This document shows, piece after piece, positions 1-64,000 of a stretch of DNA of 64,000 bases. A model generated the notes under the pieces. That model saw nothing but the letters and a program-made list of their open reading frames with translations. It searched no databases and had not been told where the DNA came from. Within the stretch, counting starts at the first letter, position 1. Each line of letters begins with the position of its first letter. The stretch is from Pandoraea capi (GTDB lineage Bacteria > Pseudomonadota > Gammaproteobacteria > Burkholderiales > Burkholderiaceae), in assembly GCF_902459735.1 (NCBI RefSeq), contig NZ_CABPRV010000012.1:62001-126000 (forward strand). Reading direction: 5' to 3'. The position numbers and the translations under genes are program-made.

Positions 1-594
1 GACGACCTCGAAGTCCCCGGCGTGGGCACGTTCAAGGCGACGCTTATCAATGCGGGAATTCCGACGATCTTCCTGAACGCCGAAGACATCGGCTACAAGG
101 GCACCGAATTGCAGGACACCATCAACAGCGACCCGAAAGCGCTCGCCATGTTCGAGACGATTCGCGCTCACGGCGCCATTCGCATGGGGCTGATCAAGGA
201 CGTGTCGGAAGCGGCAACGCGCCAGCACACACCGAAGGTCGCGTTCGTGGCGAAGCCTGCGGGCTATACGGCGTCGAGCGGCAAGGTCGTGAATGCCGGT
301 GACGTGGACCTGCTGGTTCGCGCGCTGTCGATGGGCAAGCTCCATCATGCGATGATGGGCACGGCGGCGGTGTGTATCGGCGCGGCCGCGTCCATTCCGG
401 GCACGCTCGTGAATCTGGCCGCCGGGGGCGGCGCACGCAATGCCGTGCGCTTCGGCCACCCGTCGGGCACGTTGCGTGTGGGTGCAGAGGCCAACGAGGC
501 GGGCGGCGAGTGGACGGTCACGAAGGCCATCATGAGCCGCAGTGCCCGTGTGCTGATGGAAGGCTGGGTCCGCGTTCCGGGAGATGCGTTCTGA
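1..594 (+). CDS. prpF: 2-methylaconitate cis-trans isomerase PrpF, 3' part
   Basis: The reading frame is already open at base 1, so the gene starts before the window; only the last ~197 residues are present. The sequence looks like the C-terminal half of PrpF, with the stretch NAGIPTIFLNAEDIG followed by FVAKPAGYTASSG, and a Gly/Ala-rich segment HHAMMGTAAVCIGAAASIPG. In the AcnD-dependent 2-methylcitrate cycle, PrpF isomerises 2-methylaconitate so that propionyl-CoA carbon can continue to succinate and pyruvate. The next gene, 33 bases downstream on the same strand, is prpD, which fits the Burkholderiales order acnD-prpF-prpD. Function is assigned from family resemblance and context; the missing N-terminal half cannot be checked. 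Confidence 0.9.
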   Translation, partial: DDLEVPGVGTFKATLINAGIPTIFLNAEDIGYKGTELQDTINSDPKALAMFETIRAHGAIRMGLIKDVSEAATRQHTPKVAFVAKPAGYTASSGKVVNAGDVDLLVRALSMGKLHHAMMGTAAVCIGAAASIPGTLVNLAAGGGARNAVRFGHPSGTLRVGAEANEAGGEWTVTKAIMSRSARVLMEGWVRVPGDAF

Positions 595-627
595 CGAGGC
601 GCTGATCCCCGTCACAGGAGGTAGTCG

Positions 628-2103
628 ATGTCTGCAAATGAATCGAGCGTTCGGAAAAATTCACCCATTTCGAACGTGCGCCCCTCGCCCGACAACGTGC
701 TGACCCACATTGTCGACTACGTCCTGACCTACGAGATCCGCAGCGATCTTGCCTTCGATACCGCGCGTTACTGCCTGATCGACACGCTCGGGTGCGGTTT
801 CGAAGCGCTCTCTTATCCTGCGTGCACCAAACTGCTGGGCCCCATCGTGCCGGGCACCGTCGTGCCGAACGGGGCGAAGGTGCCCGGCACGCCGTATCAG
901 CTCGATCCGGTGCAGGCCGCGTTCAGTCTGGGCGCGATGATCCGCTGGCTGGACTTCAACGACACGTGGCTCGCCGCCGAGTGGGGGCATCCGTCCGACA
1001 ATCTCGGCGGCATCCTGATGACGGCCGACTGGCTCTCGCGCACAGCGGTCGCGCAAGGGCAGCCGCCGCTCACGATGCGTCATGTGCTCGCGGCGATGAT
1101 CAAGGCGCACGAGATTCAGGGATGTCTCGCGCTGGAGAACTCGTTCAATCAGGTCGGGCTCGATCACGTGGTGCTGGTCAAGGTCGCATCGACGGCGGTG
1201 GTCGGCGAGATGCTGGGCCTCTCGCGCGACGAGCTGATCAACGCGCTTTCGCTGGCGTTCGTCGATGGACAGAGCCTGCGCACGTATCGTCATGCGCCCA
1301 ACACCGGCAGTCGCAAGTCATGGGCCGCCGGGGATGCAACGAGCCGCGCGGTGCGTCTCGCACTCATGGCGCGCACGGGGGAGATGGGGTATCCGTCCGT
1401 GCTGACGGCGAAGACGTGGGGCTTTTACGACGTGCTGTTCAAGGGCAAGCCGTTCGCCTTTCAGCGGCCTTATGGGTCGTACGTGATGGAGAACGTGCTG
1501 TTCAAGATTTCGTTCCCCGCCGAGTTTCATGCGCAGACGGCTGCCGAGGCTGCCATGACGCTGCACCGGCAACTGGCGTCGATGGGGCGCCGCGCCGAGG
1601 ACATCCGCTCGGTGAAGATTCGCACGCATGCGGCGGCGATTCGCATCATCGACAAGCAGGGGCCGCTCGCCAATCCGGCGGATCGCGATCACTGCATTCA
1701 GTACATGGTCGCCGTGCCGTTGCTGTTCGGACGCTTGACGGCATCCGACTATGAGGACGACGTGGCGGCCGACCCGCGTATCGACGCGTTGCGCGCGAAG
1801 ATCGTCTGCGAGGAAGACCCGCAGTTCACGCGCGATTATCACGATCCGGACAAGCGCTCGATCGCCAACGGGCTGAGCGTCACGCTGAACGACGGCACCG
1901 TGCTCGACGAAGTACTTGTCGAATACCCGATCGGCCACAAGCGGCGTCGCGACGAAGGCATGCCGTTGCTCGTGGAGAAGTTCAGAACGAACCTGGCGCG
2001 CCGCTTCGCCGCCCGCGCGCAGACCCGCATTCTCGACGTGGCGCTCGACCGGCAACGACTGGAGACGATGCCGGTGCATCAGTTCGTGGATTTGATGGTG
2101 TGA
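628..2103 (+). CDS. prpD: 2-methylcitrate dehydratase PrpD
   Basis: This encodes 491 residues, close to the ~483 usual for PrpD of the MmgE/PrpD family. The ATG at 628 follows a strong ribosome binding site (aggagg about 8 bases upstream). Family-like segments visible are [20 protein letters not shown] near the N-terminus, [19 protein letters not shown] around residue 110, and [20 protein letters not shown] around residue 225. PrpD dehydrates 2-methylcitrate to 2-methylaconitate in propionate catabolism. It follows prpF closely and is probably its co-transcribed partner and the last gene of the prp operon, because a hairpin and a convergent gene follow. Presence beside AcnD/PrpF-type genes means dehydration may be partly redundant, as in other bacteria. 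Confidence 0.95.
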
Positions 2104-2110
2104 TGCCGAC

Positions 2111-2142
2111 GGCATCCGGCGCGAGGCGCGACACCGGATGCC
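2111..2142. terminator. hairpin between convergent prpD and MFS gene
   Basis: An inverted repeat of 9 bases (GGCATCCGG / CCGGATGCC) with a 14-base loop sits in the 45-base gap between the stops of prpD and of the convergent transporter gene. There is no clear T-run on either side, so it is at best a weak or bidirectional terminator. Confidence 0.5.
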
Positions 2143-2148
2143 GATCGA

Positions 2149-3399
2149 TTACATCGCGGATGCGTTGTCGCCCGCGACTACCGGGCGGCGCAGTCCACCC
2201 GCCCAGTGAAGCGCCAACGCGAGTGCGCCCAGCACGACACCCAGTGCGACGACGCCCGTCCATCCGAAGCGCGCCATCAGCCAGCCGCTGACGGTCGCGC
2301 CCACCGCGCCGCCGAAGAACGTCGCCGTCATGTAGAGACTGTTGATGCGTCCCTGCGCTTTCGGGTCGACGGCGAACGCACGCGTCTGGTTGGCGACGAG
2401 GCCCGCCTGCACGCCGATATCGAGCACGATCACACCGATCACGAGCAACGCGAGCGACACGTTTGCGCCGCCGAGCACCAGATAGGACAGCGTGACGATA
2501 CCGATGCTCGCGCCGACGATGCCGCGCGGGCCGAGCTTGTCGGTGGCGCGTCCGCCAAGCGACGCCGCGAACGCACCCGCCGCACCGATGATGCCGAAGC
2601 CTCCCGCCCACGCGCTGCCGAGGTGCCACGGTCCGCTCGCGAGCAGCGCGGCGAGGTTCACCCAGAACGCATTGAAGCAGGCCCACAACAGCGCCTGAAT
2701 CATCATCGACTCCCGAAGCGGGCGATGATCGCGGGCGAGCGGCCACAGCGAGGCCAGCAGGCGAGCATACGAGAGGTCGGTGCTCGGACGTCCTTTCGGC
2801 AACAGCACGGCCGCCGCGAACCACACCGGGATCATGAAGGCTGCCTCCATGCCGTAGACGGCACGCCAGCCGAAGGTCTCGCCGACGATGCCGGCAATCG
2901 TGCGTCCGAGCAGAATGCCAACCATGATGCCGCTCACCACTGTGCCGACGGACCGGCCGCGTTGCTCCGGGCGTGACATGACGGCCGCGAACGGCACCAG
3001 TTGCTGCGGCACGCAGCACACCACGCCCAGACTGAACGACGCCGCGATCAATGCCCAGATGCCGGGGGCAAAGGCGGCGGCCAGCGCAAAGCAGAAGGCG
3101 AGGGCAATCTGCACGAGCACGAGCTTGCGGCGGTCGTAACGGTCGCCAAGCGGCAGCAGCAGGGCGAGGCCCGACGAGAAGCCGAGCAACGCGGCGGCGG
3201 CGACGAGATCCACCGTCCCCAGATCGACGTGCATGCTCGTCGCAATCAGGGGCAGGATCGGCTGCGTGCAGTAGATGTTGGTGATCACCGCACCTGCGAC
3301 GATCGCCATCATGACGATCTTGCTGCGCGACGCGATCTCGGGCGGCGGTGCTGCAGCACTGGGCGTGCTGGGGGAGGTCGGGGTGTTGGGCGATGGCAT
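2149..3399 (-). CDS. MFS transporter (DHA1-like exporter)
   Basis: A 416-residue protein with about 12 hydrophobic segments and an N-terminal cytoplasmic stretch rich in Pro, Ser and Ala. The segment VITNIYCTQPILPLIA near residue 40 is typical of the MFS subfamily with an N-x-Y-x-x-Q-P-[IL] signature in helix 1. LPLGDRYDRRKLVLVQ is the loop 2-3 motif (G-D-x-x-[DG]-R-[RK]) of major facilitator exporters. Substrate cannot be predicted. It is divergent from the LysR gene at 3584 across ~180 bases, an arrangement in which the regulator often controls the transporter. The first in-frame ATG at 3399 is used; a later start is possible because residues 1-25 are low complexity. Confidence 0.9.
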   Translation of the reverse strand: MPSPNTPTSPSTPSAAAPPPEIASRSKIVMMAIVAGAVITNIYCTQPILPLIATSMHVDLGTVDLVAAAALLGFSSGLALLLPLGDRYDRRKLVLVQIALAFCFALAAAFAPGIWALIAASFSLGVVCCVPQQLVPFAAVMSRPEQRGRSVGTVVSGIMVGILLGRTIAGIVGETFGWRAVYGMEAAFMIPVWFAAAVLLPKGRPSTDLSYARLLASLWPLARDHRPLRESMMIQALLWACFNAFWVNLAALLASGPWHLGSAWAGGFGIIGAAGAFAASLGGRATDKLGPRGIVGASIGIVTLSYLVLGGANVSLALLVIGVIVLDIGVQAGLVANQTRAFAVDPKAQGRINSLYMTATFFGGAVGATVSGWLMARFGWTGVVALGVVLGALALALHWAGGLRRPVVAGDNASAM

Positions 3400-3583
3400 A
3401 TTGCGTTCCTGTCATGAAGGTCACCGGATGTGGACGCCCGTCGAGTCAGACCTACACGGCCGGATAGGGCCGGACGGTGCCTGACGGTGCGGTACCACGT
3501 TTGATGACGGACATTACGCGCTTGCACCTATGTAGAGAATCCATCAAGATCAGGAATCATCTTTCCGAAATTTGGTAGGGTCC

Positions 3584-4486
3584 ATGAATCGGCTCGAATC
3601 GATGTCCATCCTCATCGCGGTGGTCGACGCGGGAAGTCTGTCGGCCGCATCGCGTCGCCTCGGCATGCCGTTGGCCACGGTCAGTCGCAAGGTGGGAGAG
3701 CTCGAGGCGCACCTGAAGACCCGGTTGTTGCACCGGACCACGCGTCAGTTGTCGCTGACCGAAGCGGGCAGCGCCTACGTGGCGGCGTGCCGCCGGATTC
3801 TCGAAGACATTGGCGAGGCCGAGCGGACGGCGACGGGCGAGTACGTCACACCGAAGGGGGAACTGGTACTCACGGCGCCGGTCGTGTTCGGTCGTCTGCA
3901 TGTGCTGCCCGTGGTCGCGGAATTCCTGGCGCAGTATCCGGAGATCGACGTGCGTCTGATGCTGACCGATCGTGTCGTGCATCTGATGGACGAACACGCG
4001 GACGTCGCGTTGCGCATCGGCGATTTGCCGGACAGTTCACTGGTGGCGAGGGGCATCGGCGCGGTGCGCCGGGTGATCTGCGCGAGTCCCGGTTATCTCG
4101 CGGCGCATGGCGTACCGCAGCGACCCCGGGACCTTGAGGGGCACGCTTGCATTACGTTCGAAGTGCTGGCGTCGCGCCGGGCGTGGGAGTTCGGTGAGGG
4201 CAGAACCGGGCAGTCGGTGCCGATTCACTCCCGGTTGGCGGTAAACACTGCCGAAGCCGCGATCTCGGCCGCCGTGCTCGGCGTGGGGTTCGTGCGCGTG
4301 TTGTCGTATCAGGTCGCGCAGGCGCTCGGCGACGATGCCTTGCGCGTCGTGCTGAAAGACTTCGAAGCCATGCCGCTTCCCGTCAATCTCGTGCACAAGG
4401 GGCAGACGCCGCTGCCCCTGAAGTTACGTGTCTTTCTCGACTTCGCCGCACCGCGCCTGCGGGAGAGGATCGCCGGACTCGGCTGA
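3584..4486 (+). CDS. LysR-family transcriptional regulator
   Basis: The protein has about 300 residues, the normal LysR size. The N-terminal winged helix-turn-helix is clear (AGSLSAASRRLGMPLATVS, then RTTRQLSLTEAG), followed by a substrate-binding domain with segments such as DVALRIGDLPDSSLVARGIG, typical of the large CrgA/DsdC-like subgroup. I place the start at ATG 3584, which has agggtcc just upstream; the frame also opens four codons earlier at a TTG. It is divergent from the MFS gene (2149-3399), which is its most likely target. The effector is unknown. Confidence 0.92.
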   Translation: MNRLESMSILIAVVDAGSLSAASRRLGMPLATVSRKVGELEAHLKTRLLHRTTRQLSLTEAGSAYVAACRRILEDIGEAERTATGEYVTPKGELVLTAPVVFGRLHVLPVVAEFLAQYPEIDVRLMLTDRVVHLMDEHADVALRIGDLPDSSLVARGIGAVRRVICASPGYLAAHGVPQRPRDLEGHACITFEVLASRRAWEFGEGRTGQSVPIHSRLAVNTAEAAISAAVLGVGFVRVLSYQVAQALGDDALRVVLKDFEAMPLPVNLVHKGQTPLPLKLRVFLDFAAPRLRERIAGLG

Positions 4487-4517
4487 CTCTCCAGGGGCGC
4501 GACGCGACGTGCGGTGC

Positions 4518-5669
4518 TCAGCCCTTGTGCGTATAACGCAGGCGAGTCATCTGTTCGGCGCTGTCCGCCAGCAGGCCGGCGGCGTCTGCGATGGCCTTCT
4601 CGAGCGTGGTCGGTCCGAACGTCAGCGAGAAGCATCCGGAGAAGACGCGCGAGAGATTGTCGAGCGCGCTGCGGTCGATGGCGCCCGAGAGCAGCGACGC
4701 CGTCGCGCCCGCCTTGATGGCGACCTGCGCGGCGATCATCGGGGTCTTGCCCGACAGCGTTTGACCGTCGCTGCGGCCCTCGCCGGTGATGAGCCAGTCA
4801 GCGCCTTCCACCGCTTGCGGCAGACCGACGCGTTCCGCGACCACTTCCGCGCCGGAGCGGAATTGTGCACCCAGCAGGTGCAGGGCGAAACCCAGACCGC
4901 CTGCGGCACCCGCGCCTGCACGGCTGGCCGCTTCGCTGGCGTTGAACGCACGATGCGCATGACCGGCGAAGTGGGCGATGGCGCGGTCGAGCGGTTCGAC
5001 CTGCGCTTCGCTCACGCCCTTCTGCGGCCCGAAGATGGCCGTCGCGCCTTGCGTGCCGTTCAGCGGATTGTTGACGTCGGACATCGCCACCAGTTCGCAG
5101 TCTTTCAGGCGAGCGTCGAGTCCGTTCAGATCGATCGAGGCCACACGATGCAGCGCGGCCGGCACCGGCGGGACCTCTTCACCGGCTTCGTTGAGCAGGC
5201 GCGCACCGAGGCCGACGAGCAGACCGGCGCCGCCATCGTTCGTGCTGCTGCCGCCCAGACCGATGAGCACGCGTCGTGCGCCGGTGTCGAGCAGGGCGCG
5301 CAGCAACTCGCCGAGACCGATCGTCGAGCGCTCGGCCACGGGGGTCTGCATGCCGACCGGGTCGGTGATGCTCACGACGTTGGCGCTCTCAAGCACGCCG
5401 GTGCCGTCGGGCATGACGCCGTACTCGGCCGTGACTGAGGCGTTGCCCGCGCCGCGCACCGACAACGGCACGCGACGTCCGCCGGCGGAGAGCAGGGCAT
5501 CGAGCGTGCCTTCGCCGCCGTCGGCCATCGGGCGCAGACGCAGATCGGCCTGCGGCAGCACGCGGGCAATGCCGGACGCGATGGCTTGCGCCACTTCAGG
5601 CGCGCTCAGCGAACCTTTGAACGAATCGGGGGCAATAACGATGATCGGGGCTTGCGCATTGCTGGACAT
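4518..5669 (-). CDS. glycerate kinase (GlxK/GarK family)
   Basis: A 383-residue protein matching the length of class II glycerate 2-kinases. The N-terminus IIVIAPDSFKGSLSAPEVA, the following RPMADGGEGT and the later IGLGGSSTNDGGAG are the conserved blocks of this family. It phosphorylates D-glycerate to 2-phosphoglycerate, feeding the products of glyoxylate, glucarate or serine breakdown into lower glycolysis. It ends 31 bases from the convergent LysR gene and stands alone; no hydroxypyruvate reductase, tartronate semialdehyde reductase or glyoxylate carboligase gene is adjacent, so its pathway partner must lie elsewhere. The choice of symbol (garK versus glxK) cannot be made from sequence. 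Confidence 0.95.
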   Translation of the reverse strand: MSSNAQAPIIVIAPDSFKGSLSAPEVAQAIASGIARVLPQADLRLRPMADGGEGTLDALLSAGGRRVPLSVRGAGNASVTAEYGVMPDGTGVLESANVVSITDPVGMQTPVAERSTIGLGELLRALLDTGARRVLIGLGGSSTNDGGAGLLVGLGARLLNEAGEEVPPVPAALHRVASIDLNGLDARLKDCELVAMSDVNNPLNGTQGATAIFGPQKGVSEAQVEPLDRAIAHFAGHAHRAFNASEAASRAGAGAAGGLGFALHLLGAQFRSGAEVVAERVGLPQAVEGADWLITGEGRSDGQTLSGKTPMIAAQVAIKAGATASLLSGAIDRSALDNLSRVFSGCFSLTFGPTTLEKAIADAAGLLADSAEQMTRLRYTHKG

Positions 5670-6024
5670 GGAAATCGGGACAGTCGCAAAAAGTGATTCG
5701 GGTTGGCAGGATTCACGTGCGCCGCAGGTGAAGACGCGGCCCGCTTGTTGTTATCGCTTATGGCGTACCGGCAGGACGGTGAGTCCGTAGTCCGGCGGGC
5801 GGGGTCGCACGCTGGCTTCGCTGCTGGATGGGACGCGAAGCGGTGCGACGCAGTGTGACAGAAACCGCCAATATACGCGATTCGGGCCGGCGCGCATTGC
5901 GCGAATTGCCATGCTATGAATAACACGAGTAAGATGAGCGCCAATCGGCAATGCGTCACCCGACAGGCCGCAGGTTTCGCAGATTCGTTTGCGAAACTGG
6001 CGCGTGAAACGGGCGTGCGCGTGA
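5670..6024. other. intergenic stretch without a convincing gene
   Basis: These 355 bases hold the upstream region of the glycerate kinase gene (minus strand). Open frames here lack protein-like composition. A short ATG frame at 5916-6053 (45 codons) is possible but shows no clear coding bias or ribosome binding site. Confidence 0.5.
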
Positions 6025-6171
6025 GTGAACAACAAGCCGGTCAACATCAATGAACAAGACGGCGCGCGTGGCGGCCCGGCACGGATGCATCAAGACATCC
6101 CGTGGCTGCCGGAGATGGCGCGCCTCGACCAGATCCTGCATGACGTCAAGATTTCGCCCGGCCTGCCGTGA
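6025..6171 (+). CDS. possible small protein, 48 residues
   Basis: A GTG-started frame of 49 codons, too short for usual gene calling. Its C-terminal half reads MHQDIPWLPEMARLDQILHD, followed by VKISPGLP, with a balanced amino-acid mix. Codon third positions are mostly G or C, as in neighbouring genes, whereas the other two frames look random. An internal ATG at 6085 would give 28 residues. No good ribosome binding site is visible and I do not recognise the product. It precedes the lipoprotein gene by about 60 bases on the same strand. Confidence 0.35.
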   Translation: MNNKPVNINEQDGARGGPARMHQDIPWLPEMARLDQILHDVKISPGLP

Positions 6172-6234
6172 CAGCCGGAGACTGCCAGTTGACGCGACGC
6201 GTGCGGCAACGATTTGCAAGTGTGGAGCGGGGCC

Positions 6235-6741
6235 ATGAACCGGGGCATCAACACGAATTTCGGCACGGTGCGCGATGCGCAGCGCGGTGTCGTGCGGGCG
6301 GCGAGCCTCGCAAGTCTGGCGCTGGCGGTGCTGCTCGCCGGGTGCGCGCAGACCGCGCCGGTCGCGGCCAAGCCTGACGATCCGCCGGTGGGCAGCGTCG
6401 CCGACGTCGCACCGGAAAACGTAAAAGTCGAGACGTTGCCTGCCTATCGCGACACGATCAGCGATGCGCGCGCCAATGGCGCCGTCTGGCAGGGATCGTC
6501 GAAGAAGACTTTCCCGCGCGTGAGCGCCTGCACCGCGCGTCTCTGGAAGAAGCAACTGCCCTACGCCCGTTTGCAGCGGGTCAAGGCGGGTGTGGGACAG
6601 ACGCTCGAACTCTCGTCTCAGGACGACGGCATTCTCGCCATTCTCGACCTCGCCCCGCGCAAGCCGGGCAGCGAAGGGTCGCTCTACCTCGGCTCGACGG
6701 GCCCGCAATCGCTGGCCGACGCCGTGCGTCAGTGCCTCTGA
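6235..6741 (+). CDS. small secreted lipoprotein, unknown function
   Basis: The product has 168 residues from the ATG at 6235, which has ggagcggggcc upstream; a TTG seven codons earlier is in frame but less likely. A hydrophobic stretch ends in the lipobox LLAGC, so the mature protein should be a membrane-anchored lipoprotein. The mature part contains two cysteines besides the lipidated one (VSACTARLW and the C-terminal RQCL), which could form a disulfide. I recognise no domain. It lies upstream of glpR on the same strand with a gap of about 190 bases, so co-transcription is uncertain. Confidence 0.75.
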   Translation: MNRGINTNFGTVRDAQRGVVRAASLASLALAVLLAGCAQTAPVAAKPDDPPVGSVADVAPENVKVETLPAYRDTISDARANGAVWQGSSKKTFPRVSACTARLWKKQLPYARLQRVKAGVGQTLELSSQDDGILAILDLAPRKPGSEGSLYLGSTGPQSLADAVRQCL

Positions 6742-6928
6742 GGGCTTCCCGGCGTCTTCGCAGGGACCAATTCAGGCTCGCGCAGACGCCGTCGCGTCAT
6801 CGGGCGGTGGCGGCGTCGGCCCGGCTGCCATGCTGTTGTCACCGCGACGTCATACAACGGCGGAGTATCATGACGGCGAACGCGCGGCCGGTCGGGCGGC
6901 GCGAAGGCTATTACCTGTGTGCGTGCCG

Positions 6929-7780
6929 ATGTCCTCTACCGAATCTGTCGAATCCGCCGACCCTGTCGATGCCCTCGACATCCCCGAAGGCCCTGCTGCG
7001 ACGGGTGATGCGACACAGGCGTCGCTCAACCCGCGCCAGCAATCGCTTTTCGACGCGGTTCGCCGCGATGGCTTCCTGACCGTCGACGAACTGGCGGCGC
7101 GCTTCGACGTCACGCCGCAAACCATCCGCCGCGACATCAATTTCCTGGCCGAACGCAAGTGGGTGCGGCGCTACCACGGGGGCGTCGGCTTGCCCGGCGG
7201 CGCGGAGAACGACGCGTACGACGCCCGTCAGACGCAACTGGCCGACGAAAAGCGTCGCATCGCGGTGCGTCTCGCCGAGCAAATTCCCGATCACGCCTCC
7301 CTCTTCATCAATCTGGGCACCACCACGGAAGCCGTGGCGCGAGCGTTGTCGCGCCATCGTGGTCTGCGTGTCATCACCAACAACCTGCACGTGGCGGCGA
7401 TGATGAGCAACTACGCCGACGCCGAGGTCATCATCACCGGCGGCGTGGTGCGCGCACGCGATCAAGGCGTGACGGGCGAGGCCACGCTCGATTTCATTCG
7501 TCAGTTCAAGGTCGACTTCGGCATCGTGGGGATCTCCGCCATTGACGCCGACGGGACGTTGCGCGATTTCGACTACCGCGAAGTGCGGGTGGCCGAAGCG
7601 ATCATCGCGCAGTCCCGTACGGTGTTTCTGGCCGCCGATCACAGCAAGTTCGGACGTCCGGCGCTCGTGCGGCTCGGCCATCTTTCGCAAGTCGATGCGT
7701 TGTTCACCGACCGCCCGGTCCCGGCAGGCATGGAGGCGGTGATTGCCGAGGCCGGAACGCGGGTCCACGTGGCGGACTGA
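6929..7780 (+). CDS. glpR: DeoR-family glycerol-3-phosphate regulon repressor GlpR
   Basis: The protein has 283 residues when started at ATG 6929; the frame runs further upstream without protein-like sequence. The DeoR-type helix-turn-helix is clear at about residues 37-90 (LTVDELAARFDVTPQTIRRD), followed by the sugar-isomerase-like sensor domain with NLGTTTEAVARAL, VITNNLHVA and the C-terminal AADHSKFGR. The first ~35 residues are an extra acidic/Ala-rich extension. In known systems GlpR binds glycerol-3-phosphate and represses glp genes. The downstream glpD and glpK genes and the GlpR-type palindromes at 7806-7937 support this identity strongly. Confidence 0.95.
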   Translation: MSSTESVESADPVDALDIPEGPAATGDATQASLNPRQQSLFDAVRRDGFLTVDELAARFDVTPQTIRRDINFLAERKWVRRYHGGVGLPGGAENDAYDARQTQLADEKRRIAVRLAEQIPDHASLFINLGTTTEAVARALSRHRGLRVITNNLHVAAMMSNYADAEVIITGGVVRARDQGVTGEATLDFIRQFKVDFGIVGISAIDADGTLRDFDYREVRVAEAIIAQSRTVFLAADHSKFGRPALVRLGHLSQVDALFTDRPVPAGMEAVIAEAGTRVHVAD

Positions 7781-7805
7781 CGCCGCCCGGACGCGTGCGA
7801 TGACG

Positions 7806-7937
7806 AATGTGCGAACGCCCACATCGGGACGTTGAAATGTGCGAATTCGAAACTCATGTGGCGTGATCTGTTAGAATTCGAATGTTGATGTTCGAAAACG
7901 AACATTTTCAGAGCGTTTGCGAAAATTCCGAACATTT
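7806..7937. promoter_or_regulatory. array of GlpR-type operators before glpD
   Basis: The gap between glpR and glpD holds one perfect and three degenerate copies of an ATGTKCGA-type palindrome. The degenerate copies are at about 7807-7824 (ATGTGCGAAC...CACAT), 7837-7857 (ATGTGCGAATTCGAA then ACTCAT) and 7916-7937 (TTTGCGAA then TTCCGAACATTT). The perfect copy is listed separately. This agrees with the E. coli GlpR consensus (roughly WATGTTCGWW and its complement). The spacing suggests cooperative repressor binding over the glpD promoter. Confidence 0.75.
7888..7905. promoter_or_regulatory. perfect GlpR operator palindrome
   Basis: ATGTTCG-AAAA-CGAACAT is a perfect 7-base inverted repeat with a 4-base A spacer, matching the GlpR operator consensus. 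It is 104 bases upstream of the glpD start, where a repressor would overlap or flank the promoter. Confidence 0.85.
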
Positions 7938-8008
7938 CTAACATTCCGAGCTTTCGTGAACCCGTTCGACCTTTTCCCTGATTTGCCCCCGATATTGGGA
8001 GTGACGAC

Positions 8009-9583
8009 GTGCAGACACCCGCGCAATCCCCAGCCGTGAACGGACTGGCCTCCACGACATCTTCCGCAGCCGCTGCGCCTGCCGCCCCGTATGACCTGCT
8101 GGTCGTGGGGGGCGGCATCAACGGTACGGGCATCGCCCGCGACGCCGCCGGTCGCGGCCTGCGCGTGTTGCTCGTCGAGCAGGACGATCTGGCGTCGCAT
8201 ACGTCGTCGGCCAGTACCAAGCTGATCCACGGTGGCCTGCGCTATCTCGAGTACTACGAGTTCGGGCTGGTGCGCAAAGCGTTGCAGGAGCGCGAAGTGC
8301 TGCTGCGCGCCGCGCCCCACATCATGTGGCCGCTGCGTTTCGTCATGCCGCACATGCCGAATCTGCGCCCGGCCTGGATGATTCGCGCGGGCCTGTTCCT
8401 CTACGACCACCTCGCGCGACGCGAGATTCTCCCCGGTTCGCGCGGCATCGATCTGCGTCAGCATCCGGCAGGCGTGCCGCTGCGTCGCGATCTGACGCGC
8501 GGGTTCGTGTACTCCGACGGCTGGGTGCAGGACGCACGCCTTGTGGTGCTCAACGCGCAGGATGCCGCCGAGCGAGGCGCAACGGTGCTCACGCGCACGC
8601 GTCTGACCGGCGCCGAGCGTGGCGAACACTCCTGGACGGCGCATCTCGAGACGACGGCGGGCGAGCGTCAGACCGTGCGTGCGCGCGCCATCGTCAACGC
8701 GGCCGGACCGTGGGTCGGTCACCTGCTGGGCGACGTGCTGCGTCAGGAGGCGACGCATCGTATCCGCAACGTCAAGGGCAGCCACATCGTGACGCGCAAG
8801 CTGTTCGATCACGACCACGCGTACATCTTCCAGAATCCCGACAAGCGCATCATTTTCGCGATTCCTTACGAGCGCGATTTCACGCTCATCGGCACGACCG
8901 ATCTCGAATATCTCGGTGACCCCGCAACGGTGGCGATCAACGACGACGAGATCGACTACCTCTGCAAGTCGGCCAGCGAGTACTTCACGAAGGCGATTAC
9001 GCCGGCCGATGTCGTTTGGACGTACGCGGGCGTGCGTCCGCTGATGGAGGAGGACGTCGCCAATCCGTCGGCGGTGACGCGGGATTACAAGCTCGAACTC
9101 GATGCCCCCGGCACGCGCGCACCACTGCTGTCGGTGTTCGGCGGCAAGATCACGACCTATCGTCGTCTCGCGGAAGAGGCGATGTCGCATCTTCATGGCG
9201 CGCTGGGCTTTACGCACGGCGACTGGACGGCCGGCGCACCGCTGCCGGGCGGCGACATGGCCGAACCGGACGCCGGCGTGTTCGAGACGTCGCTGCGTGC
9301 ACAGATGCCGTGGCTGCCGGCGTCGCTCGCGCAGCGCTACGCCCACACGTATGGCACACGCACGCACGTGCTCGTGGGCGATGCGAATTCGCTCGACGGT
9401 CTGGGGCAGCGCATCTGCGGCGATCTGTACGAGGCCGAACTGCGCTATCTGGTGCAATACGAATGGGCGCGCACTGCACAGGACGTGTTGTGGCGCCGGA
9501 CCAAACTCGGCTTGCACGTCGGCAAGGAAGGCGAGGCCAGCGTGGCCCAATGGTTCGAGCAGCATCTGGCCATGGCCGCCTGA
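8009..9583 (+). CDS. glpD: aerobic glycerol-3-phosphate dehydrogenase GlpD
   Basis: This encodes 524 residues from a GTG start preceded by ttggga. An N-terminal dinucleotide-binding motif (GGGINGTG, residues 34-41, then IARDAAGRG) binds FAD. Further family blocks are STKLIHGGLRYLEYYEFGLV, the FAIPYERDFTLIGTTD segment and SVFGGKITTYR near residue 380. The enzyme oxidises glycerol-3-phosphate to dihydroxyacetone phosphate at the inner membrane and passes electrons to quinone. About 25 extra Ala/Thr/Ser-rich residues precede the FAD domain. It lies between glpR and glpK and is probably repressed by GlpR through the upstream operators. Confidence 0.97.
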   Translation: MQTPAQSPAVNGLASTTSSAAAAPAAPYDLLVVGGGINGTGIARDAAGRGLRVLLVEQDDLASHTSSASTKLIHGGLRYLEYYEFGLVRKALQEREVLLRAAPHIMWPLRFVMPHMPNLRPAWMIRAGLFLYDHLARREILPGSRGIDLRQHPAGVPLRRDLTRGFVYSDGWVQDARLVVLNAQDAAERGATVLTRTRLTGAERGEHSWTAHLETTAGERQTVRARAIVNAAGPWVGHLLGDVLRQEATHRIRNVKGSHIVTRKLFDHDHAYIFQNPDKRIIFAIPYERDFTLIGTTDLEYLGDPATVAINDDEIDYLCKSASEYFTKAITPADVVWTYAGVRPLMEEDVANPSAVTRDYKLELDAPGTRAPLLSVFGGKITTYRRLAEEAMSHLHGALGFTHGDWTAGAPLPGGDMAEPDAGVFETSLRAQMPWLPASLAQRYAHTYGTRTHVLVGDANSLDGLGQRICGDLYEAELRYLVQYEWARTAQDVLWRRTKLGLHVGKEGEASVAQWFEQHLAMAA

Positions 9584-9628
9584 GCGCGTTGGCCCAAGTG
9601 GTGACCTGAGCGCCACACAAAGCAAAGA

Positions 9629-9652
9629 GCGGCCGCCGTCCAGTGCGGCCGC
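9629..9652 (+). other. hairpin between glpD and glpK
   Basis: Two copies of the self-complementary octamer GCGGCCGC are separated by 8 bases, so the 93-base intercistronic gap can form an 8-bp GC-only stem. There is no T-run. It may stabilise or separate the glpD and glpK messages rather than terminate. Confidence 0.5.
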
Positions 9653-9676
9653 CATCGCATCAAGGAGACGAAGACA

Positions 9677-11179
9677 ATGTCAGGAGGCGCGTACATCCTC
9701 GCGTTCGATCAGGGCACCACGAGTTCGCGAGCGCTACTGTTCGATCGCGACGGTCATGTGGTAGCGATCGCACAGAAGGAATTTCGTCAGATCTATCCGC
9801 ATCCCGGCTGGGTCGAGCACGACCCGCGCGAAATCTGGTCGACGCAGGCCGGTGTCGCCGCCGAGGCGTTGACGCACGCCGGTGTGGCCGGCAGCGACAT
9901 CGCGGCCATCGGCATTACGAATCAACGCGAGACCACGATTGTCTGGGATCGCCGCACGGGCGAGCCGGTGTACAACGCCATCGTGTGGCAAGACCGTCGT
10001 ATGGCGGACTTCTGCGAGCAGCTTCGTGCGCAAGGCAACGAAGCGCTGGTCGCGAGTCGCACCGGTCTACGCATCGACTCCTACTTCTCGGGCAGCAAGA
10101 TCCGCTGGATTCTCGATCATGTCGACGGCGCGCGCGAGGCGGCCGAGGCGGGCCATCTCGCCTTCGGTACGGTCGATAGCTGGCTGGTGTGGCACCTCAC
10201 GGGCGGCAAGCTGCATGTGACGGATGTGTCGAACGCCTCGCGCACCATGCTCTTCAACATCCACTCGCTCGAATGGGACGACGAACTCCTCGCGTTGCTC
10301 GACGTGCCGCGCAGCATGCTGCCGGAGGTGCGCTCGTCGAGCGAAGTCTACGGGCATACGGCCACGCCGCTGTTCTCTGCGCCGGTGCCGATCGCCGGCA
10401 TTGCGGGCGATCAGCAGGCCGCGTTGTTCGGTCAGATGTGTCTCTCGCCCGGCATGGTGAAGAACACCTACGGCACGGGCTGTTTCATGGTCATGAACAC
10501 CGGCGACAAGCCGCAGGCGTCGAGCCATAACCTGCTCACCACGGTCGCGTGGAAGATCGGCAACCGGGTGGACTACGCGCTCGAAGGCAGCATCTTCATC
10601 GGCGGTGCGGTCGTGCAATGGTTACGCGACGGACTGGGCATCATTCGTCACTCGCGCGATGTCGAAGCGCTGGCGACGAGCGTGCCCGATGCCGACGGCG
10701 TCGTGCTCGTGCCCGCGTTTGCCGGACTCGGCGCACCCCACTGGCAGCCGCACGCGCGCGGCACACTGTTCGGCGCCACGCGCGGCACCACGGCAGCCCA
10801 TGTGGCCCGCGCCGCGCTCGACAGCATCGCTTTCCAGACACTCGACGTGCTGCGCGCCATGGAGGCCGATGCCGGTCTGCATGTGTCGGAGTTGCGAGTG
10901 GACGGCGGCGCAGCGGCCAACGATCTGCTCATGCAGTGGCAGGCTGATCTGCTGGGGGCGGATGTCGTGCGTCCGAAGGTGATCGAGACGACGGCCGCCG
11001 GTGCGGCCTACCTCGCGGGACTGGCCGTAGGCTATTGGCCCGACATCGACACGTTGCAGCGCCAGTGGCAGTTGCAGCAGCGCTTCTCGCGCAAGCTGTC
11101 CGAGCAGGAGGTCGAGCGTGCGGTCGGCGGTTGGCAACGCGCGGTGCGCGCGGCCAAGGCGTGGGCCGAAGATAGCTGA
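9677..11179 (+). CDS. glpK: glycerol kinase GlpK
   Basis: A 500-residue protein, the usual GlpK length, with a strong ribosome binding site (aaggag) before ATG 9677. The N-terminal phosphate-binding segment [17 protein letters not shown] (from residue 10) and the later [29 protein letters not shown] and [20 protein letters not shown] are diagnostic of FGGY-family glycerol kinases. It phosphorylates glycerol with ATP to glycerol-3-phosphate, which is both the substrate of GlpD and the likely inducer that releases GlpR. No glpF facilitator gene is present in this cluster, so glycerol entry must rely on another locus or diffusion. Confidence 0.97.
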
Positions 11180-12071
11180 TGGATATCTGATAGCGGGCAG
11201 AAAACGTGCCGACCGGCTGCCGTGCGCCATGCCGACGACAGCCACGCGCTGAAGTCACCGGACGGCGTCGCCTCGCCGAAGTGTGGCTTCAGCGCAGCGC
11301 CCGACCGGGCGCGACATGACGGCGATCGCCAGCGGCTTCGTGCCGACGGTGTCGCCAGCTTGCACACCGCTCGCGCGGATGACGACGGGCCGACTTGGCC
11401 GGGCTCGCCGGTGCGAGCGATCTGACGCAGGGACTTAGGGCGCAAGGCCCGGTGCGGCGCATTTGCATGATCCTCTCCCTGATTCGATTCCCTTGTCCGA
11501 TCCGACCGGCCGGCGCGGCGTCTTTGACATCTGACGCTTCACGCGCCGTCGGTCTCTGGTGCAAATCCGTCCGCACCCGGGGCGCTCCCGGCGAGGGATA
11601 GGCATCGGGCGTGCCGGGGCCATGTGGCGTGCATGGCGTGATTCCCGAGGCAGTCGGCCTGGCGAAGAGACTTCCCCGGGGGCGGACGGCTTGCCACCTC
11701 ATTAATGCGAGAAGCATGCCAATGCTCGCAACCTATTGAATCGTCAGAGAAGTTCGACGAGCACGGTGGCGAAATTTGCGCTGTGCAGCGAAAAACGTTT
11801 CAGGATTGAACGACCGGAAGGCACGCGTGCGGCAAATGTTTCACGCGAGGCAGCGGTGCATGGGGAGACGACGGCGTTGCGTCAATGAGCGATGGTGAGG
11901 CGATGCATGAAGAAGCGAGTGAAGACGCGCGTGACGGCAAATTAGGCAATGCACTTGACAGTCAATGCCGGCGGGCGATTGCGCCGCCGGCAGGGGACTT
12001 ATGCAAAGGGTTATCAACAGTTGCTGTGGATATCCTTGCCGTCACGTCAGGCAACCCCTGACGGGGCTCGC
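11180..12071. other. 892-base stretch with no recognisable gene
   Basis: Between glpK and the convergent FAH-family gene I see no frame with protein-like sequence on either strand; the open frames are short and arginine/proline-rich, as expected from random high-GC DNA. GC content drops in the second half (about 11700-11960). The only notable signal is a DnaA-box-like pair, TTATCAACA at 12011 and TGTGGATAT at 12025, too isolated to indicate an origin. The stretch could hold a decayed gene or a non-coding RNA. Confidence 0.5.
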
Positions 12072-12776
12072 TCAGGCGGCCGGTTTCTGGCCGACGGTGA
12101 AGGCGATCTCGCCCACGCCGGCGACGCCGGCGCTCACCTTGTCGCCCGGTTCGAGCGGACCGACGCCGGCGGGCGTGCCGGTGAAGATCAGATCGCCGGC
12201 TGCGAGCTTCACGCTGCGCGAGATCTCGGCGATCAGGTCGGGCACCGACCAGATCAGTTCGTTGAGGTCGCCCGTCTGACGGTTCTCACCGTTCACGTCG
12301 AGCCACACGCGGCCTTCGTTCGGATGACCGACGTCGGCCACGGCGTGCAGCGGGCCGCACGGTGCCGAGGCGTCGAACGCCTTGCCCCAGTCCCACGGCC
12401 GACGCGTGTCCTTGGCCTGCTGTTGCAGATCGCGACGGGTCAGGTCCACGCCCACGCCATAGCCCCACACCAGCGACAGCGCATCGCCCGCATCCACGTT
12501 CTCGCCGTCGGCGCCGATGGCGACAACCAGTTCGATCTCGTGATGCAGCTCGCTCGTGAGCGGCGGATAGGGCAGCGTGCCCTCGGCGGGCACGACGGCG
12601 TCGGCCGGCTTCATGAAGAAGAACGGCGGTTCACGGTCCGGGTTGCTGCCCATCTCGCGGGCGTGTGCGGCGTAGTTACGGCCGACGCAAAACACGCGGC
12701 GCACGGGGAAGCGGGCGTCGCTGCCGGCCACAGAGACCGACGCCTGGGGCGGGGCTGAAATAACGAATTGGCTCAT
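12072..12776 (-). CDS. fumarylacetoacetate hydrolase family protein
   Basis: I choose the ATG at 12776 (MSQFVISAPP), giving 234 residues; 15 unlikely residues could be added upstream. The fold is recognisable from RRVFCVGRNYAAHAREMG, the metal-binding HHEIELVVAIG (two Glu), GYGVGVDLTRRDLQ (Asp) and the FTGTPAGVGPLEPGD loop. The size fits the short FAHD1/YcgM/maleylpyruvate-hydrolase-like branch, whose members cleave or decarboxylate acylpyruvates such as fumarylpyruvate or oxaloacetate using Mg2+. The exact substrate is unknown. The neighbouring VOC protein and divergent LysR regulator hint at an aromatic-acid or related catabolic unit. Confidence 0.9.
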   Translation of the reverse strand: MSQFVISAPPQASVSVAGSDARFPVRRVFCVGRNYAAHAREMGSNPDREPPFFFMKPADAVVPAEGTLPYPPLTSELHHEIELVVAIGADGENVDAGDALSLVWGYGVGVDLTRRDLQQQAKDTRRPWDWGKAFDASAPCGPLHAVADVGHPNEGRVWLDVNGENRQTGDLNELIWSVPDLIAEISRSVKLAAGDLIFTGTPAGVGPLEPGDKVSAGVAGVGEIAFTVGQKPAA

Positions 12777-12825
12777 GAGAAGACTCTCGAACGATGTGAG
12801 ACGCATACCAACAACAAACACAAAC

Positions 12826-12860
12826 CGACGTCGTCCGGGACAAGCCCGGTGACGACGTCG
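12826..12860 (-). terminator. strong hairpin between VOC and FAH genes
   Basis: An almost continuous stem (CGACGTCGTC-CGGG pairing with CCCG-GT-GACGACGTCG around the loop ACAAG) lies between the two minus-strand genes. In the minus direction it is followed by a T-rich tract (GGTTTGTGTTTGTTGTT). It may terminate or attenuate the VOC transcript before the FAH gene, about 50 bases upstream of that gene's start. Confidence 0.6.
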
Positions 12861-12916
12861 GGAATTCGGATGGCCTGACCGACGCGCCGGTCCACGGCCT
12901 GGCCGCTGACTCGCGG

Positions 12917-13336
12917 TTACTTGGCGAACACCTGCGACATGTCGGCGAACGCCTTGAACTCCAGCGCGTTACCCGACGGGTCGTAGAAGAACAGCGTCGC
13001 CTGCTCGCCGACTTGCCCGGCGAAACGGATATGCGGCTCGATCACGAAGCGCGTGCCCGCCGCGCGCAGCCGGTCGGCGAGCGCGTGCCATGCAGGCATG
13101 TCAAGGATAACGCCGAAATGCGGGACGGGGACGTCGTCGCCGTCCACCGGGTTGGTGATGCGCTTGCCGGCGTCGTCCGGCGACAGGTGCGCGACCAGTT
13201 GATGGCCGAAGAAGTCGAAGTCGATCCAGTGATCCGAGCTCCGGCCCTCGGCACAGCCCATCACGTCACCGTAGAACTGGCGGGCCGCAGCGAGATCGTG
13301 GACGGGAAAGGCGAGATGGAAAAGAGGCGTGGCCAT
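12917..13336 (-). CDS. VOC (glyoxalase/dioxygenase) family protein
   Basis: The start at ATG 13336 has GGAG seven bases upstream and gives 139 residues ([20 protein letters not shown]); the open frame continues 14 codons further. One beta-alpha-beta-beta-beta module pair is apparent: [20 protein letters not shown] at the start and [15 protein letters not shown] at the end, the latter carrying the conserved Asp-Pro-[DS]-Gly-Asn-x-x-Glu block with a metal-ligand Glu. His at the first beta-strand is the other probable ligand. Such proteins include glyoxalases, fosfomycin-type enzymes and dioxygenases. It precedes the FAH-family gene and is divergent from a LysR gene. Confidence 0.9.
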
Positions 13337-13418
13337 AGGGGACTCCGGTGCAATGTGGGGTTGAACGACGTCGTGCATAGCGCGTATCGCGATGGGTGCG
13401 TCGATTTGCTGTAAATTC

Positions 13419-13430
13419 TATCCATCGATA
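13419..13430. promoter_or_regulatory. possible LysR operator palindrome
   Basis: TATC-CATC-GATA lies in the 146-base divergent region between the VOC and LysR genes, in an AT-rich tract. It has dyad symmetry and loosely fits the T-N11-A rule of LysR boxes when the flanking bases are included. Confidence 0.4.
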
Positions 13431-13482
13431 AAAATAATCAGAAACGAATAATTCGACCGCTCAGCATAGAAATTTTCGATCC

Positions 13483-14454
13483 ATGATCCGCTACCTGAAA
13501 ACCTTCGTCACGGCTGCCGAAACCGCGTCGTTCTCGGCGGCCGGCGCGCGTCTCGGGCTGACGCAATCGGCCGTGAGCGCCCAGATCCAGCGTCTCGAAG
13601 ACGACCTTGGCGTGCAACTGTTCGAGCGCACCGGGCGCGCCGTGTCGCTCTCGGACGACGGGCGACGTCTGCTGGCGCAGGCGCAAGGCGTGATTGCGGG
13701 CTATCAGGCGATGCGTGGGGACGCCGGGGCGCAGGGCGGGCTGGCGGCGCTCGCGCCCATCCACGTCGGTGCGATCCTCACGGTGCAGCTCGGTCTCTTG
13801 CCCGGTGCGGTACAGCGCTGGACCGCGCTTGGCGCCATGCCGCATCTGAACATCGTGCCCGGCATGTCGGTGCAACTGCTCGCGCAACTCGACGCCAAGG
13901 AGCTCGATCTGGCGGTGATGATCCGTCCGCGCATCGGGGTGCCGGCCGACATGAAGTGGCTCACGCTCATGCACGAGCCGTACGTTGCGATTGCGCCGAA
14001 GGGCACGCGCGGAGACGTCGCCGACTGGGCGTCGGCGCTGCCGTTCGTGCGCTACAACCGGCGCTCCTACGGTGGCGATCTCGTCGACCGGTACTTGCGA
14101 CGTCACCGGCTGTGGGTGCGTGAGGGCGTGGAGCTCGACGAGCCCGAAGTGATTCTGCGCATGGTGCGCGCGGGACTCGGATGGTCCATCGTGCCGGCCA
14201 CGCTCATCGGTCTGCCGGTCGACGCGAAGGCGTCGGGTGCGCCCGCTCGTGGCGCGCTGCGGGGCCGCAGTGCCAACGAGCCCGACAACGTCGCCAAAGC
14301 CGCTAAAGCGGCATCGGGCGTGCAGGTGCTGCCGCTGTCAGGCGCGCCGCTCACGCGCGAGCTTGGGGTGCTGGTGCGTCAGTCGGCGCTCAAGCGTGCG
14401 CCCGTGGGTACGTTGATGAAATGTCTTAGCGACGAGGCGGATTCGCAGGGCTGA
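13483..14454 (+). CDS. LysR-family transcriptional regulator
   Basis: This 323-residue regulator has the helix-turn-helix in its first 60 residues (ASFSAAGARLGLTQSAVSAQ, then FERTGRAVSLSDDGRRLL). The effector domain follows, with KELDLAVMIRP and GLGWSIVPATL. Around residues 245-285 it carries an unusual Ala/Gly/Arg-rich insertion not expected in the family. The gene diverges from the VOC/FAH pair and probably regulates it. Its 3' end overlaps the convergent outer-membrane efflux gene by 29 bases. Confidence 0.92.
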   Translation: MIRYLKTFVTAAETASFSAAGARLGLTQSAVSAQIQRLEDDLGVQLFERTGRAVSLSDDGRRLLAQAQGVIAGYQAMRGDAGAQGGLAALAPIHVGAILTVQLGLLPGAVQRWTALGAMPHLNIVPGMSVQLLAQLDAKELDLAVMIRPRIGVPADMKWLTLMHEPYVAIAPKGTRGDVADWASALPFVRYNRRSYGGDLVDRYLRRHRLWVREGVELDEPEVILRMVRAGLGWSIVPATLIGLPVDAKASGAPARGALRGRSANEPDNVAKAAKAASGVQVLPLSGAPLTRELGVLVRQSALKRAPVGTLMKCLSDEADSQG

Positions 14455-16012
14455 CGTCGTCGGCGGTGCGGGGTGTGACATCGCCGTTCCCTGCCGATGA
14501 CGCCATCGTCGCGCCTCCCAGCGCTTGCCACAGCGCAGCGGTGTCCACCAGCCGCGCGCCTTGCGTGTCCAGCCGCGCTCGGAGCGCATCGAGTGCCTGA
14601 CGCTGGGCGTCCAGCAATGCCAGATGGCTGATGCCCCCGACACGGTAACGCTCGCTTGAGATTCGGTACGCGTTCTCGGCGCGCTGCGCGGCGTCGGCCT
14701 GTGCGGTGAGCTTGTCCGCGTCGGCTTCGAGGGCGCGCATCGCGTCCGCTACTTGCGCGAGGCCCAGCAGCACCGTGTCCCGATACGAAGCGAGTGCCGC
14801 ATCGTACGCGGCGATGGCCGAGCGTCGCTGGGCACGTAGCTCGCCGCCGCGAAAGAGCGGTTGCAGCAGGTTCATGCCGAGGTTCCAGATGTTGATGCCA
14901 TCGCCCAGATCGGCCGTGCGCATGCGCTGGGTGCCGAAGCTGCCCGTCAGGGTGAATTGCGGATACAGGTTCGCCGTCGCCACGCCGACATCGGCACTCG
15001 CTTTATGCAGCAGTGCCTGCGCGGCCTGGATGTCGGGCCGCCGTTGAGCCAGCGTCGACGGTAGCGAGACCGGCACCGTCTGCGGCAATTGCAGCGAGGT
15101 GATGTCGATGGCTGGCGATGTGAAGGCGCCGGGCGCCTGACCGACCCAACGTGCCAACTGATGATCGTATTGCGATATCTGCAAACGAAGCCCCGGTAAT
15201 TGCGCTTCCGTTTGCGCGACCAGCGCAGCCTGATTCTGGACGTCGAGCGTTGCCACGCCTCCGACGCGCTCACGCGAGCGTGTTATGTCGAGCTGCCGGC
15301 GTTGTGCGACGAGCATGCCTTCGAGCGCGGCGAGTTGCGCGCGAGCGCTGGCCTGACGCAGCGCGGCGGTGACGACATTGCCGGCGAGCGAGAGCCGTGC
15401 CGCGTCGAGTTCGAAGCGTTGATAGTCGACTTGCGCGGCCAGCCCTTCGAGCGCACGGCGATTGCCGCCGAAGACATCGAGCGTGTAAGACACGTCCACA
15501 CTGGCGTTGTACAGCGTGAACGGCCCGGGGCTGGGCACGCTGGTAATACCGAACGACGCGAGGTCGACCTGCTCGCGCGTGCCCGAGAGTTTCAGATCGG
15601 CCGATGGCAAGAGCCGCGCGCCCGCCTGCGCGCGATAGTCCTCCTGCGCCTGCCGCAGCTTGGCTTCGGCCTGTCGCAGTGTCGGACTGTCGTCGAGCGC
15701 CTGCGCGACGAGCGCGTTCAGTTCGGCCGAGCCGAAGCGTGTCCACCAGGCGGAGGGCACGTCGGCATCGGTCGTGAGCGTCTGACGTTGACCTTGCGGT
15801 GCATCAAGGTTCAACGTACCCGAGGTCGTATCGGGCTGTGCGCCGGTCGTGTATCGCGCGACGGCCGGGGTGTCGGGCGTGTGGAAATCGGGGCCGACGG
15901 CGCAGCCCGACAGCGCAGCGGCGAGCGCGCACACCACGATCAGCCCGCCCATCATGGCGAGCGTCGGTGGGCAAGAGGTGAGGCGCGAAAGCGCGTGGCG
16001 GGCGGCTCGCAT
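14426..16012 (-). CDS. outer-membrane efflux lipoprotein (NodT/OprM family)
   Basis: The 528-residue protein has an N-terminal hydrophobic stretch ending in the lipobox LSGCAVG, then the duplicated outer-membrane-factor architecture: ALDDSPTLRQAEAKLRQAQE near residue 90 and a second helical hairpin with RRPDIQAAQALLHKASADVG near residue 330. Such proteins form trimeric channels through the outer membrane and are docked by periplasmic adaptors. It is the last gene of a four-gene operon, 7 bases after the ABC permease, and so should be the exit duct of that pump. The C-terminus (about 25 residues) overlaps the end of the convergent LysR gene. Confidence 0.93.
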   Translation of the reverse strand: MRAARHALSRLTSCPPTLAMMGGLIVVCALAAALSGCAVGPDFHTPDTPAVARYTTGAQPDTTSGTLNLDAPQGQRQTLTTDADVPSAWWTRFGSAELNALVAQALDDSPTLRQAEAKLRQAQEDYRAQAGARLLPSADLKLSGTREQVDLASFGITSVPSPGPFTLYNASVDVSYTLDVFGGNRRALEGLAAQVDYQRFELDAARLSLAGNVVTAALRQASARAQLAALEGMLVAQRRQLDITRSRERVGGVATLDVQNQAALVAQTEAQLPGLRLQISQYDHQLARWVGQAPGAFTSPAIDITSLQLPQTVPVSLPSTLAQRRPDIQAAQALLHKASADVGVATANLYPQFTLTGSFGTQRMRTADLGDGINIWNLGMNLLQPLFRGGELRAQRRSAIAAYDAALASYRDTVLLGLAQVADAMRALEADADKLTAQADAAQRAENAYRISSERYRVGGISHLALLDAQRQALDALRARLDTQGARLVDTAALWQALGGATMASSAGNGDVTPRTADDVSPANPPRR

Positions 16013-16019
16013 AGGCGGT

Positions 16020-17162
16020 TCAGTCGAGCGTGCGTTTATAGAATCTGACGGCCACCGTCATGAGCACGGCGCAGAAAACGAGCAGCGGCCACAGATCGTG
16101 CCAGGCGTCCGCCCAACCGTTGCCCTTGAGCAGAATGCCGCGGATGAGCCGGTTGAAATACGTCAGCGGCAGCACGTTGCCGATCGCCTGCGCCCACGCA
16201 GGCATGCCGCGAAACGGAAACATGAAGCCGGACAGCAGCATGTTCGGCAGAAAGTAGAACACGGTGAGCTGCATCGCCTGCAACTGGTTCTGCGCGAACG
16301 ACGAGAGCGCGATACCGACCGTCAGGTTGGCGGCGATGAAGACGAGCGCCGACAGATAGATGGCGATCACGCTGCCCTCGAACGGCACGTGAAACACGAA
16401 GCGCGCCGCGATCAGGATGATGCTCGCCTGAATCAGACCGATGGCGATGTACGGCACGATCTTGCCCGTCATCACTTCGATGGGCAGCACCGGTGTCGCG
16501 AGCAGATTCTCCATGGTGCCGCGCTCACGTTCGCGCACGATCGCCAGCCCGGTCATCATCGCGAGCGTCATGGTGAGGATCACGCCCATCAGGCCGGGAA
16601 TGATGTTGTACTGCGTGATGCCCTCGGCGTTGTACAGACGGTGCACCTGCACGTCGAACGCACTCTGCCCGCCTGCCAGCCCGGCCAGTGGTCCGGTCAG
16701 GTCCTTCTGCGCGACGGACTGCGCGATCGCGGGTAGTGCACCGAGCGCGGAGGCCATCGCCATCGGGTCGGTGGCATCGGCTTCGACGAGCAGGGCGGGG
16801 CGCTCGCCACGCAACAACCGTCGCGTGAAATCGGTCGGGATATTGAGCACGAACTGCACGCGGCCCTGTGCCAACGCAGCGCGGCCCGCCTCTTCGCTCG
16901 ACAGCGTTTCCGTGAGGCGGAAGTATTCGGAGTGCTCCATTGCAGCGACGAAGCTGCGGGTGAACTCGCTGTCGTCGTGCATCAGCACGGCGGTGGGCAT
17001 GTGCTTCGGATCGGTATTGATGGCGAAGCCGAAGAGCGTCAGTTGCACGAGCGGCACGGCGACGATCATGGCGAACGTCACCCGGTCGCGCCGCAGTTGC
17101 AGGAATTCCTTGCAGACGATGCTCCACCAGCGGGCGATGGAGAACCCGAGCGGCGCGCTCAC
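16020..17162 (-). CDS. ABC-2 type transporter permease
   Basis: The start is a GTG at 17162 overlapping the ATPase stop (GTGA), giving 380 residues. A first transmembrane helix (AMIVAVPLVQLTLFGFAI) is followed by a ~130-residue periplasmic domain and then five hydrophobic segments, with the ABC-2 signature RERERGTMENLLATPVLP before the second. The C-terminus contains LPNMLLSGFMFPFRGMP. This is the YhhJ/YbhS-like topology used in drug and bile-salt exporters. Partner genes for ATPase, adaptor and outer-membrane factor lie in the same operon, so it likely forms a complete tripartite ABC exporter; the substrate is unknown. Confidence 0.92.
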   Translation of the reverse strand: MSAPLGFSIARWWSIVCKEFLQLRRDRVTFAMIVAVPLVQLTLFGFAINTDPKHMPTAVLMHDDSEFTRSFVAAMEHSEYFRLTETLSSEEAGRAALAQGRVQFVLNIPTDFTRRLLRGERPALLVEADATDPMAMASALGALPAIAQSVAQKDLTGPLAGLAGGQSAFDVQVHRLYNAEGITQYNIIPGLMGVILTMTLAMMTGLAIVRERERGTMENLLATPVLPIEVMTGKIVPYIAIGLIQASIILIAARFVFHVPFEGSVIAIYLSALVFIAANLTVGIALSSFAQNQLQAMQLTVFYFLPNMLLSGFMFPFRGMPAWAQAIGNVLPLTYFNRLIRGILLKGNGWADAWHDLWPLLVFCAVLMTVAVRFYKRTLD

Positions 17163-18202
17163 GTCCCGTCTCCGAAGTTGTCCCTGGCGTGGCTCATCAG
17201 ATAGATGAACACGTCTTCCAGACTCGTGTCGATGGGCGTTACGCGAAGGCCGCGCGTGTCGGCCAGATCGCGAAGCAGTTTGCCCAGCGCGTCGGCATCC
17301 GTGCCGCTCACGTGCAGGGCGCTGCCGAATGCGACCGTTTGCGCCACGGCGGGTTGCTCGCGCAGTTCCCGGGCGAGATCGACGAGATCGTCGCCATGCA
17401 CGGTCCACGTCGACAGGTGCTGGCTTTCGATGACTTCCGCCGCCGAGCCTTGTGCCAGCAATTCGCCGTACGAGATGTAGGCGAGCTTGTGGCAGCGCTC
17501 GGCTTCGTCCATGTAATGGGTGCTGACCAGTACCGAAATGCCGCGTGCGGCCAGCTCGTGCAGTTCTTCCCAGAAGTCGCGACGGGCGGTCGGGTCCACC
17601 CCGGCGGTCGGCTCGTCGAGCAGCAGGACCTGCGGCTCGTGCAGCATGCACGCCGCCAGCGCCAGCCGCTGTTTCCATCCGCCCGAGAGCGAGCCCGTGA
17701 GTTGATTGGCGCGCGCTTTGAGGCCGAGCCGTTCGATGGCCTGCTCGACGGTGTCCTTGCGGTTCGGCATGCCGTACACGCGGGCGACGAAATCGAGGTT
17801 CTCGCGAATCGTCAGGTCTTCCCAATAGGAGAAGCGCTGCGTCATGTAGCCGACGTGCCGCTTGATCTGCGCACTCTCGCGCACGATGTCGAAGCCCAGA
17901 CACGTGCCGCTGCCGGAGTCGGGCGTGAGCAGGCCGCACATCATGCGAATGCAGGTGGTCTTGCCGCTGCCGTTCGGTCCGAGAAAGCCGAAGATCTCGC
18001 CGCGCCGGACCTGCATCGACAGGTCCTTGACGACGTGCTTGTCACCGAAGTGCTTGTTCAGTCCACGCACGTCGATGGCGAGTTCGTTGGGGCTGTCGTG
18101 GCTGTCGTGGCTATCGTGGATGTCATGCCCGTTGCGCGCGCCGTCGGCGCCTTCGCCGGACGTCGGGGCCCCGTCGCGCGTCGAGGCGGCGAGGCCGGTC
18201 AT
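17159..18202 (-). CDS. ABC transporter ATP-binding protein
   Basis: This 347-residue protein starts at ATG 18202, overlapping the adaptor stop by ATGA. The Walker A motif GPNGSGKT is at residues 75-82, the signature LSGGWKQRLALA follows, and Walker B is LLLDEPTAGVDP. The C-terminal ~100 residues are the accessory domain seen in YbhF-type ATPases. Unlike YbhF it carries a single ATPase domain. The N-terminus has an unusual 40-residue extension with a His-Asp-Ser triplet repeated three times (HDSHDSHDS) before the domain begins, encoded by a 9-base tandem repeat. Confidence 0.93.
   Translation of the reverse strand: MTGLAASTRDGAPTSGEGADGARNGHDIHDSHDSHDSPNELAIDVRGLNKHFGDKHVVKDLSMQVRRGEIFGFLGPNGSGKTTCIRMMCGLLTPDSGSGTCLGFDIVRESAQIKRHVGYMTQRFSYWEDLTIRENLDFVARVYGMPNRKDTVEQAIERLGLKARANQLTGSLSGGWKQRLALAACMLHEPQVLLLDEPTAGVDPTARRDFWEELHELAARGISVLVSTHYMDEAERCHKLAYISYGELLAQGSAAEVIESQHLSTWTVHGDDLVDLARELREQPAVAQTVAFGSALHVSGTDADALGKLLRDLADTRGLRVTPIDTSLEDVFIYLMSHARDNFGDGT
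18092..18118 (-). repeat. 9-base tandem repeat encoding His-Asp-Ser
   Basis: Three consecutive 9-base units (gctgtcgtg twice, then gctatcgtg on the plus strand) encode three His-Asp-Ser triplets in the N-terminal extension of the ABC ATPase. Such a repeat can change copy number by slippage without shifting frame. Confidence 0.75.
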
Positions 18203-19173
18203 CGACGACTCACCTGCACCGGCTGCCCGGGGTTGAGCTTGATCGCGTCGGCCGGGGCCGGATGCGCCTCGATCATGTAGACGAGCTTGTCGCGCGTGTC
18301 GTTGCTGTAGATGACGGGCGGCGTGTATTCCGCCTGATTGGCGACGTAGCTGATACGGGCGTCGACGCCCGCGCCGCAGCCGTCGCAAGCGATATGCACC
18401 GTCTGACCGGCATGCAGGTCGCCGAGCGCGGCTTGCGGCACGAAGAACCGGACCTTGATGTTGGCGGGCGGCAGAAGCCGCACGACGGGACTGCCTGCCG
18501 CGACCCACTCGCCCACGCGATACATCGTGTCGTACACGCGCCCCGGGGCGTTGGCTACCGCGTGTTTCTGCGCGAGTTGCCAGTCGGCCTGCGCCAGCGA
18601 CGCCCGCGCCACGTCGACCTGCGCGGCCTGTGACTGACGCTGCGCCTCGCGCCCGGGCAGCCGGGCGACGGCCAGACTGCTTTGCAACTCCTGGACTCGT
18701 GCTGTGGTGCTGCGGGCATCGGCACGGCTGGCGTCGAGCTGCTCGCGCGAGATGCCACCGGCGGCGTACTGCGCCTGATCGCGGTCGAACTGGGTGACGG
18801 CCTTGTCGCGCCCGGCAATCGCCTGCTGGAGTTGCGCGGCCGAGACGGCAATCTCGTCGGGGCGTTTGCCGGTGCCGAGATCGCGCAACTGGGCTTGGGC
18901 ACTCGCGAGCGTTTCGCGGGCGTGGGCCTGTGCGGCGATCTCGAAGGTGGCTTCGAGATCGAAAAGGGCGTCGCCCGCTTTGACCTGTTGGCCGCGCGCG
19001 ACGGAAAGCGTCTGCAAGGTGCCGGCCTGCGAGGAGGCGACATAGACGAATTCGCCCTCGACGTAGCCCTGCCACGGCTTGGTGCCGCCGTCGCCGCAGC
19101 CTGCCAGCAGGGCGAGCGTCGCCACGGCAGCAAGGGTCATCGCGTTAGTGCACATGCGTGGGGTTGCCGACAT
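18199..19173 (-). CDS. HlyD-family periplasmic adaptor lipoprotein
   Basis: The protein has 324 residues. It opens with a signal sequence ending in the lipobox LLAGCGDGG, then the biotinyl-lipoyl half-motif VYVASSQAGTLQTLSVARGQ with VKAGDALFDLE. A long helical hairpin rich in Gln and Ala follows (about residues 75-200), then a beta-barrel with VRFFVPQAALGDLHAGQTV. This is a YbhG-like membrane-fusion protein that links an ABC permease to an outer-membrane factor. It is the first gene of the efflux operon (adaptor, ATPase, permease, outer-membrane factor). Two cysteines in IACDGCGAG are a visible oddity, seen in YbhG/EmrA-like relatives too. Confidence 0.92.
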   Translation of the reverse strand: MSATPRMCTNAMTLAAVATLALLAGCGDGGTKPWQGYVEGEFVYVASSQAGTLQTLSVARGQQVKAGDALFDLEATFEIAAQAHARETLASAQAQLRDLGTGKRPDEIAVSAAQLQQAIAGRDKAVTQFDRDQAQYAAGGISREQLDASRADARSTTARVQELQSSLAVARLPGREAQRQSQAAQVDVARASLAQADWQLAQKHAVANAPGRVYDTMYRVGEWVAAGSPVVRLLPPANIKVRFFVPQAALGDLHAGQTVHIACDGCGAGVDARISYVANQAEYTPPVIYSNDTRDKLVYMIEAHPAPADAIKLNPGQPVQVSRR

Positions 19174-19424
19174 GGCGCGCCTCGTGCGTTGCGGGTGTCC
19201 GCCGCCACCTTAGCGCAAAAGCGAGAGGCGAGGCAATCGGGACTGGCTCGGCATAAAGTGGGCATCAGGTCGGCATCAGGTCGACGCAAAGGGCATGCCT
19301 GTCAAGGTGGCTTTCGGCGTGCGATGAGACTCTCTGTTATTGTGCGCACATGTCCGGCGGCGCGGGGAGGCGCGAGCGGTGTTGGCGCAGCGCCCCGGAT
19401 CCAATGCAACGGAGCTTGATTGAT

Positions 19425-19991
19425 ATGTCTCACGACACGTTCGACGAAAACGACTGGAAGCGATTCCTCAAACACATCGGCGAAGACCCGAACCGCCCCG
19501 GCCTGCACGAAACGCCGGCGCGTGTACAGAAGGCATGGCGTCAATGGACGGCCGGCTATGACCAGGACCCGGCCGAGGTGCTCAAGGTCTTCGAAGACGG
19601 CGCCGAGCAATACAACGAATTGATCGTGGTGCGCGGTATTCCCGTCTACAGCCATTGCGAGCATCACCTCGCACCGTTCTTCGGCAAGGCGACGATCGGC
19701 TATCTGCCCAACGGCAAGATCGTCGGCCTGTCGAAGCTCACGCGTCTGGTCGATTGCTTCGCGCGTCGTCTGCAAGTGCAGGAGCGGTTGACGACGCAAG
19801 TCGCCGAAGCGCTGATGACGCATCTGCAACCGAAGGCGGTCGGCGTGGTGGTGTCATGCCGTCACATGTGCATGGAAAGCCGTGGCATTCGCACGGCCGG
19901 TGAGGAAACGGTGACGTCGTCGATGCTCGGCGAGTTGCAGCCGAATCTGGCGCTGCGCACGGAATTCCTCGCCCTCGCTCGGGACAAGTGA
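19425..19991 (+). CDS. folE: GTP cyclohydrolase I FolE
   Basis: The ATG at 19425 with ggagc upstream gives 188 residues; the frame is open for 25 more codons with no protein-like sequence. Zinc and catalytic residues are clear in YSHCEHHLAPFFG (Cys78, His80, His81) and VSCRHMCMESRG, with KIVGLSKLTRLVD between. The enzyme converts GTP to 7,8-dihydroneopterin triphosphate, the first step of folate (and pterin) synthesis. It is monocistronic here, with a terminator hairpin downstream. The intact Cys-His-Cys ligand set marks it as the zinc-dependent FolE (type IA), not FolE2. Confidence 0.96.
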   Translation: MSHDTFDENDWKRFLKHIGEDPNRPGLHETPARVQKAWRQWTAGYDQDPAEVLKVFEDGAEQYNELIVVRGIPVYSHCEHHLAPFFGKATIGYLPNGKIVGLSKLTRLVDCFARRLQVQERLTTQVAEALMTHLQPKAVGVVVSCRHMCMESRGIRTAGEETVTSSMLGELQPNLALRTEFLALARDK

Positions 19992-20019
19992 TCGCGCAGC
20001 GGCTCGCGCCTTTCTGCGC

Positions 20020-20051
20020 GTTCGACTGACGTGTTCGACTGACGTGTTCGA
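20020..20051. repeat. 13-base tandem repeat after folE
   Basis: The unit gttcgactgacgt occurs twice in tandem followed by a partial third copy (gttcga), in the non-coding gap between folE and its terminator. No function is evident. Confidence 0.6.
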
Positions 20052-20085
20052 TTTACACGTTTAAATCGTGACGCTCTGAAACGAG

Positions 20086-20122
20086 AAACGCCAGCGGTGG
20101 ATGCCGCTGGCGTTTTCTTTTG
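20086..20122 (+). terminator. rho-independent terminator of folE
   Basis: A 12-bp stem (AAACGCCAGCGG pairing with CCGCTGGCGTTT) with a 6-base loop is followed by TTTTCTTTT. It sits between convergent folE and the YbhB-like gene; the other side also has Ts in the minus direction, so it may work in both directions. Confidence 0.9.
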
Positions 20123-20199
20123 AGGCGTCGCGTTCGCATCGAGGGCTCGACCGGCAAGGTTTCCCGGTCGACGTCACGTCACCCGTGACTTCAGCAACC

Positions 20200-20772
20200 T
20201 CAGCGACCGTAGCGCGCCACGATCGTCGAGCCGTTCAGCGTGTGACCGGCGAGCCTGGCTGCAAGGCCGTTGGCGTCGAGCCCGGCAGGCAGATCGCCCG
20301 GGGCGATATCGGTCGCCGTCACCGTGATGATGTAGTGATGCGGCGTGTCGCCGACCGGCGGGCAGGCGCCGCGATAGGCCTCGGAACCGGTGATGTTCTT
20401 GCCGACCGTGATGTTCGGGCCGGTTTTCTCGCCAGCGCCGGCGGGCAGCGACGTCATCGATGCAGGGATGTTGTAGGCAATCCAGTGAACGACACCGCCA
20501 CCCTTCGCGCCATCCGGATCGGTCATCTTGATGACCACGCTGCGCGTACCCTGCGGCAGGTTCTTCCATTCGAGCGGCGGGCTCTTGTTCTCGCCGCCGC
20601 AGGCGTCGAGGCCAGCGTGAATCGCAGGCAGCAGGGCGCTGTCGGTAAATGCACTGGATGAAACGCTCATGCCTTCCGCACGTGCCGTGCCGGCGAATCC
20701 GGCAAGCAGGGTGACGGCCATGGCCGCGGCCCCTGCAATGCGCGTCACGTTCGGGGATGAAAGCCGATTCAT
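20200..20772 (-). CDS. YbhB/YbcL family (PEBP-like) secreted protein
   Basis: Starting at ATG 20772 (AGGAGC upstream) the protein has 190 residues with a Sec signal peptide (AGAAAMAVTLLAGFAGTARA, then E). The mature part is a phosphatidylethanolamine-binding/Raf-kinase-inhibitor-like domain: SPPLEWKNLPQGTRSVVIKM, the ligand-pocket segment DPDGAKGGGVVHWIAYNIP, and YRGACPPVGDTPHHYIITV. The biochemical role of bacterial YbhB-like proteins is not established. It follows the cytochrome bd operon on the same strand after 10 bases and could be co-transcribed with it. Confidence 0.92.
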   Translation of the reverse strand: MNRLSSPNVTRIAGAAAMAVTLLAGFAGTARAEGMSVSSSAFTDSALLPAIHAGLDACGGENKSPPLEWKNLPQGTRSVVIKMTDPDGAKGGGVVHWIAYNIPASMTSLPAGAGEKTGPNITVGKNITGSEAYRGACPPVGDTPHHYIITVTATDIAPGDLPAGLDANGLAARLAGHTLNGSTIVARYGR

Positions 20773-20782
20773 AAGCTGGCTC

Positions 20783-20986
20783 CTATTTGGCAGTTGCAAT
20801 GATGAGTTTGAATGGTAGTGCAAGCAGGGCCGTGCCCGCCACACCCGCGCACCAGAGCGCCACGAACCATCCCCAGCGAATCCACATGAGCTGCCACGCC
20901 GGGCGAGTCATGTCAGGGGTGTTTGTGCCGTCGCGCTCGCGTTGGCGGCGCACCCCGGGACGTACGAGATCAGTGATAGTGCGCAT
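20783..20986 (-). CDS. small membrane protein, DUF2474/CydX-like
   Basis: A 67-residue protein whose start at ATG 20986 lies inside the end of the cioB gene and has AAGGTGG upstream, suggesting translational coupling; a shorter version from ATG 20911 (42 residues) is also possible. The C-terminal part is one transmembrane helix, WGWFVALWCAGVAGTALLAL, preceded by Trp/Arg residues. Single-helix proteins of this kind (DUF2474, CydX, CydZ) sit at the end of cytochrome bd operons, and CydX is required for oxidase stability. Its position directly after cioB supports the same role here. Confidence 0.75.
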   Translation of the reverse strand: MRTITDLVRPGVRRQRERDGTNTPDMTRPAWQLMWIRWGWFVALWCAGVAGTALLALPFKLIIATAK

Positions 20987-21968
20987 CGTGTGCCACCTTG
21001 CCGCGAAAGACCCAGTACGCCAGCATCGTGTAGGCGAGGATCACAGGAATGATGAAGGCCGCGCCCCACATCGTGAACGAGAGACTGGAGTGCGGCGCGG
21101 CGGCGTCCCACAGCGTGATGCCCGGCAGAATCGCGTACGGGTACGCGCTGATGAGCAAACCGCTGTAGCCGAGAAACACGAGACCGATCGCGAGCCAGAA
21201 CGGCGTGGCGTCGTGCGCGCGTTGCAGCACGCGACGCATGGCCAGCGTGGCACCCGCGACGACGAACGGCACCGGCAGGCATCGCCAGAACCATTGGCCG
21301 TCGAACCAGCGTTCGGCCACGAGCGGCAAGCGCAGCGGCGTCCACAACGAGACGATGGCCATGGTGGCGACGAGCGCGATCGTCAACGGCCACGCGAGCA
21401 CGCGCAGACGACGTTGCAGATCGCCCTCGGTCTTGCCGATCAGCCAGCACGCGCCGAGCAGGGCATACGTGACGAGCAATCCGAGACCGGTGAACAGATT
21501 GAACGCCGTGACCCACGCGAAGGCATCGCCGGCAAACTGTCCGTGCTCGACGGGAATGCCCGACAGGTAGGCGCCGAGGGCCACGCCCTGGAAGAACGTC
21601 GCCCCTGCCGAACCGCCGATGAACGCGAGGTCCCACCACTGCCGCGTGCGACGCGACTTGCCGCGAATCTCGAAGGCCACGCCGCGGAAGATCAGACACA
21701 CGAGCATGAGCACGAGCGGCAGATACAGCGCGGAGAGCAGTACCGAGTAGACCATCGGGAACGCCGCGAGCAGACCGGCGCCGCCGAGCACGAGCCACGT
21801 CTCGTTGCCATCCCAGACGGGGGCGACAGAATTCATCATCGTGTCGCGCTCACGCGCGTCGGGGAAGAACGGGAAGAGGATGCCGATGCCGAGGTCGAAA
21901 CCGTCGAGCACCACGTAGAGAAAAAGGCCGAGCGCGATGATGGCGGCCCACGCCAGGGTCAGATCCAT
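20970..21968 (-). CDS. cioB: cytochrome bd-type (cyanide-insensitive) ubiquinol oxidase subunit II
   Basis: The product has 332 residues with about eight or nine hydrophobic helices. The N-terminus LFLYVVLDGFDLGIGILFPF and the following VAPVWDGNETWLVLGGAGL are the conserved CydB blocks. Subunit II pairs with subunit I to form the quinol oxidase that reduces oxygen to water without pumping protons. It is 102 bases downstream of the subunit I gene and overlaps the small DUF2474-like gene. I use cioB because subunit I has the short Q-loop form; cydB would be an equally acceptable name. Confidence 0.93.
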   Translation of the reverse strand: MDLTLAWAAIIALGLFLYVVLDGFDLGIGILFPFFPDARERDTMMNSVAPVWDGNETWLVLGGAGLLAAFPMVYSVLLSALYLPLVLMLVCLIFRGVAFEIRGKSRRTRQWWDLAFIGGSAGATFFQGVALGAYLSGIPVEHGQFAGDAFAWVTAFNLFTGLGLLVTYALLGACWLIGKTEGDLQRRLRVLAWPLTIALVATMAIVSLWTPLRLPLVAERWFDGQWFWRCLPVPFVVAGATLAMRRVLQRAHDATPFWLAIGLVFLGYSGLLISAYPYAILPGITLWDAAAPHSSLSFTMWGAAFIIPVILAYTMLAYWVFRGKVAHDAHYH

Positions 21969-22070
21969 GAGAAGTCTCGCTATGTCCGGTAAGTGTCGAA
22001 GCGTGCCGATGCGGTTCGAAGTGTGTCGGGGCGTGTCGGTATGAGCGCGTGTCGTTGCAACCGACGACGA

Positions 22071-23534
22071 TCAGGTCGCGTGCGCGCTGTCGGTGTCAAT
22101 GCGTCCTGACAGCCCCGACATGGCCGGAATCGCCTGCGGCCCGTGGTGGACGTCATTGGTATGCGATGCGCCCGCCGAGGCGTCCGGCGCGCGGTTCGGG
22201 GGCGGCGTCACGTCAGCCCCGACCGGTCCGCCGCGCAGAATTTTCAGCAGGTAATACACGCCCGTGCCGAACACGAGGAAGTAGGCGAGCACGAGCACCA
22301 GCAGCGACACCTGTACCTGTTGCGCGCTCACCGGCGACATGGCGTTCGCCGTGCGCATCACGCCGTACACGACCCAGGGCTGACGTCCTGCTTCGGTCGT
22401 GACCCATCCGGCGAGCAGCGCAATGAAGCCGGTCGGCGAGAGCAGCAGCATCACGCGGGCGAAGTTGCGCGAGGCGTAGAGCGTGCCGCGACGGCGCAGC
22501 CACAGTGCCGCGAGCGCCGCGCCGATCATCGCCAGACCCAGACCGACCATGATGCGGAAGCTCCAGAACACCAGCGGCACGTTGGGGCGCTCGTCTTTCG
22601 GGAATTCCTTCAGGCCGCGAATCTCGCCGTCCCAGCTATGCGTGAGGATCAGGCTCCCCAGATGCGGCACTTCGATCGCGTAACGCGTGGTCTCGGCCTT
22701 CATGTCGGGCCAGCCGAAAAGGTTGAGCGGCGTGCCGCCGGTCTTTGTCTCCCAGAGGCCTTCGATGGCGGCGATCTTCGCCGGTTGATGCTCACGGGTA
22801 TTGAGCCCGTGCAGATCGCCGACGAAAGCTTGCAGCGGCGCGAAGATGAGCAGCAACCACATCGCCATCGAGAACATCGTCTTGACGGCCGGGTCGCGAC
22901 GCCCGCGCAGCAGGTGCCACGCGCCGGTGCCCGCCACGACGAGCGCAGCCACCACGAACGCGGCAATGCTCATATGCGCGAGTCGATACGGGAAAGAGGG
23001 GTTGAAGATCACGTCCCACCACGACAGTACGACCACGCGTCCGTCGACGATCTCGTATCCCTGCGGCGTTTGCATCCAGCTGTTCGACGCGAGAATCCAG
23101 AACGTCGAGATCAGCGTGCCGATGGCCACGCAGAGCGTGGCGGCGAAGTGTGCGCGCGGACTCACGCGATGCCAGCCGAACAGCATGATGCCGAGGAACC
23201 CGGCTTCGAGGAAGAACGCGGTCATCACTTCATAAGTGAGCAGCGGTCCCGTGACCGCGCCGGCGAAGCTGGAGAAGCCCGACCAGTTCGTACCGAACTG
23301 ATAGGCCATCACCACGCCGGAGACCACGCCCATGCCGAAACACACGGCGAACGCCTTCGACCAGAAGCGGCACAGATCGAGATAGTGCTGCTGACGTGTC
23401 TTGAGCCAGAGCCCTTCGAGTACGGCGATGAAGCTCGCCAGACCGATGGAGACGGCGGGGAAAATGATGTGAAACGAGACCGTGAACGCGAATTGCAGGC
23501 GTGCGAGGTCGAGGGCATCCGGAACGGCAGTCAT
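22071..23534 (-). CDS. cioA: cytochrome bd-type (cyanide-insensitive) ubiquinol oxidase subunit I
   Basis: From ATG 23534 (MTAVPDALDLARLQFAF) the protein has 487 residues; 21 codons upstream remain open but are not protein-like. Conserved elements are FHIIFPAVSIGLAS with the early haem-ligand His, the LAHMSIAAF segment with a second His, and the quinone-binding-loop border GWVTTEAGRQPWVVYG. It is shorter than E. coli CydA (522), consistent with the reduced Q-loop of CIO-type oxidases. The enzyme helps respiration at low oxygen or under cyanide, sulfide or NO. About 270 non-coding bases upstream should hold its promoter. Confidence 0.94.
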   Translation of the reverse strand: MTAVPDALDLARLQFAFTVSFHIIFPAVSIGLASFIAVLEGLWLKTRQQHYLDLCRFWSKAFAVCFGMGVVSGVVMAYQFGTNWSGFSSFAGAVTGPLLTYEVMTAFFLEAGFLGIMLFGWHRVSPRAHFAATLCVAIGTLISTFWILASNSWMQTPQGYEIVDGRVVVLSWWDVIFNPSFPYRLAHMSIAAFVVAALVVAGTGAWHLLRGRRDPAVKTMFSMAMWLLLIFAPLQAFVGDLHGLNTREHQPAKIAAIEGLWETKTGGTPLNLFGWPDMKAETTRYAIEVPHLGSLILTHSWDGEIRGLKEFPKDERPNVPLVFWSFRIMVGLGLAMIGAALAALWLRRRGTLYASRNFARVMLLLSPTGFIALLAGWVTTEAGRQPWVVYGVMRTANAMSPVSAQQVQVSLLVLVLAYFLVFGTGVYYLLKILRGGPVGADVTPPPNRAPDASAGASHTNDVHHGPQAIPAMSGLSGRIDTDSAHAT

Positions 23535-23807
23535 GTTGCGCTCTATGTATGCAATTAAACCCTGTCTTGTATGGTGATAATCTTGTGATTTCACCACTTG
23601 TTTGCATGCATATTAGACGTTGCTGCGTCGCAGCACGCGTGACAAGTCGTCACATGTGGCGCATTGACGCGGGATCTGCCATCGACCGAATTTGCGCTAT
23701 TTGTATGTTTTTAATGGGGTTTATGTCTGTAGGTGGTGCGGCGTCATGTCACATGTCGTCAAACGTGACGACGCAGCGTCGGCACTCGCGTCGATGCGTC
23801 GCACGGC

Positions 23808-24479
23808 TCAACTGAGCAATCCGGCGCCGATGTTGATCGACAGGCCGAGCACCGCCAGATTGAAGAAGAACGAGAGGATGGCCTGTGCGAGAGCGGCACG
23901 TCGCATGCGGCGCGACTTGAGCGCGATGTCGGCGGTTTGCGACGCGACCGCGATGGTGAACGAGAAGTACAGGAAGTCCCAATAGTCCGGATCGCAATCC
24001 CGGTCCGGCCAGGCGAGCGCATACGGCGACTCGGTATCGGTGAAGTACAGTCGCGCGTAATGCAGCGTGTAGATCGTCGGGACGAGAAACCAGCCGGCGA
24101 TGAGGGTGGCGGCAGCAAACAGAACATGCTCAGAGGCGTGCGATGCACCCCCGGCCTTCGCGCTCGCGAGAATGTGAACGATGGCGGCCACGCTGGCGAT
24201 CGCCGACAGACTGACGACACTCAGCACGATGACCGCGCTCTGGTCCTCCTGCTCGGCGAAGCGCTCGATGCTGCGTTTGGGGGCGGTGACCATCATGAAC
24301 CAGATCATCGCCAGATACGACCATGCTCCGGCGTTCCAGCCGATCAGCACGCGGGTGACGGTGCTGAACTCTCCCTTGACGACGACCTGCACGAACAGGC
24401 CTGCAACGACGCCAATCACGATGGCGATGAGCAGTCGCGGGTGGAAGCGGACCAGATGCGGGAAAAGCTTGGCGTTCAT
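23808..24479 (-). CDS. DUF1345 family membrane protein
   Basis: Started at ATG 24479 (MNAKLFPHLVRFHPRLLIAI) the protein has 223 residues; the frame extends nine codons further. About five hydrophobic helices are visible. The segments WNAGAWSYLAMIWFMM and DFLYFSFTIAVASQTADIA are typical of DUF1345 proteins, whose function is unknown. In the second segment the pattern resembles the pore region of small ion channels, but this is only a resemblance. It stands between the cioAB operon and the CPBP protease gene, all on the minus strand. Confidence 0.88.
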   Translation of the reverse strand: MNAKLFPHLVRFHPRLLIAIVIGVVAGLFVQVVVKGEFSTVTRVLIGWNAGAWSYLAMIWFMMVTAPKRSIERFAEQEDQSAVIVLSVVSLSAIASVAAIVHILASAKAGGASHASEHVLFAAATLIAGWFLVPTIYTLHYARLYFTDTESPYALAWPDRDCDPDYWDFLYFSFTIAVASQTADIALKSRRMRRAALAQAILSFFFNLAVLGLSINIGAGLLS

Positions 24480-24554
24480 GAGCGACGTCCGGGCGGAGCG
24501 TGGCAACGGGTGGATCGATTATCCCTCAAGGGTGCCATGCCCCGGTTCGGCGCT

Positions 24555-26363
24555 TCAGCGTGACAGGACCATCGAGACGAAGATGGCGTTGTTGATGGCG
24601 TGGATGGCGATGGGTACGGCCAGTCCGTGTGTCTTCTTCGCGAGCCAGCCGGTTGTCAGGCCGAACAGGACGAAGAACACGAAGTGTTTCGCATCGAAGT
24701 GCACGGACGCGAAGATCACGGCCTGCCAGACGTTGGCCGCGGCGAAACTCATATGGCGGGTCAGGCCGCCGAGCAGACAGCCCCGGAAAACGAACTCTTC
24801 GACGATCGGCACGGCAACGGCGATCAGCAGGTAAGCGAGTCCGGCGCCGCCGGCCTGCCGCGCGCTGAGTACGATGATTTCGTTCCAGACCGGCTTGTCC
24901 GCCGTCCCCGGCATGCCATGCCTTGCCATCACCCAGGCGCTGAATGCCGCGATCATGAGCAGAATGGCGGGCCAGATGAACCAGCGCACCTTCCACGTGC
25001 CGTAGCCGGGCCACTGGCGCCAGCCGAACCTCCAGACGGTATGGGCGAGTGCGAGCGAAATGACGCCAAGCGTGACGAAGTGAGCGATGGCCAGCTTCGG
25101 CTGCAACAGCGACGCTCCCGTCGCCGCGACCGGATAGGCCGATGCCACCCGTCCGAGCATGAACACCGGGATCACCCAACTGGCGAGGCAGAACACGGCG
25201 AGTCCACACCAGGCATGCCGCAGGCCGATGCCGTCGAAGATCGCCGGGGTCGGACGGCCTTTGCGGGCGCGCACGGTTCCGACATAGTGCACCGGAAACA
25301 TCAGCAGGCCGGGCACCAGCGCGATGCACAGACCGATGGCGAGCAACGTCAGCGCCAATCCCGCAAAGGCAGGATGCAGGGCCGCCGCCGGGTCGATCGT
25401 CAGCAGCACGGCGTACGACTGGGAGAGCGGCCAGCGGTTGCCCTTGTCATGTTCGAGCGACGATTCGATAGCCGCCGCCGCAGCTTTGCCGTCGCCGGCG
25501 GCGAGCGCCACGGACAGACGCAGCGCGCGGTTCTGCGTCAACTCCGACGCGCTGGGCGGCGTATCGGAGAGCGCACGTTGTGCGCGGGCGGGGTCACCGG
25601 CCTGAAGCCACGCGCGTGCGCTGGTGTACGGATCGATCTTCAACCCGGCCTGCTGCATTTGCAGCAGGAGGTCGCGCGCCGTGGTGCCAGGCAAGACATC
25701 ATGCGCGGTGTTGATGCGGGCGTTGGCGAGCCAGGGGACCTTGGGCGCCGGGGCCGCCATCAACATACGCTTCGCTTGCGTCTTCTCTCCGTTCGACGCG
25801 AGATAGCGAACGGCCAGCAACAGCACCGGGGTATCGGGGGCCAGCATGGCGGCTTCCACCGCTTGCTGGCCCGCGTTGCGCTTGTCTTGCGTCGCCTCGT
25901 AAGCATTGGCGAGCGCAGCATGCAACCGGGCGCGGTCCTGCGGCGACCACTCGGCCGATGCCGCCAGCAGAGGCGAGCCTTGCTCGATGAGCGCTTTGCC
26001 GTACGTGCTTTGCAGTAGATATAGCGCGACCTCCGGAACGTTGGCGAACTTGTCGGTGAGCGTTTGCCGGCAGGCGGAGAAATCCGTTTGCGCTTGTCCG
26101 GCCCAGCGCAGGTCCTCCGACCAGGAATAGGTCTGCATGAACTGACAACGCGCCAGCGCCAGCTTCGGATCGGCGGGGTGCTCGCGCACGGCCGCGTCGA
26201 ACGTCGCGACGATCTCGCGATACTTGGCGAGCGACGCGTCATCGACTTGCTGCGTCAGCGTGTCTTGCGTCAGCAGCGGGGTGCCCTTGGCGGGGGCGGC
26301 GGTGGAAAAGACGGGCAGAAGGCCGAGCACGGCCATCGAGAGCTGGAGCAGGATGCGGTACAC
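24555..26363 (-). CDS. CPBP-family membrane metalloprotease with N-terminal repeat domain
   Basis: I place the start at a GTG (26363) because it begins a signal sequence (LLQLSMAVLGLLPVF, cleaved near STAAPA), giving 602 residues; an ATG at 26435 would add 24 residues. Residues ~30-320 are helical, alanine-rich and TPR-like, probably periplasmic. The C-terminal ~280 residues have seven or eight membrane helices with the CPBP (Abi) motifs: VEEFVFRG (EExxxR), FASVHFD (FxxxH) and IHAINN. In other bacteria CPBP proteases process prenylated proteins or peptides; the substrate here is unknown. The large N-terminal domain is longer than in most relatives and suggests a protein-binding function. Confidence 0.85.
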   Translation of the reverse strand: MYRILLQLSMAVLGLLPVFSTAAPAKGTPLLTQDTLTQQVDDASLAKYREIVATFDAAVREHPADPKLALARCQFMQTYSWSEDLRWAGQAQTDFSACRQTLTDKFANVPEVALYLLQSTYGKALIEQGSPLLAASAEWSPQDRARLHAALANAYEATQDKRNAGQQAVEAAMLAPDTPVLLLAVRYLASNGEKTQAKRMLMAAPAPKVPWLANARINTAHDVLPGTTARDLLLQMQQAGLKIDPYTSARAWLQAGDPARAQRALSDTPPSASELTQNRALRLSVALAAGDGKAAAAAIESSLEHDKGNRWPLSQSYAVLLTIDPAAALHPAFAGLALTLLAIGLCIALVPGLLMFPVHYVGTVRARKGRPTPAIFDGIGLRHAWCGLAVFCLASWVIPVFMLGRVASAYPVAATGASLLQPKLAIAHFVTLGVISLALAHTVWRFGWRQWPGYGTWKVRWFIWPAILLMIAAFSAWVMARHGMPGTADKPVWNEIIVLSARQAGGAGLAYLLIAVAVPIVEEFVFRGCLLGGLTRHMSFAAANVWQAVIFASVHFDAKHFVFFVLFGLTTGWLAKKTHGLAVPIAIHAINNAIFVSMVLSR

Positions 26364-26535
26364 GCGAGATTTCCCGGGATATCGTTGTCGTCGACTGCGC
26401 TCGCAGTCTGTCTGAGGGCATAACGACCCCAGCATGCCTGAACTGAAGCGAGGCCGGCTATCGGGAAACGATGCGCCATCTGGAGCAAGTCTTCGGAAAT
26501 CGTCACGCGTCGTCGCTTGCCGTCGTGCGGGGTGG
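26364..26535. other. upstream part of the CPBP/narK divergent region
   Basis: This is the left third of the 557-base divergent region. It should carry the promoter of the CPBP gene; I see no clear motif in it. The right two thirds hold the regulatory elements listed separately. Confidence 0.5.
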
Positions 26536-26556
26536 GGCGCACGTTAATGGTGCGCC
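26536..26556 (+). promoter_or_regulatory. NtrC-type enhancer site
   Basis: GGCGCAC-GTTAATG-GTGCGCC is a perfect 7-base inverted repeat. It keeps the NtrC core spacing (GCAC-N7-GTGC). It lies about 180 bases upstream of the sigma-54 promoter at 26720, a normal enhancer distance. A second perfect palindrome of 18 bases (26557-26574, GCCGCATCG and its complement) is directly adjacent. Confidence 0.7.
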
Positions 26557-26719
26557 GCCGCATCGCGATGCGGCATTGTGCCCGTTGTGATGTCATGGAG
26601 AGGGCGGCCAGCGCTCGCGCCGATTGCCCCTCATTGCGGCATTTCCCGCGCGCCGTACTCCCGCAAAAGCCCCGTGAAATGGACATCTCCCGCGTTTTGT
26701 TCCGTACATGACGCCCACT

Positions 26720-26735
26720 TGGCACGCCAATTGCT
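26720..26735 (+). promoter_or_regulatory. sigma-54 promoter of the nitrate transporter gene
   Basis: TGGCACG-CCAA-TTGCT matches the -24/-12 consensus (TGGCACG-N4-TTGCW) in every core position, with correct spacing of GG and GC. Transcription would start near 26746 and give a leader of about 175 bases before the transporter start codon. Confidence 0.85.
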
Positions 26736-26809
26736 AATCCTTGCATAAGGCCAACGGCGGCTGAGTAAGGTAAGCGAAGACAAGCGAATTTTCTGCACCG
26801 CATGCATGA

Positions 26810-26897
26810 CCCCGCGAGCGCGGGGATTTCGGGGCAACGGCGTCCCGAAGCTACAGGTCTGTTTACAGGCCGACGGCTTCGGGACGCTTTTTTTTTT
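26810..26897 (+). terminator. leader attenuator: two hairpins and T-run before narK
   Basis: A first hairpin (CCCCGC-GAGC-GCGGGG, 26810-26825) is followed by a 12-bp stem (GCGTCCCGAAGC, 26840-26851, with GCTTCGGGACGC, 26876-26887) and ten Ts (26888-26897). This is a canonical intrinsic terminator, but it lies 23 bases upstream of the transporter start codon and no plus-strand gene precedes it. The bases inside the large loop can form another small hairpin (GGTCTG / CAGGCC). The layout fits antitermination control as in NasR/NasT (ANTAR-protein) nitrate-assimilation leaders. Confidence 0.8.
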
Positions 26898-26920
26898 GGC
26901 ATCCGCACACGAGGGTATCC

Positions 26921-28309
26921 ATGAGCACGCTCACGCAATCGTTGAAAAGTGGCAACTGGCGCGCGCTGGTTGCGTGTTTTCTCTACTTCGACACCGGTTT
27001 CACCGTCTGGGTGATGCTCGGACCGCTGGCCCCGTTCATCGGCAAGGACATTGCGATGACGCCCGCACAGACCGGCTTCCTCGTGGCCGTGCCGGTGCTG
27101 GGCGCCGCGATCCTGCGCGTCACGCTGGGCAATCTCTATCAGGCCTACGACGGCCGCAAGATCGCATTGATGGGGCTCGTACTGTCGGCCATTCCGTCGG
27201 TCGTGCTGCTGCTGATGCCGGGCACGCCGTCGTACACGTTGCTGCTCGTGCTGGGGGTGTTCCTCGGCGTGGGCGGTGCGAGCTTCGCCGTGGCCTTGCC
27301 GATGGCGGGCAGCAACTATCCGCCGAAGGTGCAGGGTCTTGTGCTTGGCCTCGCCGCAGCGGGTAACGTCGGTGCCGTGCTCGACGGTTTCATGTTCCCG
27401 GGACTGGCCGAACACTTCGGCTGGGCGCGCGCCGCCGGTGCCGCGCTGCCGCTGCTCGCACTCGCCGGTCTGGCGCTGGTGTTCTGGGCCAAGGATCAGG
27501 GCGTGAAGTCGGGCAGTGCGCCGCGTGCGTTCTCGAGCTTCTTCATCACGGTGTTCGGGCTCGTCGCGCTGGTGTTGTGCGTGCATGCGGGCGCTTTCGG
27601 CGAAGGCAAGGCGGGCGTGCTGCTGCTGCCGGTGCTCGGTGCGCTGCTCGCCATCGCCGTGTTGCCGCGTCACTATCGTGGTGTGCTCGGTGAGCGCGAC
27701 ACGTGGGTCATCATGCTGGTCTACAGCATCACGTTCGGCGGCTTCGTCGGCATGTCGTCGTATGTGACCACGCTGCTGATCTCGCTGTACGGCATGCCGC
27801 GTCTCGAAGCCGGTCTGTTCATGTCGCTGCTCGCGTTCCTCGGTGCGCTGGTGCGTCCCATCGGCGGTCTGGTGGCCGACCGCATCTCCGGCGTGCGTGC
27901 GCTCGTGTTGCTGCTCGCCGCCATCTCGGTCATCGACTTTGTGTTCGCGGCATGGATGCCGCCGCAAGGCGCCGGTATCGCGCTGCTCGTGCTGATCTAC
28001 CTGTGCTTCGGTCTGGGCAATGGAGCGACGTTCCAGCTCGTGCCGCAACGCTGGCAAGGCAAGACGGGCCTGATGTCGGGCATCATCGGTGCAGCCGGTG
28101 GTATCGGCGGCTTCTATCTGCCCGTGATCATGGGCATCGCCAAGGAGTCGACGGGCAGCTATCAGATGGGGTTCGCCACGTTCGGCGCATTGGCGGCGCT
28201 CGCCTTCGTGCTGGTGGTTGCGCTGCGCACGCACTGGATGTCGTGGGCCTTGCCCAAGGAAGTGGCGGGTGCGCCGGTGCTCGCCGGTGGTGTCGCGCAC
28301 GTGGAATAA
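26921..28309 (+). CDS. nitrate/nitrite MFS transporter (NarK/NasA type)
   Basis: A 462-residue, 12-helix major facilitator with the nitrate-porter signature CFGLGNGATFQLVPQRWQG in the second half and VGGASFAVALPMAGSNYPP in the equivalent first-half position. The start ATG 26921 has gaggg upstream. It should import nitrate and/or nitrite. An NtrC-like site, a sigma-54 promoter and a leader terminator precede it, which indicates nitrogen-limited, nitrate-dependent expression and therefore an assimilatory role. No nitrate or nitrite reductase gene follows; a hairpin terminator ends the unit, so it is monocistronic. Confidence 0.93.
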   Translation: MSTLTQSLKSGNWRALVACFLYFDTGFTVWVMLGPLAPFIGKDIAMTPAQTGFLVAVPVLGAAILRVTLGNLYQAYDGRKIALMGLVLSAIPSVVLLLMPGTPSYTLLLVLGVFLGVGGASFAVALPMAGSNYPPKVQGLVLGLAAAGNVGAVLDGFMFPGLAEHFGWARAAGAALPLLALAGLALVFWAKDQGVKSGSAPRAFSSFFITVFGLVALVLCVHAGAFGEGKAGVLLLPVLGALLAIAVLPRHYRGVLGERDTWVIMLVYSITFGGFVGMSSYVTTLLISLYGMPRLEAGLFMSLLAFLGALVRPIGGLVADRISGVRALVLLLAAISVIDFVFAAWMPPQGAGIALLVLIYLCFGLGNGATFQLVPQRWQGKTGLMSGIIGAAGGIGGFYLPVIMGIAKESTGSYQMGFATFGALAALAFVLVVALRTHWMSWALPKEVAGAPVLAGGVAHVE

Positions 28310-28364
28310 GCGCGGAACAAGCGTCGCTCGCAGATTGTCGTGAGCTGACGCCCGCAGGGGCAGC

Positions 28365-28403
28365 ACCAAGGCCCGTCGATGCGCAGGCACGACGGGCCTT
28401 GGT
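28365..28403 (+). terminator. terminator hairpin after the nitrate transporter
   Basis: A 14-bp perfect stem (ACCAAGGCCCGTCG with CGACGGGCCTTGGT) and an 11-base loop lies 55 bases after the stop, followed by a short TTGTG rather than a long T-run. Confidence 0.75.
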
Positions 28404-28461
28404 TTGTGCGAGACGCATCGCATAGACTGTCGGGCAACATCGTTTTCCCGCAGGAGCCACC

Positions 28462-29391
28462 ATGCGTCTGGGCGTTCCCAGTCTCTCGGCGTTGCAGGCC
28501 TTCGAGGCCAGTGCCCGTCATCAGAATTTCGCGGCAGCCGCGCAAGAACTCGCACTCACACACGGCGCCGTCTGTAAGCGGGTCGGGGAGTTGGAAAAGC
28601 ACCTGGGGGTCGCGTTGTTCGAGCGTGTCCGGCAGCGGCTCGTGCTCACGCCTGCCGGTGCCGAATACGCGAAACGCATTCGCGTGCATCTCGATCAGAT
28701 TCGTCGCGACACGCTCGACGTCGTGCAACAGGGCCGTGAGTCCGAGCTGGACATTGCCGTCGGCGTGACGTTCGCCGCGCAGTGGCTCATTCCCCGGCTC
28801 GATGACTTCTATGCCACCACGCGTGACGTGCGTCTGCATATTCTCGGGCGCGATCAGCCCGTGTTCTTCGACGATTCCGCATTCGATGCGGCAATCTACT
28901 TCAGCACGCGGCTATGGCCCGGCATGCCCGGCACGGCGCTTGTCACCGACGATTCGCTCTTGCTCGTGGCCGCACCTCGACTGCTGGCGGGGCGCACGTC
29001 ATTGACGCTCGACGAGGTCGCCGGGCAGTCATGGATCTGCCCGCGCGATCTCCCTCGCGTGTGGGACGACTGGTTCGCCTCGCAAGGCGCGACACACGCG
29101 TCGGAGATCCGGCCCCAACGCGGTGCGCAGCGCTACGACATGTTCATCATGGCGATCAACGCGGCAGTCGCCGGACTCGGCGTGGCGTTGCTGCCGCGTG
29201 TGCTCATCGAGCGCGAACTCGCGAGTGGCGCCCTGGTGCAGGCCCACGCGCATACGCTCGCCAATCCCCAGACCATCTACTTCTCGTATCCGGCACAGCG
29301 TCGCGACTGGGCGCCGTTGCGTCAGTTCGACGCCTGGTTACGCCGCGCCGTCGACGGGTATCTCGGCGAGCGCGTCAGCGAACGGACCTGA
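28462..29391 (+). CDS. LysR-family regulator, GcvA-like
   Basis: A 309-residue regulator. The N-terminus PSLSALQAFEASARHQNFAA and the HTH segment AAQELALTHGAVCKRVGELE are typical of the GcvA/AmpR-like branch, followed by FERVRQRLVLTPAG. The effector domain shows LDIAVGVTFAAQWLIPRLDD and AAVAGLGVALLPRVLIEREL. The ATG at 28462 follows caggagcc. The gene ends exactly where the convergent class II aldolase gene ends; the two stop codons are adjacent. Its targets are not apparent from position, since no divergent gene is present. Confidence 0.9.
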   Translation: MRLGVPSLSALQAFEASARHQNFAAAAQELALTHGAVCKRVGELEKHLGVALFERVRQRLVLTPAGAEYAKRIRVHLDQIRRDTLDVVQQGRESELDIAVGVTFAAQWLIPRLDDFYATTRDVRLHILGRDQPVFFDDSAFDAAIYFSTRLWPGMPGTALVTDDSLLLVAAPRLLAGRTSLTLDEVAGQSWICPRDLPRVWDDWFASQGATHASEIRPQRGAQRYDMFIMAINAAVAGLGVALLPRVLIERELASGALVQAHAHTLANPQTIYFSYPAQRRDWAPLRQFDAWLRRAVDGYLGERVSERT

Positions 29392-30201
29392 TTAGCGGGG
29401 CGACCGGAGTTCAGGGCATTCGCGCAACACTTGCTCGTAGAGGCCCTGATAGCCGAGCCATGCCACATAGTCCGATCCGAGCAGACGGAAGACCTCGCGG
29501 GCTTCGGCGTCGGAGAGTACTTCGAGCGGTCCCGCGGCTTCGGCCAGCAACTGGACCTGCGCGCATCGCTCCATTGCGAGGAAACGGTAGGCCGCGGCAT
29601 CGACGGACGAGCCGACGGTGAGCAACCCGTGATTCAACAGCACGGCGGCACGCTGATGCCCCATCGTCTGGGCGATGCGACGACCTTCGTCGGCGCCGAG
29701 AACGAGCACGTCGCCACGGAACAGCACGTGGTCTTCGAAGAACAGGCACGCTTCCTGATTGATCGGCGCGAGATGGCGCGTGCGTGCGGAGAAGGCGCGG
29801 CCGTGGGTCGTGTGCGTGTGGGCGGCGGCCGTCACGTGAGGCAGGGTGGCGTGAATGCCGGCATGGATGGCCATCGCTGCGGCATTGACCGGACCGTCGC
29901 CGTGATGCAGGCCGCCGGCTTCGTCCACCAGAATCAAATCGTCGGGATGAATCGACGAAAAGTGCTGGGCGTAGCGGTTGACCCAGAAACGGTCGTGAAA
30001 CTCGGGGTCGCGCACGGTGATATGCCCGGCGATGCCTTCGGCCAGCCCGAAGCGCGCGAAGATACGAAAGGCCACGGCAAGCCGCAGCTTCCGGTCGGCG
30101 CGTTCGTCTTCCACGTTATCGAATATTTGCGGCTTGGGCAGCGGTGCGCCCAGCGGCGTGGGGATCGCAAAGGCGGCAAAGGCGTCGTGCGGGGAATTCA
30201 T
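29392..30201 (-). CDS. class II aldolase/adducin family protein
   Basis: The 269-residue product has the zinc-binding motif HTHTTHGRAFSA (His-x-His) in the middle and the third ligand region LLNHGLLTVGSSVD. The N-terminal EGIAGHITVRDP and FWVNRYAQHFSSIHPDDLIL are the family blocks of adducin-like proteins rather than fuculose aldolase. Members cleave or isomerise phosphorylated sugars, or act as decarboxylases or hydratases; many are uncharacterised, and the substrate cannot be told here. It is upstream of the PEP-mutase-family gene in sequence order but transcribed after it; 141 bases separate the two. Confidence 0.9.
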   Translation of the reverse strand: MNSPHDAFAAFAIPTPLGAPLPKPQIFDNVEDERADRKLRLAVAFRIFARFGLAEGIAGHITVRDPEFHDRFWVNRYAQHFSSIHPDDLILVDEAGGLHHGDGPVNAAAMAIHAGIHATLPHVTAAAHTHTTHGRAFSARTRHLAPINQEACLFFEDHVLFRGDVLVLGADEGRRIAQTMGHQRAAVLLNHGLLTVGSSVDAAAYRFLAMERCAQVQLLAEAAGPLEVLSDAEAREVFRLLGSDYVAWLGYQGLYEQVLRECPELRSPR

Positions 30202-30342
30202 GGGGGCGCTCCGTCGAATGGGGACGCCGTGTCCGCTATGCGGGCATCGGCTTTCCCGGAATTGTCCCCGCGCGGGGGCGGCAACGTCTATCGACGAAAA
30301 GTCACTGGTCAGGGACCTGCCACGGCTATCGCCCCCGGTCGT

Positions 30343-31167
30343 TCATTCCCCCTTGCGGAACAGACCATTGAGCGTTGCACCGCTGGCGGCGCCGTCGAAG
30401 CCGTCGAATCGACCTTCGGCCAGCGCTTGCGCCGCATGCATGAAGCCGCCCCATGCGGAGCGGGCGAGCGCACCGCCGACGCTCACGCGGCGCACCCCGA
30501 GGCTCGCCAGCGTTTGCAGGGTGAAGGGCGATGTGGCGCCGACGAGCACGTTGACGGGCTTCGGTGCGACGGCCGCCACCACGGCGCGGATCTGCTCGGC
30601 AGACTGGATACCCGGCGCGTAGAGGCAGTCGGCGCCCGCTTCGGCGTAAGCCTGCAATCGTTTGATGGTGTCGTCGAGATCAGGCACGCCGGCGAAGAAG
30701 TTCTCCGCGCGACCCACGAGCAGCGTATCGCCGCCGGTCTCGTCGATGGCACGGCGCGCCGCCTTCATGCGCGCGACGGCTTCGTCGAGCGGGAAGAGCG
30801 GTTCGTTGTCGTTGCCCGTCGAGTCCTCGATGGACAGACCGGCCACGCCGGTGGCGACTGCCAGCTTCACGCTCTGCGCCACGTCGTCGGGCGTGCTGCC
30901 GAAGCCGCTTTCGAAGTCGGCGTTCACCGGCAGGTCGGTGGCCTCGACGAGGGTGCGCAAATGCGCCAGAACGCCGTCGCGCGTCACGCCGTTGTCGGGG
31001 TGCCCGGTCGACCAGGCGAAACCGGAACTGGTGGAGGCGATCGCCTGAAAGCCGGCATGTTCGAGGTATTTGGCGCTACCGGCGTCCCACGGGTTGGGGA
31101 TGACGAAACAACCGGCGAGGTGAAGCTCTCGAAACGCGGCGCGTTTTTCGGCGATGCTGCGTGGCAT
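30343..31167 (-). CDS. isocitrate lyase/PEP mutase family protein
   Basis: From ATG 31167, with GGAGAC upstream, the protein has 274 residues; 37 codons of unlikely sequence are open upstream. The TIM-barrel family marks are FVIPNPWDAGSAKYLEHAGF, the metal-site segment NADFESGFG, and LSIEDSTG, followed by LVGRAENFFAG. The KKCGH catalytic motif of isocitrate and methylisocitrate lyases is absent, so it is not PrpB or AceA. Relatives include oxaloacetate decarboxylase-like and carboxyphosphonoenolpyruvate-type enzymes. Its function is unassigned. Confidence 0.9.
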   Translation of the reverse strand: MPRSIAEKRAAFRELHLAGCFVIPNPWDAGSAKYLEHAGFQAIASTSSGFAWSTGHPDNGVTRDGVLAHLRTLVEATDLPVNADFESGFGSTPDDVAQSVKLAVATGVAGLSIEDSTGNDNEPLFPLDEAVARMKAARRAIDETGGDTLLVGRAENFFAGVPDLDDTIKRLQAYAEAGADCLYAPGIQSAEQIRAVVAAVAPKPVNVLVGATSPFTLQTLASLGVRRVSVGGALARSAWGGFMHAAQALAEGRFDGFDGAASGATLNGLFRKGE

Positions 31168-31391
31168 GGCATGTCTCCATAGAGGGCGCAGTTCGCGATG
31201 CGCTGCGCACGGAATTTTCCGATCATCGCGGTTTTGCGACGCGCTCGCAAGGCAGATTCCCCATGCGCGTGCAGGCATGCCGACGAATGGCGACCGACGA
31301 ACGGTTTTGTCGAGCGTGGCGACAGAAGGGGGAACGCGGTGTCCCGTGCCGCGCCGGTAATCCCCGGTAACAACTTTTTTGCGGCAACGCC

Positions 31392-31417
31392 GGAATAAGC
31401 GCGCTTCAACCGGCGTT
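31392..31417 (+). promoter_or_regulatory. ECF-type promoter motif before cytochrome b561
   Basis: GGAATAA (31392-31398), 15 bases, then CGTT (31414-31417) precedes the b561 start at 31456 by 39 bases. It shares the 9-mer GGAATAAGC and the downstream YGTT with the two motifs flanking the ECF sigma gene at 41908. Assignment is by motif similarity only. Confidence 0.5.
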
Positions 31418-31455
31418 ATGCCATCATCTTCCAGCGTATTTTCAGGACGTCCAAC

Positions 31456-32088
31456 GTGAATTCTCAGCCTCCTTCAGTCTCATCGGCGTCTGCCGGCAAA
31501 CCCCGCGTGGCCCTGTACGAAGATCCCAAGTACACCCGTGTCGCCATGCTGCTGCATTGGGCGGTCGCGCTGCTGATGCTCGGCAACGTCGCGATCGGTC
31601 AGACGATTGCCTTGCTGTCCGACGCCACGCTCGAAAAGATCGACGTGCGTTTCTGGATCGATCTGCACAAGTCCATCGGCATCACGGTACTCGGCCTCGC
31701 GATTCTGCGCATTCTGTGGCGCGTTACGCATCGTCCGCCCGAGCTGTCGCACGTTTTCGCTTCGTGGGAGCGTGCCGCAGCGCATCTGGTGCATTGGCTG
31801 CTGTACGTGCTGATCTTCGCGATGCCGCTCTCGGGCTGGGCGCATGACTCGGCATGGGTGGCCGCATCGACGCACCCGCTGGTGCTGTTCGGCTCGGTGC
31901 CGTTCCCGCGCATGGGCTTCCTGATGGCGATGAGCGACGCGAGCAAGGACTACTGGCACGGCGTGCTGGGCGACGTTCACACGTATTGCGCCTACACCCT
32001 CTATGCGTTGCTGGCGCTGCACATCGGTGGTGCGCTCAAGCATCAATGGATCGACCGTCACCCGGTGATCGGCCGGATGCTGCCGTGA
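31456..32088 (+). CDS. cytochrome b561 family protein
   Basis: The 210-residue product starts at a GTG preceded by aggacg. Four membrane helices and paired histidines are visible: AMLLHWAVALLMLGN, DLHKSIGITVLGLAILRI, AAHLVHWLLYVLIFAMPLSG and YCAYTLYALLALHIGGALKH. This is the prokaryotic b561 (YodB/CybB) fold, which carries two b-type haems and oxidises quinol or shuttles electrons to periplasmic acceptors such as superoxide. Compared with CybB it has ~25 extra N-terminal residues and an insertion before helix 4. It is followed at 20 bases by a glycosyltransferase gene, probably in one operon. Confidence 0.92.
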   Translation: MNSQPPSVSSASAGKPRVALYEDPKYTRVAMLLHWAVALLMLGNVAIGQTIALLSDATLEKIDVRFWIDLHKSIGITVLGLAILRILWRVTHRPPELSHVFASWERAAAHLVHWLLYVLIFAMPLSGWAHDSAWVAASTHPLVLFGSVPFPRMGFLMAMSDASKDYWHGVLGDVHTYCAYTLYALLALHIGGALKHQWIDRHPVIGRMLP

Positions 32089-32108
32089 GCACGGAGCAGA
32101 ACCAAGAC

Positions 32109-33611
32109 ATGACACCGACTATCGAGACGGGCGTTTCCCGACTGGAAGCGTTGCGCGAACAACACTCGCCGCGCTTCACCTTGCCGCCGACGCCCCTCGC
32201 GAGCTGGCTCGTGCATACCGGCGTTGCCGTGCTGTGGTGCCTGTTGTTTGCGCAGGCGTTCTTCCTCAAGGGCGTGTTCGCGTGGGGCACGGGCGTGGCG
32301 TATGTCGTCTACGACACCGTGCTGCTGGCGTTCGTCTTCTGGCAGGCGTGGCGCCTGATGCGCCCGGACCCGGATGAGACCTGGGGCAACGCCGCCGATG
32401 CGGCCGCGGTGCGCCTCACCCTCGGCGTGGTCGTGGCGGCGCACAACGAAGCGGCGGCGCTGCCGGTGACGTTGCGCTCGTTGATGGCGGGCCGTCAGGT
32501 CCCGGATGCCATCGTGATTGCCGACGACGGTTCGCACGACGGCACCGTCGCCTTGCTCACGGGCGACTATGGTCTCGTCGATCCGGGTGTTGGCGGGTTG
32601 AGTGCACCGAGCACGCGTTATCCGAACCTGCGCTGGCTGCGCGTGCCGCACGGCGGCAAGGCGAAAGCGCTCAATGCCGCGCTCGTCGGTATGGACACCG
32701 ACATCGTCATGACGGTCGACGCCGATACGCTGCTCGACGCCGGCGCATGTGCGGCCATGCACGATGCGTTCGCCCGTCGCCCGCGTCTCGTGGCGGCCAC
32801 GGGGGTCCTCACGCCGGTGTGCGGCGACACCATGAGCGCGCGCGTTTTGCAGTTCTTCCAGACGTACGAGTACATCCGCAACTTCATCTCGCGCTTTGCG
32901 TGGATGCGCGCCGACGGCCTGTTGCTGATCTCCGGCGCTTTCGCGTGCTTCCGGCGCGAAGCAGTGCTGGCCGTGGGCGGCTTCGATCCGGCCTGTCTGG
33001 TCGAGGATTACGAACTGATCCATCGTCTGCGCCGCTACTCGGTGGCGCATGCGCTGCATTGGGAAGTGCGTGTCGTGGGCGGTGCACAGGCGATCACCGA
33101 TGCCCCGGGCACCCTGACGAGCTTCCTGCGTCAGCGTCGCCGCTGGTTTGCGGGCTTCCTCCAGACGCAGTACTGGTATCGCGATATGGTCGGCAACGGC
33201 CGCTACGGCAACCTCGGTCGCTGGATGCTGCCGGTCAAGGCGTTCGACACGCTTCAGCCGATCTACGGGCTGACGGCCTTCGCGCTGCTGGTGACGTTCG
33301 TCTGCGAAGGACATTACGGGGTCGTGCTGCCGGTCTCCGGGATCATTCTCGGCAAGATCGTCATCGATCTCGGCTTTCATCTGTGGTCGGTGCATGCCTA
33401 TCGCCGCTGGACCGGGCACAGCACCGGCACGAGCCTCGGGCTGGCCTTCGTGGCTGCGGTGCTGGAGCCGTTTTCGTTCCAGTTAATGCGTCACACGGGG
33501 GCGGCGATGGGCTGGGGCCATTTCCTCACGGGACGTCAGCGTTGGGGCGTTCAGGTGCGACGCGGTATCCTGTCGGGCGAGCGCGGTGCGGAGGTGCCCC
33601 GCGACAGGTGA
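32109..33611 (+). CDS. processive family 2 glycosyltransferase, membrane-bound
   Basis: The ATG at 32109 gives 500 residues. The N-terminus has two membrane helices (residues ~30-85). The GT2 catalytic domain follows with VVVAAHNEAAALPVTLRSL, IVIADDGSHDGTV, VMTVDADT (DxD), EDYELIHRLRR and RQRRRWFAGFLQTQYW. The Q-x-x-R-W motif marks processive synthases of the PgaC/NodC/hyaluronan type. Three C-terminal helices should form the polymer channel. The polymer is unknown; no deacetylase or outer-membrane export gene is adjacent. It lies in a cluster with b561, a TPR-like lipoprotein and selU. Confidence 0.92.
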   Translation: MTPTIETGVSRLEALREQHSPRFTLPPTPLASWLVHTGVAVLWCLLFAQAFFLKGVFAWGTGVAYVVYDTVLLAFVFWQAWRLMRPDPDETWGNAADAAAVRLTLGVVVAAHNEAAALPVTLRSLMAGRQVPDAIVIADDGSHDGTVALLTGDYGLVDPGVGGLSAPSTRYPNLRWLRVPHGGKAKALNAALVGMDTDIVMTVDADTLLDAGACAAMHDAFARRPRLVAATGVLTPVCGDTMSARVLQFFQTYEYIRNFISRFAWMRADGLLLISGAFACFRREAVLAVGGFDPACLVEDYELIHRLRRYSVAHALHWEVRVVGGAQAITDAPGTLTSFLRQRRRWFAGFLQTQYWYRDMVGNGRYGNLGRWMLPVKAFDTLQPIYGLTAFALLVTFVCEGHYGVVLPVSGIILGKIVIDLGFHLWSVHAYRRWTGHSTGTSLGLAFVAAVLEPFSFQLMRHTGAAMGWGHFLTGRQRWGVQVRRGILSGERGAEVPRDR

Positions 33612-33635
33612 TTTCCCGGCAGTTTTCTCTCCCCG

Positions 33636-34340
33636 ATGATTCGATCTTTGACGTGGTTGGCGATGGTGTGTGCGCTTGGCGCCGTTCTGGGCGCCGTAGG
33701 GTGCACTTCACCGGCGCCGAAGCCGGCAGGCCCTGACTACGCCGCGCAGGGCGGCGCTGCCGAAGTGCGTGGCGACTGGGATACTGCCCGACGCGCCTTC
33801 GGTCAGGCGGCGCTGGTCGCGGACCAGTCCGGCTGGCCGGCGTCGCAACGCGCGGCGGTACATTTCGACTACGGGCGGGCGCTCGGCGTGACCTGCTATT
33901 ACGCCGAAGCTGAGCGCGAGTTGAGTCAGGCCTACGATCTCGACATCCTGACGGCGCGCTATCGCTACCCGGCGCTCGTCGAACTGGCGCGGCTGGCATT
34001 GGTGCAGCGTCAGTTCGGCGTCTCGGTCAAATACTTCGGTCGTGCACTCGGCACGCTCGACCGTCTGGAGGCGGCGCGCAAGGTGCCGTTCGCCTACGCC
34101 GAGTTGCTCGACGACTATGCACTCGCGCTCGGCGGGGCGGGCGATGCGGAAGCCGCAACGCGCATCATCGATCGTGCCGCCAGGGTGCGGGCCGATCTCG
34201 GCGACGACGCGCGCCACCAGCCCACCTCTCGCACGCCGTACGGCAGTCACTGCGGTTCGTTGGCTGCACAAGCCGTCCAACAAGCCGCCGGGCCATCGAC
34301 CCAACAAACCGCCGTACCCTCGGCAAAGCAGGCACGATGA
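33636..34340 (+). CDS. TPR-like lipoprotein
   Basis: This encodes 234 residues. The signal sequence ends with the lipobox GAVGC, so the protein is likely anchored to a membrane. The body (residues ~35-190) is helical with TPR-like segments such as DWDTARRAFGQAALVADQSG and YYAEAERELSQAYDL. The C-terminal 40 residues are Gln/Ala/Ser-rich and probably unstructured. It lies 24 bases after the glycosyltransferase gene and overlaps the start of selU by ATGA, so all are likely co-transcribed. A scaffold role for the glycosyltransferase is possible but unproven. Confidence 0.8.
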   Translation: MIRSLTWLAMVCALGAVLGAVGCTSPAPKPAGPDYAAQGGAAEVRGDWDTARRAFGQAALVADQSGWPASQRAAVHFDYGRALGVTCYYAEAERELSQAYDLDILTARYRYPALVELARLALVQRQFGVSVKYFGRALGTLDRLEAARKVPFAYAELLDDYALALGGAGDAEAATRIIDRAARVRADLGDDARHQPTSRTPYGSHCGSLAAQAVQQAAGPSTQQTAVPSAKQAR

Positions 34341-35440
34341 ATCATCTGCGCGTGCCGCTCGCCAGCGTTGGCGACTTCGACGAAATCATCGACGTTCGTA
34401 CGCCGCTCGAATTCGCCGACGATCACATCCCCGGCGCCATCAACGCCCCGGTGCTCAGCAACGAAGAACGCATTGTCGTCGGCACGATGTACAAGCAGGT
34501 CTCGCCGTTCGACGCCTCGCGTGAGGGCGCGGCCATGGTCGCGCGCAACATTGCGCATCATCTCGATACGGTGTTTGCCGACCGGCCGCGCAACTGGCGT
34601 CCGCTCGTGTATTGCTGGCGCGGGGGCATGCGCTCGGCGTCGATGACGCTGATGATGAACATGATCGGCTGGCGGGCGCGTCAGCTCGAAGGCGGCTACA
34701 AGACCTATCGCAGCGATGTCGTGGCCTCGCTTGCGACATTGCCGCCGACGCTCGACTACGTGGTCCTCGCCGGACACACCGGCTGCGGCAAGACACGTCT
34801 GCTGCACGCGCTGGCCCACGCCGGGGCGCAGACGCTCGATCTCGAAGGCCTCGCCGTGCATCGGGGCTCGCTGCTCGGCGCGATGCCCGACGCGCCACAG
34901 CCGTCGCAAAAGGCTTTCGACACGCGGTTGATCGGTGCGCTGCGTGCGCTCGATCCGGCGCGTCCGGTGTTCGTGGAAGCGGAGAGTCGTCGCATCGGCC
35001 TCGTGACGCTGCCCGAGTCGCTGATGACGGCGATGCGCGGCACCATGCGCTGCGTCGAGGTCAGCGTCGCCATCGACGAGCGTGTGGCATTGCTCACGCA
35101 GGAGTACGGTCATCTGCTTGCGCAGCCGGAGGCGTTTCGCGCGCAGTTGCTGCGGCTCGTTCCGTTGCATGGCAGGGCGGTCGTCGACCAGTGGCTGGCG
35201 ATGCTCGATCAGGGGCAACAACGCGAACTCTCCGAAGCGCTCATCACGCGGCACTACGACCCGGCGTACACGCGCAGTTCGCGCAAGCTGCTCAAAGGGC
35301 TGACGCAGGCGATGCCGTTCGCGTTTCATCCCGTCGCGCAAGACCTGCGCCCGCAGGCACAGGCCCTGCTCGCCGTCATTTCACCGGCAGACAGATCTTC
35401 GTCTGAAGCTGTGCCGCCGGGGTCGAACGCGGGTCGTTGA
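34337..35440 (+). CDS. mnmH: tRNA 2-selenouridine synthase (MnmH/SelU)
   Basis: The 367-residue protein begins with a rhodanese domain (EIIDVRTPLEFADDHIPGAI) whose active-site loop is YCWRGGMRS, with Cys93. A P-loop (GHTGCGKT, about residues 146-153) starts the C-terminal domain. This is the architecture of SelU, which geranylates 2-thiouridine at the tRNA wobble position and then replaces sulfur by selenium with selenophosphate. The presence implies selD elsewhere in the genome. The start overlaps the lipoprotein stop (ATGA). The last 65 bases overlap the convergent AraC gene. Confidence 0.93.
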   Translation: MNHLRVPLASVGDFDEIIDVRTPLEFADDHIPGAINAPVLSNEERIVVGTMYKQVSPFDASREGAAMVARNIAHHLDTVFADRPRNWRPLVYCWRGGMRSASMTLMMNMIGWRARQLEGGYKTYRSDVVASLATLPPTLDYVVLAGHTGCGKTRLLHALAHAGAQTLDLEGLAVHRGSLLGAMPDAPQPSQKAFDTRLIGALRALDPARPVFVEAESRRIGLVTLPESLMTAMRGTMRCVEVSVAIDERVALLTQEYGHLLAQPEAFRAQLLRLVPLHGRAVVDQWLAMLDQGQQRELSEALITRHYDPAYTRSSRKLLKGLTQAMPFAFHPVAQDLRPQAQALLAVISPADRSSSEAVPPGSNAGR

Positions 35441-36209
35441 GGTACTGCTCGAACATCGGGAAGTTGGCCGGTTCCAGCCCGCTGTTCGGCAGCCACTCCG
35501 AAAAGAGCCACTGATACGGCTTGCTCATCTCGTTGTACGGGCCGGTGTACGTCAGCACGGCACATCGTCCGGCCGGAATCTCGAACCTTTCCAGATCGCC
35601 GCCAATGTCGGCATTGCTCGCAACCGACACGCCGGCGAGCGAGCGCAACTGTTCGGTCGGCACCTGTTCCGGATCGTCGAAATAGACGCCGAAGCCGGTG
35701 GTGTCCGGTCGCGCCAGACCGTGCGCGGCGGCCAGCATGAAAACGCGGACGAAGACGGGGCCGATGGCCTGGTAGTCGCCGCTGTGTCGCAGCGCGGCAA
35801 GGGTCGTGGCGGGAAACGATTCGACTGAGATCGGGTACATGTTGGGCTCCTGAGGATCGACGGGATCGGAGCGGGTGTCCCGATAGCGTCCCGGCGGCAT
35901 GCCGAAGAACGCACCGAAGGCCCGGTTGAACGCGGCGTCCGACGTATAGCCGGCGCGCGACGCCACAACGCGCATCGAATCCTCCGAGTCTGCCAGCGCG
36001 ATGGCTGCACGATGCATGCGAATGCGCTGCACCGTGCCGTTCACCGTCTCGCCGAGCAACGCGCGGTAGACACGATGGAAGTGATACGGCGACAGGCAGG
36101 CCAGTTCGGCGAGGTGGTACAGATCCGGGGGACTCTCCGGATGACTGGCCAGCCAGCGCAGCACAGGCTCCATGCGTTGGGCGTAGCGAAGACGGGTCTC
36201 GGGTTTCAT
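35376..36209 (-). CDS. AraC-family regulator with GyrI-like domain
   Basis: A 277-residue protein. The first ~110 residues are an AraC-type DNA-binding domain with two helix-turn-helix units (LYHLAELACLSPYHFHRVYR and RVVASRAGYTSDAAFNRAFG, the latter followed by FFGMPPGRYR). Residues ~125-277 are a GyrI-like/effector-binding domain (YPISVESFPATTLAALRHSG), as in Rob and SbmC. Such proteins often sense small hydrophobic compounds. It stands alone, transcribed toward selU and overlapping its end by 65 bases. Upstream there are about 100 bases to the acetamidase fusion gene. Confidence 0.92.
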   Translation of the reverse strand: MKPETRLRYAQRMEPVLRWLASHPESPPDLYHLAELACLSPYHFHRVYRALLGETVNGTVQRIRMHRAAIALADSEDSMRVVASRAGYTSDAAFNRAFGAFFGMPPGRYRDTRSDPVDPQEPNMYPISVESFPATTLAALRHSGDYQAIGPVFVRVFMLAAAHGLARPDTTGFGVYFDDPEQVPTEQLRSLAGVSVASNADIGGDLERFEIPAGRCAVLTYTGPYNEMSKPYQWLFSEWLPNSGLEPANFPMFEQYLNDPRSTPAAQLQTKICLPVK

Positions 36210-36305
36210 TTGCGCTCCTTGGACGCCAATGTAACGACCGGCACTTTGCCGATTTTGCGATTTTCGCGCGACGGGTCTTCGCTGGCGGACGGCTGCGGCG
36301 GCCGA

Positions 36306-38693
36306 TCAATCGTTAAACATTCCCTTGCGGATGATGGCGTGCACGCCCCAGTTGCCATTGACGACCTGCGTCACCCCGAAGTCGACGGACACCGAGAGTA
36401 TCGCAGTGGCTTCGTCCTCGGTGAGCCGTTTGACTTGCATGAGAAAGCGGCGCGCTTTGAGGAAGGCGTCGCGCAGGGCGCTGTCGAGCGTCGATTTCAT
36501 GTAGATCTGGCTCTGCGCCTTCTGTCCCAGCTCGGCGAGATGATTCGGCGAACTGAAGCCATGGATGATCCACTCGGTCGGGGTCTCGACCAGCGGATAG
36601 GTCAGGTCGGCATACGGTGCGCTCGCCTTGATCGCCGCCTTCTTGTGCAGGATCAGCTGGATGTTGCCGGTGAGCGAACACTCGATGGCGGTGCCGCCGA
36701 GTTCGGCGTCGCCCTGCGACGCGTGCGGGTCGCCGACGGACAGCAGGGCACCCGGCACCGCGACCTTGAGGAACACGCTTGCGCCGCGCGTCACGCGCCA
36801 GTTGTCGAGATTGCCCGCGTAGCTCGACGGCGGAATCGAGTCGATCAGGCCGTCCTGTGCGGGCGCCACCGCCAGCACCCCGAAGTGTGGCCGCAGCGGG
36901 ATTTCGACATTCCGGAGCGTGCGGTAATTCTTGGTGATGCGGGTGTGATCGACCGGCACGCCCGGATAGTCGATGGTCGGATGCACCACGCCGAACGGGT
37001 CTTGCTGCGGTGTCCAACGGAAGCTGTAGATGGCGCGTGCGACGTCGCTGCCTTCGTCCATCGATTCGTTGCCGGTGCCGTCGTGGCAATCGATCTCGAA
37101 CACCGTCACGACTTCGCGCTCGCGCGGCAGCGTGAGCATGTCCTGGTAGTGGAAGCCCCACCATGTCGAGGCATGGCTGCCGAAGGCCTTGCCCGCGAAC
37201 TCGGGGTTGGCGCTCGGGCGGGGTTGCAGGTCCAGAATCCGGACTTCGAGCACGTCGCCGGGCATGGCGTCTTCCACCGCGATGGGGCCGGTGCAGATGT
37301 GCACGCCGAAACCTTCGCCCGCACCGCGTCCGTAGACCGACGCATCCATCGGTCCCGCGCCGCGCCGGTCGACGTTCTTCTGCGTGGCGGTCCAGTGAAA
37401 CACGCTCTCGGCGCCGGGGTCGCCCTCGATCATGCGCGCCCAGTCGTCGGTCGCGTGTTGCGTCAGGGTCTCGATGGTGACCGTGTCCCCGGACGCCACC
37501 GTCAGCACGGGCGCAAGGTCATGACTCAGATAGCCCCAGTGCACTGAGTCGCACGTTGCGCGCAGGTAGTGATGGCGGCCCGCGTCGTGGGGGAGCGCGC
37601 GGCGCAGCGCGTCACCGCCGGGCTTTGCGTCGTGCGAGGGCAGACGGACGTGCGCCGCGTGGGCGGCATGAGGCGCATGGGGGGAGAGTCCGGCGGGCAC
37701 ATCCGGATGGCCGCGCGAGATACGGGCGCGCTCCGGCAGCACGCGCTCGCGCAACGCCTGATCGCGGCTGGCTTTGGGCGACACGCCAAAGCGCTCGCGA
37801 AATGCCTGGCTGAAGTACGACGGATCGTTAAACCCCCAGCGATAACAGATGTCCGCCACCGTCAATTGCTCATACGCCGGATTCTGCAAATCCGCGTGGC
37901 AGCGCTGCAAACGGCTGTTGCGCAGATAGGACGAGAAGCTTTGTCCCGCGTCTTCGAAGAGTTTTCGCAAGTAACGATCCGACACATGCTCGTCTTTGGC
38001 AATCGTGCTCAACGACAGATCGGGTTCGGCCAGTCGCGCCTGAATCCGGTGACAGATGCGCGTGAACACGATGGTGCGCGACGTCGACAGAGGCGAGGCC
38101 TGCGGTCTGACGGCCGTCAGTGCGCACGCGAGGCATTCGAGGATCACGCGCTCAGCGGGTTCGAGCGCATGCGGATCGGCGTCGTGCATCGTGTCCAGTT
38201 GCCGGGCCAGCCCGCTCAGCAAGCCGCCGAACAGACCCGACACGCGCTCGGGAAGTTTGCACGCGTGCGTTGGCGGCGCTGCGCCAAGACGCGGGGCGAT
38301 GAGTGCATGACGCACATGCACCGAAATCAGCCGGAACGGCGTTCGGGCGACGAGATCGGCGCTGTGCGTGCCGGGGATGCAGGCCATGTCGCCGGCCATG
38401 AGCGTCTCGCCCTCGGGCACGCCCGCGCCGGTCAGCTCCGCCTGACCGTCGAGCAGCATGACGAGCAGGAAGCCACGCTCGCCGCCTGCGCGCGCCGACA
38501 CCGTTTGCGGCGTGGACGCGATCACCGACAGTTCGATGCCGCCGGGGGTGCGATGCGTGAGCAGCGTGCCGTGCAGCGGCTGGGCGTCGGAGGGGGCGCG
38601 AAAATGCAGGCGGGCGTCGAGCAGGCGCGCTTGCCACGCAGGCCCGCGCTGATCCTGGGCGTAGGACTCGGTTGAGAAGTGCGCGCGATCCAA
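36306..38693 (-). CDS. fusion: AraC-type regulator + acetamidase/formamidase
   Basis: Starting at TTG 38693, seven bases after a perfect AAGGAGG, the protein has 795 residues. Residues ~1-200 resemble the sensor part of AraC-binding-like regulators; ~228-306 are a double helix-turn-helix (LSTIAKDEHVSDRYLRKLFE and TVADICYRWGFNDPSYFSQA). A His/Ala/Pro-rich linker (~325-375) joins it to a complete FmdA/AmdA amidase from ~residue 377 to the end (DSVHWGYLSHDLAPVLTV, GDPHASQGDAELGGTAIE). No stop or frameshift separates the halves, and the frame is open throughout. It is the last gene of an operon with a second amidase and two XapX proteins. Confidence 0.85.
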   Translation of the reverse strand: MDRAHFSTESYAQDQRGPAWQARLLDARLHFRAPSDAQPLHGTLLTHRTPGGIELSVIASTPQTVSARAGGERGFLLVMLLDGQAELTGAGVPEGETLMAGDMACIPGTHSADLVARTPFRLISVHVRHALIAPRLGAAPPTHACKLPERVSGLFGGLLSGLARQLDTMHDADPHALEPAERVILECLACALTAVRPQASPLSTSRTIVFTRICHRIQARLAEPDLSLSTIAKDEHVSDRYLRKLFEDAGQSFSSYLRNSRLQRCHADLQNPAYEQLTVADICYRWGFNDPSYFSQAFRERFGVSPKASRDQALRERVLPERARISRGHPDVPAGLSPHAPHAAHAAHVRLPSHDAKPGGDALRRALPHDAGRHHYLRATCDSVHWGYLSHDLAPVLTVASGDTVTIETLTQHATDDWARMIEGDPGAESVFHWTATQKNVDRRGAGPMDASVYGRGAGEGFGVHICTGPIAVEDAMPGDVLEVRILDLQPRPSANPEFAGKAFGSHASTWWGFHYQDMLTLPREREVVTVFEIDCHDGTGNESMDEGSDVARAIYSFRWTPQQDPFGVVHPTIDYPGVPVDHTRITKNYRTLRNVEIPLRPHFGVLAVAPAQDGLIDSIPPSSYAGNLDNWRVTRGASVFLKVAVPGALLSVGDPHASQGDAELGGTAIECSLTGNIQLILHKKAAIKASAPYADLTYPLVETPTEWIIHGFSSPNHLAELGQKAQSQIYMKSTLDSALRDAFLKARRFLMQVKRLTEDEATAILSVSVDFGVTQVVNGNWGVHAIIRKGMFND

Positions 38694-38780
38694 AATCCGG
38701 CCTCCTTCGGAAATGACGACGGCGGCCCGGCACGGCCGTCGTCGACCGTGCCGGGGCCACACGTCAGACGTGCAACTGCG

Positions 38781-38972
38781 CTAGCCGAAGTGTAACTGGC
38801 CGCGCATTGCCGCCACGAAAGCAAAGCCGACGAACGTGCCGACGATGGCGAAGATGCCGCCGAGCACGTTCGGCGCGGGAATCGGCGCCCGCACGCCGGT
38901 GTACAGCACACCGGTGACGAGCCCGACCGCCGCCGCCTGCAACTCGGTCGCCCCGAGTGTGATTTCGACCAT
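38781..38972 (-). CDS. XapX-domain small membrane protein (second copy)
   Basis: A 63-residue protein with GAGGAG before its ATG. It has two hydrophobic helices flanking the motif PIPAPNVLGGIFAIVG, the hallmark of the XapX (DUF1427) family. The first helix is AAAVGLVTGVLYTGV, the second FVGFAFVAAMRG. XapX proteins are small, often occur as tandem pairs and have no proven function; their two-helix form suggests dimeric transport or channel subunits. It begins 10 bases after the first XapX gene and precedes the AraC-amidase fusion. Confidence 0.88.
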   Translation of the reverse strand: MVEITLGATELQAAAVGLVTGVLYTGVRAPIPAPNVLGGIFAIVGTFVGFAFVAAMRGQLHFG

Positions 38973-38982
38973 GATGCGCTCC

Positions 38983-39240
38983 TCAGGACTGACGGGCAGA
39001 AGGGGACGAAGACGATGCCCCGGCGCCCGACAGGCTGTCAGCGGGCGGACGTCCGAACGTGACCGAGCGGCGCCACACGTTCACGATCAGATAGCCCAGA
39101 TACGTGAAGATGATGGCGAAGATGCCGCCGAGCACATTCGGTGCGGGAATCGGCAGATCGAGCCACGAGTACAGCGTGCCCGTCACCAATCCGACGATCA
39201 GGGCGACAAGCTCGTTGCGCCCGACGTAGACGTATTGCAT
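38983..39240 (-). CDS. XapX-domain small membrane protein (first copy)
   Basis: A 85-residue paralogue of the next gene, started at ATG 39240 with GGAGG upstream. It shares PIPAPNVLGGIFAI exactly with it, has the helices LVALIVGLVTGTLYSW and FTYLGYLIVNVW, and adds a C-terminal tail rich in Ser, Pro and Ala after VTFGRPPADS. It lies 28 bases after the stand-alone acetamidase/formamidase gene. Pairing of two unequal XapX copies between two amidase genes suggests a heteromeric membrane component, perhaps for amide or ammonium/formate movement; this is inference. Confidence 0.88.
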   Translation of the reverse strand: MQYVYVGRNELVALIVGLVTGTLYSWLDLPIPAPNVLGGIFAIIFTYLGYLIVNVWRRSVTFGRPPADSLSGAGASSSSPSARQS

Positions 39241-39268
39241 GGGTGGATCCTCCGCGTGCCGTCAGGAC

Positions 39269-40300
39269 TTAATCCGACTTGGGCGTCTTGGGCGGGAACA
39301 TGCCGCGCGGCATGGTGCAGTGCACCCCTTGCGTGCCGTCGACGACCTGCGTCACGCCGAAGTCGGCCGCCACGCTCATGAGCGAGTAGGCGTCGTCGCG
39401 TGACAGTCCCTGCTGGTCGGTGAGCAGCGTGATCATGTCGCGTGCGGCGTTCTTGCCCGCTTCGTCCAGATCCTGATGGAAGCCGTGCACGATCCAGCAG
39501 TCGGGGGTTTCCAGCAGCGGCGAGGGGAACTCGAAATCCTTGCGCAGCACGACCTGGAACAGCACGTTGAGCGAGGCTTCGATGGCGGTGCCGCTGATTT
39601 CGCCGTCGCCCTGCGAGATGTGCGGGTCGCCGATGGAGAAGAGCCCGCCGTCGACCTGTACCTTGTAGTACATGGTCGCGCCGGCGCCGATGCGCCAGTT
39701 ATCGATGTTGCCGCCGTGCAATCCCGGCTCGACGGTCGTCACACGGCCCTGCGCGTCGGGGGCGACGCCTGCCGTGCCGAGGTGCGGTCGCACGGGCACA
39801 CGCACGCCGGCCAGTGCCGGTTGCTTGCAGCACTCACGATGGTCGACGACCTTGCCCGGTGTCGTGAGCTTGCCCGGGTAGTCGTAGGCGTACAGCGCGT
39901 GAGCGGTGTTCGAACGGTTATCCAGTTCGTAGATGGTGACGCGTTCCTTCTGGAAGTCGTCGTAGAGTTGCCCCCAATGTGCGGCGACGTTCGCGCCGAA
40001 GCGGAAGCGGGGAATCATCTGGAGATAGCGCACTTCGAGCATGTCGCCCGGCTTCGCGCCTTCCACATAGATCGGGCCGGTCATGATGTGCACGCCCGGA
40101 TTGCGATCTTCGTGGGGAATCTTGTCGTAGATGGCGCGCACGGCGTCGTCCATCATCAGATCGGGGGCGTCGCCCGCGTGATGCGTGACGGCTTCGGCGC
40201 GAATGAAATCGCCGCTCTTGATCGTCAGCGCCGGTTTCTGTGTCGCGTCGAAGTAGCCCCAATGCACCGTGTCGGGCCGTGCGGGAAGGTCGTGAAGCAT
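39269..40300 (-). CDS. acetamidase/formamidase family protein
   Basis: From ATG 40300, with AGGAGAC upstream, the protein has 343 residues; 14 more codons are open before it. The FmdA/AmdA fold is visible from DTVHWGYFDATQKPALTI, IMTGPIYVEGAKPGDMLEV, the GDPHISQGDGEISGTAIEAS block and the C-terminal SVAADFGVTQVVDGTQGVH. Enzymes of this family hydrolyse short amides (formamide, acetamide) to ammonia and the acid. It is ~70 residues shorter than typical FmdA (~410). It is the first gene of the amidase/XapX operon; its homologue is the C-terminal part of the AraC fusion encoded at 36306. Confidence 0.92.
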   Translation of the reverse strand: MLHDLPARPDTVHWGYFDATQKPALTIKSGDFIRAEAVTHHAGDAPDLMMDDAVRAIYDKIPHEDRNPGVHIMTGPIYVEGAKPGDMLEVRYLQMIPRFRFGANVAAHWGQLYDDFQKERVTIYELDNRSNTAHALYAYDYPGKLTTPGKVVDHRECCKQPALAGVRVPVRPHLGTAGVAPDAQGRVTTVEPGLHGGNIDNWRIGAGATMYYKVQVDGGLFSIGDPHISQGDGEISGTAIEASLNVLFQVVLRKDFEFPSPLLETPDCWIVHGFHQDLDEAGKNAARDMITLLTDQQGLSRDDAYSLMSVAADFGVTQVVDGTQGVHCTMPRGMFPPKTPKSD

Positions 40301-40430
40301 GCCATGTCTCCTGAGAATTTTTGTCGGATTGCCCGCAAACACTGTTCACGGTGAAGTCATGGTAGTGCCCGACAAAAACGCACCATTAGGAGCGTTTGAC
40401 ACCTTCTCTATTGCTGGGAGGAACTAACGT

Positions 40431-41375
40431 TTACCCGTGCTGCGCCGCCCGCCCGCGTGCCTCCAGCTGGGTGTAGATGTCTTGCGACAGGCCCAGCAAC
40501 GTTTGCCGGTCGATGCCGCCCGAAATGGCATAACCGAACGTCTTGTCGACCCAGTAGAAGACCTTGACCGGCCCATCCTCATAGAAGCGGAATGCCGCCG
40601 GCTGACCCTCCACGCCGGCCGGCGAGATGCACACGGTGATGCGCTCGCCTGCGTCGTTGCGATACATGTACTGGATGACGCGCTCGTCGCTGTCGGGCAG
40701 TGCGCGCCCGCCGCTCAACTGGAAGCCGCGCGCGCTGAGGTCGGGCGCATGCGCGGTGGTCTCGAGACGGCTGGCGATCCACTGCGAGAAACGGGCTTCG
40801 GTCTGTCCGTCCACGCCCGACGGACGCTGGATCTCGGGCATGTAGACGACGTGGGCGATGGCCGCGCGCCGGGCAAAGCGCACGGCGCTGTCCGCGACCG
40901 TGACGGCGTTCGCTGCGCCACCGATGCCACCGGTGCCGCCGGTCATCGCCAGCGACGGCGCGGCGGGCGACGGTGCCGACCACATGCGGTTGCCTTGCAC
41001 GCCGATGCCGATACCGACGACCAGCGCAGCGGCCAGTCCTGCGAAACGTGACCAATGCGGCCAACGCCGCTGGTTAGCGGCGCTCGTGCGCCGGGCTCGC
41101 TGTGGTTCCGCCAGTTCAGGCGCATCAGGCGCACCGGGCATCTGCGCCGGACGCGGCTGCGGCCGTTGCAGACGGGCGGGAATCGGCTCATCGAGCACGT
41201 CGTCGTAACGGGCGTGCAGTGCGCGCTTGAGCGCGACGATCTCGCTCACGGCCGCCGCCAGCGCGGGGTCCTCGGCGAGTGCGCGGTCCAGCTCTGCACG
41301 GCGTTGCGGCGGGAGTTCTCCGTCGACGTACGCGTGCAGTTCACTATCGTCGATCGTATGGGTCCGGTCGTTCAT
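40431..41375 (-). CDS. anti-sigma factor, membrane-anchored
   Basis: The ATG at 41375 overlaps the stop of the sigma gene (ATGA). The 314-residue protein has a helical cytoplasmic N-terminus (ELHAYVDGELPPQRRAELDR) lacking a zinc-binding His/Cys motif, one membrane helix (FAGLAAALVVGIGIGVQ) near residue 115 and a ~180-residue periplasmic domain with VVYMPEIQRP and FYWVDKTFGYAISGGI. This is the RskA-like architecture: the N-terminus holds the sigma factor at the membrane until a signal releases it. The signal may relate to the oxidative genes next door. Its N-terminus is related to the partial protein encoded at 63800. Confidence 0.87.
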   Translation of the reverse strand: MNDRTHTIDDSELHAYVDGELPPQRRAELDRALAEDPALAAAVSEIVALKRALHARYDDVLDEPIPARLQRPQPRPAQMPGAPDAPELAEPQRARRTSAANQRRWPHWSRFAGLAAALVVGIGIGVQGNRMWSAPSPAAPSLAMTGGTGGIGGAANAVTVADSAVRFARRAAIAHVVYMPEIQRPSGVDGQTEARFSQWIASRLETTAHAPDLSARGFQLSGGRALPDSDERVIQYMYRNDAGERITVCISPAGVEGQPAAFRFYEDGPVKVFYWVDKTFGYAISGGIDRQTLLGLSQDIYTQLEARGRAAQHG

Positions 41376-41908
41376 CGCACCACCTTCAGCTTCGCAGGTT
41401 GACCGATCCCGCCGGACGGCGCGATGCCTGACATCAGATCGCGCAGCCGCTGCCTGCCGCGCGAGAGGCGCGACATGACGGTACCGATGGGCACTTGCAG
41501 CGACGAGGCGACATCCGCATAGCTCATGTCTTCCAGTCCGACGAGCAGCACGATGGCGCGCTGCTCGGCCGGCAGGTGCCGCAAGGCTTCGTCCAGGTCC
41601 CGGATTTCGAGACGGCGTGCGGGGTCGACCGGCACGGCGACTTCGCGCTCGGCGATGTCGGTTTCGTCCAGCGACACGTGTGCTGCCTGCGCGGGCGCGC
41701 GCCGCTGCTGATTGAGAAACAGGTTGTGCATGATGGTAAAGAGCCATGCGCGGGCGTCGGTGCCCACTTCGAACATGGTGTGACGGCTCAGCGCGCGCTC
41801 CAGCGTGTCCTGCACGAGGTCGTCGGCCAACTCGGGGTTGCCCGTGAGCGCGCGCGCATACCGCCGCAGGCGCGGAACGTGGTCGTACAGCTGGTCGCGG
41901 ATGTCCAT
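41372..41908 (-). CDS. ECF RNA polymerase sigma factor
   Basis: The 178-residue product has the sigma-70 region 2 segment DDLVQDTLERALSRHTMF and DARAWLFTIMHNLFLNQQRR, and region 4 with LPAEQRAIVLLVGLEDMSYA and LQVPIGTVMSRLSRGRQRLR. There is no region 3, as in ECF factors. The anti-sigma gene overlaps it by four bases. It diverges from a catalase-family gene and a b561 gene, and outward-facing promoter-like motifs sit on both strands of the gap (see the two motif entries), consistent with self-activation and control of the peroxidase operon. Confidence 0.93.
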   Translation of the reverse strand: MDIRDQLYDHVPRLRRYARALTGNPELADDLVQDTLERALSRHTMFEVGTDARAWLFTIMHNLFLNQQRRAPAQAAHVSLDETDIAEREVAVPVDPARRLEIRDLDEALRHLPAEQRAIVLLVGLEDMSYADVASSLQVPIGTVMSRLSRGRQRLRDLMSGIAPSGGIGQPAKLKVVR

Positions 41909-41978
41909 GCTGTTAATTGAGGCCTGGGGCCGGGTGGTTCGGGGTCATCCGAATGAGGATCGGGGTCATATTCGGGTC

Positions 41979-42004
41979 AACACCTTTTCCCGACAGCTTA
42001 TTCC
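41979..42004 (-). promoter_or_regulatory. ECF-type promoter before the sigma gene
   Basis: On the minus strand GGAATAA (41998-42004) is followed after 15 bases by TGTT, 71 bases before the sigma start. It pairs with the plus-strand copy at 42032. Probably the autoregulated promoter of the sigma/anti-sigma operon. Confidence 0.6.
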
Positions 42005-42031
42005 ATGCGACGGAAAAATTTCGGGCGTCGG

Positions 42032-42056
42032 GGAATAAGCCGGTGCGTGGGGTGTT
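42032..42056 (+). promoter_or_regulatory. ECF-type promoter before the catalase-family gene
   Basis: GGAATAA (42032-42038), 14 bases, then TGTT (42053-42056), 79 bases before the catalase-family start. It shares GGAATAAGC with the minus-strand copy 27 bases to the left. Likely recognised by the adjacent ECF sigma. Confidence 0.6.
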
Positions 42057-42134
42057 CTACCTTGATGGCAACGCCCTTTTGAGATTCCCGAAAGTCGCAC
42101 GATCCCCCCGACGTCATCCCAAGGAGCCTCCTTC

Positions 42135-43226
42135 GTGACCGAACCTTCTCCGTCTGACCCCCGAGCCATCTGCGTGCCTTGCCGGGCGGCGGCCATCGTC
42201 GCCGTCGTCGGCCTGCTCGCCGGTGGCTTCGCCTATGCCGCCGGCTGGCTGACCCCGCAGCGCCTCAGTGCGAACACCGTCATCGACACCTTCGAGACCA
42301 ATGCCGGTGTCCACGAGGGCTTTCGCCGCAATCACGCGAAGGGCCTTTGCGTGGACGGCTATTTCGAGAGCAATGGCAACGCCGTCGCGCTTTCGAAGGC
42401 CGCCGTCTTCGCGCCGGGCCGCACGCCGGTGACCGGACGCTTTGCGATTCCCGGCCCGAACCCGACAGCATCCGACAACAGCGTGCCGATTCGCAGCATG
42501 GCGCTCATGTTTACGCAGGCCGACGGCCAGCAATGGCGTACCGGCATGAACACCACGCCGCTGTTCGCCGTGCGCACGCCAGAGGAGTTTTACGCCCAGC
42601 TTGCGGCGTCGCGCCCCGACCCGGCCACGGGCAAGCCCGATCCCGCGAAGTTGCAGGCGTTTTTCGCAGCGCACCCCGACACGCAGGCGTTCCGCGATTG
42701 GGTGAAGGGGCATCCGCCGTCGTCGAGCTACGCCAATGCGGCGTACTACGGCATCAATGCGTTCTATTTCGTCGACGCCGATGGACAGCGCAAGGCGGTT
42801 CGCTGGTCGATGCAGCCCGAATTGCCGTTCGACACCGTGTCGGACAAGGAGAAGGGGGAAGCGAACTACCTCGCCGGGGAGCTGTTCTCGCGCCTGAAGC
42901 AAGGACCGGTGCGGTGGCATCTGATGCTGACGGTGGCGCAGCCCGGCGATCCGATTGACGACGCCACGCGTCAGTGGCCAGCCACGCGGCAGCAGGTCGA
43001 TGCCGGTACGCTGGTGCTCTCGCAGGCGACGTCGCAAGATGACGGCGCCTGCCGCGACATCAACTTCGATCCGACGATCCTGCCTTCGGGCATCGAGCCG
43101 TCCGGCGATCCGCTGCTCGCGGCACGCTCGGCGGCGTATGCGCTGTCGTACAAGCGTCGCACCCGCGAAGAGGCGCTGAGTGGCGCGCCGTCGGTCAAGA
43201 CGTCTGCTCAGGGAGGTGCCCAATGA
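42135..43226 (+). CDS. catalase-family peroxidase (SrpA-like)
   Basis: A GTG start with AAGGAG upstream gives 363 residues. A signal-anchor helix (AAIVAVVGLLAGGFAYAAGWL) puts the enzyme in the periplasm or on the outer face of the membrane. The distal haem segment FRRNHAKGLCVDGYF has the catalytic His in the H-A-K-G motif, and the C-terminal LLAARSAAYALSYKRR provides the proximal Tyr in an R-x-x-x-Y pattern. This is the short catalase-related peroxidase class, which usually shows peroxidase rather than strong catalase activity. A cytochrome b561 gene overlaps its 3' end, so electrons may come from the quinone pool. Confidence 0.92.
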   Translation: MTEPSPSDPRAICVPCRAAAIVAVVGLLAGGFAYAAGWLTPQRLSANTVIDTFETNAGVHEGFRRNHAKGLCVDGYFESNGNAVALSKAAVFAPGRTPVTGRFAIPGPNPTASDNSVPIRSMALMFTQADGQQWRTGMNTTPLFAVRTPEEFYAQLAASRPDPATGKPDPAKLQAFFAAHPDTQAFRDWVKGHPPSSSYANAAYYGINAFYFVDADGQRKAVRWSMQPELPFDTVSDKEKGEANYLAGELFSRLKQGPVRWHLMLTVAQPGDPIDDATRQWPATRQQVDAGTLVLSQATSQDDGACRDINFDPTILPSGIEPSGDPLLAARSAAYALSYKRRTREEALSGAPSVKTSAQGGAQ

Positions 43227-43759
43227 CTCGTGCCCATCGTCATTTCAGTCCACTCCAGCGCTGGTTGCACTGGAGCATGGCAGTGGCCATGCTTGCCATG
43301 CTGTTTATCGGCGTGATCATGGTCAGCACGCTGTCTCAGGCGCACACGTTGCTGATCGCGTTGCATCGGCCACTGGGTATCCTGATTCTCGCGCTGGTAC
43401 TGGTTCGCATCATCGTGCGGGTGACGCGCGGCAGTCCGCCACTGCCCGACAGCGTGCCGTCGTTGCAGCAGACGGCAGCGAAGGCGTCGCACATACTGCT
43501 CTATGCGTTGATGCTGATCATGCCGCTGATCGGTTGGGCGATGGTGTCGGCCGGTGGGTATCCGGTGACGCTGTTCGGCGCCTATCATCTGCCGCCGCTG
43601 GTGTCGACCGACGCGCGTTTGTTCGCGCTGCTGCGTGCATTGCACACGTGGCTCGCCTTTGCGCTGTTCGCGCTGGTGATCGGGCATCTGGCCGCCGCGC
43701 TCATGCACGGCCTGATCCGGCGTGACGGCGTGTTCTCCAGCATGGCGCGGGGCCGGTGA
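43223..43759 (+). CDS. cytochrome b561 family protein
   Basis: The ATG overlaps the peroxidase stop (ATGA). The 178 residues form four helices with haem-ligand histidines: FSPLQRWLHWSMAVAMLAML, LLIALHRPLGILILALVLVR, ASHILLYALMLIMPLIGW and LRALHTWLAFALFALVIGHL. It is a membrane b-haem protein that should oxidise ubiquinol and pass electrons to the co-encoded peroxidase. It differs clearly from the b561 at 31456, which is longer and lacks a peroxidase partner. Both are preceded by the same promoter-like motif, here via the operon. Confidence 0.93.
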   Translation: MTRAHRHFSPLQRWLHWSMAVAMLAMLFIGVIMVSTLSQAHTLLIALHRPLGILILALVLVRIIVRVTRGSPPLPDSVPSLQQTAAKASHILLYALMLIMPLIGWAMVSAGGYPVTLFGAYHLPPLVSTDARLFALLRALHTWLAFALFALVIGHLAAALMHGLIRRDGVFSSMARGR

Positions 43760-43826
43760 ACGAAACGCTTTGAGGAGCAGCCCCTTCGGTGTGCTGAGGG
43801 GGCGGATGACCCGGGGATTCAGGAAC

Positions 43827-44333
43827 TTAGCGCCGATTCTCCCGCGCGTCCCGGATCGCGTTCAGTTTGGCGGCGATGCGTGTGGCGTAAGCGTCGCGAA
43901 GGGCCGGTGTGGCCGAGTGATAGGCGCCGATGGCGGCCCACGTGTTGCCGTACTTCGCCATCTGACGTTGCAGGTGCCACGCGGCGATGTAGACGCTCTT
44001 GCACGGCACCATGAGGTCGTCGGTACCAATGCCGAAGCGCGCCAGCGCTTCCAGATGCACCGAGTTGATCTGCATAAGGCCGTAGTCGACCGACCCGTTC
44101 GTGTTCGTGCGGCGGGCGTCGGGCCGGTTGTTCGATTCTTCCCACGCGATGGCGCGCAGCACATCGGCGTTCACGTGGTGATAGGTCGCGGCGTCGTCGA
44201 AACAGTCGGCGTGCGACGGCCGACTCATGGTTAGCGCCACGATGGCGAGGCCCGCGAATGCGAGCGTGCGTGAGCGGTAACGACGCGGGACGAATCGGTG
44301 GTCAGGCGGATCGAGAGGAAGGCTCGGGCGCAT
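43827..44333 (-). CDS. lytic transglycosylase, SLT domain
   Basis: The product has 168 residues with a signal sequence (LAFAGLAIVALTMSRPSHA, then D) and a Slt-type domain: VLRAIAWEESNNRPDARRTN with the catalytic Glu (Glu66) before Ser, then VDYGLMQINSVH and YIAAWHLQRQMAKYGNTWAA. It resembles IagB/PilT-like accessory transglycosylases that open peptidoglycan for secretion or pilus machines. It is the last gene of the secretion operon, 6 bases after a pseudopilin gene. The N-terminal ~20 residues before the hydrophobic stretch are long for a signal peptide, so a slightly later start is possible. Confidence 0.9.
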   Translation of the reverse strand: MRPSLPLDPPDHRFVPRRYRSRTLAFAGLAIVALTMSRPSHADCFDDAATYHHVNADVLRAIAWEESNNRPDARRTNTNGSVDYGLMQINSVHLEALARFGIGTDDLMVPCKSVYIAAWHLQRQMAKYGNTWAAIGAYHSATPALRDAYATRIAAKLNAIRDARENRR

Positions 44334-44339
44334 GGGGCG

Positions 44340-45152
44340 TCAGAAGTCGGTCTTGGATTGCGGGGCTGGCGATGACGAGAACGGTGAGGCGGACGGCGGC
44401 GATCCTGCCGACGCATTGCCTGACGTATTCCCTGGCGTACTGCCGAACGAACTGCTCTGCGGACTGTTGAAACTGCTGCCGAAGCCATTGCCCCCGAGGG
44501 CGGTGTTGCCGACGTTGGCATTCGGCGAGTTGGATACGTTCGAGGGGCTTTGCGGACCTCCGAACGCATTGCCGACCGGATTGTTCATCGAATCGTCCAC
44601 CGGTGTCCCGGGGCCGGACCCCGGCGTCGGGGTAGACGGCAGCACGACCGGCGTCGCTGTCGCCGCCGAGAAGCGCCAGTCGTAGTAGTGCGTCTTTCCC
44701 CCGAATGTGCCGAATTGCTCGTCGAAGTGGCCTGCCTTCAGGGGCGTTGCCGACGAGCGGCTGTACACCTCCAGCACGCCTTTGTTCGTCGTCACGTACG
44801 TTATGCCCCAGTCCGTACTGCCGGTGATCGGGTCTGCGAAGATCTTGCGCAAATAGCGATGCGGCGTCGGAAAACGCGGATCGAGCAGCAGCGCAGCCAG
44901 ATTCGGCGGCTGCGGCAACTGACCGGCGGGTGTGGCGTCCGCATAGGCCCGCAAGGCGTCGCTGAACTGGGCCCCGATCTCCAGCAACTGCGCTTCGCGC
45001 GCGGCCCGTTGCCATAGCGCACCCACGCGGATGGTGAGCGCCGCGACCAGTCCCAGCACGGCGACCAGAATCAGCAGCCCCACGTAGGTGAAGCCACGCT
45101 GGGCGTGACGGGCGCGTCGGCCGGCGCGTGCGCGTCGTTCAATAGTCCGCAT
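44340..45152 (-). CDS. pseudopilin lacking Glu5, with Asn/Ser/Gly-rich tail
   Basis: From ATG 45152 the product has 270 residues; the start overlaps the previous pseudopilin gene by 14 bases. The prepilin motif is RGFTYVGLLILVAVLG, so cleavage gives Phe1, but position 5 is Gly where pilins have Glu. The middle (residues ~35-165) is a globular domain with YLRKIFADPITGSTDWGITY. The last ~100 residues are low complexity (Asn, Ser, Gly, Pro). Absence of Glu5 is known for GspK-type minor pseudopilins that cap the pseudopilus, and this may be the tip subunit. Confidence 0.82.
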   Translation of the reverse strand: MRTIERRARAGRRARHAQRGFTYVGLLILVAVLGLVAALTIRVGALWQRAAREAQLLEIGAQFSDALRAYADATPAGQLPQPPNLAALLLDPRFPTPHRYLRKIFADPITGSTDWGITYVTTNKGVLEVYSRSSATPLKAGHFDEQFGTFGGKTHYYDWRFSAATATPVVLPSTPTPGSGPGTPVDDSMNNPVGNAFGGPQSPSNVSNSPNANVGNTALGGNGFGSSFNSPQSSSFGSTPGNTSGNASAGSPPSASPFSSSPAPQSKTDF

Positions 45153-45687
45153 ACGCCTTGCCCGCCGGGTCGGCGCCCGTCGCACCGCTCTTCACGCAGC
45201 ACACGCCCTTGTCCTCGACCGCGGGAATCGCACCGGGCGGTGGCGTCGGGGTGGAGGCGCCGAAGCGTGCCGATTCCTGCGCGGCGCGCGTCGTGGCAAG
45301 AATCTGCGCACTGGGGTCCTGCGCGGCGTTCTCGGCCAGCGTCATGGTAATCCAGGTGGTGTCGCTGCCCGTCACCGGGTCGACGGGCACGGCGCGCAGA
45401 TACTTGCGCTCGACCAGCTCGTTCAGATTCGCGGGATAGTGGCCGGTGTCGTCGAAATACTGGTCGATGACCTTGCGCAGCGTGCGCAGATTCTCGGCCA
45501 GCACGGTGTTCTTCGCCTTGCTGATGGCGGGCACGTAGTTCGGGATCATCAACGTCGCGAGCGTGGCGATGATGCCCAGCACCACCAGCAGCTCGATCAA
45601 CGTGAAGCCGCCGCAGCGGCGCGCGCCACGAGCGCCACGCGATGCACGATGGGATCGGGACGAACGGGTTTTCGGTATGCGGTTCAT
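45139..45687 (-). CDS. GspG-like pseudopilin
   Basis: Started at ATG 45687 the product has 182 residues. After ~25 Arg/Ser-rich residues the prepilin motif CGGFTLIELLVVLGIIATLA appears, with Glu5, then PNYVPAISKAKNTVLAENLR and YFDDTGHYPANLNELVERKY, as in GspG/GspH-like proteins. The C-terminal 40 residues contain a vicinal cysteine pair (GVCCVKSG). It is one of three pseudopilin genes in a row behind the secretin. It overlaps the following pseudopilin gene by 14 bases. Confidence 0.88.
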   Translation of the reverse strand: MNRIPKTRSSRSHRASRGARGARRCGGFTLIELLVVLGIIATLATLMIPNYVPAISKAKNTVLAENLRTLRKVIDQYFDDTGHYPANLNELVERKYLRAVPVDPVTGSDTTWITMTLAENAAQDPSAQILATTRAAQESARFGASTPTPPPGAIPAVEDKGVCCVKSGATGADPAGKAYADY

Positions 45688-45723
45688 GTCGAAGTCCACG
45701 CAGCAGTGTCTTTCCCGGTGTCG

Positions 45724-46263
45724 TTACCAGAGCCGATAGGGCACGCCGTTCAGGCTCACGCCCTGCGACAGCGTGTAGACGTCGTAAATGTCCTCGCCCT
45801 CGGCCGGCGTGTCGGGCGGGCTCGCGTAGCTGCGCTTGCCCCATGTCTGCGAGTCCGTGAGCGAGTCGTCGTTGTTGAACGGATCGCGGGGAATGCGTCG
45901 CAGGAAGTACTGCCGTTTGCGCTTCGGATCGCGCATGTCAGGCACGCCCTGCACGAGAATTTCGAGCGAGGGCGGGTAGCCCGTCTCCGTGGCCTTCTTC
46001 TCCATGTGCCCGGTATCCCACGCGCGCTTGTAGGCATCGATGGCGTGGCGGATTTCGCGCAGATCGCGCGCAAGCTCCTGTTCCTGGCGACGCTGCACAG
46101 CCAGTTGCGATACCGGCACGGCGAGCGCGGCGAGCATGGCCATGATGGCGAGCGTGACCAGCAGTTCGATCATCGTGAAGCCGCGTTGGCGCCCGCCACA
46201 CGAGCGTTGTGTGGCAGGGCGAGCACAGCGCGGCAGGCGAGGCGTCGGCATCGGTATCAGCAT
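45724..46263 (-). CDS. prepilin-like (pseudopilin) protein
   Basis: This 179-residue protein has a ~26-residue basic leader and the prepilin motif RGFTMIELLVTLAIMAMLAA with Glu5. The following helix (SQLAVQRRQEQELARDLREI) is strongly charged. The globular part contains GYPPSLEILVQGVPDMRDPK and FLRRIPRDPFNNDDS, the calcium-site-like region of GspG-family proteins. It begins one base after the secretin stop (TGATG overlap). A short unusual N-terminus (MLIPMPTPRLPRC) is the reason to keep the start tentative. Confidence 0.88.
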   Translation of the reverse strand: MLIPMPTPRLPRCARPATQRSCGGRQRGFTMIELLVTLAIMAMLAALAVPVSQLAVQRRQEQELARDLREIRHAIDAYKRAWDTGHMEKKATETGYPPSLEILVQGVPDMRDPKRKRQYFLRRIPRDPFNNDDSLTDSQTWGKRSYASPPDTPAEGEDIYDVYTLSQGVSLNGVPYRLW

Positions 46264-48428
46264 CAGCGCGGCGCGGGGGCACCGCCCACGGGCACCGGTT
46301 GTTGCGACGAAAGCGGCACGGGGTCGCTGGTCGGACCGAGCACGGTCGTGGGTGTCGGTGCCGGCGGCGGCACGGGATTGCCGGGCGGGGGCGGCACCGC
46401 ACCGCCGGCAGGGGGAGCGGCGGCAGCGGGCGGCGGCAGCGGCGTCACCGGTGCCGGTTGCGTCGGCGCAGCCACAGCCGGTGCGCCGTGCGACGCCTCG
46501 TACAGCGACAGCCCGTTGGCCGCCACAGCGGCACCGCCGGCCCCTGATGTGGTCATGACGACACCCGGTACAACAGTCGCCGCTTGCGGGCGCGGCGTAG
46601 CGTCCGGCAGTGCCGGTGCGGGACGACGACGGAAGTTGCCTTGCGTGCCGGACAGGAACTCGGTGGCGCGCTCGGCGGGGCGCACTACGTTGCGCACGAT
46701 GTGCGGGGTGATCGACAGTACGATCTCGGTCTTCTGATCGTTGTTCGTGGTGTTGCCGAACAGGCGTCCGAGAATCGGGAAGTCGCCAAGGCCCGGAATC
46801 TTGTTGCCCGAGGTCTGCTCCTGATTGTTGAGCAACCCGGCGAGCACCTGATTCTCGCCGTCCTTCAACTGGAGAACGGTCGAGGCCTGACGCGTGCCGA
46901 TCTGGAACACGGTGCTGCCGGAGTTCGTCGTCGTCTTCGCGCCCAGGCTGCTGACTTCCATCGAGATACGGATGCCGACCTGATCGTTCATGTAGATGGT
47001 CGGCTCGACATTGAGCGTGAGGCCCACGTCGATATAGCTCACCGATTCCGACGCGAAGGCGCCGACCCCGGCCCCCACGGTCGTGGAGATGACCGGCACC
47101 TTGTCGCCGATCAGGATCTTCGCCTTCTCCTTGTTGCGCACGCGAATGCGCGGGTTGGCGAGGATGTTGGTGTCGCCGTCGGTGGCATTGAGGTTGACGG
47201 TCGCGGATGGCGAGCCGACGCCGACGCTATTGCGCGTGGGCGAGAGCAGATCGGCCAGCGTGAGCGCCGCGCCGCTGCCTGCTGACGACAGTGGCGTGAG
47301 CACCACCTTGTCCGGCCACTGGATGCCGAGGTTCTGCAAGCGGCTGCGCGTGATTTCCATCACTTCCACGTCGAGCACGACTTCCGGCTCGGCGCGGTCC
47401 TGAAGCGCGACGACCTGCTCGGCGACCTTGATCGCCTCGGGGGAGTCGCGCACGATCACCGCATTGAGCTTCTCGTCGACGACGATGTCGGTCGATTTGG
47501 TGAGCGTCTTGAGCGAAGCGGCGACGAGCTTGGCGTCGGCATTGTTCAGGAAGAACGTGCGCACGACCATTTCCTTGTACTCGCGTACCTTCGCGGGCAG
47601 ATTCGGGTAGATGAGCAACGTGTTGTTGTCCATCACCTGCTGTTCGAGCTGGTTGGTCACGAGCAGGAAGTACAGCGCCTGCTCCACGGTGCTGTTGCGC
47701 AGGGCAATCGAGACCTTGGTGTCCGCCTTCAGGTCCTTGTCGAACACGAAGTTCAGCCCCGAGCGCTGGGCGATGACCTGAAACACCTGACGCAGGGGCG
47801 CGTCGCGAAATTCGATCGACAACGGCTGACGGTAGGCGTCGGACAGTTCCGCGCTGAGTACCGGTTGCGCCGCGCGTGACTCCACTTCGGCGAGCATGGC
47901 CCGGGCCGCGTCGTTGTCGGGCCGCTCGCGCAGGATCTGTTCGAGCGTCTTGCGCGCGGCGTCGAAACGTCGCTCGTCCATGGAAATCGACGCCTGCTTG
48001 ATCATGCTCTGGTGACGCAGCAGGGCGTCGAGCGTGCGCAGATCGGCTTTCGCCTTCTCGTTGTTCGGATCGAGATCGAGCGCGCGCTTGAACCACGGCC
48101 GAGCGGCTTGCAGCTTGTTCGCCGTCATCTCCTTCTCGCCGTTGGTGATGAAGTCGAGCAAGGTCTTGTCGCGCGCGTTGATGTAGATCAGGCGGTACTC
48201 GCCGTTGGCCGGATCGCGCTGGCTTGCTTCCTGCAATTTCTTGAGACCGGCCTCGGGCTGGTCATGAGCGATGAGGTCGCGACCGTCGCGCAGCGCCATT
48301 TGGGCTGCGCAACCGGAAAGTGCGAGGAGGGCGAGCGCAGCCGTCGCGCGCAGGGTCACGGTCCGGGCCGAAAGTGACGATGGCGATGAATGCGACGACG
48401 AAAAGAATGAAGCGACGGGCAACTTCAC
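46263..48428 (-). CDS. secretin, GspD/PilQ family, lipoprotein
   Basis: A GTG start overlapping the previous stop gives 721 residues. A signal sequence ends in LALSGCAAQ, a lipobox. Residues ~40-180 are TPR-like (GLKKLQEASQRDPANGEYRL). An STN/N0 domain follows (PLSIEFRDAPLRQVFQVIAQ), then N1-type repeats and the secretin pore region with VEVMEITRSRLQNLGIQW and VPVISTTVGAGVGAFASESV, and FPILGRLFGNTTNNDQKTEI at the end of the pore. The last ~120 residues are Pro/Ala-rich. The protein forms the outer-membrane channel of the machine. Confidence 0.93.
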   Translation of the reverse strand: MKLPVASFFSSSHSSPSSLSARTVTLRATAALALLALSGCAAQMALRDGRDLIAHDQPEAGLKKLQEASQRDPANGEYRLIYINARDKTLLDFITNGEKEMTANKLQAARPWFKRALDLDPNNEKAKADLRTLDALLRHQSMIKQASISMDERRFDAARKTLEQILRERPDNDAARAMLAEVESRAAQPVLSAELSDAYRQPLSIEFRDAPLRQVFQVIAQRSGLNFVFDKDLKADTKVSIALRNSTVEQALYFLLVTNQLEQQVMDNNTLLIYPNLPAKVREYKEMVVRTFFLNNADAKLVAASLKTLTKSTDIVVDEKLNAVIVRDSPEAIKVAEQVVALQDRAEPEVVLDVEVMEITRSRLQNLGIQWPDKVVLTPLSSAGSGAALTLADLLSPTRNSVGVGSPSATVNLNATDGDTNILANPRIRVRNKEKAKILIGDKVPVISTTVGAGVGAFASESVSYIDVGLTLNVEPTIYMNDQVGIRISMEVSSLGAKTTTNSGSTVFQIGTRQASTVLQLKDGENQVLAGLLNNQEQTSGNKIPGLGDFPILGRLFGNTTNNDQKTEIVLSITPHIVRNVVRPAERATEFLSGTQGNFRRRPAPALPDATPRPQAATVVPGVVMTTSGAGGAAVAANGLSLYEASHGAPAVAAPTQPAPVTPLPPPAAAAPPAGGAVPPPPGNPVPPPAPTPTTVLGPTSDPVPLSSQQPVPVGGAPAPR

Positions 48429-49099
48429 TGCACGCCTCCGATATCCAACTCTTGCTGCTGGTTCATGGGGATGTAGATGAGCGACAGGCGAGGCGGCTTG
48501 ATCGACTCGACGCGGTACACGTCGTCGACGACCGAGTTCTCATGCACGATGAAGGTCCTCTCGCCGCGCGCCAGATAGACCTCCCAAGCCCCGGCGGCCT
48601 GCGCCTTGCCGAGATACGTGAACGGCATCGGCGGCGCAGTGGGCGGCAGCGGTGCGAGGGGCGCGGGCGCGGATGACGGCGCGGGCGGCGGTGGCCCCCA
48701 GTTCTGACTGGCGAACAGGCGCGCCGATGATGCAGGTGCTCCGTCGGTGTCGACGAGATGCTCGCGCGGCATTGGGGCGACGATGGACGACGCCCCGACG
48801 CTCGGGCCGCTGCCCGAGACGAACGCGCGCACCTGCGTGAGCAGCTCGCGTCGATAGGCGGCGAGGTCGTCTGCGTCGGTGCGTGTGTTCGCCGTGGCGG
48901 ATGCCACCGCAGCGCTTGCGGCCATCGCTTGACTGGCCGGGGGAGTCGGACGCACCCGCGCGTGCGTGACCGGCAGCGCAGGCGAGACAACCGGCGCGTT
49001 CGACGACGTATCGAGGAACGGCAAAAATGAAGGATCTGCGAGCGCAGCCGCAATGCTGGCGGCGAGCGAGCCCCACAGCAGCCATCTACGCCGCGTCAT
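48425..49099 (-). CDS. PilP/GspC-position protein of the secretion operon
   Basis: The ATG at 49099 overlaps the previous stop (ATGA), giving 224 residues. One N-terminal membrane helix (WLLWGSLAASIAAALA) is followed by ~100 residues of Pro/Ala/Ser linker and a C-terminal beta-rich domain: PFTYLGKAQAAGAWEVYLAR, ERTFIVHENSVVDDVYRVES and LSLIYIPMNQQQELDIG. This HR-domain-like layout (short single-pass anchor, linker, beta domain just before the secretin gene) is that of PilP and GspC, which link the inner platform to the secretin. Recognised by layout and position more than by sequence. Confidence 0.7.
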   Translation of the reverse strand: MTRRRWLLWGSLAASIAAALADPSFLPFLDTSSNAPVVSPALPVTHARVRPTPPASQAMAASAAVASATANTRTDADDLAAYRRELLTQVRAFVSGSGPSVGASSIVAPMPREHLVDTDGAPASSARLFASQNWGPPPPAPSSAPAPLAPLPPTAPPMPFTYLGKAQAAGAWEVYLARGERTFIVHENSVVDDVYRVESIKPPRLSLIYIPMNQQQELDIGGVQ

Positions 49100-49692
49100 G
49101 GGGTACGCACCGGGCCGTCCCGGAGATAGAGCGTGAAGCGCACCTGCGCGCTCACGGCGGCGTCGCCAATGGCGTCGCGCTTGAAGTTGATGTCCTGCAA
49201 GGCCGCGAAGGGCAGCGTCTTCAGCACTTCGAGCACGAAATGCCAGATGGCGTCGTAGTTGCCCTTGAGCGGCAGGACGACCTGACACGTGGCGACGTGC
49301 GCGGCGTTGTCGTAGCCGTACTGATACTCGCCCTGCTTGAGCGTGAGGCCATTCTGCTTCGCCAGATCGAAGAACAGCTTGATGTGCAGATCGTTCTGCC
49401 GACGGTTGCCCAATGTCTCGAAGAACGCCAGCAGTCCGGCATCCACGGGGGCCGATCCCTGAGATGGACCGGACGGGCGGCGCTTGCCGGAGACTGCGGT
49501 CACGACCGACGACGTGTCGTCTCGCGTCAATGCCAGACCGAACGCCGCGAGCGCCGTCAGCGAACACAGCAAGCATGCGAGCACTGCCGCTCGCGCGACA
49601 CCCAGACGGGCGAACGCGATGCGCGCGCGCAGCAACGGCGCAGTCGGTCGCGCAGGCAGACGCAGGTTCAGTGAGCGGCCGATACCGTCCAT
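49096..49692 (-). CDS. PilO-position inner-membrane protein
   Basis: From ATG 49692 the product has 198 residues; the start overlaps the PilN-like gene by 25 bases. After a basic N-terminus there is one membrane helix (AVLACLLCSLTALAAFGLAL), then a ~140-residue periplasmic domain with LLAFFETLGNRRQNDLHIKL and WHFVLEVLKTLPFAALQDIN, the ferredoxin-like fold typical of PilO and GspM. It lacks any enzymatic motif. Its assignment depends on order and topology. Confidence 0.7.
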   Translation of the reverse strand: MDGIGRSLNLRLPARPTAPLLRARIAFARLGVARAAVLACLLCSLTALAAFGLALTRDDTSSVVTAVSGKRRPSGPSQGSAPVDAGLLAFFETLGNRRQNDLHIKLFFDLAKQNGLTLKQGEYQYGYDNAAHVATCQVVLPLKGNYDAIWHFVLEVLKTLPFAALQDINFKRDAIGDAAVSAQVRFTLYLRDGPVRTP

Positions 49693-50231
49693 ACGGCCTC
49701 CAGGACAAAGCGAATCGGACGGTTGATGTCCTGTTCGTTGATTTCGTGATGCGTCAATTGCACGTCGGAGAAGAAGGGCTGTTCGCGCAGCACACGCAGG
49801 TAAATGATCATGTCGTCCGGGGACGTCGTCTCTGCCGTGATGCGCACCGAATGCCGGTTGACGTCGGGGGCGAGCGAGAGCAGGGCGACGTTCGCCATGG
49901 CCGAGGCGTCGAGTGCATCGCGCAGTTCGCGCCACGGCAGATTGAGCGTGCGGGCGATGGCGTTGATGGCGTTCGCCTGCGCCACCGGCACCACGATGGG
50001 GGCGACCGGTGGATTGGCGCGAGCGTGCGCAGCCTCACGTTGTGCAACGCGCTGTGCGGCCGCTTGCCGCGCCTGACCGCGCACATAGACGCGGTAGCCG
50101 AGCACGGCCGCCACCGTGGCGATCACGATGGCGAGCGCCAGCACCACGCACCAGCGCGGTGACAGTTGTCGTAGCGTGCGCTGCCAGCCGCGCGGTGCGA
50201 AGTCGATGGCGATGCGTGACATGCCGCTCAT
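49668..50231 (-). CDS. PilN-position inner-membrane protein
   Basis: The 187-residue protein begins with IAIDFAPRGWQR, comparable with the short N-terminal segment by which PilN binds PilM. One helix (WCVVLALAIVIATVAAVLGY) follows, then a coiled-coil-prone stretch (RGQARQAAAQRVAQREAAHA) and a ferredoxin-like periplasmic domain (NRHSVRITAETTSPDDMIIY). The start overlaps the previous stop (ATGA). In pilus systems PilN pairs with PilO and anchors the cytoplasmic PilM/ATPase. Confidence 0.75.
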   Translation of the reverse strand: MSGMSRIAIDFAPRGWQRTLRQLSPRWCVVLALAIVIATVAAVLGYRVYVRGQARQAAAQRVAQREAAHARANPPVAPIVVPVAQANAINAIARTLNLPWRELRDALDASAMANVALLSLAPDVNRHSVRITAETTSPDDMIIYLRVLREQPFFSDVQLTHHEINEQDINRPIRFVLEAVWTVSAAH

Positions 50232-51088
50232 ATCAGCGCTCCGCCCGTCGCGAGGATGTCGGCGGCTTGCCAGTCGTGTCCGTCGCCGGTTTCGCTGGTT
50301 TCATGCACCGCCGCCAACGCCAGCGCGTTCACATGCAGTGCCGCGAGCGTGACACGCGCGTCGTTCGGCACGGTGCCGCACAGATGCAGTGTCGTGGCCG
50401 GTATGACCCCCATGAGCATGGCGGTGCGCGCCAGCGTCTGGGCGAGCCAGTAGATGTCGCGATCCGATGGCATGGTTACCTCGTGAATCGCATGCAGTCG
50501 ATGGTGCGCGTCGCGACCGTTGGTGATGCCGATGCGCATCAGATCGTCATGCATGACGGCAAACCAGCCGGGTGTGCGACATTGCCGCTGCCAGCGGTTC
50601 CACGCACGCACGAATTGCGGCGCGATGCTCGTGACGGGGACGCGGCACGCCTGCGCCGTCACGATCAGCGTATCGACGAGTGTACGAGGCAAAGCTGCCG
50701 TGCAGAACGGATGCGTGACTTGCCAGTCCCCGGCGATCTGCCAGTGCTCGGGTGTCTCGCCGAACAGATTGGCAAAGCGCAACATGGCGGCGCCCTCGAT
50801 GTCGGATGGGCGTGTCGCACCGGCGGGCGGCGTGGTCATCCACAGGCGTGCGAGGCGGTCGTCGAACACGATGTCGAGCGTGGCGCGACGCGCGGCATGC
50901 TGGCTGAGCAGATCGTGCACGGCGTCGCGTAGCGCAGGCACATACGCCTCGCCGGAGAATGCCGCGAGCGACGACGAGCCGAGCACCCGCCACGTCTGCA
51001 ACTTCTGCGACTTTTGTTCGCGCAGTACCAGACTTGCCGCATCGCGCGACACGCCCAGATGCAGGGATTGCGCTCGCCATTCAAGCAT
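50228..51088 (-). CDS. PilM/GspL-cytoplasmic-domain-like protein
   Basis: The 286-residue soluble product begins eight bases before the ATPase gene ends. It has no membrane helix. The N-terminal part (RAQSLHLGVSRDAASLVLRE) and the segment ATLDIVFDDRLARLWMTTPP resemble the actin-like domain of PilM or cytoplasmic GspL, but nucleotide-binding residues are not obvious. The position directly between the ATPase and the PilN-like gene is what PilM would occupy. Function is assigned from synteny; sequence identity appears low. Confidence 0.65.
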   Translation of the reverse strand: MLEWRAQSLHLGVSRDAASLVLREQKSQKLQTWRVLGSSSLAAFSGEAYVPALRDAVHDLLSQHAARRATLDIVFDDRLARLWMTTPPAGATRPSDIEGAAMLRFANLFGETPEHWQIAGDWQVTHPFCTAALPRTLVDTLIVTAQACRVPVTSIAPQFVRAWNRWQRQCRTPGWFAVMHDDLMRIGITNGRDAHHRLHAIHEVTMPSDRDIYWLAQTLARTAMLMGVIPATTLHLCGTVPNDARVTLAALHVNALALAAVHETSETGDGHDWQAADILATGGALI

Positions 51089-52784
51089 TCGTCGTCACCC
51101 GTCGCACTTCTTCCAGCGTGCTGTCGCCCGCGCGCACCAGCATCAGTGCGGCGTGGCGCAGGCTGCGTGTGCCGTTCGCGTGCGCGGCGGCCTTGATCTG
51201 GCGGATCGGGCGCTTGTCCACGACCAGTTCGCGAAGCTCGTCGTTGAGCATCAGGATCTCGGCAATCGAGCGGCGTCCCTTGTAGCCCGAGCCACGGCAC
51301 TGCGAACAGCCGCGAGCGCGCATGAAGCGGAAGTCGGCGACGTCGGCGCGCGTCAGGCCGACGCTGGCCAGCTCGGCGTCGTCGGGCGTCGGGGCGTCTT
51401 CCCGGCAATGCGGGCAGTTCACGCGCATGAGCCGCTGGGCCCAGATGCCGTTGAGCGCGGAGACAAAGGCGTAGGGGTCGATCCCCATGTGATTGAAGCG
51501 GCCGAACACGTCGAACACATTGTTCGCGTGCACGGTGGTGAGCACCAGGTGACCCGTCAAGGCCGATTGCACGGCGATTTCCGCCGTCTCGCGGTCACGG
51601 ATTTCGCCGACCATGATCTTGTCGGGGTCGTGACGCAGGATCGAGCGCAACCCTTTGGCGAAGGTCAGGCCCTTCTTCTCGTTCACGGGGATTTGCAGGA
51701 TGCCCGGCAGTTGGTACTCGACCGGGTCTTCGATGGTGATGATTTTCTCGCGGCCGTCGTGAATCTCGGTGAGCGCGGCGTAGAGCGTGGTCGTCTTGCC
51801 CGAGCCGGTCGGGCCGGTCACGAGCAGCATGCCGTACGCTTCGCGCGCGAGCGCCCGCAGGCTGACGAGCGACGCCGGATCGAAGCCGAGCGCTTCGAGC
51901 GTGAGGGCGCCGTACGCCTCGATCATGGCGCGCTTGTCGAGAATCCGGATCACGGCGTCCTCGCCGTGAATGCTCGGCATGATCGAGACGCGCAAATCGA
52001 TGTCGCGCCCGGCCGCCTCCACGCGGAAGCTGCCGTCCTGCGGAATGCGTCGCTCGGCAATGTCGAGTTCCGCCAGCACCTTCAGACGCGAAATCGCCTG
52101 CTCGGCGAGGTCCGTGCCGCGTGCCGACGCTGCGTGATCGAGTACGCCGTCCACACGATACTTGATGGCCAGTCCGGTCGCCGTGCTCTCGAGGTGAATG
52201 TCCGACGCGCCCGCCTTGAGGGCGTCGTATAGCGTCGAGTTGACGAGTTTGACCGCCGGACTTGCGCCTTCGGCAACGCTGGCGAACGACAGGCGAGTCG
52301 ACGTACGGTCGCTCCCCACGCTCTCGCCGTCTGCGGAGACCACGTGATCGATGGCCCGCGCCGTCTCCTCCTGTTTGGCGAGGTAGGCGCGGAGGTCGTC
52401 GGTCAACGCCAGCGCGAAGGGCAGGGGCGCCGGGGTCGACGCGCGCGCGCCGAGCCAGACACGCAAGTCCAGATCGAAGGGATCGCTGACGACGCCCACG
52501 AGCGCGCCGTCCGCACGCGCGAGCAGCACGCAATGGCGCTGCAAGGACTGCGAGAGCGATACCGTGTCGAACGCCGGTTTCGCGGCGAGCATGTCGGCCA
52601 GATCCATCACCGGCAAGCCCAGTTGCGTGCCGAGGGCTAGCACCACGTCACGCAGGCCGCCGCCCGTGAGCGAGTGCAGCGCGGCGACGAGATCCTGTCC
52701 CGTCTCGCGCTGAATCTCGCGGGCGCGGGCGACCTGTGCGGCGTCGATGAGCGTGTCGGGAGGGCTGAGGTCGAGCGTGCTCAC
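51081..52784 (-). CDS. secretion/assembly ATPase GspE (PilB-like)
   Basis: A 567-residue ATPase with an N1E-like domain (LALGTQLGLPVMDLADMLAA), then the catalytic core: GASDIHLESTATGLAIKYRV, Walker A GPTGSGKTT, the Asp box IITIEDPVEYQ, Walker B region ILRHDPDKIMVGEIRDRET and the His box LTGHLVLTTVHANN. A tetracysteine zinc motif (CPHC and CSQC) is present, as in GspE and PilB. It powers pseudopilus or pilus assembly at the inner membrane. It starts inside the last codons of gspF (ATGA-like overlap), so translation is coupled. Confidence 0.95.
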   Translation of the reverse strand: MSTLDLSPPDTLIDAAQVARAREIQRETGQDLVAALHSLTGGGLRDVVLALGTQLGLPVMDLADMLAAKPAFDTVSLSQSLQRHCVLLARADGALVGVVSDPFDLDLRVWLGARASTPAPLPFALALTDDLRAYLAKQEETARAIDHVVSADGESVGSDRTSTRLSFASVAEGASPAVKLVNSTLYDALKAGASDIHLESTATGLAIKYRVDGVLDHAASARGTDLAEQAISRLKVLAELDIAERRIPQDGSFRVEAAGRDIDLRVSIMPSIHGEDAVIRILDKRAMIEAYGALTLEALGFDPASLVSLRALAREAYGMLLVTGPTGSGKTTTLYAALTEIHDGREKIITIEDPVEYQLPGILQIPVNEKKGLTFAKGLRSILRHDPDKIMVGEIRDRETAEIAVQSALTGHLVLTTVHANNVFDVFGRFNHMGIDPYAFVSALNGIWAQRLMRVNCPHCREDAPTPDDAELASVGLTRADVADFRFMRARGCSQCRGSGYKGRRSIAEILMLNDELRELVVDKRPIRQIKAAAHANGTRSLRHAALMLVRAGDSTLEEVRRVTTNA

Positions 52785-53995
52785 GAGAGATCTCCCGCCA
52801 GATCGAAGATGGGCATGTAAAGCAGGATCACAATGGCGCCGACGACAAGGCCGATGGCCGCCATGAGCACCGGTTCGAACGAGCGCGTGAAGCGGTCGAT
52901 CCAGCGGTCGATTTCGCCGTCGTAGAACGCCGCTGACTGGGTGAGCATCGGCCCCATCTCGCCGGTGCGTTCGCCCACGCGCAGCATGCGCAGCGAGATC
53001 GGCGTGGTGAGGCCCGCGGCTTCGAATGCCGTGGACAGCGGCGTGCCCGCATCGACACTTGCCGACGCAGCACCGAGCGCGGCACGCAGATTGACGGACG
53101 CCATCGGTTGCACGGTCGCCAGCGCGCGCAGGATCGTGATGCCGCCTTCGAGCAGCATGCCGAGCGTGAGATACACGCGCGCCAGTTCGTAGATGCGCAC
53201 GCGCTCACGCAGCACCGGAATACGCGAGAGCAGCAGCACGACACCGCCACGGCTTTGCAGCCGTCGCCAGAGCATCACGAGCGACAGCACGAAGGCGCCT
53301 TGCGCTGCGAGGAACAGCGTGGTGTGCCCGCTCACAAGCTGCCCGAAGTCGAGCATCAGTTGCGAGGCGAACGGCAGTTGCCGCCCCGCGCCCTGATACA
53401 CCTCGGCGAAGCGCGGCACGACGTACATCATCAGGAAGAAGCTCACCGCACCGCCGACCGACATGAGAATGCAGGGATAGATGGCGGCGCTCACGACCTT
53501 GTTGCGCACGCTGTCCACGCGCTGCTGATAGTCCACGTAGCGGGCCAGCGAACGTGGCAGATCGCTCGTGCCTTCGGCGGCCTGCACGATGCCGACGTAA
53601 AGCGGCGGGAAGATGCGCGGTTGTTCGGCAAGTGCCGCAGAGAAGCGCTTGCCCGACGACAGGCTTTCGAGCAGCCGGTGCAGACATTCGCGAACGCCCG
53701 GATTGCTCTCCTTCTCGTGCAGCGCCTGAAGCGATTCGACCACGCCAAGCCCCGCGTTGATGAGCGCGAGCAACTCCTGGCTGAAGAGCACCAGCGAGAG
53801 CTTCTTCGCACCGGTCACGCCTTTGCCGCGACCTAAGCGACTTAGGGGCAACCCGGACACTCTGACGGTCCGGACTTCGCTCACGAAGCGGCCGTCGGCC
53901 TGCGCGCGACGGCGCGCGTCCTCGGGGCTGTCTGCCTCGATACGAAGGGTCTCGATCGTGCCTTGCTGGCCTATCGTGCGGACGTCGAAATGCAT
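52781..53995 (-). CDS. inner-membrane platform protein GspF
   Basis: From ATG 53995 (MHFDVRTIGQQG) the protein has 404 residues, the usual GspF/PilC length. Two repeated T2SSF domains are seen: LVLFSQELLALINAGLGVVE with KRFSAALAEQPRIFPPLYVG, and the second with LGMLLEGGITILRALATVQP and STAFEAAGLTTPISLRMLRV. Three membrane helices are visible, the last (MAAIGLVVGAIVILLYMPIF) at the C-terminus. It is the platform around which the ATPase drives pseudopilin polymerisation. It lies between gspG and gspE in the operon. Confidence 0.94.
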   Translation of the reverse strand: MHFDVRTIGQQGTIETLRIEADSPEDARRRAQADGRFVSEVRTVRVSGLPLSRLGRGKGVTGAKKLSLVLFSQELLALINAGLGVVESLQALHEKESNPGVRECLHRLLESLSSGKRFSAALAEQPRIFPPLYVGIVQAAEGTSDLPRSLARYVDYQQRVDSVRNKVVSAAIYPCILMSVGGAVSFFLMMYVVPRFAEVYQGAGRQLPFASQLMLDFGQLVSGHTTLFLAAQGAFVLSLVMLWRRLQSRGGVVLLLSRIPVLRERVRIYELARVYLTLGMLLEGGITILRALATVQPMASVNLRAALGAASASVDAGTPLSTAFEAAGLTTPISLRMLRVGERTGEMGPMLTQSAAFYDGEIDRWIDRFTRSFEPVLMAAIGLVVGAIVILLYMPIFDLAGDLS

Positions 53996-54027
53996 GCGCC
54001 GGCGGGTGTCGCGAGTGGGCCGTGCGC

Positions 54028-54486
54028 TTACTGCGAGACGATGTCGGCGTCGTCGCCGGTGCCGCCCGGCTGGCCGTCGCGACCGTAGGACATCACTTCG
54101 TACTCGCCCTTCGTGGCAGGCGACGTGTATTGATAGGCATGGCCCCACGGGTCGAGCGGAATCGCCTTTTGCAGATACGGGCCATTCCACGCCTGACCGG
54201 CAGAGGTCGGCGCGACCATCAGTGCATTCAGCCCCTCGGCCGTGGTCGGATAGCGGCCCACGTCGAGACGATAGGCGTCGAGCGACTTGGTGAACGCATC
54301 GATTTGCGCTTTGGCCACCGTCACTTCGGATTTTCGCAATTGCGCAAAGTACTTCGGTCCGACATATGCCGCGAGCAAACCGATGATGACCACGACCACG
54401 AGCAATTCGAGCAGCGTGAAACCTCGCTGAGCGCGACGTTGACTGAAGGCGGAGGCGCGACGGCGGGCAGGCAGGCTGAATTTCAT
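54028..54486 (-). CDS. major pseudopilin GspG
   Basis: A 152-residue protein with the full prepilin motif RGFTLLELLVVVVIIGLLAA (Glu5 present). The mature part has KAQIDAFTKSLDAYRLDVGR, YPTTAEGLNALM and NGPYLQKAIPLDPWGHAYQY, which is the GspG signature, including the calcium-binding loop region, and GTGDDADIVSQ at the end. It forms the shaft of the pseudopilus. It is the first gene of the operon and faces a 566-base divergent region shared with the giant glycosidase gene. Confidence 0.95.
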   Translation of the reverse strand: MKFSLPARRRASAFSQRRAQRGFTLLELLVVVVIIGLLAAYVGPKYFAQLRKSEVTVAKAQIDAFTKSLDAYRLDVGRYPTTAEGLNALMVAPTSAGQAWNGPYLQKAIPLDPWGHAYQYTSPATKGEYEVMSYGRDGQPGGTGDDADIVSQ

Positions 54487-55052
54487 GACGCGTGAGCTCG
54501 AAGTGAATGTGACGGCGGATCGTTGCCCGAACTAAACGACGTGGAAGACACATCGGAAAAATCGGCGAACAGAATGCGGGCCGAACAGAATGCGGCCGCA
54601 CGCATCATCGTGGAATTGCGAAGGGTCGGGAAGATGTAAATCCCTCAGCAGTGAATTGCAAAAAATTCAGTGCGAGGAAGCGCGAAGAAGACAGGGATCC
54701 GAATGTCTTCGCGCATTTACCAAGTCGCGGGTGGTTTGTCCTACAGTGCAAATTTGAGGATTGTTGCGCTGCATCCAAAGTCGCCTTGTCGGCGCTGGGG
54801 GCGCGAGGATTTCACGGTTTTGGTGCTTGAGAATTCAGCGCCTTGCGAGGTCGTTCAAATGAAAACTATTAATGACACTCGTGAAAAATCCGCCGCGCAA
54901 AGCCAACTTAGTATTGCGCCCGAAGTGGGTCAGACCACTGCAACTCGTTTGGAGTTCAATCTAACCGTCGACATTTTTCGAACGCATCTCCGGTGGTCTC
55001 GAGATGGCGGGAGCGAATGTTGCACGGGTTCAATCGGAACCACAATGACGAA
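54487..55052. other. divergent regulatory region, AT-richer than surroundings
   Basis: These 566 bases separate the secretion operon and the giant gene. A plus-strand open frame (54670-55056) exists but its sequence is not protein-like and overlaps the giant gene's signal peptide; I reject it. The DNA is visibly AT-richer than the flanks, with runs such as tgcaaaaaattcag. Promoters for both directions must be here; no clear -35/-10 or operator could be fixed. Confidence 0.55.
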
Positions 55053-63011
<7,959 letters not shown>

Positions 63012-63036
63012 CGATTTGAGGTTGTGTAGCAAATAG

Positions 63037-63074
63037 ACGACGGGATGCGCAGTCATGGCATCCCGTCGTTTTTT
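63037..63074 (+). terminator. rho-independent terminator of the giant gene
   Basis: A 12-bp stem (ACGACGGGATGC with GCATCCCGTCGT) with a 9-base loop is followed by TTTTTT. It lies 26 bases after the stop codon and marks the end of the transcript. Confidence 0.92.
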
Positions 63075-63234
63075 CTGTGAAACGCCCGTTTGCCGCATGG
63101 TCTGGTCATCTATACGTGGATGAGCCGTATTGCGGCCGGTATTGAAGGGAATTTGGAATGATTTCTATTCTTTCGATACACCGACTTGTGAATAATGCGA
63201 ATCTTTCAGCCTGTTGCCGTGGTGGTGAGTGAAC

Positions 63235-63792
63235 ATGATGCAGTTCGAGCACGATTCGGGGTTTGCACGTTTGCTGCTCCCCATGCTGCCGAAGCTGTGG
63301 ACGTTCGCGCTGCGGCTGACCGGCGATCGTCATGACGCCGAAGATCTCGTGCAACGCGCCTGCGTGCGTGCACTGGAGCGCGCCGACGCCCAACTGCGGC
63401 CCGACAGCGCACCGCTGAACTGGCTCTATTCCATCGTCCATTCCCTCTGGCTCAACGAACTGCGTGCGCGCAACGTGCGCAATCGCGGCGGTGTGGCCTG
63501 GGACGACGCGCTGCTCGAAAACATTGCCGACTCCGTGTCGGGATTGCCGGACGAGCACGTGGGGCACCGTCAGATCGTGGACGCCGTCGAGCGCTTGCCC
63601 ACGCCGCAGCGTGTGGCGTTGTTGCTCGTGGCCGTCGAAGGCTTCAGCTACCGCGAGGCCGCGCAGATTCTCGATGTCCCGGTCGCGACCGTCATGGGTC
63701 GCCTGTCCGCCGCCCGTCAGCGCCTCGGCGTGCAGTTCGATGTCGCGCCGCGCCGGCGCAGCGGCGTTGGCGTGGGTGAACCCCCCACGTAA
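63235..63792 (+). CDS. ECF RNA polymerase sigma factor
   Basis: The 185-residue product (ATG 63235; a GTG two codons earlier and a second ATG at 63238 are alternatives) has region 2 with LRLTGDRHDAEDLVQRACVR and LNWLYSIVHSLWLNELRARN, and region 4 with LPTPQRVALLLVAVEGFSYR and LDVPVATVMGRLSAARQRLG. It is related to the ECF sigma at 41372 but not close. The anti-sigma gene starts 7 bases after its stop. Its target may include the glycosidase gene or the secretion operon nearby, although the motif used at 42032 was not found here. Confidence 0.9.
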   Translation: MMQFEHDSGFARLLLPMLPKLWTFALRLTGDRHDAEDLVQRACVRALERADAQLRPDSAPLNWLYSIVHSLWLNELRARNVRNRGGVAWDDALLENIADSVSGLPDEHVGHRQIVDAVERLPTPQRVALLLVAVEGFSYREAAQILDVPVATVMGRLSAARQRLGVQFDVAPRRRSGVGVGEPPT

Positions 63793-63799
63793 TGACGTA

Positions 63800-64000
63800 A
63801 TGGTGATCACCGACCAGACCCTCCTGTCTTACGTGGATGGCAGCCTGAGCGACGATGTGAACGCGAAGGTCGAAGCTGCCATTGCCCGCTCGCCCGCCCT
63901 CGCGGCGCGTGTGGCGGCGTTGCGCGCGTCCGATCTGCCGTTTCGCGCCGCGTATGACGACTGTTTTTCCGAACCGGTACCGCCCGAACTCGTGTCGACG
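63800..64000 (+). CDS. anti-sigma factor, 5' part
   Basis: Only the first 67 codons are in the window. The sequence starts MVITDQTLLSYVDGSLSDD and continues to YDDCFSEPVPPELVST. It matches the N-terminus of the anti-sigma encoded at 40431 in layout (YVDGxL, then a helix, then YDDxxxEPxP), so both belong to the same RskA-like family without a zinc motif. The rest of the gene, including any membrane helix, lies beyond the window. Confidence 0.8.
   Translation, partial: MVITDQTLLSYVDGSLSDDVNAKVEAAIARSPALAARVAALRASDLPFRAAYDDCFSEPVPPELVST

Follow-up and report, generated by a model that had tools for sequence, protein, structure and literature searches.

Regulators of the MocR/GabR type consist of an N-terminal GntR-type winged helix-turn-helix (HTH) and a PLP aminotransferase-like fold, and in the accessible parts of two reports this linkage of a DNA-binding domain to an enzyme-fold sensor serves the control of catabolic genes (PMC6917764, PMC5320631). 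The effector domain of BzdR derives from shikimate kinase, and the available sections of its description make the loss of enzyme activity a part of its evolution (PMC3602430). The fmd cluster of Methylophilus methylotrophus is substrate-induced and comprises an FmdA-AmdA formamidase, an importer and a putative regulator, as presented in the portion of the source at hand (PMC10781810).

The gene described here encodes an AraC-type regulator joined in frame to an FmdA_AmdA amidase domain and lies in a window of 64,000 nucleotides, the window being the whole stretch of DNA that was analysed. Ada and the AraC regulators with DJ-1/PfpI domains likewise combine, in one chain, an AraC-type HTH with a domain that is an enzyme or resembles one, though of other folds. 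Compared with MocR/GabR, the regulator in the fusion is of AraC type and has an N-terminal domain of its own, and the FmdA_AmdA fold sits C-terminally; Pfam finds neither a GntR winged HTH nor an aminotransferase-like domain in it. With BzdR it would share an enzyme-derived effector domain, whereas the DNA-binding domain and the enzyme family differ, at least from those given in the available sections on BzdR; Pfam gives no match to a shikimate-kinase-like domain in the fusion. In contrast to the fmd cluster, as far as the portion at hand describes it, the regulator here itself holds the amidase domain and has XapX genes or an importer of the amino-acid type as neighbours. FeaR of the AraC/XylS family (NCBIfam PRK09685) aligns with the fusion at residues 18-313, but under its cut-off and with the amidase domain as an addition. 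Among solved proteins, the amidase half is closest, along its entire length, to 3b9t from Methylobacillus flagellatus, a periplasm-type amidase; 3b9t is free enzyme-like, with His and Tyr aligned to positions 412 and 642 of the fusion, and lacks a DNA-binding half. By analogy, the sensor reading developed below resembles MocR/GabR and BzdR in its logic, and the fusion is a member of neither. No description of an AraC-FmdA_AmdA fusion was found in the literature searched, a body of work that omits most subscription papers, probably including the structure papers on the family.

The fused gene and its domains

On the reverse strand, 795 codons run without an internal stop from a TTG at 38693 to the stop at 36306 (Table 1). 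The sequence GGAGG (38705..38701) stands 7 nt ahead of this TTG, and the start region is alignable across 16 Pandoraea homologues. The frame is also open further upstream, as far as a GTG at 38762, and no support was seen for that codon as the start. The preliminary description of this DNA had placed a regulator and an FmdA-type amidase in one frame of this length, and the open frame, the Pfam domains and the recurrence in other genomes bear this out. Pfam HTH_18 scores 69.1 bits over residues 231-311 (cut-off 33.6) and HTH_AraC 48.8 bits (cut-off 26.6), which identifies the HTH as AraC-type; Pfam FmdA_AmdA (PF03069) scores 90.6 bits (gathering cut-off 27), which places the C-terminal half in that family.

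A sensor domain at the N-terminus, also part of the preliminary description, is putative. The first 200 residues have zero Pfam matches, even at E 1. NCBIfam FeaR (NF007243) aligns over residues 18-313 at 125 bits, a score below the cut-off of 199 that leaves the protein outside the FeaR equivalog, and an AlphaFold2 model of moderate confidence (mean pLDDT 70.3, pTM 0.51) has an AraC part that resembles CuxR, ToxT and Rns in Foldseek. For the C-terminal half, residues 367-793 align with residues 66-479 of the solved 484-residue amidase 3b9t (E 2e-172), and Foldseek with the fusion model gives a TM to target of 0.83 for 3b9t, followed by 5ubu, 2ii1, 3tkk and 2f4l, which assigns the FmdA_AmdA fold. 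The name formamidase was set aside as a firm designation for this half, since the FormamaseFmdA equivalog (NF045496) reaches 52.7 bits, far under its cut-off of 500.

Table 1. Positions of the fused gene, its parts and its operon in the window.
Feature	Position	Strand	Basis
Fused gene, AraC-type regulator and FmdA_AmdA amidase domain	36306..38693	-	795 aa, TTG start
FeaR-like N-terminal domain (residues 1-200), presumably the AraC sensor of the ancestor	38094..38693	-	sub-threshold NCBIfam FeaR and predicted fold
AraC-type double helix-turn-helix, residues 231-311	37761..38003	-	Pfam HTH_18
Variable linker, residues 317-366	37596..37745	-	median dN/dS 0.393; length 46-85
Amidase domain, residues 367-793	36315..37595	-	3b9t match, Foldseek
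Codon of Gln412 (His in related free enzymes compared)	37458..37460	-	residue comparison
Codon of Leu642 (Tyr/Phe in related free enzymes compared)	36768..36770	-	residue comparison
Signature stretch around GDPHASQGDAE, residues 652-674	36672..36740	-	H657, Q660, D662, E664 and E671 invariant, 87/87
XapX small membrane protein gene	38781..38972	-	NCBIfam XapX above cut-off
Second XapX small membrane protein gene	38983..39240	-	NCBIfam XapX above cut-off
Free short FmdA-family amidase gene	39269..40300	-	Pfam FmdA_AmdA 105 bits
Conserved block ahead of operon, candidate promoter/operator	40301..40436	-	conservation in 16 Pandoraea loci

The operon and its conserved block

Two XapX genes and a free amidase gene are closely spaced upstream of the fused gene on the same strand. 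The free amidase starts with an ATG at 40300, where the conserved block ends; its listed frame extends to a GTG at 40342. The block measures 136 bp here and 113-136 bp in the 16 Pandoraea loci, and at its start it overlaps with the last part of the frame 40431..41747. Across these 16 loci its first 89 nt have a mean identity of 93.3%. The next gene reaches 64.3% at its 4-fold degenerate sites, and the 40 nt that adjoin the block on the outside reach 33.5%. The stretch directly ahead of the fused gene is poorly conserved except for the ribosome site and the start. Because the block is conserved and the fused gene's own upstream stretch is poorly so, control of the operon from the block is the simplest reading, and it is plausible that the fusion controls its own operon through this candidate site. 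The block differs between clades. A script scan for exact 7-8-base repeats found no direct repeat in it and, as the only inverted pair, TTTTTGTC/GACAAAAA; no operator half-site common to the clades appears in the blocks compared.

A GC-rich hairpin between XapX and the fused gene (38690..38785, reverse strand; z -2.31, 2 of 200 shuffles as good) was dropped because a coding control stretch scored z -2.28, likewise with 2 of 200. The block has a sharp edge at its start, and outside it, from 40437 upward, the flanks differ between groups of Pandoraea species. The downstream neighbour (35376..36209, reverse strand) codes for another regulator of the AraC type, which bears a GyrI-like domain.

Distribution and partner genes

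A search for the same two-domain order elsewhere, which the preliminary description had suggested, returned the same in-frame joint in many other genomes, and this recurrence excludes chance or a sequencing error as its source. The closest named loci are from Pandoraea species, with up to 89% protein identity. Within the genus, identified as Pandoraea by its named relatives, the fusion is present in 16 of 32 genomes (own genome counted) and is accompanied by the short free amidase in each of the 16; in the other 16, neither was matched at E 1e-30. With flanks that differ between species groups, the operon has the look of a cassette that was inserted at several sites, and half of the genus sample lacks it. 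Matches at 1e-60 were obtained in 61 of 398 genomes of the family sample, 58 of them full-length in one open frame; one more (G279) has both halves within a single 927-residue frame, and two have amidase fragments only. The phylum sample has 16 matching genomes of 398, 8 of them fused, and the order sample 17 of 300, 2 of them fused (own genome counted in each). The majority of sampled genomes are without the fusion.

Fusion in a single frame is found at 32 of the 36 loci of a named collection (2 of the 32 are cut by contig ends); of the remaining four, one is a fragment of an amidase where a contig ends, and three match in the AraC half only. The fused loci belong to Pandoraea, Paraburkholderia, Cupriavidus, Thiomonas, Rubrivivax, Methylophaga, Nitrincola and various MAGs (one of Pseudomonas, one of Rhodospirillales and others with less precise names). 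Plasmid records, in which 16 of 18 matches cover at least 80% of the fused protein, add Rhizobium, Sinorhizobium, Neorhizobium, Novosphingobium, Variovorax and Caballeronia, and the fusion is found across Beta-, Gamma- and Alphaproteobacteria. It is an old arrangement and a conserved regulator family, not a local oddity. Where the fused matches in plasmid records are annotated, they are called 'acetamidase/formamidase family protein' and, once, 'AraC family transcriptional regulator'.

Two further candidates with frames of 809 and 752 residues (L159, L160) were rejected: both are free amidases whose frames run on through open sequence before the gene begins. The annotation of a Rhizobium johnstonii plasmid (L170:4472-6881) splits the counterpart into a 174-residue hypothetical protein followed by HTH and amidase; this break lies ahead of the HTH, not in the linker. 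Another locus (L184) has a decaying second copy of short amidase and fusion that is broken into several open pieces and is followed by importer genes.

Another FmdA-family gene, of a short type, a long type or a long type with a Tat-like motif, is present within the fetched stretch in 99 of 107 fused rows, redundant loci included. The eight rows without one comprise four short contigs or contig ends (L047, L059, L066, L083), one place fetched twice (L093 and L158), and two with none in the stretch (L132, L141). A MocR-type gene with GntR and aminotransferase domains (L141:7438-8826, reverse strand) adjoins the fused locus at L141. An amino-acid-type importer occurs at 36 of 63 loci of at least 10 kb, weak matches counted; the parts checked were SBP_bac_3 and, in one protein, BPD_transp_1 and ABC_tran. 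No match to it was obtained in any of the Pandoraea, Paraburkholderia and Cupriavidus loci bearing XapX genes, and judging from gene content XapX may replace it there. In Rhizobium tumorigenes and Neorhizobium the gene order is SBP, permease/ATPase, amidase, fusion, RidA. Three rhizobial records (among L164, L167, L169 and L170) have RidA family genes behind the fusion; such neighbours hint that the pathway involves a reactive imine or enamine. Partner genes are either divergent from the fusion or co-directional with it. In all ten loci with a divergent fusion that were aligned (L127, L129, L131, L136, L138, L144, L146, L147, L149 and L150), a long imperfect palindrome, judged by eye, stands ahead of the fusion, for example GTGCATGCATGCGCC..GGCGCATGCATGCAC in L144.

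Selection, phylogeny and origin

Median dN/dS across the 16 Pandoraea copies is 0.167 for residues 1-200, 0.052 for residues 205-316, 0.393 for the linker and 0.055 for the amidase half. The amidase half is under purifying selection, constrained as strongly as the HTH region, and must therefore have a function. Over 85 fused copies, identity falls to a minimum of 26% in the AraC half and is never below 60% in the amidase half, and the linker varies from 46 to 85 residues. The distances of the two halves in these copies are correlated (r 0.94), a value reached by 0 of 1000 permutations. The amidase half has been kept by selection and co-inherited with the regulator.

A tree of amidase cores was built from 66 rows (26 fused, 32 long free, 5 short free and 3 distant) by a quick method, with near copies removed, columns 412 and 642 blanked and some long branches. 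The fused cores form one side of a branch, beside the long free amidases, with an SH-aLRT of 94, just short of the tool's star. Searched with the AraC half alone, 66 of 249 family genomes gave a match. Inspection covered five AraC places that are unfused or broken: the three best of the unfused and intact ones each follow a short free amidase gene directly, an unfused frame with an internal stop (G192) has no amidase in its 10.7 kb, and the fifth is the broken fused copy of L184. The three relatives behind amidases indicate that regulators of this lineage occur in amidase operons both with and without the extra domain. In the best tree of the AraC half, which has a poor, long-branched outgroup, the fused rows do not fall together on one side of a branch, and a single fused clade is not rejected (AU p 0.198). 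The unfused regulators may precede the fusion or may have lost the domain; the AraC-half tree fits either.

Residues of the amidase half

The residue comparison covers 87 fused cores, 54 long free cores and 36 short free cores, from which only identical cores were removed. Residues N628, D630, H657, Q660, D662, E664 and E671 are kept in 87 of 87 fused cores, in all 90 free cores and in 5 of 5 distant members. Position 412 is Gln in 85 of the 87 fused cores and His in two (L067, L133), and it is His in 90 of 90 related free enzymes, to which the comparison is confined, free enzymes distant from the group being left out. The distant members, which have His at this position in 4 of 5 cases through a gapped alignment, are kept out of the argument. 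Position 642 is Leu in 87 of 87 fused cores; the long free cores have Tyr (47) or Phe (7), and the short free cores have Tyr (36).

A later check set comprised 10 of the 18 plasmid records and their 9 free neighbours. The fused copies have Gln412 in 9 of 10 (His in Novosphingobium) and Leu642 in 10 of 10, and the free neighbours have His412 and Tyr642, each in 9 of 9. Two of these fused copies (L166, L168) have an altered signature stretch, AQADGE as against SQGDSE elsewhere, and in a third (L167) Gln replaces Glu408. Since the fused cores form one group, the counts at 412 and 642 are not independent events; they show that the changed state was kept, and the number of origins is not given by them. 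Gln412 is dispensable for the fusion, as 2 of 87 and 1 of 10 copies retain His. A binding or sensing domain is favoured because H412Q and Y/F642L fall where the related free enzymes vary little or not at all, and some activity may persist since the signature residues of the family are intact. The simplest reading of the amidase half is that binding was retained and catalysis altered.

Proposed mechanism and alternative explanations

On balance, we favour the reading that a paralogue of the amidase was turned into the amide-sensing part of an AraC-type regulator, one that acts on the operon to which it belongs. The protein would be a one-component transcription regulator with an enzyme-derived sensor, that is, an AraC/FeaR-like regulator of an amide-hydrolysis operon that carries a C-terminal relative of a pathway amidase (FmdA_AmdA, 3b9t-like). 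Its predicted DNA target is most likely the conserved block ahead of its own operon. An amide, or its hydrolysis product, would occupy the amidase fold and thereby change transcription, the ligand and the sign of regulation both being putative. Bulk hydrolysis would be carried out by the free amidase of the operon, and catalysis in the fused half may be lost or weak.

The preliminary description had raised the idea of a trigger enzyme, in which the amidase half is fully active and its turnover or occupancy sets the DNA binding of the whole protein. Strictly taken, a trigger enzyme is catalytically active and also controls gene expression. Covalent fusion of regulator and enzyme beside amide-hydrolysing genes fits such an enzyme, as do the full-length amidase domain, its strong purifying selection and signature residues that are intact in 87 of 87 cores. 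However, His412 is replaced in 85 and Tyr/Phe642 in all 87 of these fused copies, the later set adds the exchange of Glu408 in L167 and the altered signature stretch in L166 and L168, and with a free amidase encoded separately close by, a second catalyst is not needed. The architecture that the idea presupposed is sound, but the substitutions at 412 and 642 favour a sensing domain; an enzyme-derived amide sensor appears more likely, and a true trigger enzyme is a possible but rather doubtful explanation. Unlikely, in our estimate, is a self-erasing sensor, in which the former amidase would bind its inducer and slowly hydrolyse it. Each amide would then switch the regulator for one slow turnover, H412Q and Y/F642L would set the timer, and the ancestral AraC sensor domain would be secondary.

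It is less likely still that the amidase half acts as a scaffold, which would multimerise and set several HTH units on DNA without sensing. Solved entries of the family hold several chain copies (four in 3b9t), so the fold may self-assemble, and the linker is long and variable; pocket-type signature residues that are unchanged in 87 of 87 cores are, however, not obviously needed by a pure scaffold. The substitutions specific to the fused copies could also reflect a changed substrate specificity, as expected if the protein were a second amidase with a different substrate range, one of two enzymes in the operon, with the DNA-binding half as a passenger. Such a passenger is hard to reconcile with the median dN/dS of 0.052 in the HTH region, a constraint that matches that on the amidase half, and with unfused AraC relatives that adjoin amidase genes, and we consider this explanation very improbable. 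A sequencing or assembly error that joined neighbouring genes, a notion to which the two-piece annotation in Rhizobium (L170) could lend itself, has a negligible probability, as 32 of 36 named loci and 58 of 398 family genomes have one frame that runs open through the joint, and the break in L170 falls ahead of the HTH instead of at the linker.

Significance

If the enzyme-derived sensor is real, the fusion would be a widespread, naturally replicated case of a pathway enzyme that was copied into the sensor of its own operon. The free enzyme, the unfused regulator and the fusion would all be on hand for comparison, and as two positions would part sensor from enzyme, the step from one to the other could be tested with point mutants. 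Among the proteins recorded as 'acetamidase/formamidase family protein', some are probably regulators, and the family would provide an amide-responsive regulator of a new build.
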